Part shown: positions 1-64,000 of the stretch, piece after piece
Layout of the letters: each line of letters starts with the position of its first letter
How positions within the stretch are numbered: the stretch's first letter is position 1
Assembly: GCF_008831285.2 (NCBI RefSeq)
Contig: NC_045144.1
Coordinates: 8,717,886-8,781,885, forward strand
Origin: Nymphaea colorata
Taxonomy: Eukaryota; Streptophyta; Magnoliopsida; Nymphaeales; Nymphaeaceae
Reading direction: 5' to 3'
Length of the DNA stretch: 64,000 bases
Made by a program: the position numbers and the translations under genes
Notes under the pieces: generated by a model
Told to the model about the DNA's origin: nothing
Seen by the model: only the letters and a program-made list of their open reading frames with translations
The model's database searches: none

Positions 1-267
1 AAATACACACAATATTTGCATTTATTAAGTAGCATTTGATAGCTCAGGATCATACATTCAGAACTGGCTTAAGATCCCCGGATAGACGACTTCTCAATGG
101 TGTGTGTGTGTGTCTCTCTCTCTTTTGGGCCTCTACCACCATGGTAGTCAATGCTCTGTTCTGCTTTTCTTCTTCTTCTGTTTTTTTTTTATTTCTCTCT
201 CCCTCTCTCTCTCTTTTGCATTCTACGGGTTGAGGGTTTCAGGTTTGAAACCTCGATGGTCTAAAAC
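1..267. other. Intergenic, CT-rich stretch
   Basis: The first 267 bases contain CT and GT runs (about 100-225) that create small open frames on the plus strand. These frames have low-complexity composition and no recognisable domain. I see no gene here. Confidence 0.5.
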
Positions 268-685
268 TAGGGATGTAGAACGAGCGAAATGAGCTTGAGC
301 TCCGCTAGCGTGAACTCGATTCGAGTCACATGTAGCTCTCCTAAGATTGACTTGAACTTGACTCGAGCTTTATGAGGTGAGGTCGAGCTAGACTCCCTTA
401 ACCGAGCCTGCGAGTCGAGCTCAAGCTCGACACTTATGCTTGTGTCCCTTAATATAGATTTTATGCTTCAAGCTTTCACATTCTTATTTAAGCCATTTTA
501 AGTTTTTGAAATTACAAAAAATAAGTATTAGTGTTAAACAAGTCTAATTGAGTTAAGTTTATTTGACTCGAAGCAAACTCGAGTTATAAGTTAAGCTCGA
601 ACTTGACTTGTTTAACTTATGAGTCAGACTTGAGTCGAGTTTAACCAAACGAGTTTGAGTTGGCTCGACTCATTGAAAGTTCCTA
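268..685. mobile_element. hAT-like non-autonomous element, GAGCTC-rich
   Basis: The element begins TAGGGATGTAGAACGAGC and ends with TCATTGAAAGTTCCTA, so both ends read TAGG inward. The interior is full of short GAGCTCGAG/ACTCGAG words and encodes nothing. A relative with the same right-end word (TTCAATGAGT read inward) sits at 22973-23413, where a clearer 8-bp target duplication is visible. Here the flanks tctaaac-like (260-267) and ccaagaac (686-693) match only 5 of 8, so this copy is old. The assignment to hAT rests on the TAGGG ends and on the 8-bp duplication of the relative. Confidence 0.6.
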
Positions 686-1734
686 CCAAGAACACTCTAT
701 CTATGGTGTCGGTATTTTATGAAATGTATGAGTTTTTGGAGCTAATACATCAACTAAAACCCCTTCTTTAAACTAAAACACTCGTTTTCCCAAATTGTAA
801 AAATCAACTTCAAATCAAAAGTTAGACGTTTGAAAACAAGGTTCCAAAGCTGTCCTGTTTTTTTTTCTTAAAAACATGGTCGTTAGGAAAATAGAGTTTG
901 GTGAAATCAGATTTTGACCCAATTATTCAACTCCAAAATCTATGAAATTTGGTCAATAAACATACCACACATCAGAGACCACAAAAGGAAATTGAATTTT
1001 AAAAAAACTTAAAAAAATATAAAGAGATATCCAGAGTGTAGCTTTATTTTTCTTCACAAAAAAGATTTCAAAACTTCAAAACCAATTGTTAGAAAACCTA
1101 ATAAGCAAAATTCTTATCTGTTGCTAAATGTGTGCAACCAATTCTAACAAGTGATATGCACGCATCATGCTGGCTGGTGCGCATCTGGTGCTTGAAGCGT
1201 TCGCGAACGCTTCGTGCACTTTTTTCTTCTTTTTTAAAAGGTTGTTAAAATCATCTCCCATTTTTTATTTCTTAAAAAAAATTCCACATTTGTTTTTTCC
1301 GACGAGACCCCGTTAACAAAAAAGGGTTTTTTTTCGGAAAACCAAAAACCCCTGCCCCTCTGAAGGCTTCACTGATGACTCTCCGACCGTTCAACGGCTA
1401 CGCCAGCACCCTTCTGAGCCTCCTCCAGTTTGAGACCACGCCGGCGGCTTTCTAAGCGCTCTCCGGACCGCGAAGAACCTGGTCGAAGAGGTGACTTTCT
1501 CTCTCTCTCTCTCTCTCGGTTGAAGGCTGCCGGTCGGAAATCAGTCCGGTCGGCTGCCTTTGCCTCTCTCACCGATCGGCAGTCTTTCCGTTACGCTAGT
1601 AAGTTTTTTAAAAGGTCCGTTTAGAAAATTTTTAAAACTAAGGTGTGCTTTTGAATAAACGTGGGTCGATTTTGTAATGTTCAAAGGGGAGGGTTTTATC
1701 GTGCCGCCCTTCTCCTTTTAAAGAAAACAGACAA
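686..1734. other. Intergenic AT-rich DNA, 20-bp palindrome and GC-rich patch
   Basis: No gene is supported here. A perfect 20-bp palindrome, gaagcgttcgcgaacgcttc, lies at 1194-1213. Positions 1370-1610 are GC-rich with a CT run near 1500-1517 and are open on both strands. The two overlapping frames are mirror shadows of low complexity, without domains. Confidence 0.4.
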
Positions 1735-2445
1735 GAGTTTGAGAAAGCGAGAAGGGGAGAGGTGAAGAAAGAAACAGGGAGAACGAGGGGAGAAGAGACG
1801 AGGAGTGAGAGATAGAGGAGAAGAGGGACGGTAGTGGAGGTAAGTCATCCAAATTTATTTTTCTTCTTCAATTTATAAATTTCCCTTCTAGATTAGATGA
1901 ATCTCTGCCTTGTTAATTTATTCTAGAGAATTCTGGTCTTTATCAGTCTTAGCATGAGATTCTTGATAGAAATGATATTTTAAATTGTTTATAGAGGGCT
2001 GAATGGATCATACGGTTTGAATATCTGGGGGATTTTTTCTTAATTTGGTAAGAGTTTGCGTGGACAGGGAAAAAATGAATGAACTGAGCTTAGAGGGATC
2101 AATTGTCTGTACAGTTAAGGGGAAACATCCTTCTTGGGCTAGCAAGTGTGCTTTATTGCATACGGTCAGCCTTTGGAGGGCTTTAGTAGTCATGTACAGA
2201 TTGGCGATTTTTGAGGATTCGTCTGACATTCAGATGCTTATTATTATAGAAGTGAGAAGTTGAACTAGATGAGCATGAAGGGTTCGTTGCGGTGAGGCAG
2301 CTGAACACGTTAGGGGAATGGGAAAACATCGTTGAAGTAATGACTGATCATGTTACTTAATTTTCATTAGTGTTTACTTAATTTTCATTAGGTGGGCTGG
2401 TTCGGAAACCGCACCAAGGACGTGCCTGGAGGAAGTATTAAATAG
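1735..2445 (+). other. Possible small transcribed unit or captured exons
   Basis: A purine-rich stretch without ATG (1735-1840) ends at a consensus splice donor (ggag/gtaagt). Further on, a frame free of stops from about 2256 to 2336 reads DEHEGFVAVRQLNTLGEWEN and ends before gtaatg. A tract ending attttcattag precedes an in-frame continuation at 2392-2445 reading VGWFGNRTKDVPGGSIK then TAG. Joining these implies an intron of only 55 bases, which contains a tandem duplication of ttacttaattttcattag. The amino-acid composition looks protein-like, but I do not recognise the family, and the first coding exon is not evident. It may equally be a degraded gene copy. Confidence 0.2.
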
Positions 2446-4265
2446 TATCTTCTTCTTTGGTGAACAGATTTTTAGTATAATTTTTTTTTAAAGCATATTT
2501 TCTTGTTTGTTTAGACTGTTGAAGCATTGATGGTTAGTCTCAACATGCATTAGATTGTTAGCGTAGCTGAATTTTGTTTACGAGTTATTTAGTTATTTGT
2601 TGTATGGATCATGAAATAGATAAATAAAATAGTTGGGACATGATTGACTTCTTGCTTAACTGTGATTTGTTAAGTTATATGCTAAACAGATTTAAATTTA
2701 GATGTTCATAGCTATTTGGAGTTGTTTAAATCATATTTCATGATTATTTCATTATATCAATTATCATGTATGATTGAGCTGTTTGACGAAAGAATTAAAT
2801 TATGTCTACAAGCAGGGTTGGAATACATCAGACTATGTCATACTACAGAGATTGACTTGTTAAGAAATCAGATATTTGAGAATTGAGTTAGAACTCAGTG
2901 AACAGAGGCTGTTATATTTGAAGGCAAGCGGTTATAATGAGAAGACAAATTATTAGAATGCTAATAAAACTTTTCAGCAAGTCTCTATGGTGACTGTAAG
3001 GGCTGCATGAGGGAGGTTACCACTAATATCCCGCAAGGGGCATGGCCCGCGGGAGGCGATGAATGAGTCTTTTTTCAACTCTCCAAAAGTAGCGCGATGA
3101 GTGAGTTTTTTTCAACTCTCCAGAAGTTTGAAAATGTCCTAAACAGCCTTTCTGAAAAACTTACTGGCGTAACACTTTCGCTCTGCCTCTTTTTGCTGCA
3201 ATCCTGCAACAAGAGCCATCTGCTGGCAGCCGTTAGAGGGATCTTTTTCGTTTTTTTTTTCCTACTTTTTTATCAATTTTATACTCGGCCTGAATCCCTT
3301 TACCCGTTGCGGCCGGCCCCTTCCCCGGTGAGTGAAAGGACGGACTCCCTCGCCTCAGCACACCCTGGTTGTCGATTCTCTTTGGACTGCATCAGACCCA
3401 TCTTGAGTCCCATTGCTGTATGCCACCACGTCAGCCGCAACTGACCACTCACTGGGGGGAAGGTCAATCTCCGCTGCCTTGATGTCGACGCCTTATTCTC
3501 ATGGTTAGGCCCCTCTCAATGAGGTTGCTTTGATCACTTCATGTCGACCCTAGTTCACAAACACTAGTATATCAGGTTTATTGATTGATAGGGTTAGTCA
3601 TTTTTGCTATCTTTTCAGATTGTGGTATGCCAGTTTACGTATTTCATTGTCATTTTCTACTTGGATTTCTAGTGTAGTATTAATTTTTCTTTTGTTTGAT
3701 TGCGATTCTCATTTTTATATCAAATTTTTCTTGTATTTGACAGAGGTTGCTTTCTCATTGTGGGTTTAATTTTGCTCTTGTTGTGACATTTTTATTTTCA
3801 TCATCGTGTGCCCTTGCTTGTCTAGGTAGCCGGCTTTAATTTCTGTGAATAATCTGTGATCATGCATTGCTCTTAATGTCCTAAATCATGGATTTTCGTC
3901 ATAAGTGTTGAAGTTCTTAATGACATAAATACTAAAGCCAGTGTAACTATGTTCCACCTTCATTTTGATCTTCTTTCACCATTTCACTCCACTGCTTCTC
4001 CTTTAAGAACGAAAGTAACTTCTGAATCTAGGTAAACATCAAATCCTTGTCTACTATGCTAGAAAGAGTTGTTTATGTTCATCATGCAGGAAGCTTATTG
4101 CTAGATCTTCAAGCGGTGAGCAACTATGGACAATAAATTCTTAGATTGTAAAATTCATATTATAAGAAAATCCTGCAGTTCACCCAGGTGGATGCAATTA
4201 AGAACCCATAACAAAAATCAAGTGTACTCAGTGAGTCAGTGACTCGACGATGAGCATTCACTTGC
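2446..4265. other. Intergenic region, no gene seen
   Basis: Mostly AT-rich. A short direct duplication occurs around 3058-3125, where a sequence containing tttttcaactctcc is repeated about 40 bases apart. A GC-richer segment (3290-3540) has no open frame with recognisable content. The frame at 3097-3444 crosses the repeat and a poly-T run and looks fortuitous. Confidence 0.4.
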
Positions 4266-4942
4266 TCACCCCCGCATGGCTCTACGCGGTTGTGGAACGC
4301 AGCATATGCATTATCCGTTTCCTGATACTGCACAAACTATAGAAAAAGTACTCGTCGGAGAAAGGCTACTCAGAATCTGGGAGATTGATGGGTAGGTCAA
4401 TACTATTATCATTCATTGCAGCTTACTGCTTAACTTCATCCGCATTATTCACCAATAGTTCCTTGTTGTCTGAGAAGGCATGTTAGTGTGAACTGTGAAG
4501 ATCATGCTCAACTCTTTAGGAAGTCGGGCCAGATTGTTGCCGATCGACTACGTATGGCCGGCCAAGCCAGTAAAAGGATATATTGCTTGATCAGTTTATG
4601 CATTGCTCGGAAAGCATGTGGGATCCAATCGAACGCTAAGTCAAGCAGAAAGCAATGCATATGGAATGTGTAGCGACGAAGCGTATAAATGCATCATGGT
4701 CATCCGTCCCTCTGAAAGTGCAAGTCCGTTGTTGGAGAATCAAATGAGTTCCCCACGCGTAACATTTGGATGCGCAAGGAGGTGCGCGTGGGTTAGAAGC
4801 AATTCTCCCAGTGGACGCATATGCTGCGTTCCACAACCGCGTAACATTTGGATGCGCAAGGGGGTGTGCGTGGGTTAGAAGCAATTCTCTCAGTGGACGC
4901 ATATGCTGCGTTCCACAACCGCGTAGAGCCATGCGGGGGTGA
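4266..4942. repeat. Element bounded by perfect 44-bp inverted repeats with internal tandem repeats
   Basis: The 44 bases at 4266-4309 (starting tcacccccgcatggctctac) recur in exact inverted orientation at 4899-4942. Just inside the right arm, an 82-bp unit starting cgtaacatttggatgcgc is repeated in tandem (4758-4839 and 4840-4921), and each unit ends with part of the arm. A stem-forming pair cccacgcg/cgcgtggg lies around 4752-4792. The long minus-strand frame over 4636-4962 simply reads these repeats. The arrangement resembles a foldback or Mutator-like element. I cannot see a clean target duplication, so the class is uncertain. Confidence 0.6.
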
Positions 4943-5090
4943 CCTTTGCATGCACTGTACAATTGTACATAATAAGCTCTTCTCTCATATACCTTAAGTG
5001 AAAGACCTATATCATATTGTTTATGTTGCCTTGGTTCAACTTGCTAAAAAAAATACAATGTTGTTGCAAAATTTTGCATTGTGCAATTGT

Positions 5091-5181
5091 ACATAATGAC
5101 TTTTCTCCTGTGCCCTTCCTTCTAAAACCCTACCACCATTGTACCAGCTAGCTAAGTGATGACCACTTAGAAATAGAAGAG
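5091..5181 (+). repeat. Dispersed copy of the PDCD2 leader sequence
   Basis: About 90 bases, from acataatgactttt to agaaatagaagag, closely match 18184-18273, which lies immediately upstream of the PDCD2 start codon. The shared core cttctaaaaccctaccacca is identical in both, and the match ends abruptly on both sides. Both short upstream ATGs of the PDCD2 leader are kept here. No PDCD2 coding sequence follows, so this is either a captured leader or a repeat that also forms part of the PDCD2 leader. Confidence 0.65.
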
Positions 5182-7225
5182 CTGCATCAAATATGATCTG
5201 AACTAAACTAAAAATGGCTATAAACCTAATGACTAAGACCAGAAGAGCCTTATAGCTCTATGCATGAACCAAGATAGAGATTAAGCAATGGTTATCACTA
5301 AAAAAATCATGCAACAAACACTGAAACAAAAACTAGCAACTAAGAAAACTATGCAACCATGAAGAAGAAGATCCAATGTGCCCACTAGATAGGCAGAGTT
5401 ATGTAAATGGCATCCTACACAAACTAGCAATATGTAATCCTACACAAACTAGCAAATATGTACTTACTAAATTGGCCTACAACTCACAAAAAGATGCAAT
5501 AAACCACTTACCTAGCGTGCTGGAATTTTAAAGATACTGTTGCTAAATTATTTTTTAAACTATGCTAAAAATGATTATAAAACCTATAGACTAAAACTAG
5601 AAGATGTTGTTGCTAAATTTTCTTACTCAGCAAGCTAAGTAGTGGCTTATTGCATGCTCGAATTTTAAAAATACTTGTGCTACTATAAAGTATAAATTAA
5701 ACAATTAATAAAATAAGAAACCATGATAAGAAGAAAGGCGAAATGGCATTACATGGCTAGTGGGCCACCAGGAAAATATACATGTAGATTATTTTTTCAC
5801 CTAAACAGAGACAGATATCCTGTACACTATAGCACGTTTGGTATCAACAATGTTTTTGGAGTGCTGTTTTCTCAAAAACGTGTGACACACACCTAACGCT
5901 GGACAGAAGACCACAAGGAATTCAGTGTTCTCATGTCCTCCTAGAATGCACTTTTATGTCTCATTTGGAACTACCCCACCCGTGGAACACATTGTAGTGT
6001 TTTTGTTGTTTGAAATTCTTGTTTTTTCTCCTCCATCTTGCCATTAGCTCATAGTCCGGGTCTCTCTTTCTAGAGCTTGCAGGTAACCATCATGCCGTCT
6101 CTCTCATATTGCGGTTCTCCTGTTGTGGAGAGCAACTTTCCCCTTCTGCCCTTCTTCTTCTTCTTTTATTGTTCGTCTTTTTTTGCCAACAGGGGTTGCT
6201 CTATTTGAGATTGCCGTTCGGGTCCACCTCGACTTCTGCTGTTTTCTGTTCATCTTCTCTCTTTTGCCTTTTGCACGGACACTTGCAGGTACACATAGCC
6301 TTCTTCTACATTCTTCAATCATGGCACGAGGTTCGGGTTGCTGGAAAAATATTTGTGCCTTCCCTTTAGATTGTTTCGAGGCACCATCAAATGTCTGCCA
6401 TAATGTTCCAGAAGGCAAATGCTACAAGGATAACATTGCAAATGCTTTGGCTTTGTTGTCATTATCCTCTGCACTCTGTAGTCATCCTGTCTAGTTCTTT
6501 CTTGGTTGTGACATAGACTCTAAATGTTCTCTAACAAAAATTGTATTGACAAGTATATTATTGAAACTGCTCTCTTTGTTCTAGATATTGCACCGAAATT
6601 ACTAATTATACTGTTTTTTTCTACTAAATGCATCACAGAAAACAGACCATTGAGGAAAAAATAGACATCCAGTAAAGGGCTTTTCTTTTTTACTATAAAA
6701 AACCCAACCTACAATATCTTTTGTTATTCTTTGTGCGGAACAATTTTCATGGACACCTCACAAGAGCTTATATTCCCAGCTCTATCAATCCCCTCGAAGA
6801 TAGTGCTACAAAATACAACACAAGGGAATTGAATCAATTAGATTCTGTTGGTGGTTTGACAATTGAGGAACACATAATTCTGCCTATCGTTGATGATGTG
6901 ACAATCATAGAAATGAGAGAAAATCATCCCAATTGAAGATGCAAATGCTTATATTTCAAATGAAGATATACTAGTAGCTTATGAAAATCTGGATGAGTAG
7001 TCCAAGGATTTCAGAGGATGTCCAAACAAGCATGTTGACATTTCTAGTTGGTGTTTTCTCTTGTTGAAAGAGAATGTAAGGTAGATCAATGGTCCTCAGA
7101 TTTTCAGTACTAAGAAGCTTCTTGAGTTATTGGGATAAAATCAGAACCATTAAGATGAACCATGGTTCAATGAAAAAGTTACTGAGATGGCAGTATGCAT
7201 CATTGACAATGACAAACAATCTTAC
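5182..7225. other. Intergenic region with short unrecognised open frames
   Basis: AT-rich DNA. A frame at 6123-6494 (plus) has a hydrophobic start and several cysteines. It overlaps another frame and poly-T tracts, and I recognise no family. A second frame, 6721-6936 (plus), is followed by in-frame remnants to about 7120 interrupted by stops; it could be a decayed coding sequence of unknown origin. Nothing here can be named. Confidence 0.3.
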
Positions 7226-7434
7226 TATTAGTTATTAATATTTATATAGTGGACCCTCTTTTTGTAAATAGTTTAGGGTAGTCGAATTTAAGTGTTATTT
7301 TTATAGGTCTTCCTTTATTATTTCTAATTAATGTGTGGACTTATTATGTAAAGTTCCTGATCGTTCCCTTATCCTAACATAGGACTAGGGCTATTGAAGA
7401 AGATTTTCATGCTCTCTCAAAATCTATCGCGACA
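7226..7434 (+). repeat. 5' LTR of the old Copia
   Basis: Begins tattagttattaatattt and ends aaatctatcgcgaca. It aligns along its length with 14248-14455, sharing blocks such as tttttataggtcttccttta, but with many substitutions and small indels, so the insertion is old. Confidence 0.8.
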
Positions 7435-7544
7435 TGCTATCAGAGCGACGGATAACTCTCAAACCTGATAATCTTGGAAAAGATATGCAGAACTTTGTTA
7501 CTGCCATGTCTCCAGTGCCTATTCCATTAAATGATCAGCAATGT

Positions 7545-8175
7545 CTTCTTGATCCCAAGTGACACCAGGCCATGCAAGAAGAAATGGATACATTGCTTTC
7601 TCGAGGGACTTGGGATTTAATTGATCTTCCTTCTGGAATGACATCGTGGGCTCTAAGTGGGTGTTCTCAATCCAATGGCAATTTGATGGGTCAATAGAAT
7701 GGTACACGCAGGTCTATGGGGTCTCCTTCTTTGAGACCTCTTTTGCTGCCAAAGTAGGTACTATTCAGCTTGTTATTTCGGTGGCAGTTCATTATGGTTG
7801 GAGCATGTCTCAGATTGACGACTGACGTTAAAAATACATTTCTTTATGGAGACCTATATGAGACAATGTATATGAAGCAGCCACTAGGCTTCATGACAGG
7901 GGGAGTGTGGAAAAGTCTGAAGATTAAAGCAAGATATATATGGTTTAAAATAGAGTCCATAAGCCTGGTTCGATAAATTATTTTTCATTATGTCTGGATA
8001 CAGGTTCTAAAGATCTCCCTCAGACCATTGACTATTCTTGAAGAAGAGTTTTAAAGGGATTGATATTATGGTGGTTTATGTGGACAACATTATTCTGACA
8101 GGTGACGATGAACAAAAAATTTTGAACACAAAGGTTTATCAACAAAAACATTTTGTAACTAAAGATCTTGGACCT
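7545..8175 (+). pseudogene. Copia reverse transcriptase remnant, left part
   Basis: Reading across frames gives recognisable Copia reverse transcriptase blocks in order: AMQEEMDTLLSRGTWDLIDL, then the QIDDVKNTFLYGDLYETMY block near 7810-7880, then VVYVDNIILTGDDEQ near 8070-8115, corresponding to the catalytic YVDD box. Stops and frameshifts separate the blocks. The sequence stops at gacct (8171-8175), the target site of the nested element, and resumes at 13422 with DLRYFLGIE-like sequence. Confidence 0.8.
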
Positions 8176-8462
8176 TGTAGAAACACGAACCACAAGGAGA
8201 GAGCAGAGAAAGCACACACAATATATGTGGAAAACCTCAGAAAGAGGTGAAAAACCACGGGAAAGCTCTGACCTAGGGGCAAACCGCAACCCTAGGAGAG
8301 AGAAAATTATTTTCACTTAACCCAACAATTACATGTAAGTGAAGAATATATAGGAGGAAGAGAAAGAGTGCTGCCTAGGGTACCGAGCCTGCCTCGGTAT
8401 CCGTGCCCCATAGGACCGGGTCCAGATATGGATCCGGTTCCCCATTACAATATATTCTAACA
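8176..8462 (-). repeat. 3' LTR of the young Copia
   Basis: 287 bp. In element orientation it starts TGTTAGAATATATTG and ends TTTCTACA, giving the usual TG...CA ends. The stop codon of the gag-pol frame lies in its first bases (8457-8459). Confidence 0.93.
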
Positions 8463-11400
8463 CTCCCCCTCAAGCTTGGCATACATATCAAACATGCCAA
8501 GCTTGCTAATATTTTTCTCAAATTGAGATGTACATAAAGACTTAGTTAAGACATCCGCAACTTGATCTTCAGACTTCATATAGGGCAGAATCAACTCCTT
8601 TGAATCTATGCGTTCCCGTATGAAGTGGCGATCGATCTCCACATGTTTGGTCTTATCATGCATGACCGGATTATTTGCCAAGTTAATAGCAGACTTGTTG
8701 TCACAATACATCCTCATCTTCTCTTCCATTTTAACCCCAATATCTGCTAAAAGAATTTTGAGCCATAACATCTCTGTAACCCCCATAGCAACCGCCCTGT
8801 ATTCAGCCTCAGCACTGGACCTGGAACAAACTTCTTGTCGTTTACTTCTCCAGACCACAAGGTTACCTCCAAGAAAGATGCAGTATCCTGTGGTAGACCT
8901 CCTAGTATCTGTGCATCCTGCCCAGTCGGCGTCAGAGTATCCTTCAATGCCTAGTCGATCTTGTCGAGTGTAGAGCAGTCCTTTCCCTGGGTCATTCTTT
9001 AAGTATCCCAATACTCTTTCAGCACTTTTCCAATGACAATCAGTAGGGGCATGCATAAACTGACTTAACACACCCACAGCATACGTAATATCTGGGCGAG
9101 TAAGAGTGAGATAAATAAGTTTACCAACCAGCCGTTGATACCTCCCTTTTCCTTCCTCATCCAAGATAGTCCCAGATTTGATACTTATCCTTGTGCCAGA
9201 CTTCATTGGGGTAAGAAAGGGCCTGCATCCCAGTTTACCTGTCTCTTTCAGAAGATCCAAAGTGTATTTTCTTTGGCTCATAACAAGCCCAGTCTCAGAT
9301 CGCGCGATCTCAATTCCCAAGAAATACCTTAGTTTACCCAGATCTTTGAGATCGAATTCTGCAGCTAACGTTTCTTTCATCTTCCTTTTTTCCCTTTCGT
9401 CGTCACCTGTGACAATCATATCATCAACATATACAAGTAGAAGGCTCACCAGACCATTTCTCTGCTTGATGAAGAGGGTGTGATCACCATTTCCCTGTTT
9501 ATACCCATTAGTCTTCATAACAACCCTTAGTCTTTCAAACCAAGCTCTAGGAGACTGCTTAAGACCATACAAAGCTTTCTTGAGATAGCAACACTTCCCG
9601 TTTCGAGCATATCCAGGCGGCATGCTCATATAGACTTCTTCTTCAAGGTGACCATTCAAGAAGGCGTTCTTGACATCCAGTTGGTCCATGCTCCACTTCT
9701 TTTGCACTGCAAGAGCTAAGATGACCCTTACGGTCTTCAGTTTCGCCACGGGAGCAAACGTCTCAAGATAGTCAATCCCATATTTCTGGCTAAACCCTTT
9801 AGCAACAAGACGAGCTTTATAGCGTTCTACAGTGCCATCAGGTTTGTACTTCACATTAAACACCCACTTGGAACCAACTAAGTGAGTTCCCTTGGGGATA
9901 TCAACAACCTCCCACGTATTGTTCTTTTCCAGGGCGTCCATCTCCTCTGTTATAGCCTGTAGCCATTTAGGATCCTTCCTGGCATCTTCCACTGACCTGG
10001 GAATAACAGCCATAGATAAAGAGGTAACAAAGCACTTGTAGTCTTTACTGAGTTTTGCATATGAAACAAATCTCTGAATAGGATGAGAAGTACATGACCT
10101 GGTGCCCTTGCGCAGGGCTATGGGAAGTTCTTCATTCATTGGACTTGGATCATCCGGGGAGGTCACAAGATTGGGATTGGTAACATCAACGTCTTCCATC
10201 ACATCCTTCTTCTTTCTGCTGTAAACCTGACCAGATAGGTGACCTCGAGACTGTTCTTCCACAGGGCCCCCCTCCATCTGACTGTCTCTGTCCTTACTGA
10301 CGTCTTCCACACTTGGAGAACTAATCGTATAATCCAAGAAATCCATGAACTGAATCAACTGATGCGAAGAATACTCTTCCCTTCTGTCACCTAGACACTC
10401 CCCCTGAAGAGGATTCGCAGGAAAGTATGCCTCATGTTCATGAAAAGTAACATCCCTGGAGACATATACTCTGGAAGTGCTAGGGTCAACACACTTGTAT
10501 CCCTTCTGAGTGGAGGAATACTCCAAAAAGACCGCTTTGATGGACCGAGGATCAAGTTTCTTGAGAGTGAGACTATGGTCATGGACAAAGCAAACACACC
10601 CAAACACCCGAGGGGTCAAAGGCCAGAGATTCTGAGTAGGCCACAAAACAGAATAAGGGGAATGACCATTCAACACACGAGTAGGCATACGGTTAATGAG
10701 ATGAGCACTAGTGAGAAGTGCATCACCCCAGTACCGCTTAGGGACATGACGTTGAAACATAATGGCCCGGGTGACATTTAACAAATGACGGTTCTTCCTT
10801 TCAGCCACGCCATTTTGAGGAGGTGTGTAGCTACAAGATGTTTCATGTATAATACCCTTGCTTCGCAGGAAGTCATCAAGGGATTGGGAGACATACTCTC
10901 GAGCATTGTCAGTACGAAGGGTCTGAACAAGGGTCTGGAATTGAGTTTCAACAAATGCCACAAAGTTTTTGACAATGTCGGGAACTTCACTACGTTCTTT
11001 CAACAAATACACGAACGTACACCGGGAGTAGTCATCAATAAGAGTCATGAAATAGTGAAAGCCACGACAAGTGGGTACTTCCGAAGGACCCCAAACATCA
11101 GAGTGAACCAAAGCAAAAGGACGGTTGGCTTTATTGAATGAAATAGGGTACGAGGCCCTAACATGCTTAGACAACTGACACACTTCACATGCGAAGGTGT
11201 CCAAAGAAACATAATGAAACATCATAGGAAACAACTTTTTAAGCAACTGGAATGGAAGATGACCAAGTCTCTCGTGCCAATGCATAATGACGGATCTGTC
11301 CTCTACGCCAGGCAACTGTCCACTGATGGCTGAAATCAAAGCAAAAGCAACTTGTACGGGCAGTCTGTAGAGACCATCAATAACCGAACCAATCCCAATC

Positions 11401-12743
11401 TTCTGCCCCGTCCCCAAGTCCTGCAGGAAACAACAATCAGCAGAGAAAATTAGATTACAGTTTAGCTCTTTGGTAATACTGCTGACAGATAACAAATTTA
11501 CGGGAATACTGGGAACATGCAGGGCATTATGAAGACAATATTTGTTCAGTAATGATAAACTCCCTTTTCCAGCTACAGAGATAGAAGAACCATCAGCCAT
11601 AGACACACGCTGCTGCCCAGAGGTCAACTTGTACTCTTGAAACATCGTAGAGTCCCCTGTCATATGATGAGTAGCCCCACTGTCAACAATCCAATCACCG
11701 AGAGAGGAATTACCTTGATCACTAGTAGCAACCAGGGCCTGGGCTAACTTAGCCCCCTCAGAAGTAGAAGCATCATCCTGGGTAGACAAACGACTAATGT
11801 ATGCTTGCAACTCTCTGAGTTGATCTGAGGAGAGCTTGGATTTGGCAACATTGGACGACCCCGGACTAGGCTCGGGCACAGAAGGAGCACGGCGATGAGG
11901 AGGAGGACGACCTCGGACGAGACGCTTCTCAGGATGAAGATCCCAACAAAAATCAACAGAATGACCCGCTTTGTTGCAATGGCTGCATCGTCGAGTAGGA
12001 CGCTGCCCTTTTCCTGAAGTATGGCTCACAAAGGCTGCTGGAGAACTCCCCTGATGGGAGTCAATATGCATAATCTGGCGCCGTTGCTCCTCAGACTCAA
12101 TACGAGCATACACCTCTTCGATTCCAGGAATCTCATCACAGTTAAGAATCTGGCTCCGAATGGTTTCAAACTCATCACGCAGGCCTCCAAGGAAGATAAA
12201 GGTGCGGTCCATCCATTCCTTTTCCCAATACAGGGCATGATCAACACCACATTTCCAGTCATCATTCACATGATAATCCAGTTCCTCCCATTTGGTCTTC
12301 AGGGCGGCATAGAAGGAGGCAACAGATAAATCACCCTGTTTAAGAGCATATATGCTACGTTTGATTTGATATGCACGTAAAACACGCTTTTTACGACCAT
12401 ACATACGTGCAAGAACAGTCCACATATCATACGCAGTCGATTTATGCAAGATCAAAGGCTGAATATCTGCGGAAACCGAACTAATAATCCATACTTTAAC
12501 CTGACTATCTTCCAACGCCCAGGTCGGCCATTGCGAATCAGTTTTAGAAGGTGCAGGCTTCTCCCCAGTGATATAGTGCAGGCGACCACGACTAGTAATC
12601 CCGATTTCTAGGGCAGCAGACCACGAGAGATAGTTATCCTTGTTCAGCCGAATGGAGGTAACATGAACAGGCAAGTTCTCACCCTTGGTATTGCTGCCCG
12701 TGTCCAGGGCATCATCAATCTTGGAAATCACTGCGTCAGCCAT
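8457..12743 (-). CDS. Copia Gag-Pol polyprotein, intact
   Basis: A single frame of 1,428 codons. It encodes a polyprotein cleaved by its own protease to give the particle shell and the enzymes that copy and insert the element. The order is Gag with RLNKDNYLSWSAALEIG near residue 35, and a CX2CX4HX4C zinc knuckle (CSHCNKAGHSVDFC) near 255. Protease DSGATHHM follows near 355, then the pre-integrase HWHERLGHL. The integrase carries the Asp, Asp, Glu landmarks HSDVWGP, LRTDNAREY and NGVAERKNR. Reverse transcriptase shows KWVFNVKYKPDGTVERYKA and YVDDMIVTGDD. RNase H has YSDADWAG, SSAEAEYRA and CDNKSA. This domain order (integrase before reverse transcriptase) defines Copia. I chose ATG at 12743; the frame opens slightly further upstream without another ATG. 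I see no internal stop. Confidence 0.95.
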   Translation of the reverse strand: MADAVISKIDDALDTGSNTKGENLPVHVTSIRLNKDNYLSWSAALEIGITSRGRLHYITGEKPAPSKTDSQWPTWALEDSQVKVWIISSVSADIQPLILHKSTAYDMWTVLARMYGRKKRVLRAYQIKRSIYALKQGDLSVASFYAALKTKWEELDYHVNDDWKCGVDHALYWEKEWMDRTFIFLGGLRDEFETIRSQILNCDEIPGIEEVYARIESEEQRRQIMHIDSHQGSSPAAFVSHTSGKGQRPTRRCSHCNKAGHSVDFCWDLHPEKRLVRGRPPPHRRAPSVPEPSPGSSNVAKSKLSSDQLRELQAYISRLSTQDDASTSEGAKLAQALVATSDQGNSSLGDWIVDSGATHHMTGDSTMFQEYKLTSGQQRVSMADGSSISVAGKGSLSLLNKYCLHNALHVPSIPVNLLSVSSITKELNCNLIFSADCCFLQDLGTGQKIGIGSVIDGLYRLPVQVAFALISAISGQLPGVEDRSVIMHWHERLGHLPFQLLKKLFPMMFHYVSLDTFACEVCQLSKHVRASYPISFNKANRPFALVHSDVWGPSEVPTCRGFHYFMTLIDDYSRCTFVYLLKERSEVPDIVKNFVAFVETQFQTLVQTLRTDNAREYVSQSLDDFLRSKGIIHETSCSYTPPQNGVAERKNRHLLNVTRAIMFQRHVPKRYWGDALLTSAHLINRMPTRVLNGHSPYSVLWPTQNLWPLTPRVFGCVCFVHDHSLTLKKLDPRSIKAVFLEYSSTQKGYKCVDPSTSRVYVSRDVTFHEHEAYFPANPLQGECLGDRREEYSSHQLIQFMDFLDYTISSPSVEDVSKDRDSQMEGGPVEEQSRGHLSGQVYSRKKKDVMEDVDVTNPNLVTSPDDPSPMNEELPIALRKGTRSCTSHPIQRFVSYAKLSKDYKCFVTSLSMAVIPRSVEDARKDPKWLQAITEEMDALEKNNTWEVVDIPKGTHLVGSKWVFNVKYKPDGTVERYKARLVAKGFSQKYGIDYLETFAPVAKLKTVRVILALAVQKKWSMDQLDVKNAFLNGHLEEEVYMSMPPGYARNGKCCYLKKALYGLKQSPRAWFERLRVVMKTNGYKQGNGDHTLFIKQRNGLVSLLLVYVDDMIVTGDDEREKRKMKETLAAEFDLKDLGKLRYFLGIEIARSETGLVMSQRKYTLDLLKETGKLGCRPFLTPMKSGTRISIKSGTILDEEGKGRYQRLVGKLIYLTLTRPDITYAVGVLSQFMHAPTDCHWKSAERVLGYLKNDPGKGLLYTRQDRLGIEGYSDADWAGCTDTRRSTTGYCIFLGGNLVVWRSKRQEVCSRSSAEAEYRAVAMGVTEMLWLKILLADIGVKMEEKMRMYCDNKSAINLANNPVMHDKTKHVEIDRHFIRERIDSKELILPYMKSEDQVADVLTKSLCTSQFEKNISKLGMFDMYAKLEGEC
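8463..8471 (-). promoter_or_regulatory. Polypurine tract of the young Copia
   Basis: Reads gagggggag on the minus strand and directly adjoins the 3' LTR. This is the standard position for priming of plus-strand DNA synthesis. It overlaps the last codons of the gag-pol frame. Confidence 0.85.
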
Positions 12744-13122
12744 TGCAATCCCCAAAGAAGGTCACAACCGGCCGGCGGCGGAACAAAAAAAGAGGGCAGC
12801 AGAGATAACCCAGTCGACGGCGGCGCTGGGACCGGCGACAGCGGCAGGGCGGCGCTGATAACGACAGCGGCGCTGGGAGCGGCGACGGCGACAGGACGAC
12901 GCTGGGAACGACGGCAGCAAAGAAAGAAACCACACCGGCGACGGCGCTGGGAACGACGGCGGTGCTGGACGGCGGCGGCGTTCCTGGACGGCGTTAGCAC
13001 TGGAAACAACGACAGCAGCGGCGCTGAGAACGGTGTCAACGGCGGTGCTGGAAACGGCAACGGAGGCGGCACGTGAACGGCGGAAAAGCACTACTTGCAC
13101 ACCAACGATCTCACACGCGGTG
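12744..13122 (-). other. Untranslated leader of the young Copia, GGCGAC-rich
   Basis: The stretch between the primer-binding site and the gag ATG is rich in repeated ggcggc/gcggcgacg/gctggga words, far more GC-rich than anything nearby. Open frames on both strands here are by-products of this composition. It may fold strongly; a packaging role is only a guess. Confidence 0.6.
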
Positions 13123-13134
13123 GCTCTGATACCA
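13123..13134 (-). promoter_or_regulatory. Primer-binding site of the young Copia
   Basis: On the minus strand this reads TGGTATCAGAGC, the well-known complement of the 3' end of initiator methionine tRNA used by plant Copia elements. It begins directly after the 5' LTR. Confidence 0.9.
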
Positions 13135-13421
13135 TGTAGAAACACGAACCACAAGGAGAGAGCAGAGAAAGCACACACAATATATGTGGAAAACCTCAGA
13201 AAGAGGTGAAAAACCACGGGAAAGCTCTGACCTAGGGGCAAACCGCAACCCTAGGAGAGAGAAAATTATTTTCACTTAACCCAACAATTACATGTAAGTG
13301 AAGAATATATAGGAGGAAGAGAAAGAGTGCTGCCTAGGGTACCGAGCCTGCCTCGGTATCCGTGCCCCATAGGACCGGGTCCAGATATGGACCCGGTTCC
13401 CCATTACAATATATTCTAATA
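13135..13421 (-). repeat. 5' LTR of the young Copia
   Basis: 287 bp, matching 8176-8462 at all but two positions. One difference changes the terminal TG of the LTR to TA (plus-strand end ctaata instead of ctaaca). Confidence 0.93.
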
Positions 13422-14247
13422 GACCTCTTAGATACTTCTAGGGAATAGAGGTGGCCAGAGGTAAAAGTGTGATTCTCTCACAAAGAAAGTATATTCTTGA
13501 TTGATTGCAACAAACTGAAATGTTAAGTGCTAAACCTGCCTCCATTCTAATGAATCCCAAACTCCATCTCCATGATGAGCAGTTTGAATCTGTGGATAGC
13601 AAATCATATAGATCCTTTGATGAATAGCTTTTGTATGTAACACGGTGTCCAGACCTGATATTTCACTAGCTGTTGGCAAATTGAGTCAGTTCATGGATAA
13701 ACCTAAGAAGGTGCACTGGGATGCAACAATGGCAGTTCTAAAAAATATATCAAATCTTTTCTTGGCAAAGGTCTATTATATCAAAAAGGAACATTTTTTG
13801 GATGTGGAGGCCTTTATAAATGCTTATTATACTGGGTATATAGATGATAGAAAATCCTCCAGTGGTTGCTATGTGTTCATTGGAGGTACCATTGGAGAAG
13901 TAAAAAACAAGCTATAGTGGCTAGATCTAGTGTTAGTCAGAATATAAAGCTATGGCTTAGACTGTAGCCGAGATGACATGGATAAAAGCTATGCTTATTA
14001 GTTTGGCCGTTTCAATGGATTTTCCTATGAAGAAGAGATGTGATAACAGGGCTGCCACCTACATTGCGAATAACGTTGTTTTTCATGAGAGAACTAAACA
14101 CATAGAGGTTGATTGTCACTACATTCGTGATATGATGCAGCCAAAAGTTATATCTATTGTTCAAGTGTCTTTAGAGGATCAAGTAACAGATGTGTTTACC
14201 AAACAAGCTAAGCATGATCGACTTTTATGCTCCAGCTTGAGGGGGAG
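13422..14247 (+). pseudogene. Copia reverse transcriptase/RNase H remnant, right part
   Basis: Continues the old Copia after the nested insertion. Recognisable blocks include CPDISLAVGKLSQFMDKPKK, SSGCYVFIGG, NRAATYIANNVVFHERTKH and DQVTDVFTKQ, the usual C-terminal RNase H series of Copia Pol. Stops occur near 13626 and 13917, and at least one frameshift separates the blocks. The end runs into the polypurine tract at about 14239-14247. Confidence 0.85.
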
Positions 14248-14455
14248 CGTTAGTTAGTAATATTTATATAGTGGGTCTAGGATGTAAAGGATGGTAGAAG
14301 TTAAAGGGTTATTTTTATAGGTCTTCCTTTATTATTTTTAGTGTGGAGTTGTGGACTTTTTATGTAAAGTTCCTGATCCTTTCTTTGTCCTATATTAACA
14401 TAGGACTAGGGTTATTGAATAAGATGTTCACGCTCTCTCAAAATCTATCGCGACA
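14248..14455 (+). repeat. 3' LTR of the old Copia
   Basis: Begins cgttagttagtaatattt and ends ctatcgcgaca. It pairs with 7226-7434 but is considerably diverged. It is followed by tttac, one base different from cttac before the left LTR. Confidence 0.8.
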
Positions 14456-14859
14456 TTTACCATATCATAAAAATGCAGACCAGAATAGAAAAGGTAACAA
14501 GCTAAGTCGCTTGTGTGTGTGACTTTGGCGCCCGCACATGCATCGATACGACATGTGTGTGTGTGTGTGCATGATAAGGCTGGGCATCGGGCCAGGCCGC
14601 CGGCGGGCCGGCCCAGCCCGGTATGGGCCGGGAAAATCCCAGCCCGGGCCTGGTATGGGCTGGGTTTGGGCCGGGAAAATCCCGGCCCGGGCCCGACAAG
14701 CCAGCCTGGCAGTCGGGCCGGATAGGCCGGCCCGGTCGGCCCGACTACCGGGCTCCCTCCGACCCTCCCCCTTCTCCCCTTCCTGTCTCCCTTCCTCTTC
14801 CCGTCTCTCCTTCCCCCTTCCCGTCTCCCTCCCCTTCCCCTTCCCAGTTCCCCCTTTCG

Positions 14860-15042
14860 AAGGATTCGTGGGACGGCGATTGCTCTCTCCATGATCTCCC
14901 CATCCCCATCATCCCTATCCTTGGAACTCTTCTCGGATTGTTGCCGCTTCCCCGAATTCACACTCCCACCCTTCGTGGATGCCTTATGCAATCCAGGGTT
15001 CTCAACGGTTTGCTCTAAGTAATCATACTCATCAAAATCCAT
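14860..15042 (-). pseudogene. Captured N-terminal fragment, RBM39/CC1-like splicing factor
   Basis: On the minus strand an ATG at 15042 opens a frame beginning MDFDEYDYLEQTVENPG, followed by a lysine, serine and acidic-rich stretch (EKSSKDRDDGDGE). From memory this start resembles the N-terminus of plant RBM39/CC1-like splicing factors. Only about 60 codons fit that pattern; no RNA-recognition motif follows, and the sequence then enters the CT-rich and GGGCC-rich part of the transposon. It is therefore a captured first-exon fragment, not a gene. The match is by eye, so the donor gene is tentative. Confidence 0.5.
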
Positions 15043-15289
15043 CAACCAACAAAGAAACAGAAGAAAAGGGAAAGCTCGTAGACGGAAACCCTCTTTCCGG
15101 CCTGGCAAATAATGGAAACAGAAAGAGAGTCCGTTAAAGAGCTCGTAGACGGAAACCCTCTTTCCGGCCTGGCACACACACACCTTAGCTCCTTATGGGC
15201 GTGTCAGTGCCCCGTGGGGCGCAAGCAACAGACTGAGAGGATGAAGGAAAGGAGCAGATGGTGGATAGTCCACCTCCTAGATTGCGGTT

Positions 15290-15500
15290 GCTGCGCTTCA
15301 CTTCCCGATACTTCCGACGTCCACTCTTCCCGAACGACTGACTGAACCCATCGCGGCAGGTCGACGCCGCCTTCCTCCGGCAGGGCAGCCGGTGACTTCC
15401 TCCGGTGCGCGGTATCCGGTCGGTCGAGCCGCGACGGCTGGCGAGGCGAGGCTGGCAAGGCCGAAGTCCACGATGCAGGCGTTGCTGGAGCGGTCGAGGT
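15290..15500 (-). pseudogene. Captured fragment of a receptor-like kinase C-lobe
   Basis: On the minus strand one frame reads VDFGLASLASPAVAARPTGY then RAPE, the activation segment from DFG to APE. A second frame a little downstream reads GGVDLPRWVQSVVREEWTSE, a signature of the C-terminal part of plant leucine-rich-repeat receptor-like kinases. The segment normally between them (the D-x-W/Y-SFG region) is missing and the frame has shifted, so the piece is deleted as well as truncated. It contains no catalytic loop and cannot make a kinase. Confidence 0.75.
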
Positions 15501-15695
15501 CGGCGGGCAAGAGGAGGGAGGTCGTCGGGCCGGGCCTAATTTTTGGTGGCCAGGCCTGGTACCCGGCCCGGCTCGGCCCGATAACCGGCCCGGCCCGACA
15601 ATATTATCGGGCCGGGCCTGGGCTGGGCTGGCAGGCCCGACGGGCCGGATTGGGCCGGCCCGGCCCGATACCCGATACCCACCCTTGGTGCATGA

Positions 15696-16605
15696 GGATT
15701 CGCTTTTGACGCGGCACCAGGTGAGTTCTGTGTGGCTGACTGCACAGGTTTAGGCGAACTTTTTTTTTTATGCGCACCCGCGTGGGTGAGTTATCGATAC
15801 GTTTTTTTTTTAATGTAAATTTTTAAGTTTGATTTTTGAAGCTCACGCATTTAGGAAGCTTGAGCGCTGGCCACCTCCCTCTTGACTTTCGACCACTCCT
15901 CCGGCGAGAATCTGATTTTTGCGGCGGTCATCCCTCCTCCATCTTGTGGCAACCTCAGTGTTCGACGACGTTGATTGAATCGGCAACAGCGATGGTGAGC
16001 ATCGGCAACAACATAGGTGACTTTCGGTGGTGCGCTTGTGAATTGGCGACAACAACGTGATTTTACAAATCTTTCATTTTTTTTTGTTGCTTCCAAATGT
16101 TTTCACGTTGAATATCTTGTTTTTTTTTCGTTTTTTTCATGTGTTGCCCTATTTCCTACCGATTTGCCCCAATTTGTGCATGCTGTTATGCTGTTTTTCA
16201 CTTTTTCTTTGTTGTTATTTTTTTTGTTAAAATATTTTATCTTATTTTTTTTTCTTTACATCGTAAAGTTGTTACAATGTTATTTGTTAATTTATTTTAG
16301 TATTTCTGTTCTATCCGAGCCATGCTTTTTCTGCTGAGGAATGCTGTTCATTAGTTATTAGTTATAACCTAAACTCTTAGTTATATATTAGTTATGAGGT
16401 TTGTTGTTTGAGCATGTATGAGTTTCAGCTCAGAAAGTCATGTGAGATGGTGCTTTTGAGTTATATACTAGTTTCCTATATGTGCAGCTAAGATATATTA
16501 GTTGCTGCTAAGATATATTAGTTTCCTACATGTGCTGCTAATATATATCATATATATATTAGTTATTACCGAATGATGTTTTTGAGTATTATCTATTAGA
16601 GTATT

Positions 16606-16647
<42 letters not shown>

Positions 16648-16739
16648 CCGCACTAATTTTTTTTTTGAGATTTGCCGCATCCCGCACCCGCAACTGCACC
16701 CCGCACTGAGGTGACTTAGGCAACATAGAAAGGGATTAA
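15696..16739. other. Intergenic, T-rich with TA microsatellite and an element terminus
   Basis: No gene is supported. T-rich tracts (16070-16260) precede a TA run (16609-16646). Positions 16645-16720 (ttgccgcatcccgcacccgc... to gaggtgac) resemble the right end of the element in PDCD2 intron 7 (21135-21221), so another family member probably ends here. The 8-mer caacatag occurs at 16009-16016 and 16721-16728, but the two putative ends do not match each other convincingly. Confidence 0.4.
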
Positions 16740-16983
16740 CTTCCAGGCCCGGGCAACGGGCCAGACCGGTTAAAATAAAAAATAAAATTTTAAATATAAA
16801 ATAAATTTTTAAATATAAAATATATTTTTAATAGTAAAATATATATCATTATTAAAATAAAAATAATATTAAAAAAAAATACCGGGCTGAATTGGGCCCT
16901 GCGGGCCAACCCGGGCCGGCCCGGTCTGGTTTTTTCAGGCCGAAACCCGGGCTCGATCGGGCCAGGTACCGGGTACCTGTAAG
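16740..16983. mobile_element. Small GGGCC-ended element with AT-rich core
   Basis: About 244 bp with inverted ends, CTTCCAGGCCCGGG on the left and CTTACAGGTACCCGG read inward from the right. Subterminal GGGCCGG words resemble 14575-15687, and the core is almost purely A and T (16773-16880). The 8-bp flanks are poorly matched, so the boundaries are approximate. Confidence 0.4.
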
Positions 16984-18111
16984 GCAATAATGACTTAGAG
17001 AATAGTGAGAGCCACTAAAATTGAGCTTATGACCCCAGAGAAAGCTGTCTTAAAGTGGGCTGCAGTGTCGTGGAATTTCAAACTCTGCTTGTAACTGTAA
17101 ACCAAAAATATAACTTATTTGTCTGTAAATCTTCAGTAAATGCTTCTAACTGTTTATAACTGTGCCCTAAAAGTATACCATTTACTTTCTGTTAGTGTTC
17201 AGCAAATGCCTAACTGCTTATACATGGTTCTCTCCCTGAGGAAACCCACCATTTTCTATTCTATACACCAAATTGCGTCCTTCTCAAGAGACCAAATTGA
17301 TCCTGAAGCAAAGTTTCTCTTTGAAACTACTGCAGGCCTCCTCTTTGTTTTGTTATTAAATGCCAAGTGTCACTCAAGGAAAATATGCTTCTGGATTCTT
17401 CTTCTGCTCATCTTTTCTTCAAGTCAAAATATTATTTTTTTTTCAAGTTGTAGATTCTTTGGAGCCTTTCCCATTACCACAGAACGGGATCTGGGTTCCC
17501 ACATGAGAAACTTGAATTGAGATAGGTACAGATGTCCCATCCATAATCCTAAAATTACATAGTCATCGTTGGGGTCAATATACAACTTGTTTGTTTAGTC
17601 ATACTGAAAGTTTCTTACTGTGCATTTATTTGACCAATAAGTGGAGAAGGGTGTGACCTCCCTGTTTTTCTTTTCCATCCCTTAGTTTCTTGTACATGAA
17701 TCACTTATCATTTGGCCCTGAGTGTGTGTTAGCTTTGACGATTATATGAAAATTGTTGTTCTACTAAGATGAAATTCATAAGATTTCTCATTCTGACTTT
17801 GGGGATATTTTGACCTTTTACCACATTACTGTTGCTGTGAATTGCATTCCTCGAGTTATTTCTCTTTTAAATCATTGGATGATCCTCCAAATTCTTTGTC
17901 TTGTGATTATTACTGGATGGTTCGATTCAAAAGAAATTGGAGTTTGAGATGTAAGGTTATAAAAAGTTTGCATAACAGCATTTGGCAATTGGGATACCAG
18001 ATCTGTTTTTGGTTGAAAGGTATCTATTGGGTACAATGTCTGTCTTTACAGGATCTAGATCTACTGAGTTGGACAAAAAATTGATTACTCCCCTCTTGTA
18101 ATAAGTTTAAT

Positions 18112-18143
<32 letters not shown>

Positions 18144-18183
18144 ATATTAATTTTAAACCTTTCTGTTGGCACTCCCGTTTGTC
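16984..18183. other. Region upstream of PDCD2
   Basis: No confident gene. Positions 17092-17215 contain two diverged copies of a roughly 60-bp segment (aactgtaaaccaaaaatata versus aactgtgccctaaaagtata). A GT/TA microsatellite (18112-18143) lies about 160 bases before the PDCD2 start and may form part of its promoter. Small plus-strand frames have no recognisable domain. Confidence 0.4.
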
Positions 18184-18187
18184 CATA

Positions 18188-18262
18188 ATGACTTTTCTTT
18201 AGTGTCTTTCCTTCTAAAACCCTACCACCACTGTACCAGCTAGCAAGGTTATGACCACGTAG
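18188..18262 (+). promoter_or_regulatory. PDCD2 leader with two minimal upstream ORFs
   Basis: If transcription begins upstream of here, the leader contains ATG-ACT-TTT-CTT-TAG (18188-18202) and ATG-ACC-ACG-TAG (18251-18262) before the main ATG at 18299. Such tiny upstream frames often lower translation of the main frame. That is an inference; the transcript start is not visible. Confidence 0.35.
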
Positions 18263-18298
18263 AAATAGAAGAGAACAAGAGACCCAAACTTGCAGAGG

Positions 18299-21100
18299 AT
18301 GCCAGAAATAATAGACCTTGATGAGCACTCGTCACTCTTTGGTGCTCCCCTCTCTCGTCTACACCTGCAAGAGGATGAAGAGATTGAAGAAGGTGAAAAC
18401 AAAGAATTTGAAGGAGGAGAAGATGAGGAGGAAGAAGAACAAGAAAGTGATCTTCCTGTTACTTTAGGTTTTGTGGAGAAGCCGAAGAACCCAATCTCTC
18501 TTCTCCGCCAATTCTTCCCATGCAAGGCTGGGGGTGCTCCGGTGAGGCTTGCTACTATGCCTGGCATTTAGTATTGCTTTTCTTGTTTTACAGAATTATT
18601 GAGGTTTTTTGTTGCTTTATGTGCTGTCAGGCATGGTTGGATCCAATTAATTTACCATATGGGAATGCTACTCTTTGTGGCTTCTGTGGGGTGCCTCTTC
18701 AGTTTTTGATTCAGGTAGTAGGCTCCATAACTTTAATTTTGGAGATTGGGGTTTTGATTTCTAATTTGTTGGCAAGTTTATATTTTCTTCAACTTTGGGA
18801 TGGAGCCGTGAAATTTGGACTGTTTTGGCAAGGTTTATGCTCCAATTTCAGAGAAAGAATCGACCTTTCATCGGTCTTTATTCGTGTTCATGTGCACTTC
18901 CATGGAGTGCCTTAGGAAAGACCAGGCTACGCAAAGAAGAGGGGAGGTTGGAGTACAATCACGAAGGTGCAGTGTTTGTTTTTCTCAATTTCCTTTGAGT
19001 GTTTGCTGTGTTCTTGTTTTGTTTGTAGTCATGTATAGATAATTTCTGAGTTTAAGATTTTGACAAGTGCATGTTTTAGAAGTGTGAAGGTTTTTCGATG
19101 CCAACTACCACGGGCAAATCCCTTCTACTCCAATGAACCACCAAGATATGATGGCAAAGATGCACCACTTAGTGGTGGAGGTACTTTTAAGTTTCAGTTC
19201 ATTTGTTAACAGTCCCTGATTGGATGACTTCCATCTTGTACATATTATGTGAACTGATAAGTATGAAGGTCTAACTGTGCTATCGCTTTCATATTGCTAT
19301 CAAACTACTAAAATTTTTATCACGTTTTCAAACATTAGGAAGCTCTTTATGATGTATGTTGTTTGGCTGAACATGTTACTGGATTCCTCCTATGGTGACA
19401 TAGTTCTTTGATTCAATGAAGAGATCAACACATAATTTGTCATATTTAAACCCTTCATTATTTTTCTCCCAGCTCTGATTTTGTCTGATTTTAGTGTTAT
19501 TTCTTGCAAATTTTTGTTCCAGCTGCACTTTGTTATTGGTGTACAACATGGAAAGGAGAGAAGATTTGTGGCTCTTGTAGAAAAGCACGCTATTGCTCTG
19601 AAAAGCATCAGGTTACTATTATTATTACTGCGGTTATTATTCTCTCCTTTTCTTTTCGGTGTGTTTTTGATTCAACTGCCATTCATGAAGTTCCAACATA
19701 AATTCATTTGCTCTGTTGTGAAGGTTTTGCATTGGCGTGCTGGACACAAAATTGAATGCCGTCAGATAAGCACTGCTTCACAAGCTTCTCATCCTGCTGG
19801 TGCACAAGCCAAGCTTTCTCCACGAATTCCTAATGAAGGTCAGTTGACTAACTTATCTGATTAGATAAGGTGTGATGAAATCTTTGGACACTAATAAAAT
19901 TCTTTTTTGTTTCAGCTGCTAATTCTTCCTTATGGGAAGAATATGAAATTGTCAATGATGATGAATCCACATATGATGAAGTGGATAAAAAGGAGGAAAA
20001 CTACGAGTCTTCATTGGTTACAATAGGCAATACAACTGAACATCTAACGTCATTGTTGGACAAGTTTGAGGTATGGCTTCATGAATCAATCAAACAGGAA
20101 TCATTGCAGGAGCACTTTTGAACAACTATAAGGGTGAATTGGAACCAAAATGTCATGTACTCTGTGCCACCAGGGTGCGGCAGAAATGGACCCGCACTCG
20201 CGTCGACGCGACGCGGGTGCGACCCAGATTTGCAGCCAAACTGCACTTGATCAGGAAGCTCGCACCCAAACCGAACCGGTAAGGAGAGAGGGCGGTAGGG
20301 AGAGGGAGAGAGTGCGGGAGAAAGGGACACTATTTGGGGGAAAGGGAGAGCAACGGTGAGGGGACTGAACGCGAGAGGAAGAGAGGGCGAGTGAGGAGTG
20401 CGGGAGAAAGGGACACGATTTGGGGGAAAGGGAGAGCAAGGGTGAGGGGACTGAATGCGAGAGGAAGAGAGGACGAGTGAGGAGTGCCGGAGAAAGGGAC
20501 ACGATTTGGGGGAAAAGGAGAGCAAGGGTGAGGGGGACTGAACGCGAGAGGAAGAGAGGGCGAGTGAGGAGTGTGGGAGGAAGAGAGGTGCAGACAGAGA
20601 GGGCTCGAGCGAGGGGGAAACAGATGGGAGATGGGAGAGAGAAGAAGCTAATTACCCAAATCGCCGCTGCGCCGCCGCTGCCGCCGCCGCCGCTGCCGCT
20701 GCCGCTGCCGCTGCCGCTGCCGCTGCCGCTGCCACTGCTCCTTCCTCCACCTTCTTCTTCTCTGTGTTGATGCTCACCTGTGGAATGAGAGATTGAGAGG
20801 GCAACGAAGAGGGAGATGGAGAGGAAGACGAGGAAGGGGAACCCGTCAGGCTTCCTCTTCGAGCGATAGAGTTTGGGTCTGGATTTGGATTCTGATCCAA
20901 TTCGACCTACCTAAAACCAAAATCGTTATAGGAATAACCCTCGTCAGCGGAGCGCTTCGCCCCTCCCTCCGACCCCGAACCCAACCTCCTTATTAAGAAA
21001 GAAAGGAAGGGGGAAAATTGCAATTTTGATTTTGATATTTAATATTTTTGTGGTTTATAGATAATATTGTCATATATATTATTATTTATTGTTATTATAA

Positions 21101-21139
<39 letters not shown>

Positions 21140-23950
21140 TCTTGCCGCACCGCCGCACCTAAATTTTTTAAGATGTGCCGTACTAGCACCCGCACCCACA
21201 TCCCGCATCTTGGTGACATAGCATGTACTTACTACTCCCTAGTGAATTACAAAGCCAAAAAGAAGAAACATAGATGATGCACAAGTAATGACCATCGTAA
21301 ATGAAATAGATAAAATTAATAACCGAGTGGACTGTCTGGCATTGGCTTAACCCTGTCCATGGCGTGTTATTCTCACATGAGATCCAAACTCTATTGTAAG
21401 TGTCCTGTGGATCATGAGTGTTCCCTTTCGACTAAATATTCATTTTGTACAGGGAGATGAAGATAAAAAACATTGGGCTTCTTTCCAAGAGCGCATTGCA
21501 AGGGCCCCTGACCAGGTTATAAGGTAGTGTTTTTCTTTCCCTATTACTGTTATGAACAACCAAGTTTTAAATCCAAGAGAACTTACTACTTATTTCTAGT
21601 TTATAATCTGATAGCTCGTCTGTGAGTTAATTCATTCTGAAGAAACAAATGAAAAAGAAAAAGTTATTAAAGGTATGTATCAAGAATTCTGTTTAATGGA
21701 GACTTAGTGGACTTTTGGTTATCAACAAAGGAAACTATGTCAAAAAGTGAAAGTAAGTTGTGAAAAAATGAGGTGTAGAGGCATTCTAAGTGTTTGAGAA
21801 AGAGAAGTGGAGCAGTGGGGCACATATCTAACTGTCTTCTTGTCTTTTAAATTCTTAGTTCACTTCCAAGAAGTTTTTGGCTGTAGAAGTCTCGATATCT
21901 CCAGTACATCCAGTGGCCTTCAACAATTACACCACATGACTATTTTCCCCAAACACTGCAGTCTTTTTTTGGGATCTCTTTGAGAATTCAAACATACCAA
22001 TGTTTGCTTTGTATCTGTTGAACCAGTTGGCATCTATCCATGTTAGCATCAGCAAATTTGTCTAGAAATATCTGAATGCTATTTGTCATCATGCATCATC
22101 TAATTTTTTAGTCATTGCATAATCTTTTCTTCTTGCTTAAGCTTAAATTTGCAAGACCTTCCTCTTGCAGTCTTACCCTGTTCATTCTCCATTTTTGTAA
22201 TCCATGGGTTTGTTGGCTTTGGGACCTTCCTCTTTATTTTATATACAAGAACGTGCTTCCGAACACATTGGTTGGTTTTTCCTTGCCTGCTATGCCACTT
22301 TGAAATCTGTTGTTAGGCATTGAGGCAAGGTGTTGCACAAATTCCTCTTTTTTGACCTAAATGAATCTTGACAAGATCCGTCCTTCTTGAAGTATCTGTT
22401 TTGCTATGCGGTTTCATATGACCATTTTCTAGTTCTTATTTAGTACGTCTAAATACTGGTTCATCCATTTGACTGCTTATAATGTGCTTCTTGGGTCGCT
22501 ATTCCATCATATTGCATCCTAAGTTACATGGTTCCCTCTAGCTTGGCAAACTTTTCTCTAGCACTGTAACAATCATTCTCGCACTATGCATCTATTCAGA
22601 TATGAAGATGGTACTTGGAACTAAAGCTTGAATGTCTCATTTTACAATGCTGAGTCCTGATCAGCATAAGCTCTATTTATCCTTCAACTTTATATGGGTT
22701 TTGCAGCTTATGTAGACAAGTCTTCGAGTCCCTCTTTCTTGTTATTGATTGTACCTGTTTGATTGGTTTCAGGTACTGCAGAGATGTAAAAGCAGAACCA
22801 CTGTGGCCTGGTGTTAGTGGTCAGCCCTCTAAAGCTGATGTTCCTAATTGCAGCTTTTGTCATAGTCCTCGATATTTTGAGTTCCAGGTGAGTGAATTAT
22901 TTTGTGGATCTATTCTACTTTGGAAGTACTTGAAGTTGAACACAAATGAGCATCATTTGCGTGCCTCTTTGGTAGGGCTGTTCACTACCAATTTTGAGCT
23001 GAGCTGGGCCAGCTCGAATTTGGCTCCAGTGCCAAAGCTCAACGAGCTGGGCTTGAGGTCAAGTCGAGCTTGTGGTACCAAGCTCGAGCTTAAGAAGGCT
23101 CGGACTTGTCTCAGTTAAGCTTGAGCTCAGATTTAGCTGAGCTTAGCCAAGCTGTTTATTAAAAAGTTTATTTTGTAACGCAAAGTGAACAACCAGGTAA
23201 CTCATTGTAAGACTCCTTTTACACATTTTTTTTCCACGATTTTAATTGAGTATGAGCAAGCCAAGCCTGCCTAGCTCAAGCTTAATTTGTTTATTTAAGC
23301 GAGTGTATTTCTTAACTCAAATTTGACTCGTTTATTACGAGTCAAGCTCGAGTCAAGTTTTGGCTGACCAAGTTCCAGTTGAGCTTGAGTTCTCTACTCA
23401 TTGAACCCCCCTACTTTTTGGTTTACCACAGTAAAAACTAAATAATCAATATTTGTGTTTTTTTGCTACAATCGTTTTTCTGATATTCAAGTGGAATCCA
23501 ACTCTTACGAGACCTGGGTAAAGAAAATCGCATCCAATCAGCAACCAGACTTGGATCCAGGATCCTTATAAAAATTCTTGGCAAATTTGGTGTCTGATTC
23601 TGGCAGATACCAAGTCTAATTACATATAAAACTATGGACTCGGTATTATGTATCTTTCGTTCTAACATTAAACTTATTCTCAATAGCCAATTTTTCTGGT
23701 CGCATACTAGCAACTGAAACCAAACCCGCTTCTAAGGTGAAAAATGCCTTCTTTTGTGCTCCATGGTGCATCTATCACAGGTTTCTTTTCTTTTTTGTAG
23801 GTTCTGTCACAGCTGCTTTACTATTTCCAAGTGAGCAATGACTCAGATTCTCTAGATTGGGCCACAATTGCTGTATACACCTGTGCTGCTTCTTGTGAAG
23901 CAAGCACCAGCTACTGTGAGGAGTTTGCTTGGGTTCAGTTATGTTCATAA
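18299..23950 (+). CDS. PDCD2: PDCD2 family protein, 10 exons
   Basis: Exons: 18299-18541, 18631-18714, 18833-18966, 19080-19180, 19523-19611, 19724-19838, 19916-20070, 21453-21523, 22773-22887, 23801-23950. All junctions are GT-AG and in frame, giving 418 residues, a length I would expect for plant PDCD2. Residues 1-60 are acidic; LGFVEKPKNPISLLRQFFP and CGFCGVPLQFLIQVYAP form the N-terminal PDCD2 region. A MYND zinc finger spans about residues 191-229 (CYWC, CGSC, YC, H, GHKIEC). The C-terminal PDCD2_C domain follows from about 308 (HWASFQERIARAPDQVIRYC, CSFCHSPRYFEFQ, DWATIAVYTCAASC). PDCD2/Zfrp8 proteins are dedicated chaperones for ribosomal protein uS5 in small-subunit assembly in yeast, flies and humans. 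A cytosolic/nucleolar role here is by homology. I chose ATG 18299 because it is the first in-frame ATG. Introns 7 and 9 contain transposons; the reading frame is intact. Confidence 0.93.
20311..20575. repeat. 86-bp tandem repeat, about three copies
   Basis: A GA-rich unit beginning agtgcgggagaaagggacac recurs at 20311, 20397 and 20483, and its start recurs again at 20570, giving a period of 86-87 bases. The copies differ at only a few positions, so the array expanded recently or is kept similar. Open frames on both strands here are repeat artefacts. Confidence 0.85.
20763..20900 (-). pseudogene. Possible captured first exon inside the intron 7 element
   Basis: Read on the minus strand, a serine/proline-rich frame (DQNPNPDPNSIARRGSLTGS, then poly-Ser/Pro) ends at CAG followed by gtgagc, a good splice donor, at about 20775. 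The position corresponding to a start codon is TTG, one base from ATG. After the donor comes a triplet run (20663-20740) that only encodes poly-alanine. The pattern fits the 5' end of a host gene carried by the transposon. I do not recognise the donor gene. Confidence 0.35.
22973..23413. mobile_element. hAT-like GAGCTC-rich element in PDCD2 intron 9
   Basis: 441 bp starting TAGGGCTGTTCACTAC and ending TCATTGAACCCCCCTA, flanked by ctctttgg (22965-22972) and ctttttgg (23414-23421), an 8-bp duplication with one mismatch. The interior is full of gagctcgagc/agctcgag words and is non-coding. It belongs to the same family as 268-685. It sits about 85 bases after exon 9 and does not touch the splice sites. 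Confidence 0.8.
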
Positions 23951-24420
23951 AATTGCTTTTATTAATGCTCCACCTGCAATGCTGAGGATCGCCAGTTTTG
24001 GTAGCAGGTATGCTTTTGGGGAAGAGTGTATATGAATATCGCGTGAATAGGTTTCGATCTCAGTTTTTTGCTTCTTTATATTTGAAAACCTTAAGTTTAT
24101 ATATGCAGTCAAACCAACACAAACTTATATTTGAGAAATTAAAGATTGCAATGTGGCTTCATAAAATAATTCTCAAACACTTTCTTCTTACGGTAAGCAA
24201 TGAGAAGGCGGGGCTTCTGAGATGTAGGGCTGCCAACGGCGTCAAAGCAAAACGTTATAAAAAAAATGAGGAAGAGTTGGAAAACTTCCAAAATTATTAT
24301 CTCAAGGTAGGTGTTTTTTTTCCTCCACAAGTACTCCAGGATTTTGCCTCGCTCCTTTTTCTCTCTCTTTGTTTTGATGTCCTTGACGCTGCTTATTTCT
24401 GATTGACGGTTTATGGAATT
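23951..24420. other. Downstream of PDCD2
   Basis: Presumed PDCD2 3' untranslated region and flank. A plus-strand frame (23998-24402) has no recognisable domain and is partly mirrored by a frame on the other strand, so I do not call a gene. Confidence 0.35.
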
Positions 24421-26270
24421 CATACTAGAACTATTGAGGATAACAAAGCTGGTAGAGCTGGTCTAAATAATTCTGATAAAGCTGTCCAAAATATAAATCG
24501 TGATTGAATGAAGGATAAATCTTATGCTGGACATAGCAACGCAATCGGCACCATAATTGATTGAGAATCCAATCCTATACTGAATGGAAAGCATACAAAG
24601 ATAGAATCTTTCATGATCCACGGTGTGAGGTGAAATAATTGAGGGATTATAGCTATTTAAACCCACATTTCTGTAATTGTCTGAGCATGTAAAAACTCAA
24701 GGAAGTAGGTCTCTGATCTGCTCTTTCCCATGGATGTAGGTTCCCAAGAACTGAACCACGCAGATTTAGTTTCTTTTCACTTTTTCTCACGGTATCAGGG
24801 GGCACCGCCAAGGCACCAACTTATCTTCTTCCTCAATTGCTCAGTCTACATCCCCTCTGTCTACCCATAACATCTCCAATTTAGGCTACTCGAAGCTTAA
24901 CCATGAGAACTTTCTCTTTTGGCACGTACAACTGCTTGCTTTGATGGAAAGCTAGGATATGGAGGAAATATTTTTTAATGATGATGTTCACTTGTCAAAA
25001 TAGATGATTGAAGACTCAAATAACATTGCTGCTGTTAAGCTCAGGTACCAAATCACGTCTTTGCTGGAAGAAGGCAGATCGACTTCTTAAGTGGTGGATT
25101 ACAACCACCCTGTCAGAGTTTGTTTTGGGTTTGGTATGGGACTCAAGACATCCAATGAAATCTAGGAAACCCTTGTCCCTAACTATACCCTAGATTTAGA
25201 CTTACAAAAAGGGGATTTTGTCTAATACAATTATCGACTATTAAAAAGAAGACTGTCTCATTACATGAGCATATTAGAAAATGTGTGTGATGATCTTGCT
25301 GCCTTCGGAAAACTGGCTCAAGATAAAGGCATTCTGGTTGTTACGAGGTTTGAAAATAGTGTGTGATTCCTTTGTCACGACAAAGATGAAACGTCTAATG
25401 TCTTCCAACCATGATATTGTCCCACTTCTTTAGAGACATCAAACTCGAAGCAGTCTAAAGTATCCGCAATCCGCATAAAAAAAAAATTCTATTACAAGTT
25501 CAATTTCAAAAGCAAAACATTTGCTCAAAGAAATTCTGGTGAAAATGACAATGCTTCATCGTCACAATAGAAAGATTCAAATCAAGAATAATCAAAGAGC
25601 AAATTTCATGGCCTAACCTGTCAAATACGTGGCAAGAGAAACTACTCTACTTTAAACTGCCATAACAAGTGCATGGCCTAGCTTTTGCAGTTATGATTGT
25701 TTTAGAACCCCAAGGCTCTGAATGGTATATTGGTACTCGAGCATTATTGCATATGGTCAATTATGATGGTAAGTTATCTAGTTTGAAGCCTTTTTTTCAT
25801 AATTCTATTTTGGTTGGCAGTGTACATCAATTACATATATGATTGACAAGACTGATTCCTTACCCAAATTCTTTTGTTTTATGCAATGATCTTCATGTAC
25901 CACACATTACAAATAATTTATTGTCTATGAGCCAATTTACATGAAAGTTTGCTTTGAGTTTACATCTCTTGGTTTCATTGTTAAGGATATGAGAACCGAG
26001 AAAATTCTAGCCACCAGGAATAAACAAGAAGATTACACAACGGATTTGAACCTACTGCACTTTTTTGCACATTGAGACAACTCAACATCTCTAGACCTGT
26101 GGCGTACACTTTAGTACTCTTGGATGATCCATGTCTACCATTATTTAATCGGGTGTTTATTCCTAATCAAGTTCTAGATCTCATGCATTGCAATGAGTTG
26201 GCTAGGTATCATAGTTGACCTACCTTCCTTGGTGTGCTCAACCTATTCAAAACAAGTCTATCTAGCAGGT
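24421..26270 (+). pseudogene. Degenerate Copia: LTR end, gag, protease
   Basis: The right part of an LTR is recognisable by catggatgtaggttcccaag... aactgaaccacg near 24731-24762. It is followed at about 24790 by a primer-binding-like ggtatcaggggg. Plus-strand gag follows (LGYSKLNHENFLFWHVQLLA near 24880, SILENVCDDLAAFGKLA near 25270). Protease and pre-integrase blocks come next: EWYIGTRALLHMVNYDGKLS near 25718 (a decayed D-T/S-G-A box) and LHVPHITNNLLSMSQFT near 25895. Many stops and frameshifts are present. Reverse transcriptase of this copy is not seen; a LINE remnant follows. The left LTR boundary is uncertain. Confidence 0.7.
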
Positions 26271-26639
26271 TTAAATTGAGACAAAAGAACGAGGCCATAA
26301 TTCGAAACATGCCTGACTGGAGACTTGAAATTTGCCCAAAGTGCACGTAGTGTTCATCATTTGGATGTCGGATGAGGTGGGCACAATTAAACCATATATC
26401 CTGCTAGAAGCGGATGGTACCAATACTAGGCTTCCAATAGGTGGAACCTTCGATTTATTCCAGCTTTGCAATAAAAATATGGAAGAACCAAGAAGTTTCC
26501 TTGCACTCTTTGCAAGACGACAAACTTAGCAAAGATATTTTCTAGCCACAAAGTACCAATGCTGCCTTTCAATTCAAGAAGACAGTTTCTTCCATGCAAT
26601 ATGATGTTCTTTCTTCATATTACTTTAATCACCCCATAA

Positions 26640-28550
26640 AAAGCAAGCCATAACTGTTTGAAGCTTTTTACAACTGGAGTAGGCAACACAAATGTAGTGA
26701 TCCAATTGCTAATAATAGGGTTTACAACATGCTAAAGGAAGCATCCTATCTCTAAAAGATAAGGTGGAGATTTTTAGAAAGGCTAAATGGTAGTCTATCT
26801 TATTGAGAAGCACCTCAAAATGTAGGAGAGTAAGGTGGCCACAATATGACAAAAGTCCAAGATAAGTGATCATAAGGTTACTTATATCATATCCAAGCAT
26901 GATGAGATAAGTAATCCTGAATATGACTCGTTGTATCGAACAATCTAACATTTTATGGACTTGACCTTTGAACTGAATGACTCTCCAAATTCAAAAGCAT
27001 ATACTAGATTTTCTGGATGGACCATTTGTTTGTCTTATTAAACAGAAGAATATCATCTTCATAAGTTAAAAACATTGGTGCTCTACTAATTTTGGAGATA
27101 ACTGAAGACCTGATCTTAGATGCATCAAGCTTGTCTTTTCTTAAATCACACAAAAATCTCAATATAACAGCTATAAACAAAAAATGAAAGTGATGATCTC
27201 CCCATTTGAATTTGAATACTCACTTGGGGCACCATTTAACACGATTGTAGTTGTATAACCTAAGAACATAAATATTGCCCTTGAACTCTCAAAAATTTCC
27301 AATAAAACTTGCTAAGTCTAGACTTATGAAGGTTTCTTCATTAAAATAATTTGCCTTTGAAATCATGTTAGGAACTAGTGATAATACTGAGCTCAACTTG
27401 AGACAGTTTGGGCAAAAGTGAAAACATGGTTAAGATTCTTCTCTTGGAGATAATTTTACAGCTTTTTCTAAACAACAATGACAAGCATCTTCCTCATTTT
27501 AGCAATAAGTTTTAGCTTGAGAGGTTAAGAAAATTGCTGAAGAATAGGGCAAACCACCACCTCAATTCCCCAACATAGGACTGTCAGCTACTATTGCTAT
27601 GCTTACCAATGTTAATCACAATTTGCTCCTAATTGCTTTGTTTTGTCATGCTGTATAGCAAATTTGGGAATTAACTATAATATATTGGTCATAGGCCTAT
27701 CCTTCAGCTGGGTTTTATTTGGAATACTTTATAAACAAAATAATAGTCTAATGTAACTTAAACCAAAACAATTCTAGAACTGTGACTCCTCATCACCAAC
27801 TGTGCACACATGTCTTTCTCTTGAATGACATGCCACTCATCAACAATGCAGTCTGAGCTGTGCCACAACTCCATTTTTGGTGACCTCCAGTACTATACTT
27901 AACATTAAGAGGAGAAATCTTAACACAAGTAGACTACATCCCAAAAGCTTCTCAAGTTGGACAGATCCCACATCGTGCAATCTAGCATTCTTGGCCATCC
28001 ACAATTTTCATATAACAATATGAAAGCAAATTCCTCAATAGTGCATTAACCACCCATGCTAGAAGCTCATGGTGGACCACCACTTGAGCTAAGCTATGAA
28101 TGATCAGTGAGGACTTCTCTTCTTATCAAACTTGTTTATCACAACTATATGACAGTTGAATAGAACATGTGGGTCTCCTCTTCCTATTTCTAGTAGATGT
28201 GATATTTGTTAGCCAAGAAAAGACCCTTAATTTTCATTGATCTTGAGTGACTTATATTTCTTTACTAGCAATAAAGCAAAACCAGTGGCATGAAAAATAC
28301 TATATGTATACCAAATCCAATTCCTCCAAGCCTTTTCTAAACTCATTTCTTGAATCATCTCAAGAATGCAGCATGATCTAACATGCTCAATCAGCATACC
28401 CCGAAGCAACAATTGGTTAGGCCTGTCATAGGTGGTAGGGTGTGTGACGTGAACCCGCTTGAGAAAATATTCACATTGAGACAAGATAAGACTCAATCTG
28501 ATAAAGTCTCCAATACTGAAATCTTTTGAAGACATCTAGTACTACTGTAA
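26640..28550 (-). pseudogene. Degenerate LINE (L1-like) reverse transcriptase
   Basis: On the minus strand, MFLTYEDDILLFNKTNKWSI (about 27015-27075) is a decayed form of the LINE catalytic block with the YxDD box. Further along the element, ITYLGLLSYCGHLTLLHFEV and LLNKIDYHLAFLKISTLSFR (about 26760-26880) match the conserved region after the catalytic box. Sequence to about 28535 on the same strand is probably its more 5' coding part, but I recognise no endonuclease motif there. Multiple stops make it inactive. The limits are approximate. Confidence 0.6.
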
Positions 28551-28779
28551 AAGCTTTTAATGCTTAGAATTTTAAATTGTCAGTAATACAAAAACCAACA
28601 AAAAATGGTGTTTCAATACAAACAATAGATCCAACTTTTCAAAAAAAAAAAAGAAAATCCAAGGTATCTATATCGCTCTAAAGGATGTCTAAATCTTTGA
28701 TAATGTTGTTATTGATCACATGACATTCTCCTTCTGTTCAACTTCATTTTTTGTTTTCCATTAGGATGACCAATAAAGA

Positions 28780-31060
28780 ACTTGTGCATGCTAGCTTTTG
28801 AGGATCTATTCGTCATTGACATTGGTACATAACATTTTCTTACCAAATTTTGAATTTAATGTCATATCTATTAGTCTACTATCAAAATCTGTAAGTTGTA
28901 TTGATATTTGTTTTCACTAATTGCATTTTAGAGGACCCAAACTCTAAGATGATGATTGGTGTCAATGAATTGAATAATAGACTGCATCGCTCTAAAAGTT
29001 TATAGAAAGATATCTCAGAAATAAACTACAATGTTCCAAGTTTTATAGTTCAATTCAATAATGCTAGTTCTGCGTCTACTTTCTTTTTTATCTACAATTA
29101 TAGACGCTTCATGCACAATCTTTGATATATGACATTGTCAGCTGGATCATCCTTTAGATTCTAAGCATATTGTTTTGATATTGCTTTGACTAAACATATC
29201 TATCATGTTTGTCTATATCAAAAGGATGTGGACTACAAGTAAAATGACATTGTTACATATTCTTGAACTCATTAAAAGAGACATATGGAGGCCAAATTCA
29301 CAACCTGCAAGTACTAGAACCTATTAGTTTTTGAAGTCTTGCTGAAATGAGGATTTTTTTTAGAAGGCACAAGTGTGAAGTTGAACATTTGCTGAAGTAA
29401 ATTTTAGCTTGGTTGAAAATCAATTCAATACAAATGTTTAGAAATTCATGTCTAATATCTAATTTAGCCATCAAGGTTTGAAATGAGTATATAATACTAA
29501 TTGCAAGTAACATTCAATCACCTCTGCTTTAAGGAAAACTCCTTATGAAAAGTTTTGAAATAATTTTTAAGTTATTTTCATCTCAAGTTGTTTGCTTTAT
29601 GCAACTTGAAGCCTAAAGATAAATTTGACAAAACGGCTTGCAATTGCATCTTTTTTGGTTGCCCTTTTGGAGAAAAAATCTAACTATTATATGATCTACA
29701 AACCAAAAGAACTTTTGTAATGGATGTTGTATTTTTTAAACTAACTTTGCTTTATTACAAAACTCTAACAACATACCAAAAGTAGTAGTTTTCTAACAAG
29801 AGAATGATTGTCTCATGACCTTATTGTTGAGTCTTTTGTCACCAAACATTTAACAAAATCCATCTCATATAGACAATGTTCAAAATAAACTTTCTAGCAT
29901 TGAGTCATCTTTTATAATGTATATCAACAATGAAACTTAAGAATCACCAATGCATCAGGAACCTTGTCGCTAGTATCTGGCATCCACAAACATTCTCTTC
30001 AAAAATTTTTACAATATAAGGTTCCAAAGTCACTAGCTCAATCCTCTTTATGGAAAAATCTGCAACTATATATTCCCTATCAAAACCAATTCCCTTCAAT
30101 AAATTTTAGTTTGGATCACAATGTCTTCATTCTAAATATTTCATATCAATCCTATCCTACTTCCCATGGTAAGCCAAAACAATATAGTTGTTGGAGATAA
30201 ACAATAACATTAGAACTAGAGCCTTAAAGAAGAATGGTACCTAGTTGCTTGAATCTTGTTCACCAAGAATTGCTCAAATATCTGTAAGTAGATTTTCAAA
30301 ACTAAATACAATGCTGACGGTGGAATAGAAAGGCACACTGCTTGATTAGCCACCAAAGACCACCCTCAAATTGAATGTCTAGACTACCATAAGACATTTG
30401 CTTCAAAAGATGGTGACAATAATGTCTCGAATTTAGGCTACTATATATTCTTGGGTTAAGCTAATTCCATGACAAAAAAGCATCCCATCATCCCTAGGCC
30501 ATCAATTAAAGTCGAATATGTGGGCCTAGCAAATGTCTCAAGTGATTTTTTTTTTTGTCAAGATCATTACTAGTAGACTTCAAGATTAAATTAACATCTC
30601 CAATAGAAGTATACTATGCCAAATGTAATGCTCTTCATATCATAGTCAATCTAGTCTTCCATGAGCATACAAAACGTATACAAATAGATTTTCACATTTT
30701 AAATCAGGGGCTATTGAAGCAACATATATTTCTTCAAGAAATCGATTTGCAGACATGGTTGCCAAGGTTCTCGAGAGAAGCCAGTTTCTATTTTTTGAGG
30801 AGGAGTTTTGAAATTACAATATATCATTTACAGCATATACATGCATATGAGCATCAACGCTAAATAACAAATTAATATGTTTCATAAGGTTAATTGTGTC
30901 ATTGCAAATCCAATTACTTTTGTGTAGTTTTGTTGTAATTCTATTAGGAAGAAGCATCTAGAAGGGTGGAGATATTCTTTAAAGTTTTTAATACCTCTCA
31001 TGTATAATTATGCATTTGTTCTTCAATTAATGAAATTTGTAGAACCTTTCATCATACTTA
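28780..31060 (+). pseudogene. Degenerate Copia: protease to RNase H
   Basis: Plus-strand fragments in Copia order: LFVIDIGT (protease box, about 28805) and a pre-integrase HCQLDHPLDSKHIVL at about 29134. The integrase end KPKDKFDKTACNCIFFGCPF to YDLQTKRTFVMDVVFF lies at about 29610-29740, and reverse transcriptase TKYNADGGIERHTA at about 30302-30345. RNase H is split over LTSPIEVYYAKCNALHIIVN and LVFHEHTKRIQIDFHI (30588-30705). The following 30870-31060 resembles an LTR end. Large internal deletions and stops show an old copy. Its protease differs from that at 25.7 kb, so it is a separate insertion. Confidence 0.7.
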
Positions 31061-31968
31061 CAAAGCCTCTTATTCTTGTTTATATTTTATCTTTCCAACT
31101 CTGTTTCATTTTTATTATTTTTATAGAGTATAATACTCTTAGTATGTCCATTATTACAATTTTTATATTAGGATAAGTTCTAGTGGTGGAGGCATAAAAG
31201 TTTTCTAGAGGGGGCGCCCTTCACCGATTTTTATATTTGAAGGGGCACTCATATACATAACAAACCAAATATTCAAAAATATTAATTAAATATAAAGAAA
31301 GCTTGAGGGGCTGCCCACACCAGTTAAGTTCCCATTTAGAGTGGTTAGATCTTATTATTTTCTTGTTGGTGAGTTTGATCTTGATAATCTTCTTGATTAG
31401 AGAACAAGTCAGCGTAGTGTTTAAACTTTTAGTTAGTTGTATGCAATTTCTATCACGCTCTAGCATTTTCATTATCCTTGTTTTGTACTTTGATATCCGT
31501 TAACATGCTGGTGCTGACATACTAAAAATCTTGTTGAAAATGTTTGACAAGGGATTTATTTGACAAATTCTCAAAACAAGGGAAACTAACATATCGAATT
31601 TAGGTTTTTAGAGGTTTTTAAGTTGCATAGCATAATATTAGCTATTCTCAATGTTTGCTGTAGCTTAGTGTTGATTCACATAGACTTAGAATATATTAAA
31701 CATGTTTTCGGTTAGTTCATAGTGAGACAATAGTTATTTTTCTAAAAAGTGCAACTGATCTTAGGTTTTTAATGTTACTCAATTAATTTTCAGGTGTGAA
31801 GGAATAGAAATTCAATGCTAGAAACATCTCTAAGGTTTGTATCAATCGTTTGGCCACTGCACCTTTTGCCTTGTCCATATTGGCAAGGTTGCTAAATGGA
31901 CACAAATTAAATTGCCCTATGATCCCTCCAGCTATGAGCCGAAAGTATTTTAGAAATTATATCTCATG

Positions 31969-31970
<2 letters not shown>
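31061..31970. other. Non-coding, dispersed repeat copy
   Basis: Positions 31165-31330 carry a minus-strand copy of a dispersed repeat also seen at 44681-44840 and 47124-47270 (shared words gggcactcatata and gcccacaccag). The rest is AT-rich without an identifiable gene. Confidence 0.4.

Positions 31971-32055
<85 letters not shown>
31971..32055. repeat. (TA)n microsatellite
   Basis: An uninterrupted run of about 42 TA dinucleotides. Confidence 0.98.
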
Positions 32056-32058
<3 letters not shown>

Positions 32059-32469
32059 CAGATGGACGATTAAGATCAGATTAATGAGAAAAATATGTAA
32101 ACTAATATTAGATGATAAAAATGTCCTGCTCCTTTTCTCATTATTTTTCTCTTAACCATCCATTATATTAAATCAGATAGCCTTGGTTAGATAACTGGAT
32201 GACTTTGAAAAGCCAGTGTCACTATATGTGTGTGTGTGTGTGTGGGAGGGTAGGGAGCGGGAGGAGACCCCTAGTTGTTGCTAGTATTGATGCAAAATAT
32301 TATGTGATTTTTTTATGACTATACTAAATTCATTTGGATATACATGATAGCTTGCAAATCTGAAAAAAAAGTGATTTTTCAAAAGTTTATTCTTGTTGAG
32401 AATCATGTTCCAGCAAAGATGTGTTTTCAAAATGATGGAGAAGATGATTTTTATGTTTTCAACTTTTTT

Positions 32470-32760
32470 TCTTGAGCAACATGCATGGCATCCAAAAACA
32501 TCACCATATGGTATGTTTGAGTAGCATCACAAGCACATTGGCGAGACTAACATTGCATGCTCTAACGACACACATAAGGGTTTTCGCATGCATTTGGCAG
32601 CTAACCTTGAGCGCTGCTGTTTACCTCATTACTATAATGCCCATTTCTTCTTTCAACCACAAAGCTCCCCTTGAAGCCCTTTTCATTAGAAAGCCAAATT
32701 TTAAACTCTTAACAATTTTTGGTGGTGCATGCTATCATCAGCATAGTTACAAACTCTAAT
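32470..32760 (+). pseudogene. Copia integrase fragment
   Basis: The frame from about 32580 reads QLTLSAAVYLITIMPISSFN, then HKAPLEALFIRKPNFKLLTI and FGGACYHQH. This is the conserved end of the Copia integrase region (the AVYLINRMP... ALF... FGCAC series). The catalytic Asp/Glu residues lie outside the fragment. No other part of this copy adjoins it. Confidence 0.7.
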
Positions 32761-32813
32761 ACTAGCCTATGTTATAATTTTCCTTGATATCTTTATCTTT
32801 CCTGATTTATCGA

Positions 32814-33096
32814 TGTTGCTGTTGGGAAGGGATCTGGCTAACTCCTTCCTATTTTGTAGTAATTGTGCTTCCTTTTATCTAGTCCTAAACATCTGGGCTA
32901 AATCAAGGTGTGCATTGATGTTGTTACGTAGGCCTCTTGCTGGCTTCCATATTTATGGCCCTGTAACCATGACTAAAAATCAATAAGAAGAAAAGAAAGT
33001 GGGTGCTTCCTTCATCGTGGAACGTAGGCTTCAGGCGAACCACTTTAAATTGTATATTCGTGTTGTTAGTCCTCTTCTTCATTGTGCCAATTAACA
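32814..33096 (+). repeat. Probable 5' LTR of a Copia remnant
   Basis: Begins tgttgctgttggg and ends attaaca, with the LTR-typical catcgtggaacgtaggctt... gaaccactt block near 33016-33048. The following tgtaccaaagcgg resembles an altered primer-binding site, and gag begins about 50 bases later. The paired LTR was not found. Confidence 0.5.
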
Positions 33097-33144
33097 TGTA
33101 CCAAAGCGGGACAAATAAGTTGTTCTAGCACGTCTCTGCTGCAT

Positions 33145-34170
33145 CATGGCAGATTCTCAATGAGATGGTGATCAGAATCAAAATGACATAGGCAGCTCAA
33201 AAAATAGCAAAAGCAACATTGGTGATCAAAACAACAATAATGCATTGAAGATCACCACCTTGCCTCTCAAAGGGCCAAACTACATCAATTTGGCAAAGGC
33301 TGACCATCTCTTCGTCAATGGTTGGTCTAAGATGGGCTACATTAACGGTAAGATTGTTCCACCTCCTCAAACTGAACCGACCTTTGATAATTGGCAATCA
33401 GAGAATGATATGGTCACATCCGGGTTGATTAATTCTATGAATCATTATTGCTAATCTAATGTATCAAGAGACTGCTAAAGAGGTATGGGATACTCTAAAA
33501 GAGTTGTTTACCAAACAAAATAACTTGGCCCATGCATATGAATTGAAAGTTAAAATTGCTAAATTGTCTATGGGAAATAAACCCATCCAGCTTTATATTG
33601 TTAAACTTGAAGTTTCTTTGATGAACTTTATCAGTATCGACATGCTGCATTACACACACACACACACACACATATATATAAATGACATGCAGAGGAGAAC
33701 AAAATTTTTAAATTACTTGGTGGATTTGGCAATGACTATGAAGGAGTCCACATTCAAATTCTTATGACAAATCCAATGCTTTCATTCATTAATGTGCATC
33801 AGTTTATTCAAAGGGAAGTTTTTTTGGCACATGGTGATGAATATGATCTTTAAGACTAAAGAAGAAAATCAAGAAAAGGTGACTTGCTATACTCAAAATT
33901 CTACTCTTAGTGAGGAGCACAAAACTTATGCCCTTGTGTCAAGCAAAATCCGTAGCAAGTGTACTCATTGCAAATGCATAGGTCACACCCGCGAATGGTG
34001 CTAAGAGCTCATGGACATACCCCAAAGGATAAAATGCCTAATATGGTCAACTACGTCACCAAGGAAGACATCAAAAATTTTTTTCAAAAATTAAGTTCAT
34101 ATAATACATTTGTGTTCTTCTCTATGGATGGCACTCTTATGCAATGTAAAACATGAGGCAGAGAAAAAAC
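33145..34170 (+). pseudogene. Degenerate Copia gag with zinc knuckle
   Basis: Starts MADSQ near 33147. It shows KITTLPLKGPNYINLAKADH, the decayed membrane-proximal Gag pattern, at 33248, then YQETAKEVWDTLKELFTKQN near 33461 and a CX2CX4HX4C zinc knuckle (CTHCKCIGHTREWC) at about 33962-34003. A CA microsatellite with ATATAT interrupts the frame at 33652-33680. Stops and frameshifts make it inactive. The protein type differs from the Gag of the young element, so this is another lineage. Confidence 0.7.
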
Positions 34171-34498
34171 AAGATGGAGAAAAGAATAAGGAAAAGTTGT
34201 TAAGTGTTGCCAATATATTGCCTTTGATGTAGAGTAGATATGTATGACATTATGAAAAAAGCATGTTATATGAGCAAAAAAAAGCAAATAGAGTGCAAGT
34301 CACCGATAAGGCCATAAATGCATATGTCTAGGGTATTCATCAACCCGAGCTTGAAGCTATCTTTGCCTTATCAAATCCAAATATTATGTTATCATGCACA
34401 TTTTGCGGCAAAATTAGAAAGAGTTTATAATTTCAAAGCTTTTAATTTCTAGATTTTGAAACACACATGGCCCTAGTATAAATGTTGATCTTCCATGA

Positions 34499-35070
34499 TG
34501 TTGAAACTATCACGAACTCAACGCACAACAATCACACAAGTAAAAGCATCGATTTTACATGGTTCGGCAAAGAGCCTACATCCACGGTCAGATTACTCAC
34601 ACAATACTGTATTTCTCATCAAGATAGAGCACCATTACAGCGATACACCATAAAGGCCTTGGTTTTCAACGGATAGACTAAAGGAAAACCTCTCACACAA
34701 GGAAAGGCCCAAGACAAAAAAAATCAACTTCCAAAACTACAAAGCTTTCCATAAAAACTGATCCTAATCGTAATAGGACACCACCATTTAGGACAATGGT
34801 AACAAGCTCCCCCTCAAGTTGGAGCACAGATACTAATCTAACAATCACGGTGTAAGGGTTTGTTTCAAACCATAGATAGATCATTGAAGCTTACGAACTT
34901 TACTGGTGTCATGAACATATCCAGTAGGGAGGGTCATATACACTTCTTCCTCCACTACGCCATGCAGAAAGACATTTTTACATCTAGCTTCAGAACTTTC
35001 CAATTTTCATTGCCAGCGATGGAGAGAAGAACACGAATAGAACCCACTTTTGTTGAAGGTGCAAATGTTT
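34499..35070 (-). mobile_element. Copia remnant: 3' LTR plus reverse transcriptase piece
   Basis: A minus-strand element. The LTR (34499-34804) runs from tgttgaaact to ggtaaca on the plus strand, giving TG...CA ends, and contains the ccgtggatgtag... gaaccatgtaaa block read on the minus strand. Next to it is the purine tract gagggggagc (complement at 34805-34815). Beyond this, the minus strand encodes DFTETFAPSTKVGSIRVLLS, IAGNENWKVLKLDVK and KKCI, the Copia reverse transcriptase start, with stops. The sequence between LTR and this piece is too short for a whole Pol, so it is internally deleted. Confidence 0.7.
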
Positions 35071-35099
35071 CTGTAAAGTCTATTCTACTGAAAGCACAA

Positions 35100-35994
35100 G
35101 CAAGAGTCAGCTTGAATCACATAATATAGTATTAAAAGAACAAGTCAGTACATTGCAAATAAAACTTGTTTTATTTGAAGAGAAATGTGCAGGATATGGT
35201 GAGCTCAAAGAAACATGTGCTAGAGTACCTGAGCTCGAGGCAGCTTATGATCGCATCAATCAAATCAGCTTCACTTGGGATCATTCAGTTAAGTTTCAAA
35301 TATATTATATGCTCAAGTGTCTTCTTTCTTTTTTATAAAAAATTTTACTTCTTCTATGCAAGTTTGCCCACACATCCTAATTTCCCCCATTGATGCGTGC
35401 AAAGATGAAGTTTTCATTTATCTACACAAATGTGGTGCATTAAATGTCACGTACTTGTGCTGTCTTAAATTTTCAATATGTAAGACGGGTGGTAATTAAA
35501 AATGAATGTAATGGAACTTTCTTTGAATATCGTCATAGGTACTGTAGGATATATTTTTGTATTCCCATTATTTGGCTTCAACGGAATATAATGTAATATT
35601 AAAACAATTAATATTAATTTTAGTGACGGAAAAAAGAACCATCAGTAATATGATCATTAGCGATGGTAATTACATGTTGGTATAAATATAATTACTACTG
35701 ATTCCGTCAGTAATTGTCCAACCATTTACTGATAGTTTTGTACGTTGTCAGTAAAGATCACATTTTTATTGACGGTCTATTCCATCAATAAATAATGAAA
35801 TTTCATTGACGGTTGATGAAACTGTCAGTGAAGATGTATGTTTTACTAATCGTCCTGCGCATTAGTCAGTGAATGTATCAACGATGTTGTCTACTGTTAC
35901 TGGTTTCGTATGCCGTCGGTGAAATTTTCACTGACGATATTTAGCCTTTTACCAACAGTTTGTTAGTGTCAGTAATAATGCTTTTTTTGTAGTG
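35100..35994 (+). mobile_element. CACTA (En/Spm-type) element remnant with right terminus
   Basis: The right end reads gctttttttgtagtg (35980-35994), that is CACTACAAAAAAAGC inward, the hallmark CACTA terminus. The preceding 350 bases carry repeated subterminal words of the form actgacgg/gtcagtga/tcagtaa in both orientations (35620-35970). At 35145-35290 a frame reads LFEEKCAGYGELKETCARVP then ELEAAYDR, a coiled-coil stretch like those I associate with plant CACTA-encoded proteins; that link is from memory. The left terminus was not found. Confidence 0.65.
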
Positions 35995-38900
35995 TTTAGC
36001 CAGATCCTGGTGCTACCGAATGGCCAATAGCAGGGCGCTAATATTCTTCTTCATGGTTTCAGTTCCCAGGTATTAGGTAACAAATGCATGCACAAGATCT
36101 GGGTTAGAACGATACTTATAAGTCAACATTTGGATAAACTTCTGGTCCATATACCATCATGATCAAATTAATCCACACACATAGAGGCATGAGAGTTGAA
36201 TGTATGCCCCATAAGAAATGAGAATTTCTAAAATAGTTCCCCTTAGCCAAAAAATTTTCTGGCATCGCCACTGGTTGGTTGGATCTTGATGCTTGCAGAT
36301 TCTGTCTAGGGATGTCAATGGATCATATTAGAGGCAGATATTCCCTTAACCGTATCCATATCTTGGATAATTCACATGTCCAGACTTGAATTCAGCTTTA
36401 AATATGAAGAAAGAAAAGTCATTTCTGATTCAAATATGAATTTTGAACCGTATGTAGCCGATTTTCAAATGTAGGAGCATCAAATATATGGCATTTATTT
36501 AAAACTAAATGTGATGTAAGTCTGATAAGATATTTATGTATATTCAATTCCGAATTAAATCAAATGTCATTTTGGATATTATTTTTTTCCACGTCTGATT
36601 TTATTTAAAATGATTCAATAGGATATCCGATCTAGTTTGGACATAAAACCAGGCACGCACACACACACAATATATATATATATATATATAATGTGGCGTA
36701 TATGGTCAAGTCCAAGTCCTGCTCCATTTCACTTTACGTTGATCCAACGCAGTGATTCCCCAATCCAAGAACCGATTCCTCATATCTACATCAACAACGA
36801 AACTTCCAAAACAACGAAAGCAGCCCAATGGGGTATAGGCAACAAGAGGATAAGGGTCACTTTCATTTTCCGTGCTCTATTGGGGACCATTGCAATGAAG
36901 GTGCGGTCCAGAACCTAACCATGGAGGACCACAGACGGGCTTTTCTGTGTTAAATCCAGACTTCATGGACCACTCAATGCCAGAGGGTACATTACAGCAT
37001 TGCATTCGTTTTGGTCTTATATGTGTCACTGCATCCCGAGGGAAAGAAGACATAAGTCTGGTCCTTGCTCATCCTCATGTGTGGTAATATTCACCAATAC
37101 ACAGGCAAACATAGTTACAGATCGAAGATGACGAGTATGACCCACCCAGGTCCCGAAGCAGCTCTGAATCCCAAGAGCAGGGGGAAGACACAGGGCCTAG
37201 TCGACCTCTTTGGAGTATTTGGTCATGTGGTTCGCTTTTGTTTAATCACTTCCATAGCTAGTTAAGTCTTCTCTCAGTCTGTTTGAAAGTCTGCTCCTTA
37301 TTGGGAAACAAGGAAATTTGAAACAATATTGAAAGAGAATTATCAGGGTGTAATAATAAGGAAAACACCGCTTTGAATCCCTATTTTTGGTTAAGTTTCA
37401 TATGGAGTAAGAGAAAATGAGGATACACATACACATACATGCAACAAACACATTAACAAATCGAATTTTATATTTTCTGCATTCACTATCTTATATGGCA
37501 TTGTAATTAATCTTCATGAACTTGTTCTCATCATTATCAATACCACAACCTAAACTTAGCGTAAACACCTTATACATCATTGTACAGACGACGAACAAAG
37601 AGAGACAAGGAGAAAAATTGGAATAGTAAAATTAAATCTTTTCCTGTACACACAAATAAAATTAAATATTTCCCTGTACACAAACCAGAAATTCGTGACA
37701 TCATACACACGCACACAAACGTGTATATGTGTGTATACATAGCACCAAGCCACGTAAGTGATCATATCTATAAGATTCATTGATTTATTTTATCATCTGA
37801 TAGTGCAGGATGGAACCGCACATGGCCGATATATAAAAACTAGTGCCGTAGTAATGTGTAACCTTATACCTTGCCATGTTGCCAAATTCCGGGCAGAATT
37901 AATCGTCGTAAGAGCTAGCTAGATCTACCCTACTCTTTGGTGTGTTCATTTTTCACTATTTTTCAGATGAAATGATGTAATACTGAATCTCAAGTGGATC
38001 TTTAGAATAGGTAAAGCTTTATTAACATATGTCAACTTTAGATTTTTATAGGCTTATTTTAGAGTAAAGACCTGCATCCTTAATGACAATTACCTGATAA
38101 ATTCACCGGCATGTGAGGACGCGCATTTTTAAAGCCTTCTCTGCTCAAATGAAAAATGTCTCTTATTCGTGAATGGAGTTTAAGTTACGATATATTTGCA
38201 CGGGGCTAGCTTCTAAGTCATTTCTAAGGTCCTATTCTATTGCTTTGATTTGGCATACATGAATGTTAATAAGGTGACAATGAACTTCGATTTTAAATCA
38301 AATTTCCAAAGCTAGAAGTTGTAGTAAGCAAAACAAATGTGGAATTTGGGGCATGTTACCTTTTATAACACTAAGAAAAACATCCCATTACTGCGTCAGA
38401 AGGAGAAACGCCAGTAAGCAATAATGAAATAGACGATATATATGAAAATTCGTTTACATGAAGCTGATCTGCTTGTTTCACTGTTGTCATGAATGTTGTT
38501 ACATACATTCGTACTTGATGAATTAAAGCTACTTATGATTTCCACCATGTTAACATCAAATAGCGATTAATGTACATAACTTAAAAGACATAACTGAAAT
38601 CCAATTGGTTCCCTAATTTTTTTGTTAGCTTAATTGCCGACTTTTTATACATAATGTAAGTCATTACTTCACCTCTACAAGGAACTATCCAAGTTAATCT
38701 GATGCACGTTTTCTATTTACTAAATGAATTAATATCATAAACGCATTTAGTTAATAAATTCATTAAATTACTCATAACTAATGCACGGCATATCTGGGTA
38801 GATCAACCTGAAACAGGTGAGACTAATTTATGTCCAACAGGTACCGATACTATATTATATTATATTGTATTGCGTGTGCATATGCTTGAGATCGTTATTT

Positions 38901-39371
38901 TTACATGCATTCAAGTTGGTTTCTTAAAATTTTCCCGTTCTTTAATAAATCCAACATCTACAGGCGTAACAGTTTATAGCATTGGTACTGTAGTGGAGAT
39001 TGGCTTTTGAATCATAAAAAATTAACATGTATCAAAGTTACTCTGCTGATTCAAAACTCAAAGGCATGCCGGAAATGCATCAAGTTTTGTTGGTTCAAAA
39101 AGTCTGCTTTTACCCTCTCAAATTCAGGATGTACAAATTAAGAGTTCACTGCTTTGTAGTTTTTTTGCTCATATTGAGAACATCTATGCAATTCGAATCA
39201 GGCCAAACAACTTGAGTTATAAAATATATACCAGATTGAACAAATAAATATTATACTAACCATCTCGTTTGCTCTTTTTGATCTGTTTCCCCTGTGCCTA
39301 AGTAAATCATCTATGCATGCGTTGAAGTCCGCGGACATAGTTTTACAGGCGCCATAGCTGTGGAACATCAC

Positions 39372-39373
<2 letters not shown>

Positions 39374-39409
<36 letters not shown>

Positions 39410-39428
39410 GTGTGTGTGTGTGTGTGTG
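39374..39428. repeat. (CT)n followed by (GT)n microsatellite
   Basis: About 17 CT units run directly into about nine GT units. Confidence 0.95.
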
Positions 39429-40208
39429 AGTGTGTGTCTCCGCCCCCCCTAACTGCCTTCATATATACATGCAAGTTCAACCTATAATAATTTCATGTCG
39501 ACAAGAAAATTCTACCATAAACACATTTTAGCCAGCAAGACTCGATCTTATTTACATAGTTCTTTCAAATGCATATTTTTTGGATGAATGAAGCGACATT
39601 AATGACCCATTAATTTGTAAAACGATTCGAACTGGGTAGTTTAACTTACTTCGAAACTTGGTCAAGTTTTGGTGTTGCATGTAGTCGGGGCTCACCAGAG
39701 CTTTCCGTTCAGTGGGCTTTACATGGCTTAGTCATGGTGTGTGCTGCTGTGCATACTGTTGACATTGTTCAACTGCAGGTTTGATGTAAAGCAGGATTTT
39801 CAACATACCATACACTTTATTTATTAAAAAAAAAAAGTGTATCCCCATGCATAGAAACACGCAAGTGCACACGCACAAGCATACACATAGAAAACACTTC
39901 TGGCAAAACGCAGACCGGCAGTGGTGTTGAAAACTGGTGCTATATATGTGGAAAGTTCATCTGCTCATGTCCAAGTGTCCTACGAATTAAGTTTTTTAAA
40001 CTTGCTCAGGACAAAAGGTTCTCCCATGTAAACAATGTCAAGCGTTTTTTCTTTCTAAAAGTTTTATTGGTACTTTATGATTGTTTGCACTTGCATGTGT
40101 GGAATAATACTTAATGATTAGTTACGAATCATATGCACATCATGGCTTTTTTTTCAAGTATGTGCTGTATAAGCACCTAACGTGTGCGTGTGCAAGCGAG
40201 TGTGTGTC

Positions 40209-40210
<2 letters not shown>

Positions 40211-40300
<90 letters not shown>
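40211..40300. repeat. (GT)n followed by (GA)n microsatellite
   Basis: About 17 GT units switch directly to about 28 GA units. Confidence 0.95.
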
Positions 40301-40303
<3 letters not shown>

Positions 40304-41199
40304 TTGAGCGAGAGAGAGAGATTGCTGATAGAGGTTTCCATATATAGCTATCTGTATAGGTGGGGAGTTAAAGTCTGATCCCCATGATCAGACCAGATTC
40401 TTCCGAGCTATATGAGCCAAACAAGACAGACTTAAATACTGAACATACCCGGTATGAAAAGCTATGGATATCACTGACAGATTGCTGTAACCTCGACGGT
40501 CCTCAACCCAGAGCTATATCATGGACACCGCCCCCCACTCCCCTCCCCCCCCCCCCTCTTCTCTCTCTCTCTCTCCCTCTGATATATATATCATTCATTT
40601 ACTCTTGAGTTCACGGCCATTTAGATCATTATGTGGCAACACATAGCTTGATAGGCGTTTGTGGGATTTCAGAAATCAAAGGCTTACAATCTCTATGTAG
40701 TGGAGCCTTGAACAGCTCCGCTTTGATTTAAAAAAAGGAAACATGATCCAAGAGTTTATTGATGAACAATAATAAGAAACAAAGTAGACAGAACAATGCC
40801 ACTTTTACACACCAGAGAATAGGAAGGACCAGCATAGAGAACTCACTTCACACAAAAATAACTATAATACGAATTAATAACTTCATCATCTCATATATAT
40901 TCTTCCCTTAGTTTAACCCAGGACTTTTTTTTATTATTTATTTTTGGGTAGTGGAGATGAAAGCTACAGCAGTGCGTCCTATAAATATTATTGAATACTA
41001 TTGCAGGTTTGAGTGTGCAGAATACTACTATGCTTCTGCCACTTTATCTCGTCATCGTCTTGCTCAACGGGTTTCTAGTACTTACCTTAGCACTGAAGCT
41101 TTCCACGCTGCTGTTTGTAAGATAACAGTCTGCCCATAAGCGCTCTTGAGGAGAGCATACTGAAACCATTTGGAAGAAGACCGCCACCAAAATCACGAC

Positions 41200-42321
41200 C
41201 TAAACATTCTTCCCCTTCTCTGACGTATCAGGCGAATGAGAAATGTTTTGTTGGTAATGGTGGAGATTGGAAGCTATAGCCCCGTAGGGATGCCTGAAAG
41301 ATTGGCTTAGGTTGCCGAAGGTTGATGAAGGAGAAGTTGGTTGTGCGCTTTGCAGACTCATATTCAGCAATTGGGGGTGACTGAGCTGCCTGGAGTGATC
41401 AAGTTCCAAAGGAGTTGTCACAAATGAGGGACTAGAGGGTTGCCCTTGAATAGGTTGGTAAAAGAGAAGGTGTGATCCAGATGATAACGACAGTGAGGAG
41501 AATACAGAATTGTTGCTGCAACTATTGTTTTCGTGAGCTTGAACTGAGTGAGTTTGGGCACCTAGATGTGCCAAAAAATGACTTGAATCTCTTTGGGCGA
41601 AAGGATTGGATGGCAGTGCATTGATGAGCAAGCTGGGGTATGAAGGTTGGTGGGGAAGATGAAACGGGCTCATAATTTGTGAATTATGGAGTAATTGGGG
41701 AGAAGATTGGCTTCCTTGTTCATACCTTTTACACGAAGCACTGGACTTCTCCTGATTGATCATTTCTTTCTCAGACCCAAACTGATCAGACCTCAAGGCT
41801 ATATCATGGCTGCCAAACTGAAGTCTGGCGATGCTCTTCTCATCAGGATCACTGACAACTGCACCTTCCATGGCACCACTCTTGTTCGAGAGTAAGTTCA
41901 GAGATTGAACACCGGAATATCTGTCGCCGTCCAAATCTGAATTGGAGATGGATGCTTGGAAACTGAAATCACACTCTTGAGGAATGGGGAGTGGGGGGAG
42001 TTCGTCAATTTCATGTTGGGCAGCCTTAATCAGCCAATCAACAACCTTGCTGGGCTGATTGAGACCGAGCCTGTCTTGGAGATCATAAAGTTGTATAGCA
42101 GTTGACACAGAAAGCCTTACACGCCTATCTCTCAGACCTTTAATTGTCCTTACTTTGCTATGCCTATCTTTGCCCCCAAAAGAACGCGAAACTCTTACAA
42201 TTCTTGGGTCCTTCAGTCCAGCCCAAGCCTTCAAGCTGTAAGATCCTTTTGCTTTCTTCTCATCTTCAGCACATCCTTCTTGCTTTCTGGGTGTAACAGT
42301 TTCTGCTGAGTTCCTTATCAT
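41200..42321 (-). CDS. TCP transcription factor, CIN-type (TCP5/13/17-like)
   Basis: An intronless frame of 373 residues from ATG at 42321. The TCP domain spans about residues 49-107: a basic region ([20 protein letters not shown]) then helix I, loop and helix II ([26 protein letters not shown]). This non-canonical helix-loop-helix binds GGNCCC-type promoter sites as dimers in the nucleus. The preceding [13 protein letters not shown] and the following [12 protein letters not shown] place it with class II CIN proteins, nearest to the TCP5/13/17 subgroup as I remember it, which restrains leaf margin and petal growth. The rest is Ser/Gln/His-rich and disordered. I see no miR319 target region, consistent with that subgroup. 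Two positions differ from what I recall as the usual motif: Arg58 where KVCT has Cys, and Ser73 where LSVPTA has Pro. No neighbour suggests an operon-like relation. Confidence 0.93.
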
Positions 42322-42846
42322 CTTATTACCCTCATGATGCTTTGTCCAAGGACTATCAAAATGTTTCTATTGAGAACAGCTAAGGAGCTCTTGACAATTT
42401 ATGCCGTTTTGAAGGATCGATCACAAGTATTTACTTTGGAGCGTTTTCTCTGTAACTGCCACCCATTCACATCTGTTTGCAGATTCCCAAACTAGTGTTG
42501 ATTGTATATATGGAAATGTCACTGAATTAAGAAAACAGAAAACGATGGTATGACAAAGGATCCCAAAATCAAACAAGTTATGGACGTTTGACTACTTAAA
42601 CATAAGGATCTGAGTTTCTTTTCAAGGTATTAAAGGAAAAAAAACTTGATTTTCCATGTAAATTTTACATGGAAACCAAAGGCAAGTGCATAAACTTATA
42701 AAATGTATAGGTAACCTAGAAGTTATCAGTATAAAAGTGCTGCAATGCCTCTTTGAGTTTCAAGCCGTGGAAAGCACTGCAATAATGATATAAAAGATAC
42801 ATAAATTGAGAGTGAAAAAAAAAAATGCAGATCTTGACTTGCTTAC

Positions 42847-42944
42847 TTGTTTAGCAGAGATGATTAGACAGCATCGTTGGTGTTCAGCACCCTTTCAACT
42901 CTTCTTCTGTACATCGTACTGCTCAGACGGCCTTTCAGTATTTG
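42847..42944 (-). promoter_or_regulatory. Possible non-coding upstream exon of the TCP gene
   Basis: On the minus strand a T-rich tract ending cttgcag precedes 98 bases that end at gtaagc, so this segment looks like an exon bounded by a good acceptor and donor about 520-620 bases before the TCP start codon. It has no long open frame. If real, the TCP transcript has at least one 5' untranslated intron. The acceptor nearer to the ATG is not obvious. Confidence 0.3.
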
Positions 42945-44680
42945 CTGCAAGAAAAAAAAGGAAAGGGGAGACTAAAGAAACCCTAGGCTGAAATCCATTT
43001 TATAAATTCATTCTGAGAAAATTCAGAAAACTTGATATCCACATTATGAGCTGGGTGAAGAACAGGAAATGTGTGGTTCATTTTCCTGCACGTGGCAGGC
43101 GTCGGCCCAGCGCAGAAAAGCCAATCACCATGTTATGTCATCATTGGTAGATATCTGTCTGTATTTTCTTTACAAAATAAATTTGGGCACACCACCATCT
43201 CTTTATTTCATATCTTTCTGTTATTAATGCATCCCTTTCAAGTATGGCTGAAATCAAATTAGGTATAAGTTTGAATTTTACATAAAGTTTATTTTGTCTT
43301 GAATAAGAAAATCTCCACTTGGCCTTTTCCTCCAACCAATTTCGGCTTTCATCAGTTCTTGCTGATGAAATAATCAAAATGTGAATATATGCAACTTTTG
43401 ATATGTAGTTGCAGCCTAAGACATATTATTTAATTCATGAGTTGCTAATATTACTGCAGTGCAGCCATATACGAGAAAAACTTTGCAAAGCAGATGAAAA
43501 CTGGTAAGTTTCCTGCCTAACATATACCAAAGACCACTGCATTTTGTCCATTTTCGTGAAAATGCAAACGTGATTCTGTTGGAGAAGTTAGTCGGTACAT
43601 TTAATGATTTAACTACGAAAACCATTTAGGTCATATTGACTATAATTAGTGTAAAAAAATTAATTTATTTAATTAGAAAACATATGCAAATTAATAGCTA
43701 AATCCCTTCAGCTTCTTACCCGGTTAGTTGGAATACTTTATGAGTGCATTATTTTCATGAACTGATACCAGCATTTGTACTATCCAGCCAACATGACAAA
43801 GAATCAAACAATAGGAGGTAAATTAAAGCTAGTTAGCCATAGTTGCATGTCAAAGGATCCTAAGACCAGTACAGAAGAAGATAAGATCATCAAAATAGAC
43901 GTCCATTATGAGCATTAAAGGATTTGCAAATCTTCCTCTAAGTGACTCACCTTGGGCTTCCTATAATAGATGATTTTTTTTTTAATAGAAGGCTAGAATA
44001 TGCAAAAAGCTTTCAATTAATAGCATCAGTGGACCAGCCTACAGCTTCATTAAATTCTGTCTTGATGCAAAGGGACCATCCTAGTTTCCCCAGCATGATG
44101 GATTATGATGAACTTAGAAGAGGTTCCGATCTCTCAATCAGCTCGTTTTCCAAGAAATCAACCTCCAACCTTTGACTGCCATATATTGACTACTCATTTG
44201 TCTTCTATTCTTCCTTCTTCGTTTCAGACTTTAAAGTGTGCACACACATACACATATATATAAGCAGAAGAAGAGACATTGCCAAATAAGAATCCGACCC
44301 CTCAAATTTTAATTACATAAAGGTTCTGTTTCTTACATGGATTTAGGTATATATCTGCTACTAAAGGTAGCTCACTCACTGTTGTGCCAGGATTCTGTCT
44401 AATTAGCCACTAATCTTGACTGCATGTTTTATTATTTCTTAATGAAACTAATTGGTTTACTATTATGCACGCTGATCTTCAAAGTGCTAGGTATAGAATT
44501 CTATGGATGTCGGTCTGCAATCATGCAGCAGTATATGTTTATTTCTTTAGCACTGATGGCTTCTTTCTATTCTGTAGACTTGCCCCACCCAAAAGGATCA
44601 CTTGTTATAAAGACAAATGAGCTACTGAAGCTTCTGCATGCCTAACTGATCTACCCACTTCCCTCCGGCGGAGGCGTGTG
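42945..44680. other. Intergenic, no gene seen
   Basis: AT-rich sequence upstream of the TCP gene. The plus-strand frame at 43942-44175 begins in a poly-T region and has no recognisable domain. Promoter elements of the TCP gene may lie here, but none can be singled out. Confidence 0.4.
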
Positions 44681-44840
44681 GGCTAGTGTGTGCAATTGCC
44701 CACACTAGCCAACAAAAAATGCAGTATTTTATATTGGTACATCTTCACTTATTTATTTATTTATATATGAGTGCCCCTTAAAGATTAAAAGTCAAATAAT
44801 TAGTGCCCCTTAGTTGGAAATTCTTGGCTCGGCCGCTGCT
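44681..44840 (+). repeat. Dispersed repeat headed by a 30-bp near-perfect palindrome
   Basis: ggctagtgtg... cacactagcc at 44681-44710 is a 30-bp inverted repeat with two mismatched pairs. It is followed by an AT-rich stretch and then tatgagtgccccttaaag... attagtgccccttagttgg. The same order (palindrome, AT-rich spacer, gtgctcc/gtgcccc word) occurs at 47124-47270 and, reversed, at 31165-31330. It is a dispersed repeat; the class is unknown to me. Confidence 0.55.
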
Positions 44841-47123
44841 GCTCTGCCCACTTCAAAGAATGCAACCGGATCATTATGTTCACCCTTCACATTCTTCCCT
44901 TGCCTGAAATTATCTAAAAGGAATAAAGCATGTATAAACCTAATATCTTATCACATCCAAATCTCCACCGACCTCCAAAAGAGAGAGAGAGAGAGAGAGA
45001 ATGAACTCCTTTGTTTTTTTCTGCTCATCCTTTTTCTGCTTTCCTTCCTCCTTGCATCCCTTTTTGACCAAGCGTGCTGCAAATTATGGGAGATGCATGG
45101 TGTCCTCATAGGAGGGGGTGGGCGGCAGTTAGGCATGTTTCAACAAAGTGGTGGTGCATATATGCCGCTGATGAGGACTGATAGGCGACATTCCGTCTTC
45201 TCCTCCTCGATAGATCTTTCATGTGGCATCCTCTCATTGCCTACCAACTTGCACAAGCGTGGAAAGAAAGAAGAGTGGAAGAAAAGAAAATGAGTTCGAG
45301 ATTCATCCCTATCACGATTAACAGAAGATAACAGAGCAGTAGTACGTTCAGAGTCCATTATTGATGCCTTTTTCTTGACTTGAGGCAGTGCTTCTGGTTG
45401 TTTCTCAAAACTTCCCTTTCTTTTCGTACGCTGAGAAATGGCTTCAACTTTACGTGGTCTTCTCTCATCAGTCCTACCATCATAGGAGAGAGAAAGAGAG
45501 CGAGAGAGAGAGAGAGAGTTTTCTTTTGCAATTAAAAGCACTGGTCCCCAGGCGGGCAATCGTTTCACTCTTGAAGAACCGGTGAGTTATCCATCAAGAA
45601 GACATGGCGCGAATTGATCCCGGGCAAGTGATCCCGGAGATTCATAATTTCCCGACGATAATCTAGTCCCACGGGACCAGACATTCAGATATTGACGTTA
45701 AAACTCGGTGCCAACTTGTTTTAACTATCAAAAGGATAAAATAATTCGGAAAAGAGACAACCGGAGTACGTGAATATTGTACAGCTTATATATATTTTAT
45801 GGTTATTTATTTATTTATTTTTTACCAAAAAGCGGATAATTTGATGGAATGGTTATATACACCATCTCCCTGTATCTAATTTCATGTGTTATTTTAAGTA
45901 TAACAAAAAAAACCATGACTAATACAAAAACAAACTTTTTTTGTAAGGATAAAAACGAAAGCCGCAAAAGAAATTCAAAAATTCGATAAAAATAAAATTT
46001 GTTAGTTTATATAATCAATATACCCCTTTAAGCAGTAGAAAAATATTTTTGTTTTTTTGTTTTGTTTATAGCGCTAACCCATTATCTCATAAATATTTTA
46101 TTATTTCATAAACATTATCTTATATTTATGTTTATTGTTATCTCATGCATCTGTCTATTATCTCATTATCTCATAAATATTTTATGATTTAATAAACATT
46201 AACTTATATTTATGTTTAGAACCATTTGTTATCTCATTATCTCATATTTTTTTGTTATCTCCTAAACATTATCTCATACTTATGTTTAATGTTATCTCAT
46301 ACATTCATCCATTCATTATTTCATAAATCTTTATCTCATAAACATGATCTTATTCGTTATTTCACTCACATGCATATGCAATGTTTGAGTATGAAAATAA
46401 ATATACATATTGATACTAGGATTCACATCCCGCGTAAGCTCGTTACATACATGGAATGATGACATACAAAACTCTCTAAACGTGCAAAAATATGCTTCCA
46501 CCTTCCGGTTTGTTGTCATCCTCATATCGGAATCTTGGCCACAAGTGATTCTTTTTCTTTTGTGTTCTTGCGAAGTACGTGACGTTATACATGGAAAACA
46601 ACGTTTGATAAATTTTTGGTGTAAAATGATGTTTTCTCAATGTGTAGATAGAGTTTTATAAGCTAAAAAGGTATGGACCATCCATTAGCTTAATAAGACC
46701 TTACCCATATGTTGACAATATTTACTTATATTTATAAGATAGGAACGGACGGTGGTGTGACATCATGTGCGTCCTTTTTTTGGATGTGTAAACAGAGTTA
46801 ATTTTATGAATTAAAAAGTTGGACCATTAAGCTTTCATTAGAAAATCTTATCTTTATCTTAAAAGAACCATCAACAAAAATGCCCTTTATGTTGATTCTA
46901 ACGTTTTCCAAAATGAAAAGCACAATTTATGGTTAGTTTTGTGTTTGATAGAAACACCTGCATATATGTCTTTTTCTAGTTTAGTTGCCAAAAAATTCTC
47001 TGAATTTCATTTTATTTATGTTCAAAATCATTCCCACTTTTCATTGATCATTGTTATTGTAAAATGTGGAATCATGACGCTCCAGTTGACGAGTATATGG
47101 TACCTTACCTAAGTTCTCGACAT
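44841..47123. other. Intergenic, GA runs and a TTATCTCAT-rich block
   Basis: GA-rich runs at 44981-45000 and 45486-45520 create mirrored frames on both strands. Positions 46070-46350 contain many irregular copies of ttatctcataaac/atatttatgttta, a simple degenerate repeat. No gene is supported. Confidence 0.45.
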
Positions 47124-47270
47124 AGCTGGTGTGGACAGTTGCTCACACCAGCCTCACAAAATTAGTTTAATGTATATGTTAATATTTTGATATATTTGAT
47201 TATTATATATGTAAGTGCTCCAAATAAATTATAAGTTTTGAATGAGTGCTTCTACTAACAATTTTTTTTA
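47124..47270 (+). repeat. Second copy of the palindrome-headed dispersed repeat
   Basis: agctggtgtggacagttgct then cacaccagcc at 47124-47153 is a 30-bp inverted repeat clearly related to 44681-44710. It is followed by AT-rich DNA and gtaagtgctccaaataaa. Confidence 0.5.
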
Positions 47271-50200
47271 AACTCAGTGAACACAACCCCGAGCAGGAGC
47301 AACGGGGAAACCCTTGGGTCTTCTTTTTTTAACAGTAAGTTTTTAACCTCCTTTTCATTGGAAAAGGGACTTACAAAACTCATGGATCTGACAAACTTTA
47401 GAAAAAGGATGCTGATTTTGAAAAAAAACCGATGCGATAAGCTTTATATGGCGGTGAAACTCATTTTGGTAGATAATTTGAAATTTCCAGTTCCAGAGCA
47501 TTTTTCAGTTTTGGTCCGTGTTAAGCAAAGTAATTTAAAAACCTACATTAAAATTCTTTTGTTGGAGAGCTTTGATTTCTGGTCGCAGATGATGCCGCAA
47601 AGGAACCATGTAATTTACTTAGCACCCCCACCGCCCTACCCGGAAAGTAAAACCAAGTGGAATAATCGGGCCGAGGAATTGACACCTGCCATCGTCGGAC
47701 GATCGGAGAATTTGTGACCCGTAGTTCTGCAACTGTAAGATTGAAGCAAAGCACATTGAATACTTAGGATCCTTTTTCACTAATTTATTTCCTTTCTTTT
47801 TTGGTTTGAAACTTTATAAATTTTATGAAGGGCAGTCTCCATATGGATCCCTTCAATTATCGAGCCATGAATTGGCAAATTGAAAACCTTTTTGCATGCA
47901 TGTGCATCCTTCCTTTCATGGTGTTTCATCCATCTATTTTTTCCATGCAGGCGTATCTAAATCCGCTAGTAGTTTTCTCAAACAAGAGATACCTTGAAAA
48001 TACAAAAGTTTCACGGTTTTCTCTCTTTGTCTTAAGGGTCTAGGGCTCCTTCGAAACCTAAGTATAAGTAAAGAGCAGGACTGTCAACTATAATATCACA
48101 CACCTATCGTTTTCTACCCTGATGAGTAACGCTCACAAAAATTCAACTAATGATTAGACTTTCATAGGTCTACCAATCCTACCAACTATTCTAAGCCAGC
48201 CCCTCCCTTGACACAATCAGCTAATTAGTTGATACGTTACAGCACCACTACAATTATGACTCATGCATTACATGATGAAATTAAGCATCCTTCACATCAT
48301 ATACAATCATTTATTTTCACATCATATACAATCATTTATTTATATGATTGTGCTCCTGAAAATTAATGCCCCTCAACTAAAAATTTAGGACGTGCAATTG
48401 CTTACCCCTAACTAAGAGGGTGGAGTTCCTTTGTAGATTAGCTTGATCTTTTGGAATTGGTAAATGAAAAGCGTTTATCCATATATTAGTTAAACTATTT
48501 GGAATAAACGAAAATCTCTGCAGCCTCCTCATATAATACCTACCACCTATTGGCAGTGCAAAGCTGATACAACCAAATATCTCATTGGATCTTTTCGGGT
48601 ATTTTTCTTTTCATTTCATCGATTCCTTTTAACGAATGTTGTTTATCTTTTGTAAAAAAATGTAAATTTTTATTTTTCCCATTTTGTCCTTATAAAGGGG
48701 TCTCTTTTATTCAGTTATTGAGTTTAACCTGATAGATGGTCGGATTGAATCTACTTTAAAAACTATTAATAGTTTTTTGAAAATCATAAACCGTCTCAAA
48801 ACTATGCTTTGGGCCATCACATCGACATTCTTAGTGTAGAACACAACAGGGCGATCAGGTTTCAAGATCCCAACACAATATCTCTTAGTAGTGGAGGTGC
48901 TGCTGCATTTTAAGGGGCACTTGATGACTTCAAATTTGAAATCCATGGATCTGATATAACATGCTTTTGCTGATGGGGTAAAATCTCCATGATATAATTT
49001 CATTAAACTAAGGATCCTAGGGGAGACTCAAGATTCATACTTGAGTTCCTTATTTTACTTTTTCTCATGGATTTAAGATCTGATAGAAAGGGTTTGATTT
49101 TAATTCCATAAATGTTAAAAGATCTTAAATCCAAGGCTACCAAACACGTACCAAAGGATGTAATATGACCGATGGAGTTATATTGAACTCGACCATGATG
49201 ATAAAGCATGATTTGCACGAACATATATCTTGTGGTGAGAAACAACGGTAAAACTTTTTGTTCTCAAATTATTCTCTGCGCTTTATCAAATGGAGGGAGA
49301 GACTCAAATTCTTATCCCTGCCTTATCAAGTGGAGGGAGAGACTTATCCCTGCCTTATCAAGTGGAGGGAGAGAAAATCCTTATATATATATATATCGTG
49401 CAAATCATGCAACTGTGAATTTTTTGCTATTTCATGGACGTTAGTTTCTGACATTGAAACGCCACCTTAAAAGAAAAATGTCACCGTAGGGCCCTGTACG
49501 TACACGAGAAGAAAATCGGCGATTATTCGAACAAGATGGGCGAGGAAATTGTCAGACTGGGCAGAAAAGCGCTGTACGTGGCGCGCTTCTCTCTCTTGCA
49601 CCTCTGTTAATTGTAACAGAAGGGAGGGGGCAGAGGATAACGATGTGGAATACGACGTCTCATGCTCTGTCGCAGTGGCACGGAGAGAGAGAGGACTGTA
49701 CATGAAGACAAATATGACAGCAAGCCTCCGATCTCCTTCCTCCCCTGACTGCATCAGTTGCCCCCCATTAATGGCCTCCACGCTTTCAAAAGAATGAACT
49801 ATTCTCTCTTTCTCTCTCTAGATCTCTCAACAACATAATAGACGAGTTAATAAATAAATAACTGATATCGTTAAGTACCTCAGAAATTTACCGAACAAAT
49901 TAATCTACCCCCATAACATTACAATCACTGTCATGATCTCTCTCTCTCAGACAAGAGAAGAGACTGTGGATGAGGATTCTCGCTCTATCAGACGACAGAG
50001 TGTGGATGAGGACGAGAGGATGCCTTGGCCGGCCTGACTTTATGCCGCCAATTTAAGCTTGAAAAAGAGGCTTCATGCGTGACTGCGTCACGATTAAATG
50101 ATAACGACTGTCTCTGCATCTTCTTACTGATTATCACAGCATGCAGTACTGATGCGATTTGAGCTATAAGTTGAATGCTGGGCCGATCGATGCGTCTAAC

Positions 50201-51055
50201 TATTGATCTTCCTTCTCCGGCTGGAGGAGAACAAATACGATCAGAAGTGATGAGATTCCAGAAAGAGAACGGAAAAAAGGCTTATATTTTAGCATAACTA
50301 AAGAACAAATGTACTTTAGTGAATGTAAAAACTGCAAAATTAATCTGTGACAAGCGTGTGAACCATATATGCACAACACATCCTACTTTAGGACTGAGTT
50401 TTACTACACCATTCATTTGATGGCTATTTAAAAAAGTAATAATTATGTTTGCACATAAATTGACGTAAAGTTGTGGTTTTAGAGATGTAAGAAGAACATT
50501 CGAAACAAAAAATCAGGCCATTACTTTTAGAATCGTATCTGTATGTTTGAAAAGTTATCATTTTTTAAAATCCATAACTTTTTGATGTAATTAAGCTTTA
50601 CATCCATAAGGTAGGTAATCCAAACAAAAAAAAGTGCAAAATTTTGAAAGGAAAGAGTATACGGGAAACCAGTAGATGTTTGACATGTAGATACTGCCAT
50701 ACTGGATGAGAGAAAAATAATAGGAAAAAAAAGAAATTGGTAGCTCTTAATCACAGCCTTTGATCTTTTTTCTTCTTTTTTTTTAACTGCCAATTTAAAA
50801 AAAAACTTCAAAGGTTGAAATTGTTCTTTATTTGTTTAGCGTTTAAGTGAGAGAAAGAAAGAAATTGGTCGGTATGTTACTCATAGGATGATACCTATAA
50901 GAGATCCTCTTAGCAGTTAATCACAATTTCAAGATGAATGAATGACAAAATATCAAGGAGAGAAAGGAGATAAAGAATCTTAGTAATCCAGTATAATTAA
51001 CGAATTCTTTTCCTGGATTTTGTTTTAACTATTCAACAACATGATTCCTTGTCTG

Positions 51056-51057
<2 letters not shown>
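47271..51057. other. Intergenic, no gene seen
   Basis: The frame at 47277-47717 (146 codons, plus) is the longest but has no recognisable domain and a composition like the surrounding DNA. Positions 48355-48420 (gtgctcctgaaaattaatgcccctc) may be a further fragment of the dispersed repeat. A short tandem repeat is listed separately. CT/GA-rich patches occur at 49800-49820 and 49938-49950. Confidence 0.4.
49282..49374. repeat. 32-bp tandem repeat, about three copies
   Basis: The unit ttatcaagtggagggagagac with ttatccctgcc between copies is repeated nearly exactly, the first copy being the most altered (ttatcaaatggagggagagac). Confidence 0.85.

Positions 51058-51105
<48 letters not shown>
51058..51105. 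repeat. (TA)n microsatellite
   Basis: About 24 TA units; it generates Tyr-Ile frames on both strands that are not genes. Confidence 0.97.
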
Positions 51106-51110
<5 letters not shown>

Positions 51111-51975
51111 GAGAAACAAGTTCCAAGATTTAGCAAATGGAGTATCCGAGAATGTGTCTACGATGGTTATTTTTGCTAAAACACAGACTTCATTTTTAGA
51201 CCTTTTACTTTTTAAATTCATTTTCATCCTTCTAAGGGGCTCTCCGTTCTACTGACCTGAGGTATTCTGATAATTGCGCACCATTTTTGGGGGTAGAAAG
51301 TACTCCAACTAGATTTCCCAAGTGCACCATCTTCATTCCCAGTCTTTAGTGCACTAGGGTATGAAAGGACTAGAATACCCTTGTTTGTCAAAAGAAAAAC
51401 CAAAATGAAAAAAATCACAATCGTAAAATATCGGTTGCTTTTGAAAATGACTGACAAAAATGCTGCTCCAAATCCGTTGTTCTACATATTTGTTATGTGG
51501 CAACTTTGATTTCATCGAACATTGTCAAAATGACCGAAATACCCCCAAAAAATTGAATGTGGACTTCCTACAATGAAAAAATTGGAAAGCACTCTTGTGG
51601 GCCCCGAAAACATCCACCGTGTTCTGCAATGTGGATCCCGCACTGCTGTGTTGCCATGGGGCGAGAGTACGTACTCGGACCGAGCCGTGCTCTGACCCCC
51701 TTCGTTCAAATTGCACTCCCTCACCTCACAAGCCTTCCGGAGAAGAGAAAACGAAAGCGAAGTTTCATTATCAGGGCCAGCACCATCAGATCTGCGTCGT
51801 CGTATCTGCCAAATCTCATCGTCTAAATGTTTTCACATCCCCCACCTTCAGCTGGTCCCCTGCAAACCAGAGACTGCAAACTCTACTGCTATCGAGCGCG
51901 CGCGCGCGCACACACACACACGATAGAGGCTGAGTCGGAAGAAGGATCAATGTGAACATGAGTAACGGAAATCGA

Positions 51976-52105
<130 letters not shown>

Positions 52106-53960
52106 TCATAGACTACTGCTAGATATCAGACTGCCAGTACTGCACAGCCAACTCATACCCGGCCAATCCAAGATTGTCTCTTTCTCCTTTAGCTTCGGCC
52201 GTGGGGGCGAGGAAGCATCTCGGCCGTCCTGTGATTCTTTGCTCTACGTACCTTCTGCTGCTGCCCTTGCAGAACAGGTAAAAAAAGAAAAAAAAAACAA
52301 AGGCAAAAGAATAGTTTGTCTTTACTCTTTAGAATACGGAGATGAGAAGAAGAGTGCGTCCTTTTCTGCTCTTGTTCTTTTGCAACCCCCAAAGCCGATG
52401 GTCCCAAATTATCATGCTCATTGTAAGTCACGCCCGCGTGCCCAAAGATCTTGGCGACCAAAACTTGTGATGAACGTTAAAGAAAGAATCACCCATCGAC
52501 ACAAAAAATGAACTGAATTCTGTTCTCTCCTGCTCCCCTTTTTTCTCAAAATGGAGAAAGTGGGATATGATGAACAAACTGTATTTATTTGCACGCCTTG
52601 AAACATGCAAATGTTAGATGAAGCAGGCGGGCATTTAATTTTCTTCAGTCTAGAATATTAATATGCTTCTGTTACAGCTAGCTAATTTATGAATGGAGCA
52701 GGCGGTCTCATAAAGTTAGAGAGATGATGTACAGTACATGCGTCTCAGTCATCCATAGGGAGGGGACAGTAAATTTAAACGAGCAGAACTGCAGGCCGGT
52801 AGCGGTAGGCAATTGGCAGCCTGCGAACTCTTTCTGCATGCATGCAAAGTCTCTTTTACGTCATTATTGCACGCAGTTGTTGTAACTGCTTTAGCATATC
52901 ACGCTCTCATCCATGCGTTTTGCCCCTCTCTCTCCCTCTCTCTCTACAGGAGAAGTTCCTTCTTGATCCTGACTAGCTAAAAGTTTGGATATGCTTTAGG
53001 ATTCACAACTCATGAACCCAGAAGCATCGGCTTTGTTTTTTCTAGAGAATCTTACTGTAGAGTAAACAGATGCCTTACTAAGTATATCAAGATCTGATAA
53101 AACCTTTTAGATTGACTAATTCTGTGGCCATCATCTTCCCAATTAGTTTGCTCTCAACTTTGTAAGGTGAAACAATCTCCAGATAGTTGGCTTCTCCAGA
53201 TAGCTGGCTTTCTCAAACCCAACTAAATCTGAACCATTTGTCTTCTGGGCAGACTGAAGAGTACTGAAACTGATCGGTGGTCTATGATATAACATGAGTT
53301 AGCCATGGGCTTTTGTTGAAATTGTGCAATATCTGGCCTGTCCAAGTGATAGATCAGACATTTGATTGCAGAGGCAGGGCTGGCAAGTGTTTGGATCAGG
53401 AACATATGTGAAGACTCTGTTAGTTCTATTCAGCAAGCACCACCACTTTGCTTAAAATTTCCAAGTGCAGTTTTAGTGAGCAAGAGATCAAGTATTGGTC
53501 TCAAGGGGCATAGCATGACCGGGTGAAGATAGTTCACATCGAAGCGGTTCAAAGTTCAAATCTGATGGCCAAGCTGTCATATGGTCCGATGCACTATCCC
53601 TCTTGGCTGCAAACGGTGACAAGCATGATACTGAGTTGAGTTAAAAGATGTATACGCCATGTCCACTTAAACCTCAAAACAAGCCAAAACCTTGAACGCT
53701 TATGGGTATGACCTTGGGGTTTTGCGCTAAAGGCATTTCTCCAAAGTAAACATTAAGAGGTCGAGTATTGAAGACATATCATGGTTAGGAATATTGGAGT
53801 AAAGGTAATGCAAAAAAAAACTTCGAAGCCATGAGTATTGACACCTCGCCAAGAACCAAAAGGCGTTAACAGGAGTCTTGGCACATTCACCAGATATGTC
53901 ATGAACATTCGTTCTAGGATATGGGTACATTGCATATAATATGATATTTTTACGCTTGAT
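52106..53960. other. Intergenic, no gene seen
   Basis: No coding sequence is recognisable. The RY-type word tgcatgcatgcaaag lies at about 52835-52850. A short frame at 52200-52280 ends in a donor-like aacag/gtaaaa but encodes nothing I know. Confidence 0.35.
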
Positions 53961-55330
53961 CTTGCCAGAGAAATGCAAGGTGGACCTGCATTTGCCAAAG
54001 CACTTGAAGGATGGGCCAATATATTTGAACTTTTTAGTTGGTAATTTCGATATAGTTTCAATCCTATCACAATTTTTACAAATGATATTTCAGACTTCAA
54101 GTCAGTGCAACAGACTCCAGACGTACGTATAGTAGCACTCTCTTGTTATCATGCTTAGGTACTGTGGTTGATGGGCAAAACATATTCATCAGTTCCATCA
54201 TAGAACGTAGTTGGAGTACAATGCCTCATCAAATACGGTTGCCCCTTAAGAGCATTTCATTGGTTGGATAACTTCTTAGTTTCCTATGAAGAGATCATAA
54301 CCACTGTACAAATCCAAGAAAAACGTTTTTTGTTCAATATATTTAGCTGGTAACATAACATTTTATTCCTCAAACCGAAGAAAAAAGGTCCAAGGCACAT
54401 GAAATATTTTGTTCAATATATTTTCTCACTGGGTTTTTGGGATGTGAGTGCACCCTTGGACTTTTTTTTGTGACAGTACTTTCCTACACCTAATGTGTAG
54501 AAAAGATCTTACACTCAGTCAAATCATTCGGGACTGGACTTTTAGCCCTTCCTTTTTGTCCAATGACAGGATATGGTAGGAGGTAAGCTCAAGACTGTTA
54601 TTGCCAGAAAAATGGGATAATATACACAATAAAAAAAATTAGGGGATTGTTGATCAAAGCAGTAACAAACCATAAATTTAACAAATAATTAACTGCAGCA
54701 ACATTGCTGTTCCAAAACCAAGTCTAACTCTTCTTTTTCCTCTCATTCTCACCTACCTTTTCTTTCTTTCCTTCCTTCTTTTTGGTTTTTCCTTTCACAG
54801 TATTCTCTAATTGCAAATCCTAAGAGAAAAAAGGGCATCAAAATCTACCACTTCTGTTTCATCAGATCATTGATGGCTTACATATAGGCATGATTTGTTT
54901 AATGCTCGAGCTTGCAGCCAAAGAAGTGCAAGGTGGACTTCCGTCTGCCAAATTAAGCACTTGCAGGATGACTAAATATATTTTACAATTGATCTGTATA
55001 TGACCTTAAATTTCATCATCTAATTTTTACAACTTATTCCAACTTTAAACAAGCCAATGTAAACCACACTCCAAATGCAGTAGCAGTCTCTTCTTGTCAT
55101 GCATGCTTGGGGTGCGGGAAGGGGCAAAACATTCTTCAGCTCAAAACCAACAACATGCACAATTCTTTTCATTCAATATATTTTCAGTCGGTAATGCAAC
55201 ATTTTATTCTTAAAACTAAAGAGCAAGAAAAGAAAAAGAAGGGGAGCTTCAACTTCTCTCACTGGGACGTTTAGGGGTGTGAGTGCTACACTCCCCAGTA
55301 ATCCCGTGTTTGCAAACATAAATTCAAACT
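53961..55330. repeat. Diverged direct duplication, about 0.95-kb period
   Basis: Segments of 53970-54490 and 54915-55300 run parallel. Shared features in order are gcaaggtggac... tgccaaa... agcacttg, then atttttacaa, then tagtagcactctcttgttatcatgctt versus gtagcagtctcttcttgtcatgcatgctt. These are followed by aacattttattc and tctcactggg... tgtgagtgca. Many substitutions and indels show an old duplication or two copies of one transposon. It is non-coding as far as I can see. Confidence 0.55.
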
Positions 55331-57236
55331 TTCGGCTAAAGGTGAGATTTTTTTTTTTTTAAACCATGGTGTATGGGATAGCTTGGATTACTTTTCCAAC
55401 CCATCAACCACCCCCTTAGATTTGGAATAACTTCTCAGTTATTGGACTAGCTTCCACAAACCACCTGCTAGAGGGTAGGCCTCCTTTCTATTATTATGAG
55501 AGAAATCAACCATCCACATGCTACCACCTTGTCATTTAAGAGTGGCTTGTGTGGGAAGGTTTCCAAGTTCTTTATTCGACTTCTAATGAATAAACCCACT
55601 TCTATTTCATCGTAGCGGACAATTCCATCTCTAACATTTGCGCTTTAGGCCCTTCATCGACGTGTGAATGATTGACTGTCTGAATCTTTCAGCCTTCACT
55701 GTTTAAAATTGTTTTCTCTACTTGTACGAAGACATAATTTCAGCCAAAAGTTTATTGTGTTATTTTTTGTTCAACTAACCATTAAAGCAAAGCAAAGTTA
55801 GGAACAATAAATCTCTTTATGATGTTTAATAAACTCATTTTGCCAACTCGTGTCCTTTGCCAACTTGGGTTTTCTCTCATTTTCGTTGTTGAGATTGTTA
55901 GGAACTATTCACGGACTGGTGAGTCGATCTCTTGCGAGGCAAAGCCCTTACAAGCCCCAAACACAATGTTTCGCAGTGCCAACACTCAACAAAGCCAACA
56001 ACTACAAAATAGTAGGGTAGGACTTGGTTGTTAATCTTCCTGTTAATGCCATTCACAACTCTCTCTCTTATCACTTACCTTCACATGTGATGGTTTTGTT
56101 TGTTATAATTCAAATTATTGATATGGCTGGTAGTGTGGAGACAATGCTGGTCTAGCTAGTTGGGGAGACAATGCTTTGCCAATTTGATTACTATGAGTGC
56201 TATTTTCCTAGGCCTTATGAGATGGTAGTGTGACACTCAGTTGACAGTGCATATTCACGCTAAGTCTCAATGCATCCTTGATCCCTAATAGCAAGGCGAA
56301 GAAGGAGCCCTCTGGGTGTCATATGTGCAGATCTAGCAGGGCTCACCCAAAATTAGGATATGCAAATTTCCCCATGAGCAGATACTCGGATTGTTAATTA
56401 ATTTTTGCAACTGATGCATATCACATTCACAGGCCACTTTTTTTTTTTCTTTTGTGATATTGCCTACTTTTGGATCAGATTGTGCACCATCTTTCCAAAT
56501 CTGATTCTAAATTTCTGTATAGAATTTGGGCTTAACCAAATGAGGTCCTCTTTTTATTTATATACTGGGTTCTCAGAAGCAAGGTGGGGTTTTATTTTGT
56601 GCCATGAAATGTAGGTATTAGACGTTTTGATCTTTTTCAACTTCAGGGTTTTAAGCATAAGATTCTACGTACCAAGATGGGTGGAGCTCTTGATGAAACA
56701 GAACCAATGCACTGCCCATTAGGTGGACGGTCCGATCAGTCTTTTGAAAGCAGCTACATTTGAACAGAATTTAACTTCTTTAAGATGGTTGAGAGGTGGG
56801 CGCAGACGTGTCATCCTTGGTGGTGCTCAATTGTTATTGGAATGCATACCTCAATGAAGCTTTGTACCAACACATTCATGATGTCTTATTTCTTTCTTAA
56901 TATACAGATGTTAACATGTCTCAAATGAGGTGCTTATTTATTTTTGTCTTGCTCATTTTTTATAACTTCTTTTGCATTTCTATCTTACAAGTGTCAAGAT
57001 GTTATTAATCATGAAAATGCTTATCAATTGTTCATGATGACAACATGATAGTACCTTGTGACCAACGAACCTGACCTTCATCAAAAGACTACATGTAAAC
57101 ATCTTCTTTCTTTCCTCTTTTTTTCTTTTTCTCATTTTTCCTGAACCTAGAATTTTCACCATGACAAGGAACATCAAGATGGATAGGCTTCAAAAGAATA
57201 GGGCCTAGTAAAGATCCCTCCTGAGACAGCATTTCC
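55331..57236. other. Intergenic, no gene seen
   Basis: AT-rich DNA with scattered short frames (for example 55819-56034 and 56405-56614) that lack recognisable content. Confidence 0.45.
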
Positions 57237-58014
57237 AAGACCCCTTAGAGGTCGTTTGATTGCACTGGAACACTGTGGAATAGAACAGATTCGTTCTGTT
57301 TCAACGAAATTGACGCAAATGTCAAAGAAACGATCAGGACACGCAGGACAGAGAACAAGAGGTATAAAACGCTGAAGCGTTCCAATGTGTTATGTGGAAC
57401 AACATGGCACAGCGTGTCGTGAAACGCAGACTCTCCCCCGACCCCGAGCTCTCCTTCCCCTCACCCCTCTTTCTCTCCTTCGCCCCGTCTCTGCCTACCG
57501 AGCTGCTCTTTCTCCTCCGTCTTTGCCCCTTGAGCTGCTCTTTCTCCTCTGTCTTTGCCCTTTGAGCTGCTCTTTCTCCTCCGTCTCCACCCCGAGCTGC
57601 CCCTTCTCCTCCATCTCCGTCCCTGAGCTGCTCCTTTTCCTCTGTCTCTGCCCCCGTCCGTGCCACCAATCTGCCCTAGCCCTTTCTCTCTCTCCTTCTC
57701 CTCCGTCTCCAGCCCCGAGCTACCCTTGCCCTTTCTCTTTCTCTCCTCCTCTTCGATCTCTCCCCCTTCTCTCTTCTGAGCCTCCCCCTCGCCCACTGCT
57801 CTACCCCTTTCTCCCTGTTGCTCTGTATGCACATTTCATTGAGTCTCCTCCTCGCCCACTGCCCTACCCCTTTCTCCTTGTTGCTCCATATGCACATTTC
57901 ATTGCTGCAAGGAGCTCTATTGCCATGAATAGCTTTTTCTAGGTGAGTTCTTCTCTCTTTCTCTTGTTTTCTCCCTCCCTCCCTCCCTCTATTTGTCTCT
58001 GATTTGCATAAGCA
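57237..58014. other. Possible element terminus and CT-rich block before the coiled-coil pseudogene
   Basis: ttagaggtcgtttgattgcactggaac at 57245-57272 resembles the ends of plant DNA transposons that start with ggtcgtttg. Positions 57425-57880 are a CT-rich block of degenerate repeats (gagctgctctttctcctc and similar), giving long mirrored frames on both strands (185 and 154 codons) of low complexity. I do not treat them as genes. Confidence 0.4.
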
Positions 58015-59412
58015 AAGAAAAAGCTGGTCGTTCTTGGAAGAAAGGAATAAGCTTTCAAGGGAGATTAGCAACCTTGAATTAGCTTTAGATAAGTCGATGC
58101 TGAAAATCAAAGAGCTGGAAAGTGACCTTATTGTTCCCATGGAGAAATGGGTGGAATTTCAGGGCCGTGAAGATATTACTCATCAGCGTTGCCTCGAGCT
58201 TGAAGGCCTAATCCATATCTCAAACTCCAAAGCCGAGAATGCAGAAAGAAGGGTGGCTGAACTAGAAATGCTGATGAAAGAATCAAAAGCAAAGGCGAAT
58301 GAGCTTCAAAAGCATATAGGATCCGTGGAAGAAAAGTTGCCGAGCTCAAGACAAGAATGTGAAACATATGCCTCCAAAGTTTTGGAGCTTTCAAAAGCCC
58401 TGGAATCTCTAGCAAAAGTGTCAAGCTTTGAGGTTGCTCAATCTGACACCAACAAAGCAGAGACTGAGTTGAAGGAACATTTGGCTCTGATTACAAGAGA
58501 GAAGGAGAACTTTGTGAAAAGAAAATGATGCATTTGGAATTCGAATTGAACATATCACGTTCAAGGAACTTGGAGCTAGAACAGGAGCTTCAAACGACTA
58601 CAAAAAAAAATTACTGATTACGAGAATTCTACAAACACAACTCACCAGAGGTCCCCGGAGCTGGAAGGCCTCATAAAAATGTCAAACAAAAAAGCAGACA
58701 AAGCAGAGGCAAAGTATGAAAGATCTACTTCCAAAGTCCACAAATTATCAAAAGAGCTAGAGATTTCTTTGTGTCAAGTTTGGAGTTTGCATTGCACGAA
58801 GCAAACACAAGAGAGACCATGTTGAGAGAACATTTGGCTCTGGCCTTGGAAGATAAGCAGAAAGTTCAAGACAAAATTGTGCAATTGGAGTCTGATCTAG
58901 ATCAGTCACATTCAAGGACCTTGGAGCTAGAACGAGAAGTAAAAGTCGTTAGGAAGAAAATTAGTGAACAAGAGGAGCTTGCAGTCAAGAACGAACAGAG
59001 GTGCCTGGTGCTCGAATACCAAATCCAAGTATCTGATTCAAAAGCAAAAAAGGAAGGAAAAAGGGTGGAGGGGCTTGAGCAGATAGCAAAAACTCTAGAG
59101 CAAAAGAGAAATGAACTTGAAGAACATTGCAGCTCAATGAAAACAAAGTATGTTGAGGTGGAAGAAGAGTGCTGGCAATATTCCAGCAAGACGTCTGAAG
59201 TTTCTGCAGAACTGGATGTTTCTTTAGCAAAAATACTCAACTTGGAAGTTTCTTTGAAAAATGCAAAAGAAAAGGAGATGGAGTTAATGGAAAATCGAAG
59301 GGAGCTTGTGGAGGAAAGAAGTAAGCTTTTAGATACGATGGGTCATCTTACACATACAACGAATGCTTACAAGTATATTTATAAATCAGGGATTAGCTGC
59401 TTGACTAACAAT
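58015..59412 (+). pseudogene. Frameshifted coiled-coil protein, myosin-heavy-chain-like
   Basis: Two open parts (58015-58528 and about 58771-59412) and the stretch between them encode continuous heptad-rich coiled coil rich in Glu, Lys and Leu. At least three frameshifts separate them: near 58525, in the A-run 58602-58610, and near 58775. Internal repeats are visible: HQRCLELEGLIHISNSKAEN, HQRSPELEGLIKMSNKKADK and EQRCLVLEYQIQVSDSKAKK, each followed by a similar block. The pattern reminds me of plant At1g05320-like 'myosin heavy chain-related' proteins, without a motor domain. There is no convincing start and the C-terminus is missing, so it is a decayed gene fragment. The exact donor is uncertain. 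Confidence 0.65.
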
Positions 59413-60458
59413 TAGGCTGAATAATTGAATAGTTTGACCAACTAGTCGTTGATTTGAAACACTGGTCAGTCGATAACTAACCCAATCAGTCAGCCAGATT
59501 AGTAAGCCTCGGGATCCTGACAACTAAGGTAGGACCCCAATGCCATAATGTTGCTTAGCAGCCAACCCGTTTACTGCTGCATGAAGCAACAGCTGTCTTA
59601 TATGTAAACAATATAATCTCCCTAGTTGAGTGGCCAACAAATAAATAAGACTGAAACAAACCACCATACCAGTTTCTAACCTTCTGAAAGGACAGCAACA
59701 TAAGTTATCTTATGTGTCCTCTTCTGATTCACTTGCCAGATGAATGCCACTGACTCTTAGTCTCTGGAGCTTTGGCTCCCACTCCGCAACATGCACAAGT
59801 TAACGATACAGTTTTAGCAGCATCCATAGATCCCATGGTTTCAATTCAAGATCATCAAGTGGTGGAAGGAAATAACAGCAAGTAGACAGAAAATATATGC
59901 ATTTGAGAAATTCTGGCCTGGGTAAATGAATCTTGTCAACCGATCAACAATGCCTAAGCAGCCTTTCTCCTCATTATTGCTACACCACTTATTTCCTCAA
60001 GCAAAAATTACTCAGCCCTTTTCATCGCACTGACATGCTGCAGCATTCTTTTCCTCATCTGCAGGAGATTCAGGACGTCTCAGGAATCAACCTCAAAGAA
60101 ACATGCTTAGCACATAAGAACCATACGAGAACAACAAAGTTAAGGGCTTAGAGGATTTCCGATTTTCCAGCTTTGCTCTAGCCATCTTCAAGAACTAGTT
60201 CCAAAATCACTACACCATTACCTTCTAGATGGTCTTGTCCTTCCAATAACAGGCCCACCAAGGCCTTGTTATGTTCAACCAACCATCTCCTATGCAACGG
60301 CCACATCTACTTCGAAAAAAATGTAAGTCTAAAATAACACTGATTGCGAAGTCAAATGCTCTTGTCATTATACATTTCCATTATATTCAGTTTGATTTAC
60401 TGATGCCATTGTACTAGTAATAATTTCATGCTAATTGTTTTTCTCCACTAGACAAAAA
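59413..60458. other. Intergenic, no gene seen
   Basis: No recognisable coding sequence. The small frame at 59933-60151 lacks any motif. Confidence 0.45.
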
Positions 60459-60789
60459 TGTCATAAAAAAAACGTCTTATTGGAAAAAGACGCGTATAAT
60501 ACGACAAAACACAATCAGCCGTATAATACCCGTTTTATTCCTGTCTTTTTAAAAAAAAACATCAGAAAATAAAAAAACATGTATAAAACGTGTATTATAC
60601 CCATTTCTTGCGTTTTTTTCATATTTTTTATGAATTTTTATTTTTTATAATTTTTAGGATTCATTAAACGTTTTAAATTTTTTAAAAATTTGCGAGATTT
60701 TCCCATTTTATTCTCGAGATATACAACTTTGCCATATTATACCCGTCTTTTTCCTCGCCGTATAACACCAATACACGTTTTTTGTGACA
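60459..60789. mobile_element. Small inverted-repeat element (MITE-like)
   Basis: The left end tgtcataaaaaaaacgtctt and the inward-read right end tgtcacaaaaaacgtgtatt form terminal inverted repeats. The 331-bp interior repeats gtataatacg/gtgttatac words in both orientations and encodes nothing. A clean target duplication is not visible, so the superfamily is open. Confidence 0.55.
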
Positions 60790-63640
60790 ATCATAAAACA
60801 ATGATGGTGAGGAGATGCTTTTTACTACATTGTTGATTGTACACTTAAAAGCGAGAACATAATCATCCCATATGCTCACCTCCTCCTCATGGGGACCAGA
60901 ACCACAAAAGAGCTATCTCCTGGTTCAATATTTTGACACAAAAATGGATCATTTACATATCAATGAATTCTGCCTTATGGTCAACACAGAAAAATCCACA
61001 ATAGTCTATTTAAAGACCATAAAATCTTGATGATTATCTGCCACACTGCATGGACAACTTCCATTTCTGAAATGGGGTACACAAACCTTCTTTTGGGTTG
61101 CATCCAAGTGAACGGGTTTGAGAGTTCCAACATTGTGTTCACACCTGCTTACTGAACTAACGCTAAAAATGCAGGAAGATGCTGACAACGTATACCTCAC
61201 AAGGTTACACTAAAATTTTCAGGTCAATTCTTTTCTACCATACGTCTTTAAGGCATTCACAAAAATAGAATTAATCAGGAACTGTTTCAACTTAATCGTA
61301 TAGGGCTTCTTTTCTGCGTAATAAAGCATTTATTGATTATCCTTTGTTATGACATTAAGTATTTCTAGTTATTGTTGTGCATTAAAAACGACATCATTTC
61401 TTTCTTCTCACGGCTTAGAAACTGCTTCTAAGGTACACACTTCACACACTGAGGATTACACCTCCAATAGACTGCTTGTGAGTCCCTTGGTTGCACTCAG
61501 AATAAGCAGCTTAGATTACAAAAAGAACCTTGGGCCAAGTGCCCACAGAGTTGGGAAAGTCCACAAAAACTTCTAGTGATCAAGAATCAATGTAACTAAA
61601 CTCACCATAGGATATCCACTAGACCTTTACATGCATATGGAAAATGTACACCAGCTGCCATAAAGCCACCAAAGGTCATCATGTGTGGTCGGCCTTCTAA
61701 AAAGGGACAGTCATTGTTGTCATTTGAAAGAGATACCTGAGTTCTCCCTCACACATCATAGTTGTATAGTGTCCGCCTTTTACAGACTCCAAAATCTACT
61801 TTCTTATCACTTGCATGTTGTATGTACAATGTAAATGGAGGATATTGAATAAATTTGCAACTGTTGTCTAAAAAAATCTCTCGCATGAAGGGAATCCTCA
61901 TTCCTCAGGCATGCACATTCCACATTCCCAAAGTGCTTGGTTTGCCCTTTGTCAGCAGGATCACCACTTTTACTTTAATTTAAAAAATATTTTCTTCTTT
62001 TCTCAATACTCAATACCAAATAGGTTGGACCAAAGTATGTGAGTTGAGCATACACTAAGCTGTTCTTCTTGTACATAAACCATTGCCTGCCTTGGACTCT
62101 AAGTTCCACTGCTGCAAAAACTATGAAACCTAAAAAATGTGAAATATAAGAGAGTCTAACACAAACCCTTTAACATAATTGTTTTTTTAATCAGTGTATC
62201 ATTTAGTAAACAAATACTCCAACAGTTTTTTCTTTGTACCATCACTCATCACCCGCCACATAATCTTCTTGCCTGCAATATGAGTCATGGCGATTGGAGT
62301 TCTAATCTACCAAGGAAAGTGGTTCTATCAACATTATACTGATTTATCAATTTGGACAATAAATAATTATTTTATTGCTTGTTCACTATTTCTAACACAC
62401 TCAAACCTCAAGAAAGAGTCCAAAAGTTCAGACATAATGCAAAGATATTTTCACTCCTCCACGACTAAGCATCTAAAAGCATATAACTGTTTTCCCTTCA
62501 CGGCTTCGCCTCAAGAACCATCACCTTGGTTATTTTCATATAACTGCCTTCCCCGAATGATCATCAGAATGATATTTAATATGCAATCCGTAATCATGCA
62601 AATCAAACCAAGGAGGCAACCAGATTTCTAGGAACACCTATGTCTTCTTCTTTAAGTAGTACCTTTTTTTTTTCTTTGTACATTAGAGAGTTATGCATTC
62701 TTTGTTTCTTTTTTATCAGTAGTCTTGTTTCCTTTGCACTTTTGGTTTGGTAAGTTAGAGAGACTTACGCATTCTTTGTTTCTTTGCTCGTTTGGGTTTG
62801 AAGTATTATTTATAACTTTTAGCTACATTGAGAAGTAAAATAAAAGAGAAAAGAATTTGAGTGCCTCCGGCTAAGACAGCTTCCTGGGCAACTATGAGTA
62901 AGCCCTAGACAGACTAGATGGCGCCAAAACAGAGTTTGGCTACATAGCCGACAATTAAGCATTACACTAACAATCAACAATGTTTGAGCTAAGGGAACAG
63001 CAAAGAAGGGAATTGAATCGTATAGTCGATCCCTAACGGTTCCGCAGTAAGATAGAATACACCAAGCAACGAAATCTAGGTCAGTAAGACAAGAGTGCCC
63101 CTGCCCCCTGCGGGCATTCCCCGCCTAGGTTCACAGCCATATCTCTGTGGCTATGTGAACGTTCAGTTCATCTATTCTAATTCCAAAACAAAACGATTGT
63201 CATTTACGAGGAAAAAAAAAATCGTCTTTCCAAAAGAACTTCATACAGATCCAGCCATTCAGATTAGCAGAGACTCTGAATTCAGTTACTTATATAAGCA
63301 GAAAAAACGTACAGTTTTAAGCACCCAAACACCAATTTTTTTACCTAATTTGACCCGTTGGCCTACCAGCAAACCTTAATTGATATACCCAAATTAGCAG
63401 AATATCAAGTCCGCGCATCCATTCATTCAGGTGTTGAAGAACCCTAACTCATACATTTTCATAAGAAATATTCATCAAAAGTATCCAGATTCACACGAGA
63501 ATTGACAACATTCACCCCTTAAATTATTCAGACAACCCGATTCCGATTGTCACCCCAGACGAACTCACAGGGGGAGAAATCAAAAGCAAGGTCAGACGAA
63601 CAAACGCAACAGAAAGAGATGGACAGACGCCCTACCTGAC
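60790..63640. other. Intergenic, includes the probable 3' flank of the terminal gene
   Basis: No coding sequence is recognisable. The last few hundred bases before 63640 probably contain the 3' untranslated region of the minus-strand gene at the window edge. The frames at 62287-62631 and 63095-63379 have no family features. Confidence 0.4.
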
Positions 63641-64000
63641 CTACTTCTGGTAGCCGCCGTCCGGCAGGCTGTCTTGTTCCTGCACCATTCTTGCCGTAAG
63701 GAAGACCCTAGGGAACTCGGTGACGTCGAACGTCTTCTTCTCGCGCATCTGCTTCAGGGCGTCCTCCTTCCGGTAGATGGTGACACGCTTGGGCGGGAGG
63801 TCGCGGCGGCGATCTCGGTTGAAATACTTGATGTCGTAGACGTTCTCCGGATTGGCGGTGGGGATGACGGGCAGGGCGTTCGGCGTGGCAGGGCAGAAGC
63901 GACGGTATTCGTTGGCACGAGGGACAGCATTCCGGTACTCAGGATGGGAGCAGGGGCCCGTGATCTCCCAGGGTTTCCTGAAGAACCTCTTGAAGGTCTG
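63641..64000 (-). CDS. Probable complex I accessory subunit, NDUFA7/B14.5a-like, partial
   Basis: The final 119 codons of a gene whose 5' part lies beyond the window; the stop TAG is at 63641-63643. The frame runs without introns and reads FKRFFRKPWEITGPCSHPEY, RNAVPRANEYRRFCPATPNA, then VYDIKYFNRDRRRDLPPKRV and ends DSLPDGGYQK. The codon use is markedly more GC-rich than the surroundings. The YFNRDRRRxxPP segment resembles the conserved core of mitochondrial NADH dehydrogenase subunit NDUFA7 (B14.5a), a small basic matrix-side accessory subunit near the Q module. The longer plant form fits what I recall. I see no membrane segment. The identification is by motif only, and a start or targeting peptide cannot be assessed. 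Confidence 0.6.
   Translation of the reverse strand, partial: QTFKRFFRKPWEITGPCSHPEYRNAVPRANEYRRFCPATPNALPVIPTANPENVYDIKYFNRDRRRDLPPKRVTIYRKEDALKQMREKKTFDVTEFPRVFLTARMVQEQDSLPDGGYQK

Follow-up and report, generated by a model that had tools for sequence, protein, structure and literature searches.

A compact hAT-like element with putative host-gene fragments in the genome of Nymphaea colorata

Rice Pack-MULEs are non-autonomous elements that carry pieces of genes, sometimes from several loci, between Mutator ends, i.e. usually with longer terminal inverted repeats (TIRs). The element of Nymphaea colorata described here, found in a window of 64 kb (the entire stretch of DNA analysed, to which all positions refer), resembles these Pack-MULEs in being non-autonomous and in carrying what appear to be gene pieces, whereas the Mutator ends set the latter apart. 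For elements of the hAT superfamily, a preliminary description of this locus had called gene capture less documented than for Mutator and CACTA elements. Gene fragments in two Ds2 and nine Ds-l4 elements of maize were indeed termed rare for hAT elements (PMC3260210), but these cases, together with the Pack-hAT elements among Pack-TYPE transposons (PMC8903248), provide clear precedents. Since both gene capture by hAT elements and capture from multiple loci by Pack-TYPE elements have precedents, the present element would be an instance of a known process.

For maize, the Ac/Ds terminal sequence is given as C/TAGGGATGAAA, insertion of Ds-related elements into repetitive DNA is reported as common (375 of 903 in a table) and replication errors during repair of the excision break are raised as a suggestion (PMC3260210). 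Like maize Ds2 and Ds-l4, our element is non-autonomous and shows an 8-bp target site duplication (TSD), C or T as the first base and a filler of a kind that is sometimes genic, and its length of 1113 bp is similar to the modal length of about 1 kb given for Ds-l4; unlike these elements, it has YAAGGSTGGGYATCGGG rather than C/TAGGGATGAAA at its ends and carries GGGCC arrays (PMC3260210). With Pack-hAT and other Pack-TYPE elements, for which a survey of maize and rice states that all annotated hAT elements have 8-nt TSDs, it shares hAT-type TIRs, the TSD length and host coding DNA, which is putative here; that set was defined by a genome-wide search and matches to coding sequences, whereas the putative coding pieces here were recognized by motifs and, for one of them, by a comparison with BAK1 (PMC8903248). 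Animal Pack-TIRs, including Pack-hAT-N8_XT, are likewise TIR elements with a copied filler not derived from transposons, for which gap filling by template switching has been proposed. For single-copy Pack-TIRs, breakpoints with microhomology and a filling of gaps are reported, and breaks arising within the element account for the data better than gaps left by excision; unlike our case, these elements reside in animal hosts, and their breakpoints and microhomology were measured (PMC8277862).

The element proper spans 14575-15687 (table 1) and has a G+C content of 63%, against 39% across the window; the interval 14567..15695 given in the preliminary description is correct if the flanking duplication is counted in. 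On the plus strand, GTGCATGA occurs at two sites only in the window, which are the two flanks of the element; the reverse complement of this word is present at two further sites, 29109 and 34392. The TIRs, TAAGGCTGGGCATCGGG and CAAGGGTGGGTATCGGG, which begin with TAAGG and CAAGG, respectively, are identical at 14 of 17 positions and lead into GGGCC/GGCCC arrays; inward of these 17 bp, a local alignment of about 105 columns shows a gapped, repeat-driven similarity between the ends. A two-end pattern with up to three mismatches matched the two outer sites only in the whole 64-kb window and, because this pattern was derived from these very ends, its informative part is the absence of further sites.

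How readily such a configuration arises by chance was assessed by scoring all direct 8-mer pairs 100-3000 bp apart for inverted ends directly inside of them, leaving out words made up of only one or two kinds of letter. Among the 4623 pairs scored in the window, an inverted match of at least 14 of 17 was seen in the pair of this element only. The same level was reached in none of 30 simulated windows (first-order Markov chains per 500-bp block), with the simulated counts further confined to left ends that contain all four letters, as the real one does, and a pair at 13 appeared in three of these windows. The earlier claim that a perfect 8-bp duplication and inverted GGGCC-rich ends bound a 1.1-kb element has thus held up. 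The runner-up in the window, 20154-21229, combines a perfect 8-bp CATGTACT with inverted ends matching at 13 of 17 positions and may be a chance product, since 13s also arose in the simulations. Inside of it lies a tandem array with an 86-bp unit (20310-20568).

Table 1. Features of the element and its flanks (positions in the window; a dot denotes no strand).
Feature	Position	Strand	Basis or remark
Left target site duplication GTGCATGA	14567..14574	.	exact
Left terminal inverted repeat TAAGGCTGGGCATCGGG	14575..14591	+	
Left subterminal GGGCC/GGCCC array, 12 words	14589..14742	.	
Low-complexity pyrimidine-rich tract (C/T on plus strand)	14763..14856	.	
Peptide MDFDEYDYLEQTVENP...	14899..15042	-	presumed RBM39/CC1-like N-terminus; lower end is a chosen cut
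Sequence 5' of the ATG at 15042, with 35-bp duplication	15043..15174	-	putative 5' UTR
Filler	15175..15304	.	
Second kinase-like piece EEGGVDLPRWVQSVVREEWTSEV	15309..15377	-	presumed; frame at shuffle level against BAK1 and BRI1
First kinase piece, putative activation loop ...LDRSSNACIVDFGLASLASPAVAARPTGYRAPE	15400..15525	-	BAK1 alignment over about 15498-15400, remainder by eye
Right subterminal GGGCC/GGCCC array, 13 words	15527..15666	.	
Right terminal inverted repeat CAAGGGTGGGTATCGGG (reverse-complemented)	15671..15687	-	
Right target site duplication GTGCATGA	15688..15695	.	exact

In total, the element contains 25 GGGCC/GGCCC words, whereas 300 dinucleotide shuffles of its sequence had 11.7 on average and never more than 22. 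Another patch rich in these words, with an A/T-rich middle, is located at about 16741-16978, some 1 kb rightward of the element, and is perhaps a decayed relative from the same hAT-like group. Boundaries for this patch as a second element were rejected, as the sole end pair that passed in the range tried had a TSD matching at 6 of 8 and TIRs matching at 8 of 14 positions.

The longest reading frame fully within the element comprises 146 codons from stop to stop (14578-15018), and two longer minus-strand frames extend past its borders, one of 254 codons (15192-14428) and one of 181 codons (15749-15204). Judged by length, none of these is transposase-sized, in agreement with the earlier statement that the element has no transposase; for comparison, the Ac protein is 807 residues long (PMC3260210). 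The presumably captured start codon at 15042 opens a minus-strand frame of 204 codons, which crosses the left GGGCC array and ends outside the element, at 14428. Most likely, the captured pieces are non-functional passengers. If transcribed, the frame from 15042 could yield a new chimeric protein, and a plus-strand transcript, being antisense to the pieces from both donors, might reduce expression of the two donor genes via small RNAs, but we regard such consequences as highly improbable.

Searches with the peptides encoded by the element gave little. Pfam returned no family for four of them up to an E-value of 10, with filters that discard most weak matches, and in sequence searches of the PDB one irrelevant match at E 0.76 and two at E 1.8 were obtained and otherwise none up to E 10. 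The four peptide strings did not occur in the literature text searched. Within the 64-kb window, there is no second copy of the element (the best match outside of it being 36 bp with E 0.059), nor did tblastn with three peptides detect a donor there (best match off their own sites, E 0.41).

The kinase-like part of the interior consists of two pieces, both within about 15525-15305 on the minus strand and in different frames. The first contains DFGLASLASPAVAARPTGYRAPE (DFG...GYRAPE) at 15468-15400 (minus strand), which has the appearance of an activation loop. When the element was shuffled 2000 times, DFG...GYxAPE never arose and DFG...APE did so in four cases, although these motifs, like the others tested in this manner, were picked post hoc from the sequence itself. 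Beyond the motif, modest support for a putative activation loop comes from a more independent comparison with two plant kinase chains of the PDB, i.e. from BAK1 and less from BRI1. The best frame of the element scores 45 against BAK1 (shuffle mean 30.8, with one of 500 shuffles as high) and 44 against BRI1 (shuffle mean 33.9, 14 of 500 as high), with the BAK1 alignment running, with gaps, through LD...DFGLA...APE. The second piece carries LPRWVQSVVREEW, with PRWVQSVVREEW at 15356-15321 on the minus strand in a frame other than that of the activation loop. The scores of its frame, 35 against BAK1 and 32 against BRI1, are at the level of the respective shuffle means, and PRWV, found in 56 of the 2000 shuffles, is on its own weak; the presumed identity of this piece is therefore suggested by position, order and motif. 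From (A/P)PE to WV, counted from the alignment rows, BRI1 and BAK1 have 42 and 45 residues, respectively, as against 49 bases in the element, so that about 26-29 codons would have been lost between the pieces, with a shift of frame. Both pieces would presumably stem from a receptor kinase of LRR class III.

On the same strand, a peptide starting with MDFDEYDYLE (15042-15013) presumably represents the N-terminus of an RBM39/CC1-like splicing factor. MDFDE did not arise in any of the 2000 shuffles; the peptide yielded weak irrelevant matches only in the PDB, and a search of viral contigs gave 54 pattern matches, none of which was confirmed. The sequence upstream of its start codon is perhaps a 5' untranslated region. 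It contains a perfect 35-bp duplication (15073-15107 and 15140-15174, copies 67 bp apart), and the stretches preceding the two copies show partial likeness only. The fragments named in the preliminary description thus stand in part: the receptor-kinase assignment is backed for the activation loop by the BAK1 comparison, but not for the second piece, which scores as shuffles do; the presumed RBM39/CC1-like piece is on the same strand, with a motif not produced by shuffling, and has no Pfam match. The ranges originally proposed for checking the two pieces (15290-15500 and 14860-15042) are to be amended to about 15525-15305 and to 15042 down to about 14899, respectively.

Overall, we consider it probable that this is a non-autonomous transposon of the hAT superfamily and of the Pack-hAT type, with a filler copied from host genes, probably via template switching. 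The hAT-like identity is surer than the copying mechanism. In the absence of a transposase frame, the hAT label is given because of the 8-bp TSD, exact on both sides, the short YARGG-type ends (14 of 17 identical), whose first bases are T and C, and the subterminal arrays; such short YARGG-type terminal repeats are a hAT trait. The Pack-type, non-autonomous hAT-like classification put forward previously is accordingly still the best reading of duplication, ends and arrays, with the reservation that the identities of the captured pieces are partly presumed. Its weak points are that the terminal repeats match at only 14 of 17 positions and that the window contains no second copy. A hAT transposase supplied in trans would have recognized the terminal repeats and the GGGCC/GGCCC arrays, and the move into the present site would have left the 8-bp duplication as its observed trace. 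At least two host genes would have contributed to the filler, one of them receptor-kinase-like and the other presumably coding for an RBM39/CC1-like splicing factor, and template switching into these genes would most likely have occurred during gap or break repair in a parent element. That this repair was error-prone is suggested because it would fit the loss of the middle of the kinase, the shift of frame and the 35-bp duplication.

Confidence in this overall explanation is limited because its scores do not set the second kinase-like piece apart from shuffles and because the mechanism competes with another route to the same kind of hAT-like Pack element, in which two related elements inserted nearby and their outer ends were remobilized together with the DNA between them. 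Tandem insertion followed by re-mobilization has been proposed for Pack-TYPE elements, hAT included (PMC8903248), and a GGGCC-rich patch does lie about 1 kb away (about 16741-16978). This patch, however, has no accepted boundaries, the two-end pattern (up to three mismatches) is found at the two outer sites only, and template switching accounts more simply for two short pieces and a 35-bp duplication, which makes remobilization a rather unlikely competitor.

That the interior is not genic at all, with the peptides being chance readings of GC-rich, low-complexity DNA in a hAT-like element, appears improbable. Pfam gave no family and the PDB nothing relevant, the BRI1 score was matched in 14 of 500 shuffles, the second kinase-like piece is at shuffle level and the RBM39 likeness is presumed; yet DFG...GYxAPE and MDFDE, post hoc motifs as they are, were each absent from 2000 shuffles, the BAK1 score was reached in a single one of 500, and both kinase-like pieces are in the correct order on one strand. 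Mutator-like, P and Merlin elements also generate target duplications near 8 bp. Taken alone, the TSD length would be compatible with an origin in one of these superfamilies, as would the gapped, repeat-driven similarity of the ends over about 105 columns. The short YARGG-type ends with T or C as the first base, as in Ac/Ds, argue against it, and assignment to another superfamily seems quite improbable. Mutator-like elements usually have TSDs of 9 bp (8-11) and long TIRs; here, an 8-bp TSD adjoins a clear TIR of about 17 bp, followed by repeat-driven inverted similarity only. The template-switched Pack-hAT element that we favour would be valuable as a compact, well-bounded case of hAT-like gene-fragment capture in which a mere 1.1 kb appears to combine two donors. 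Such an element would add a further case to a process described in maize, leaving the general picture unchanged, and would help to gauge how generally hAT elements with GGGCC arrays act as gene shufflers.

The content of the window is plant-like, as seen from its Copia polyprotein and TCP frames. Rfam at gathering scores and ARAGORN found no RNA family and no tRNA, respectively, in it. A TCP transcription factor is encoded on the minus strand at 42366-41200 (Pfam TCP, E 2.8e-27). Further along, a plus-strand frame (58720-59415) weakly matches Tropomyosin and DUF4472, in each case under the curated cut-off, and the frame beside it (57947-58528) has no match in Pfam. The Copia polyprotein frame (12761-8457, minus strand; RVT_2, E 2.5e-71) is accompanied by two 289-bp repeats, 8172-8460 and 13131-13419, which are 99% alike. 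This Copia is enclosed by an LTR-like direct pair (7228-7435 and 14250-14456; 79.7% identity over 217 columns), which reads as nested retrotransposons with the Copia being the younger one, and the hAT-like element starts about 110 bp past the right copy of this pair.
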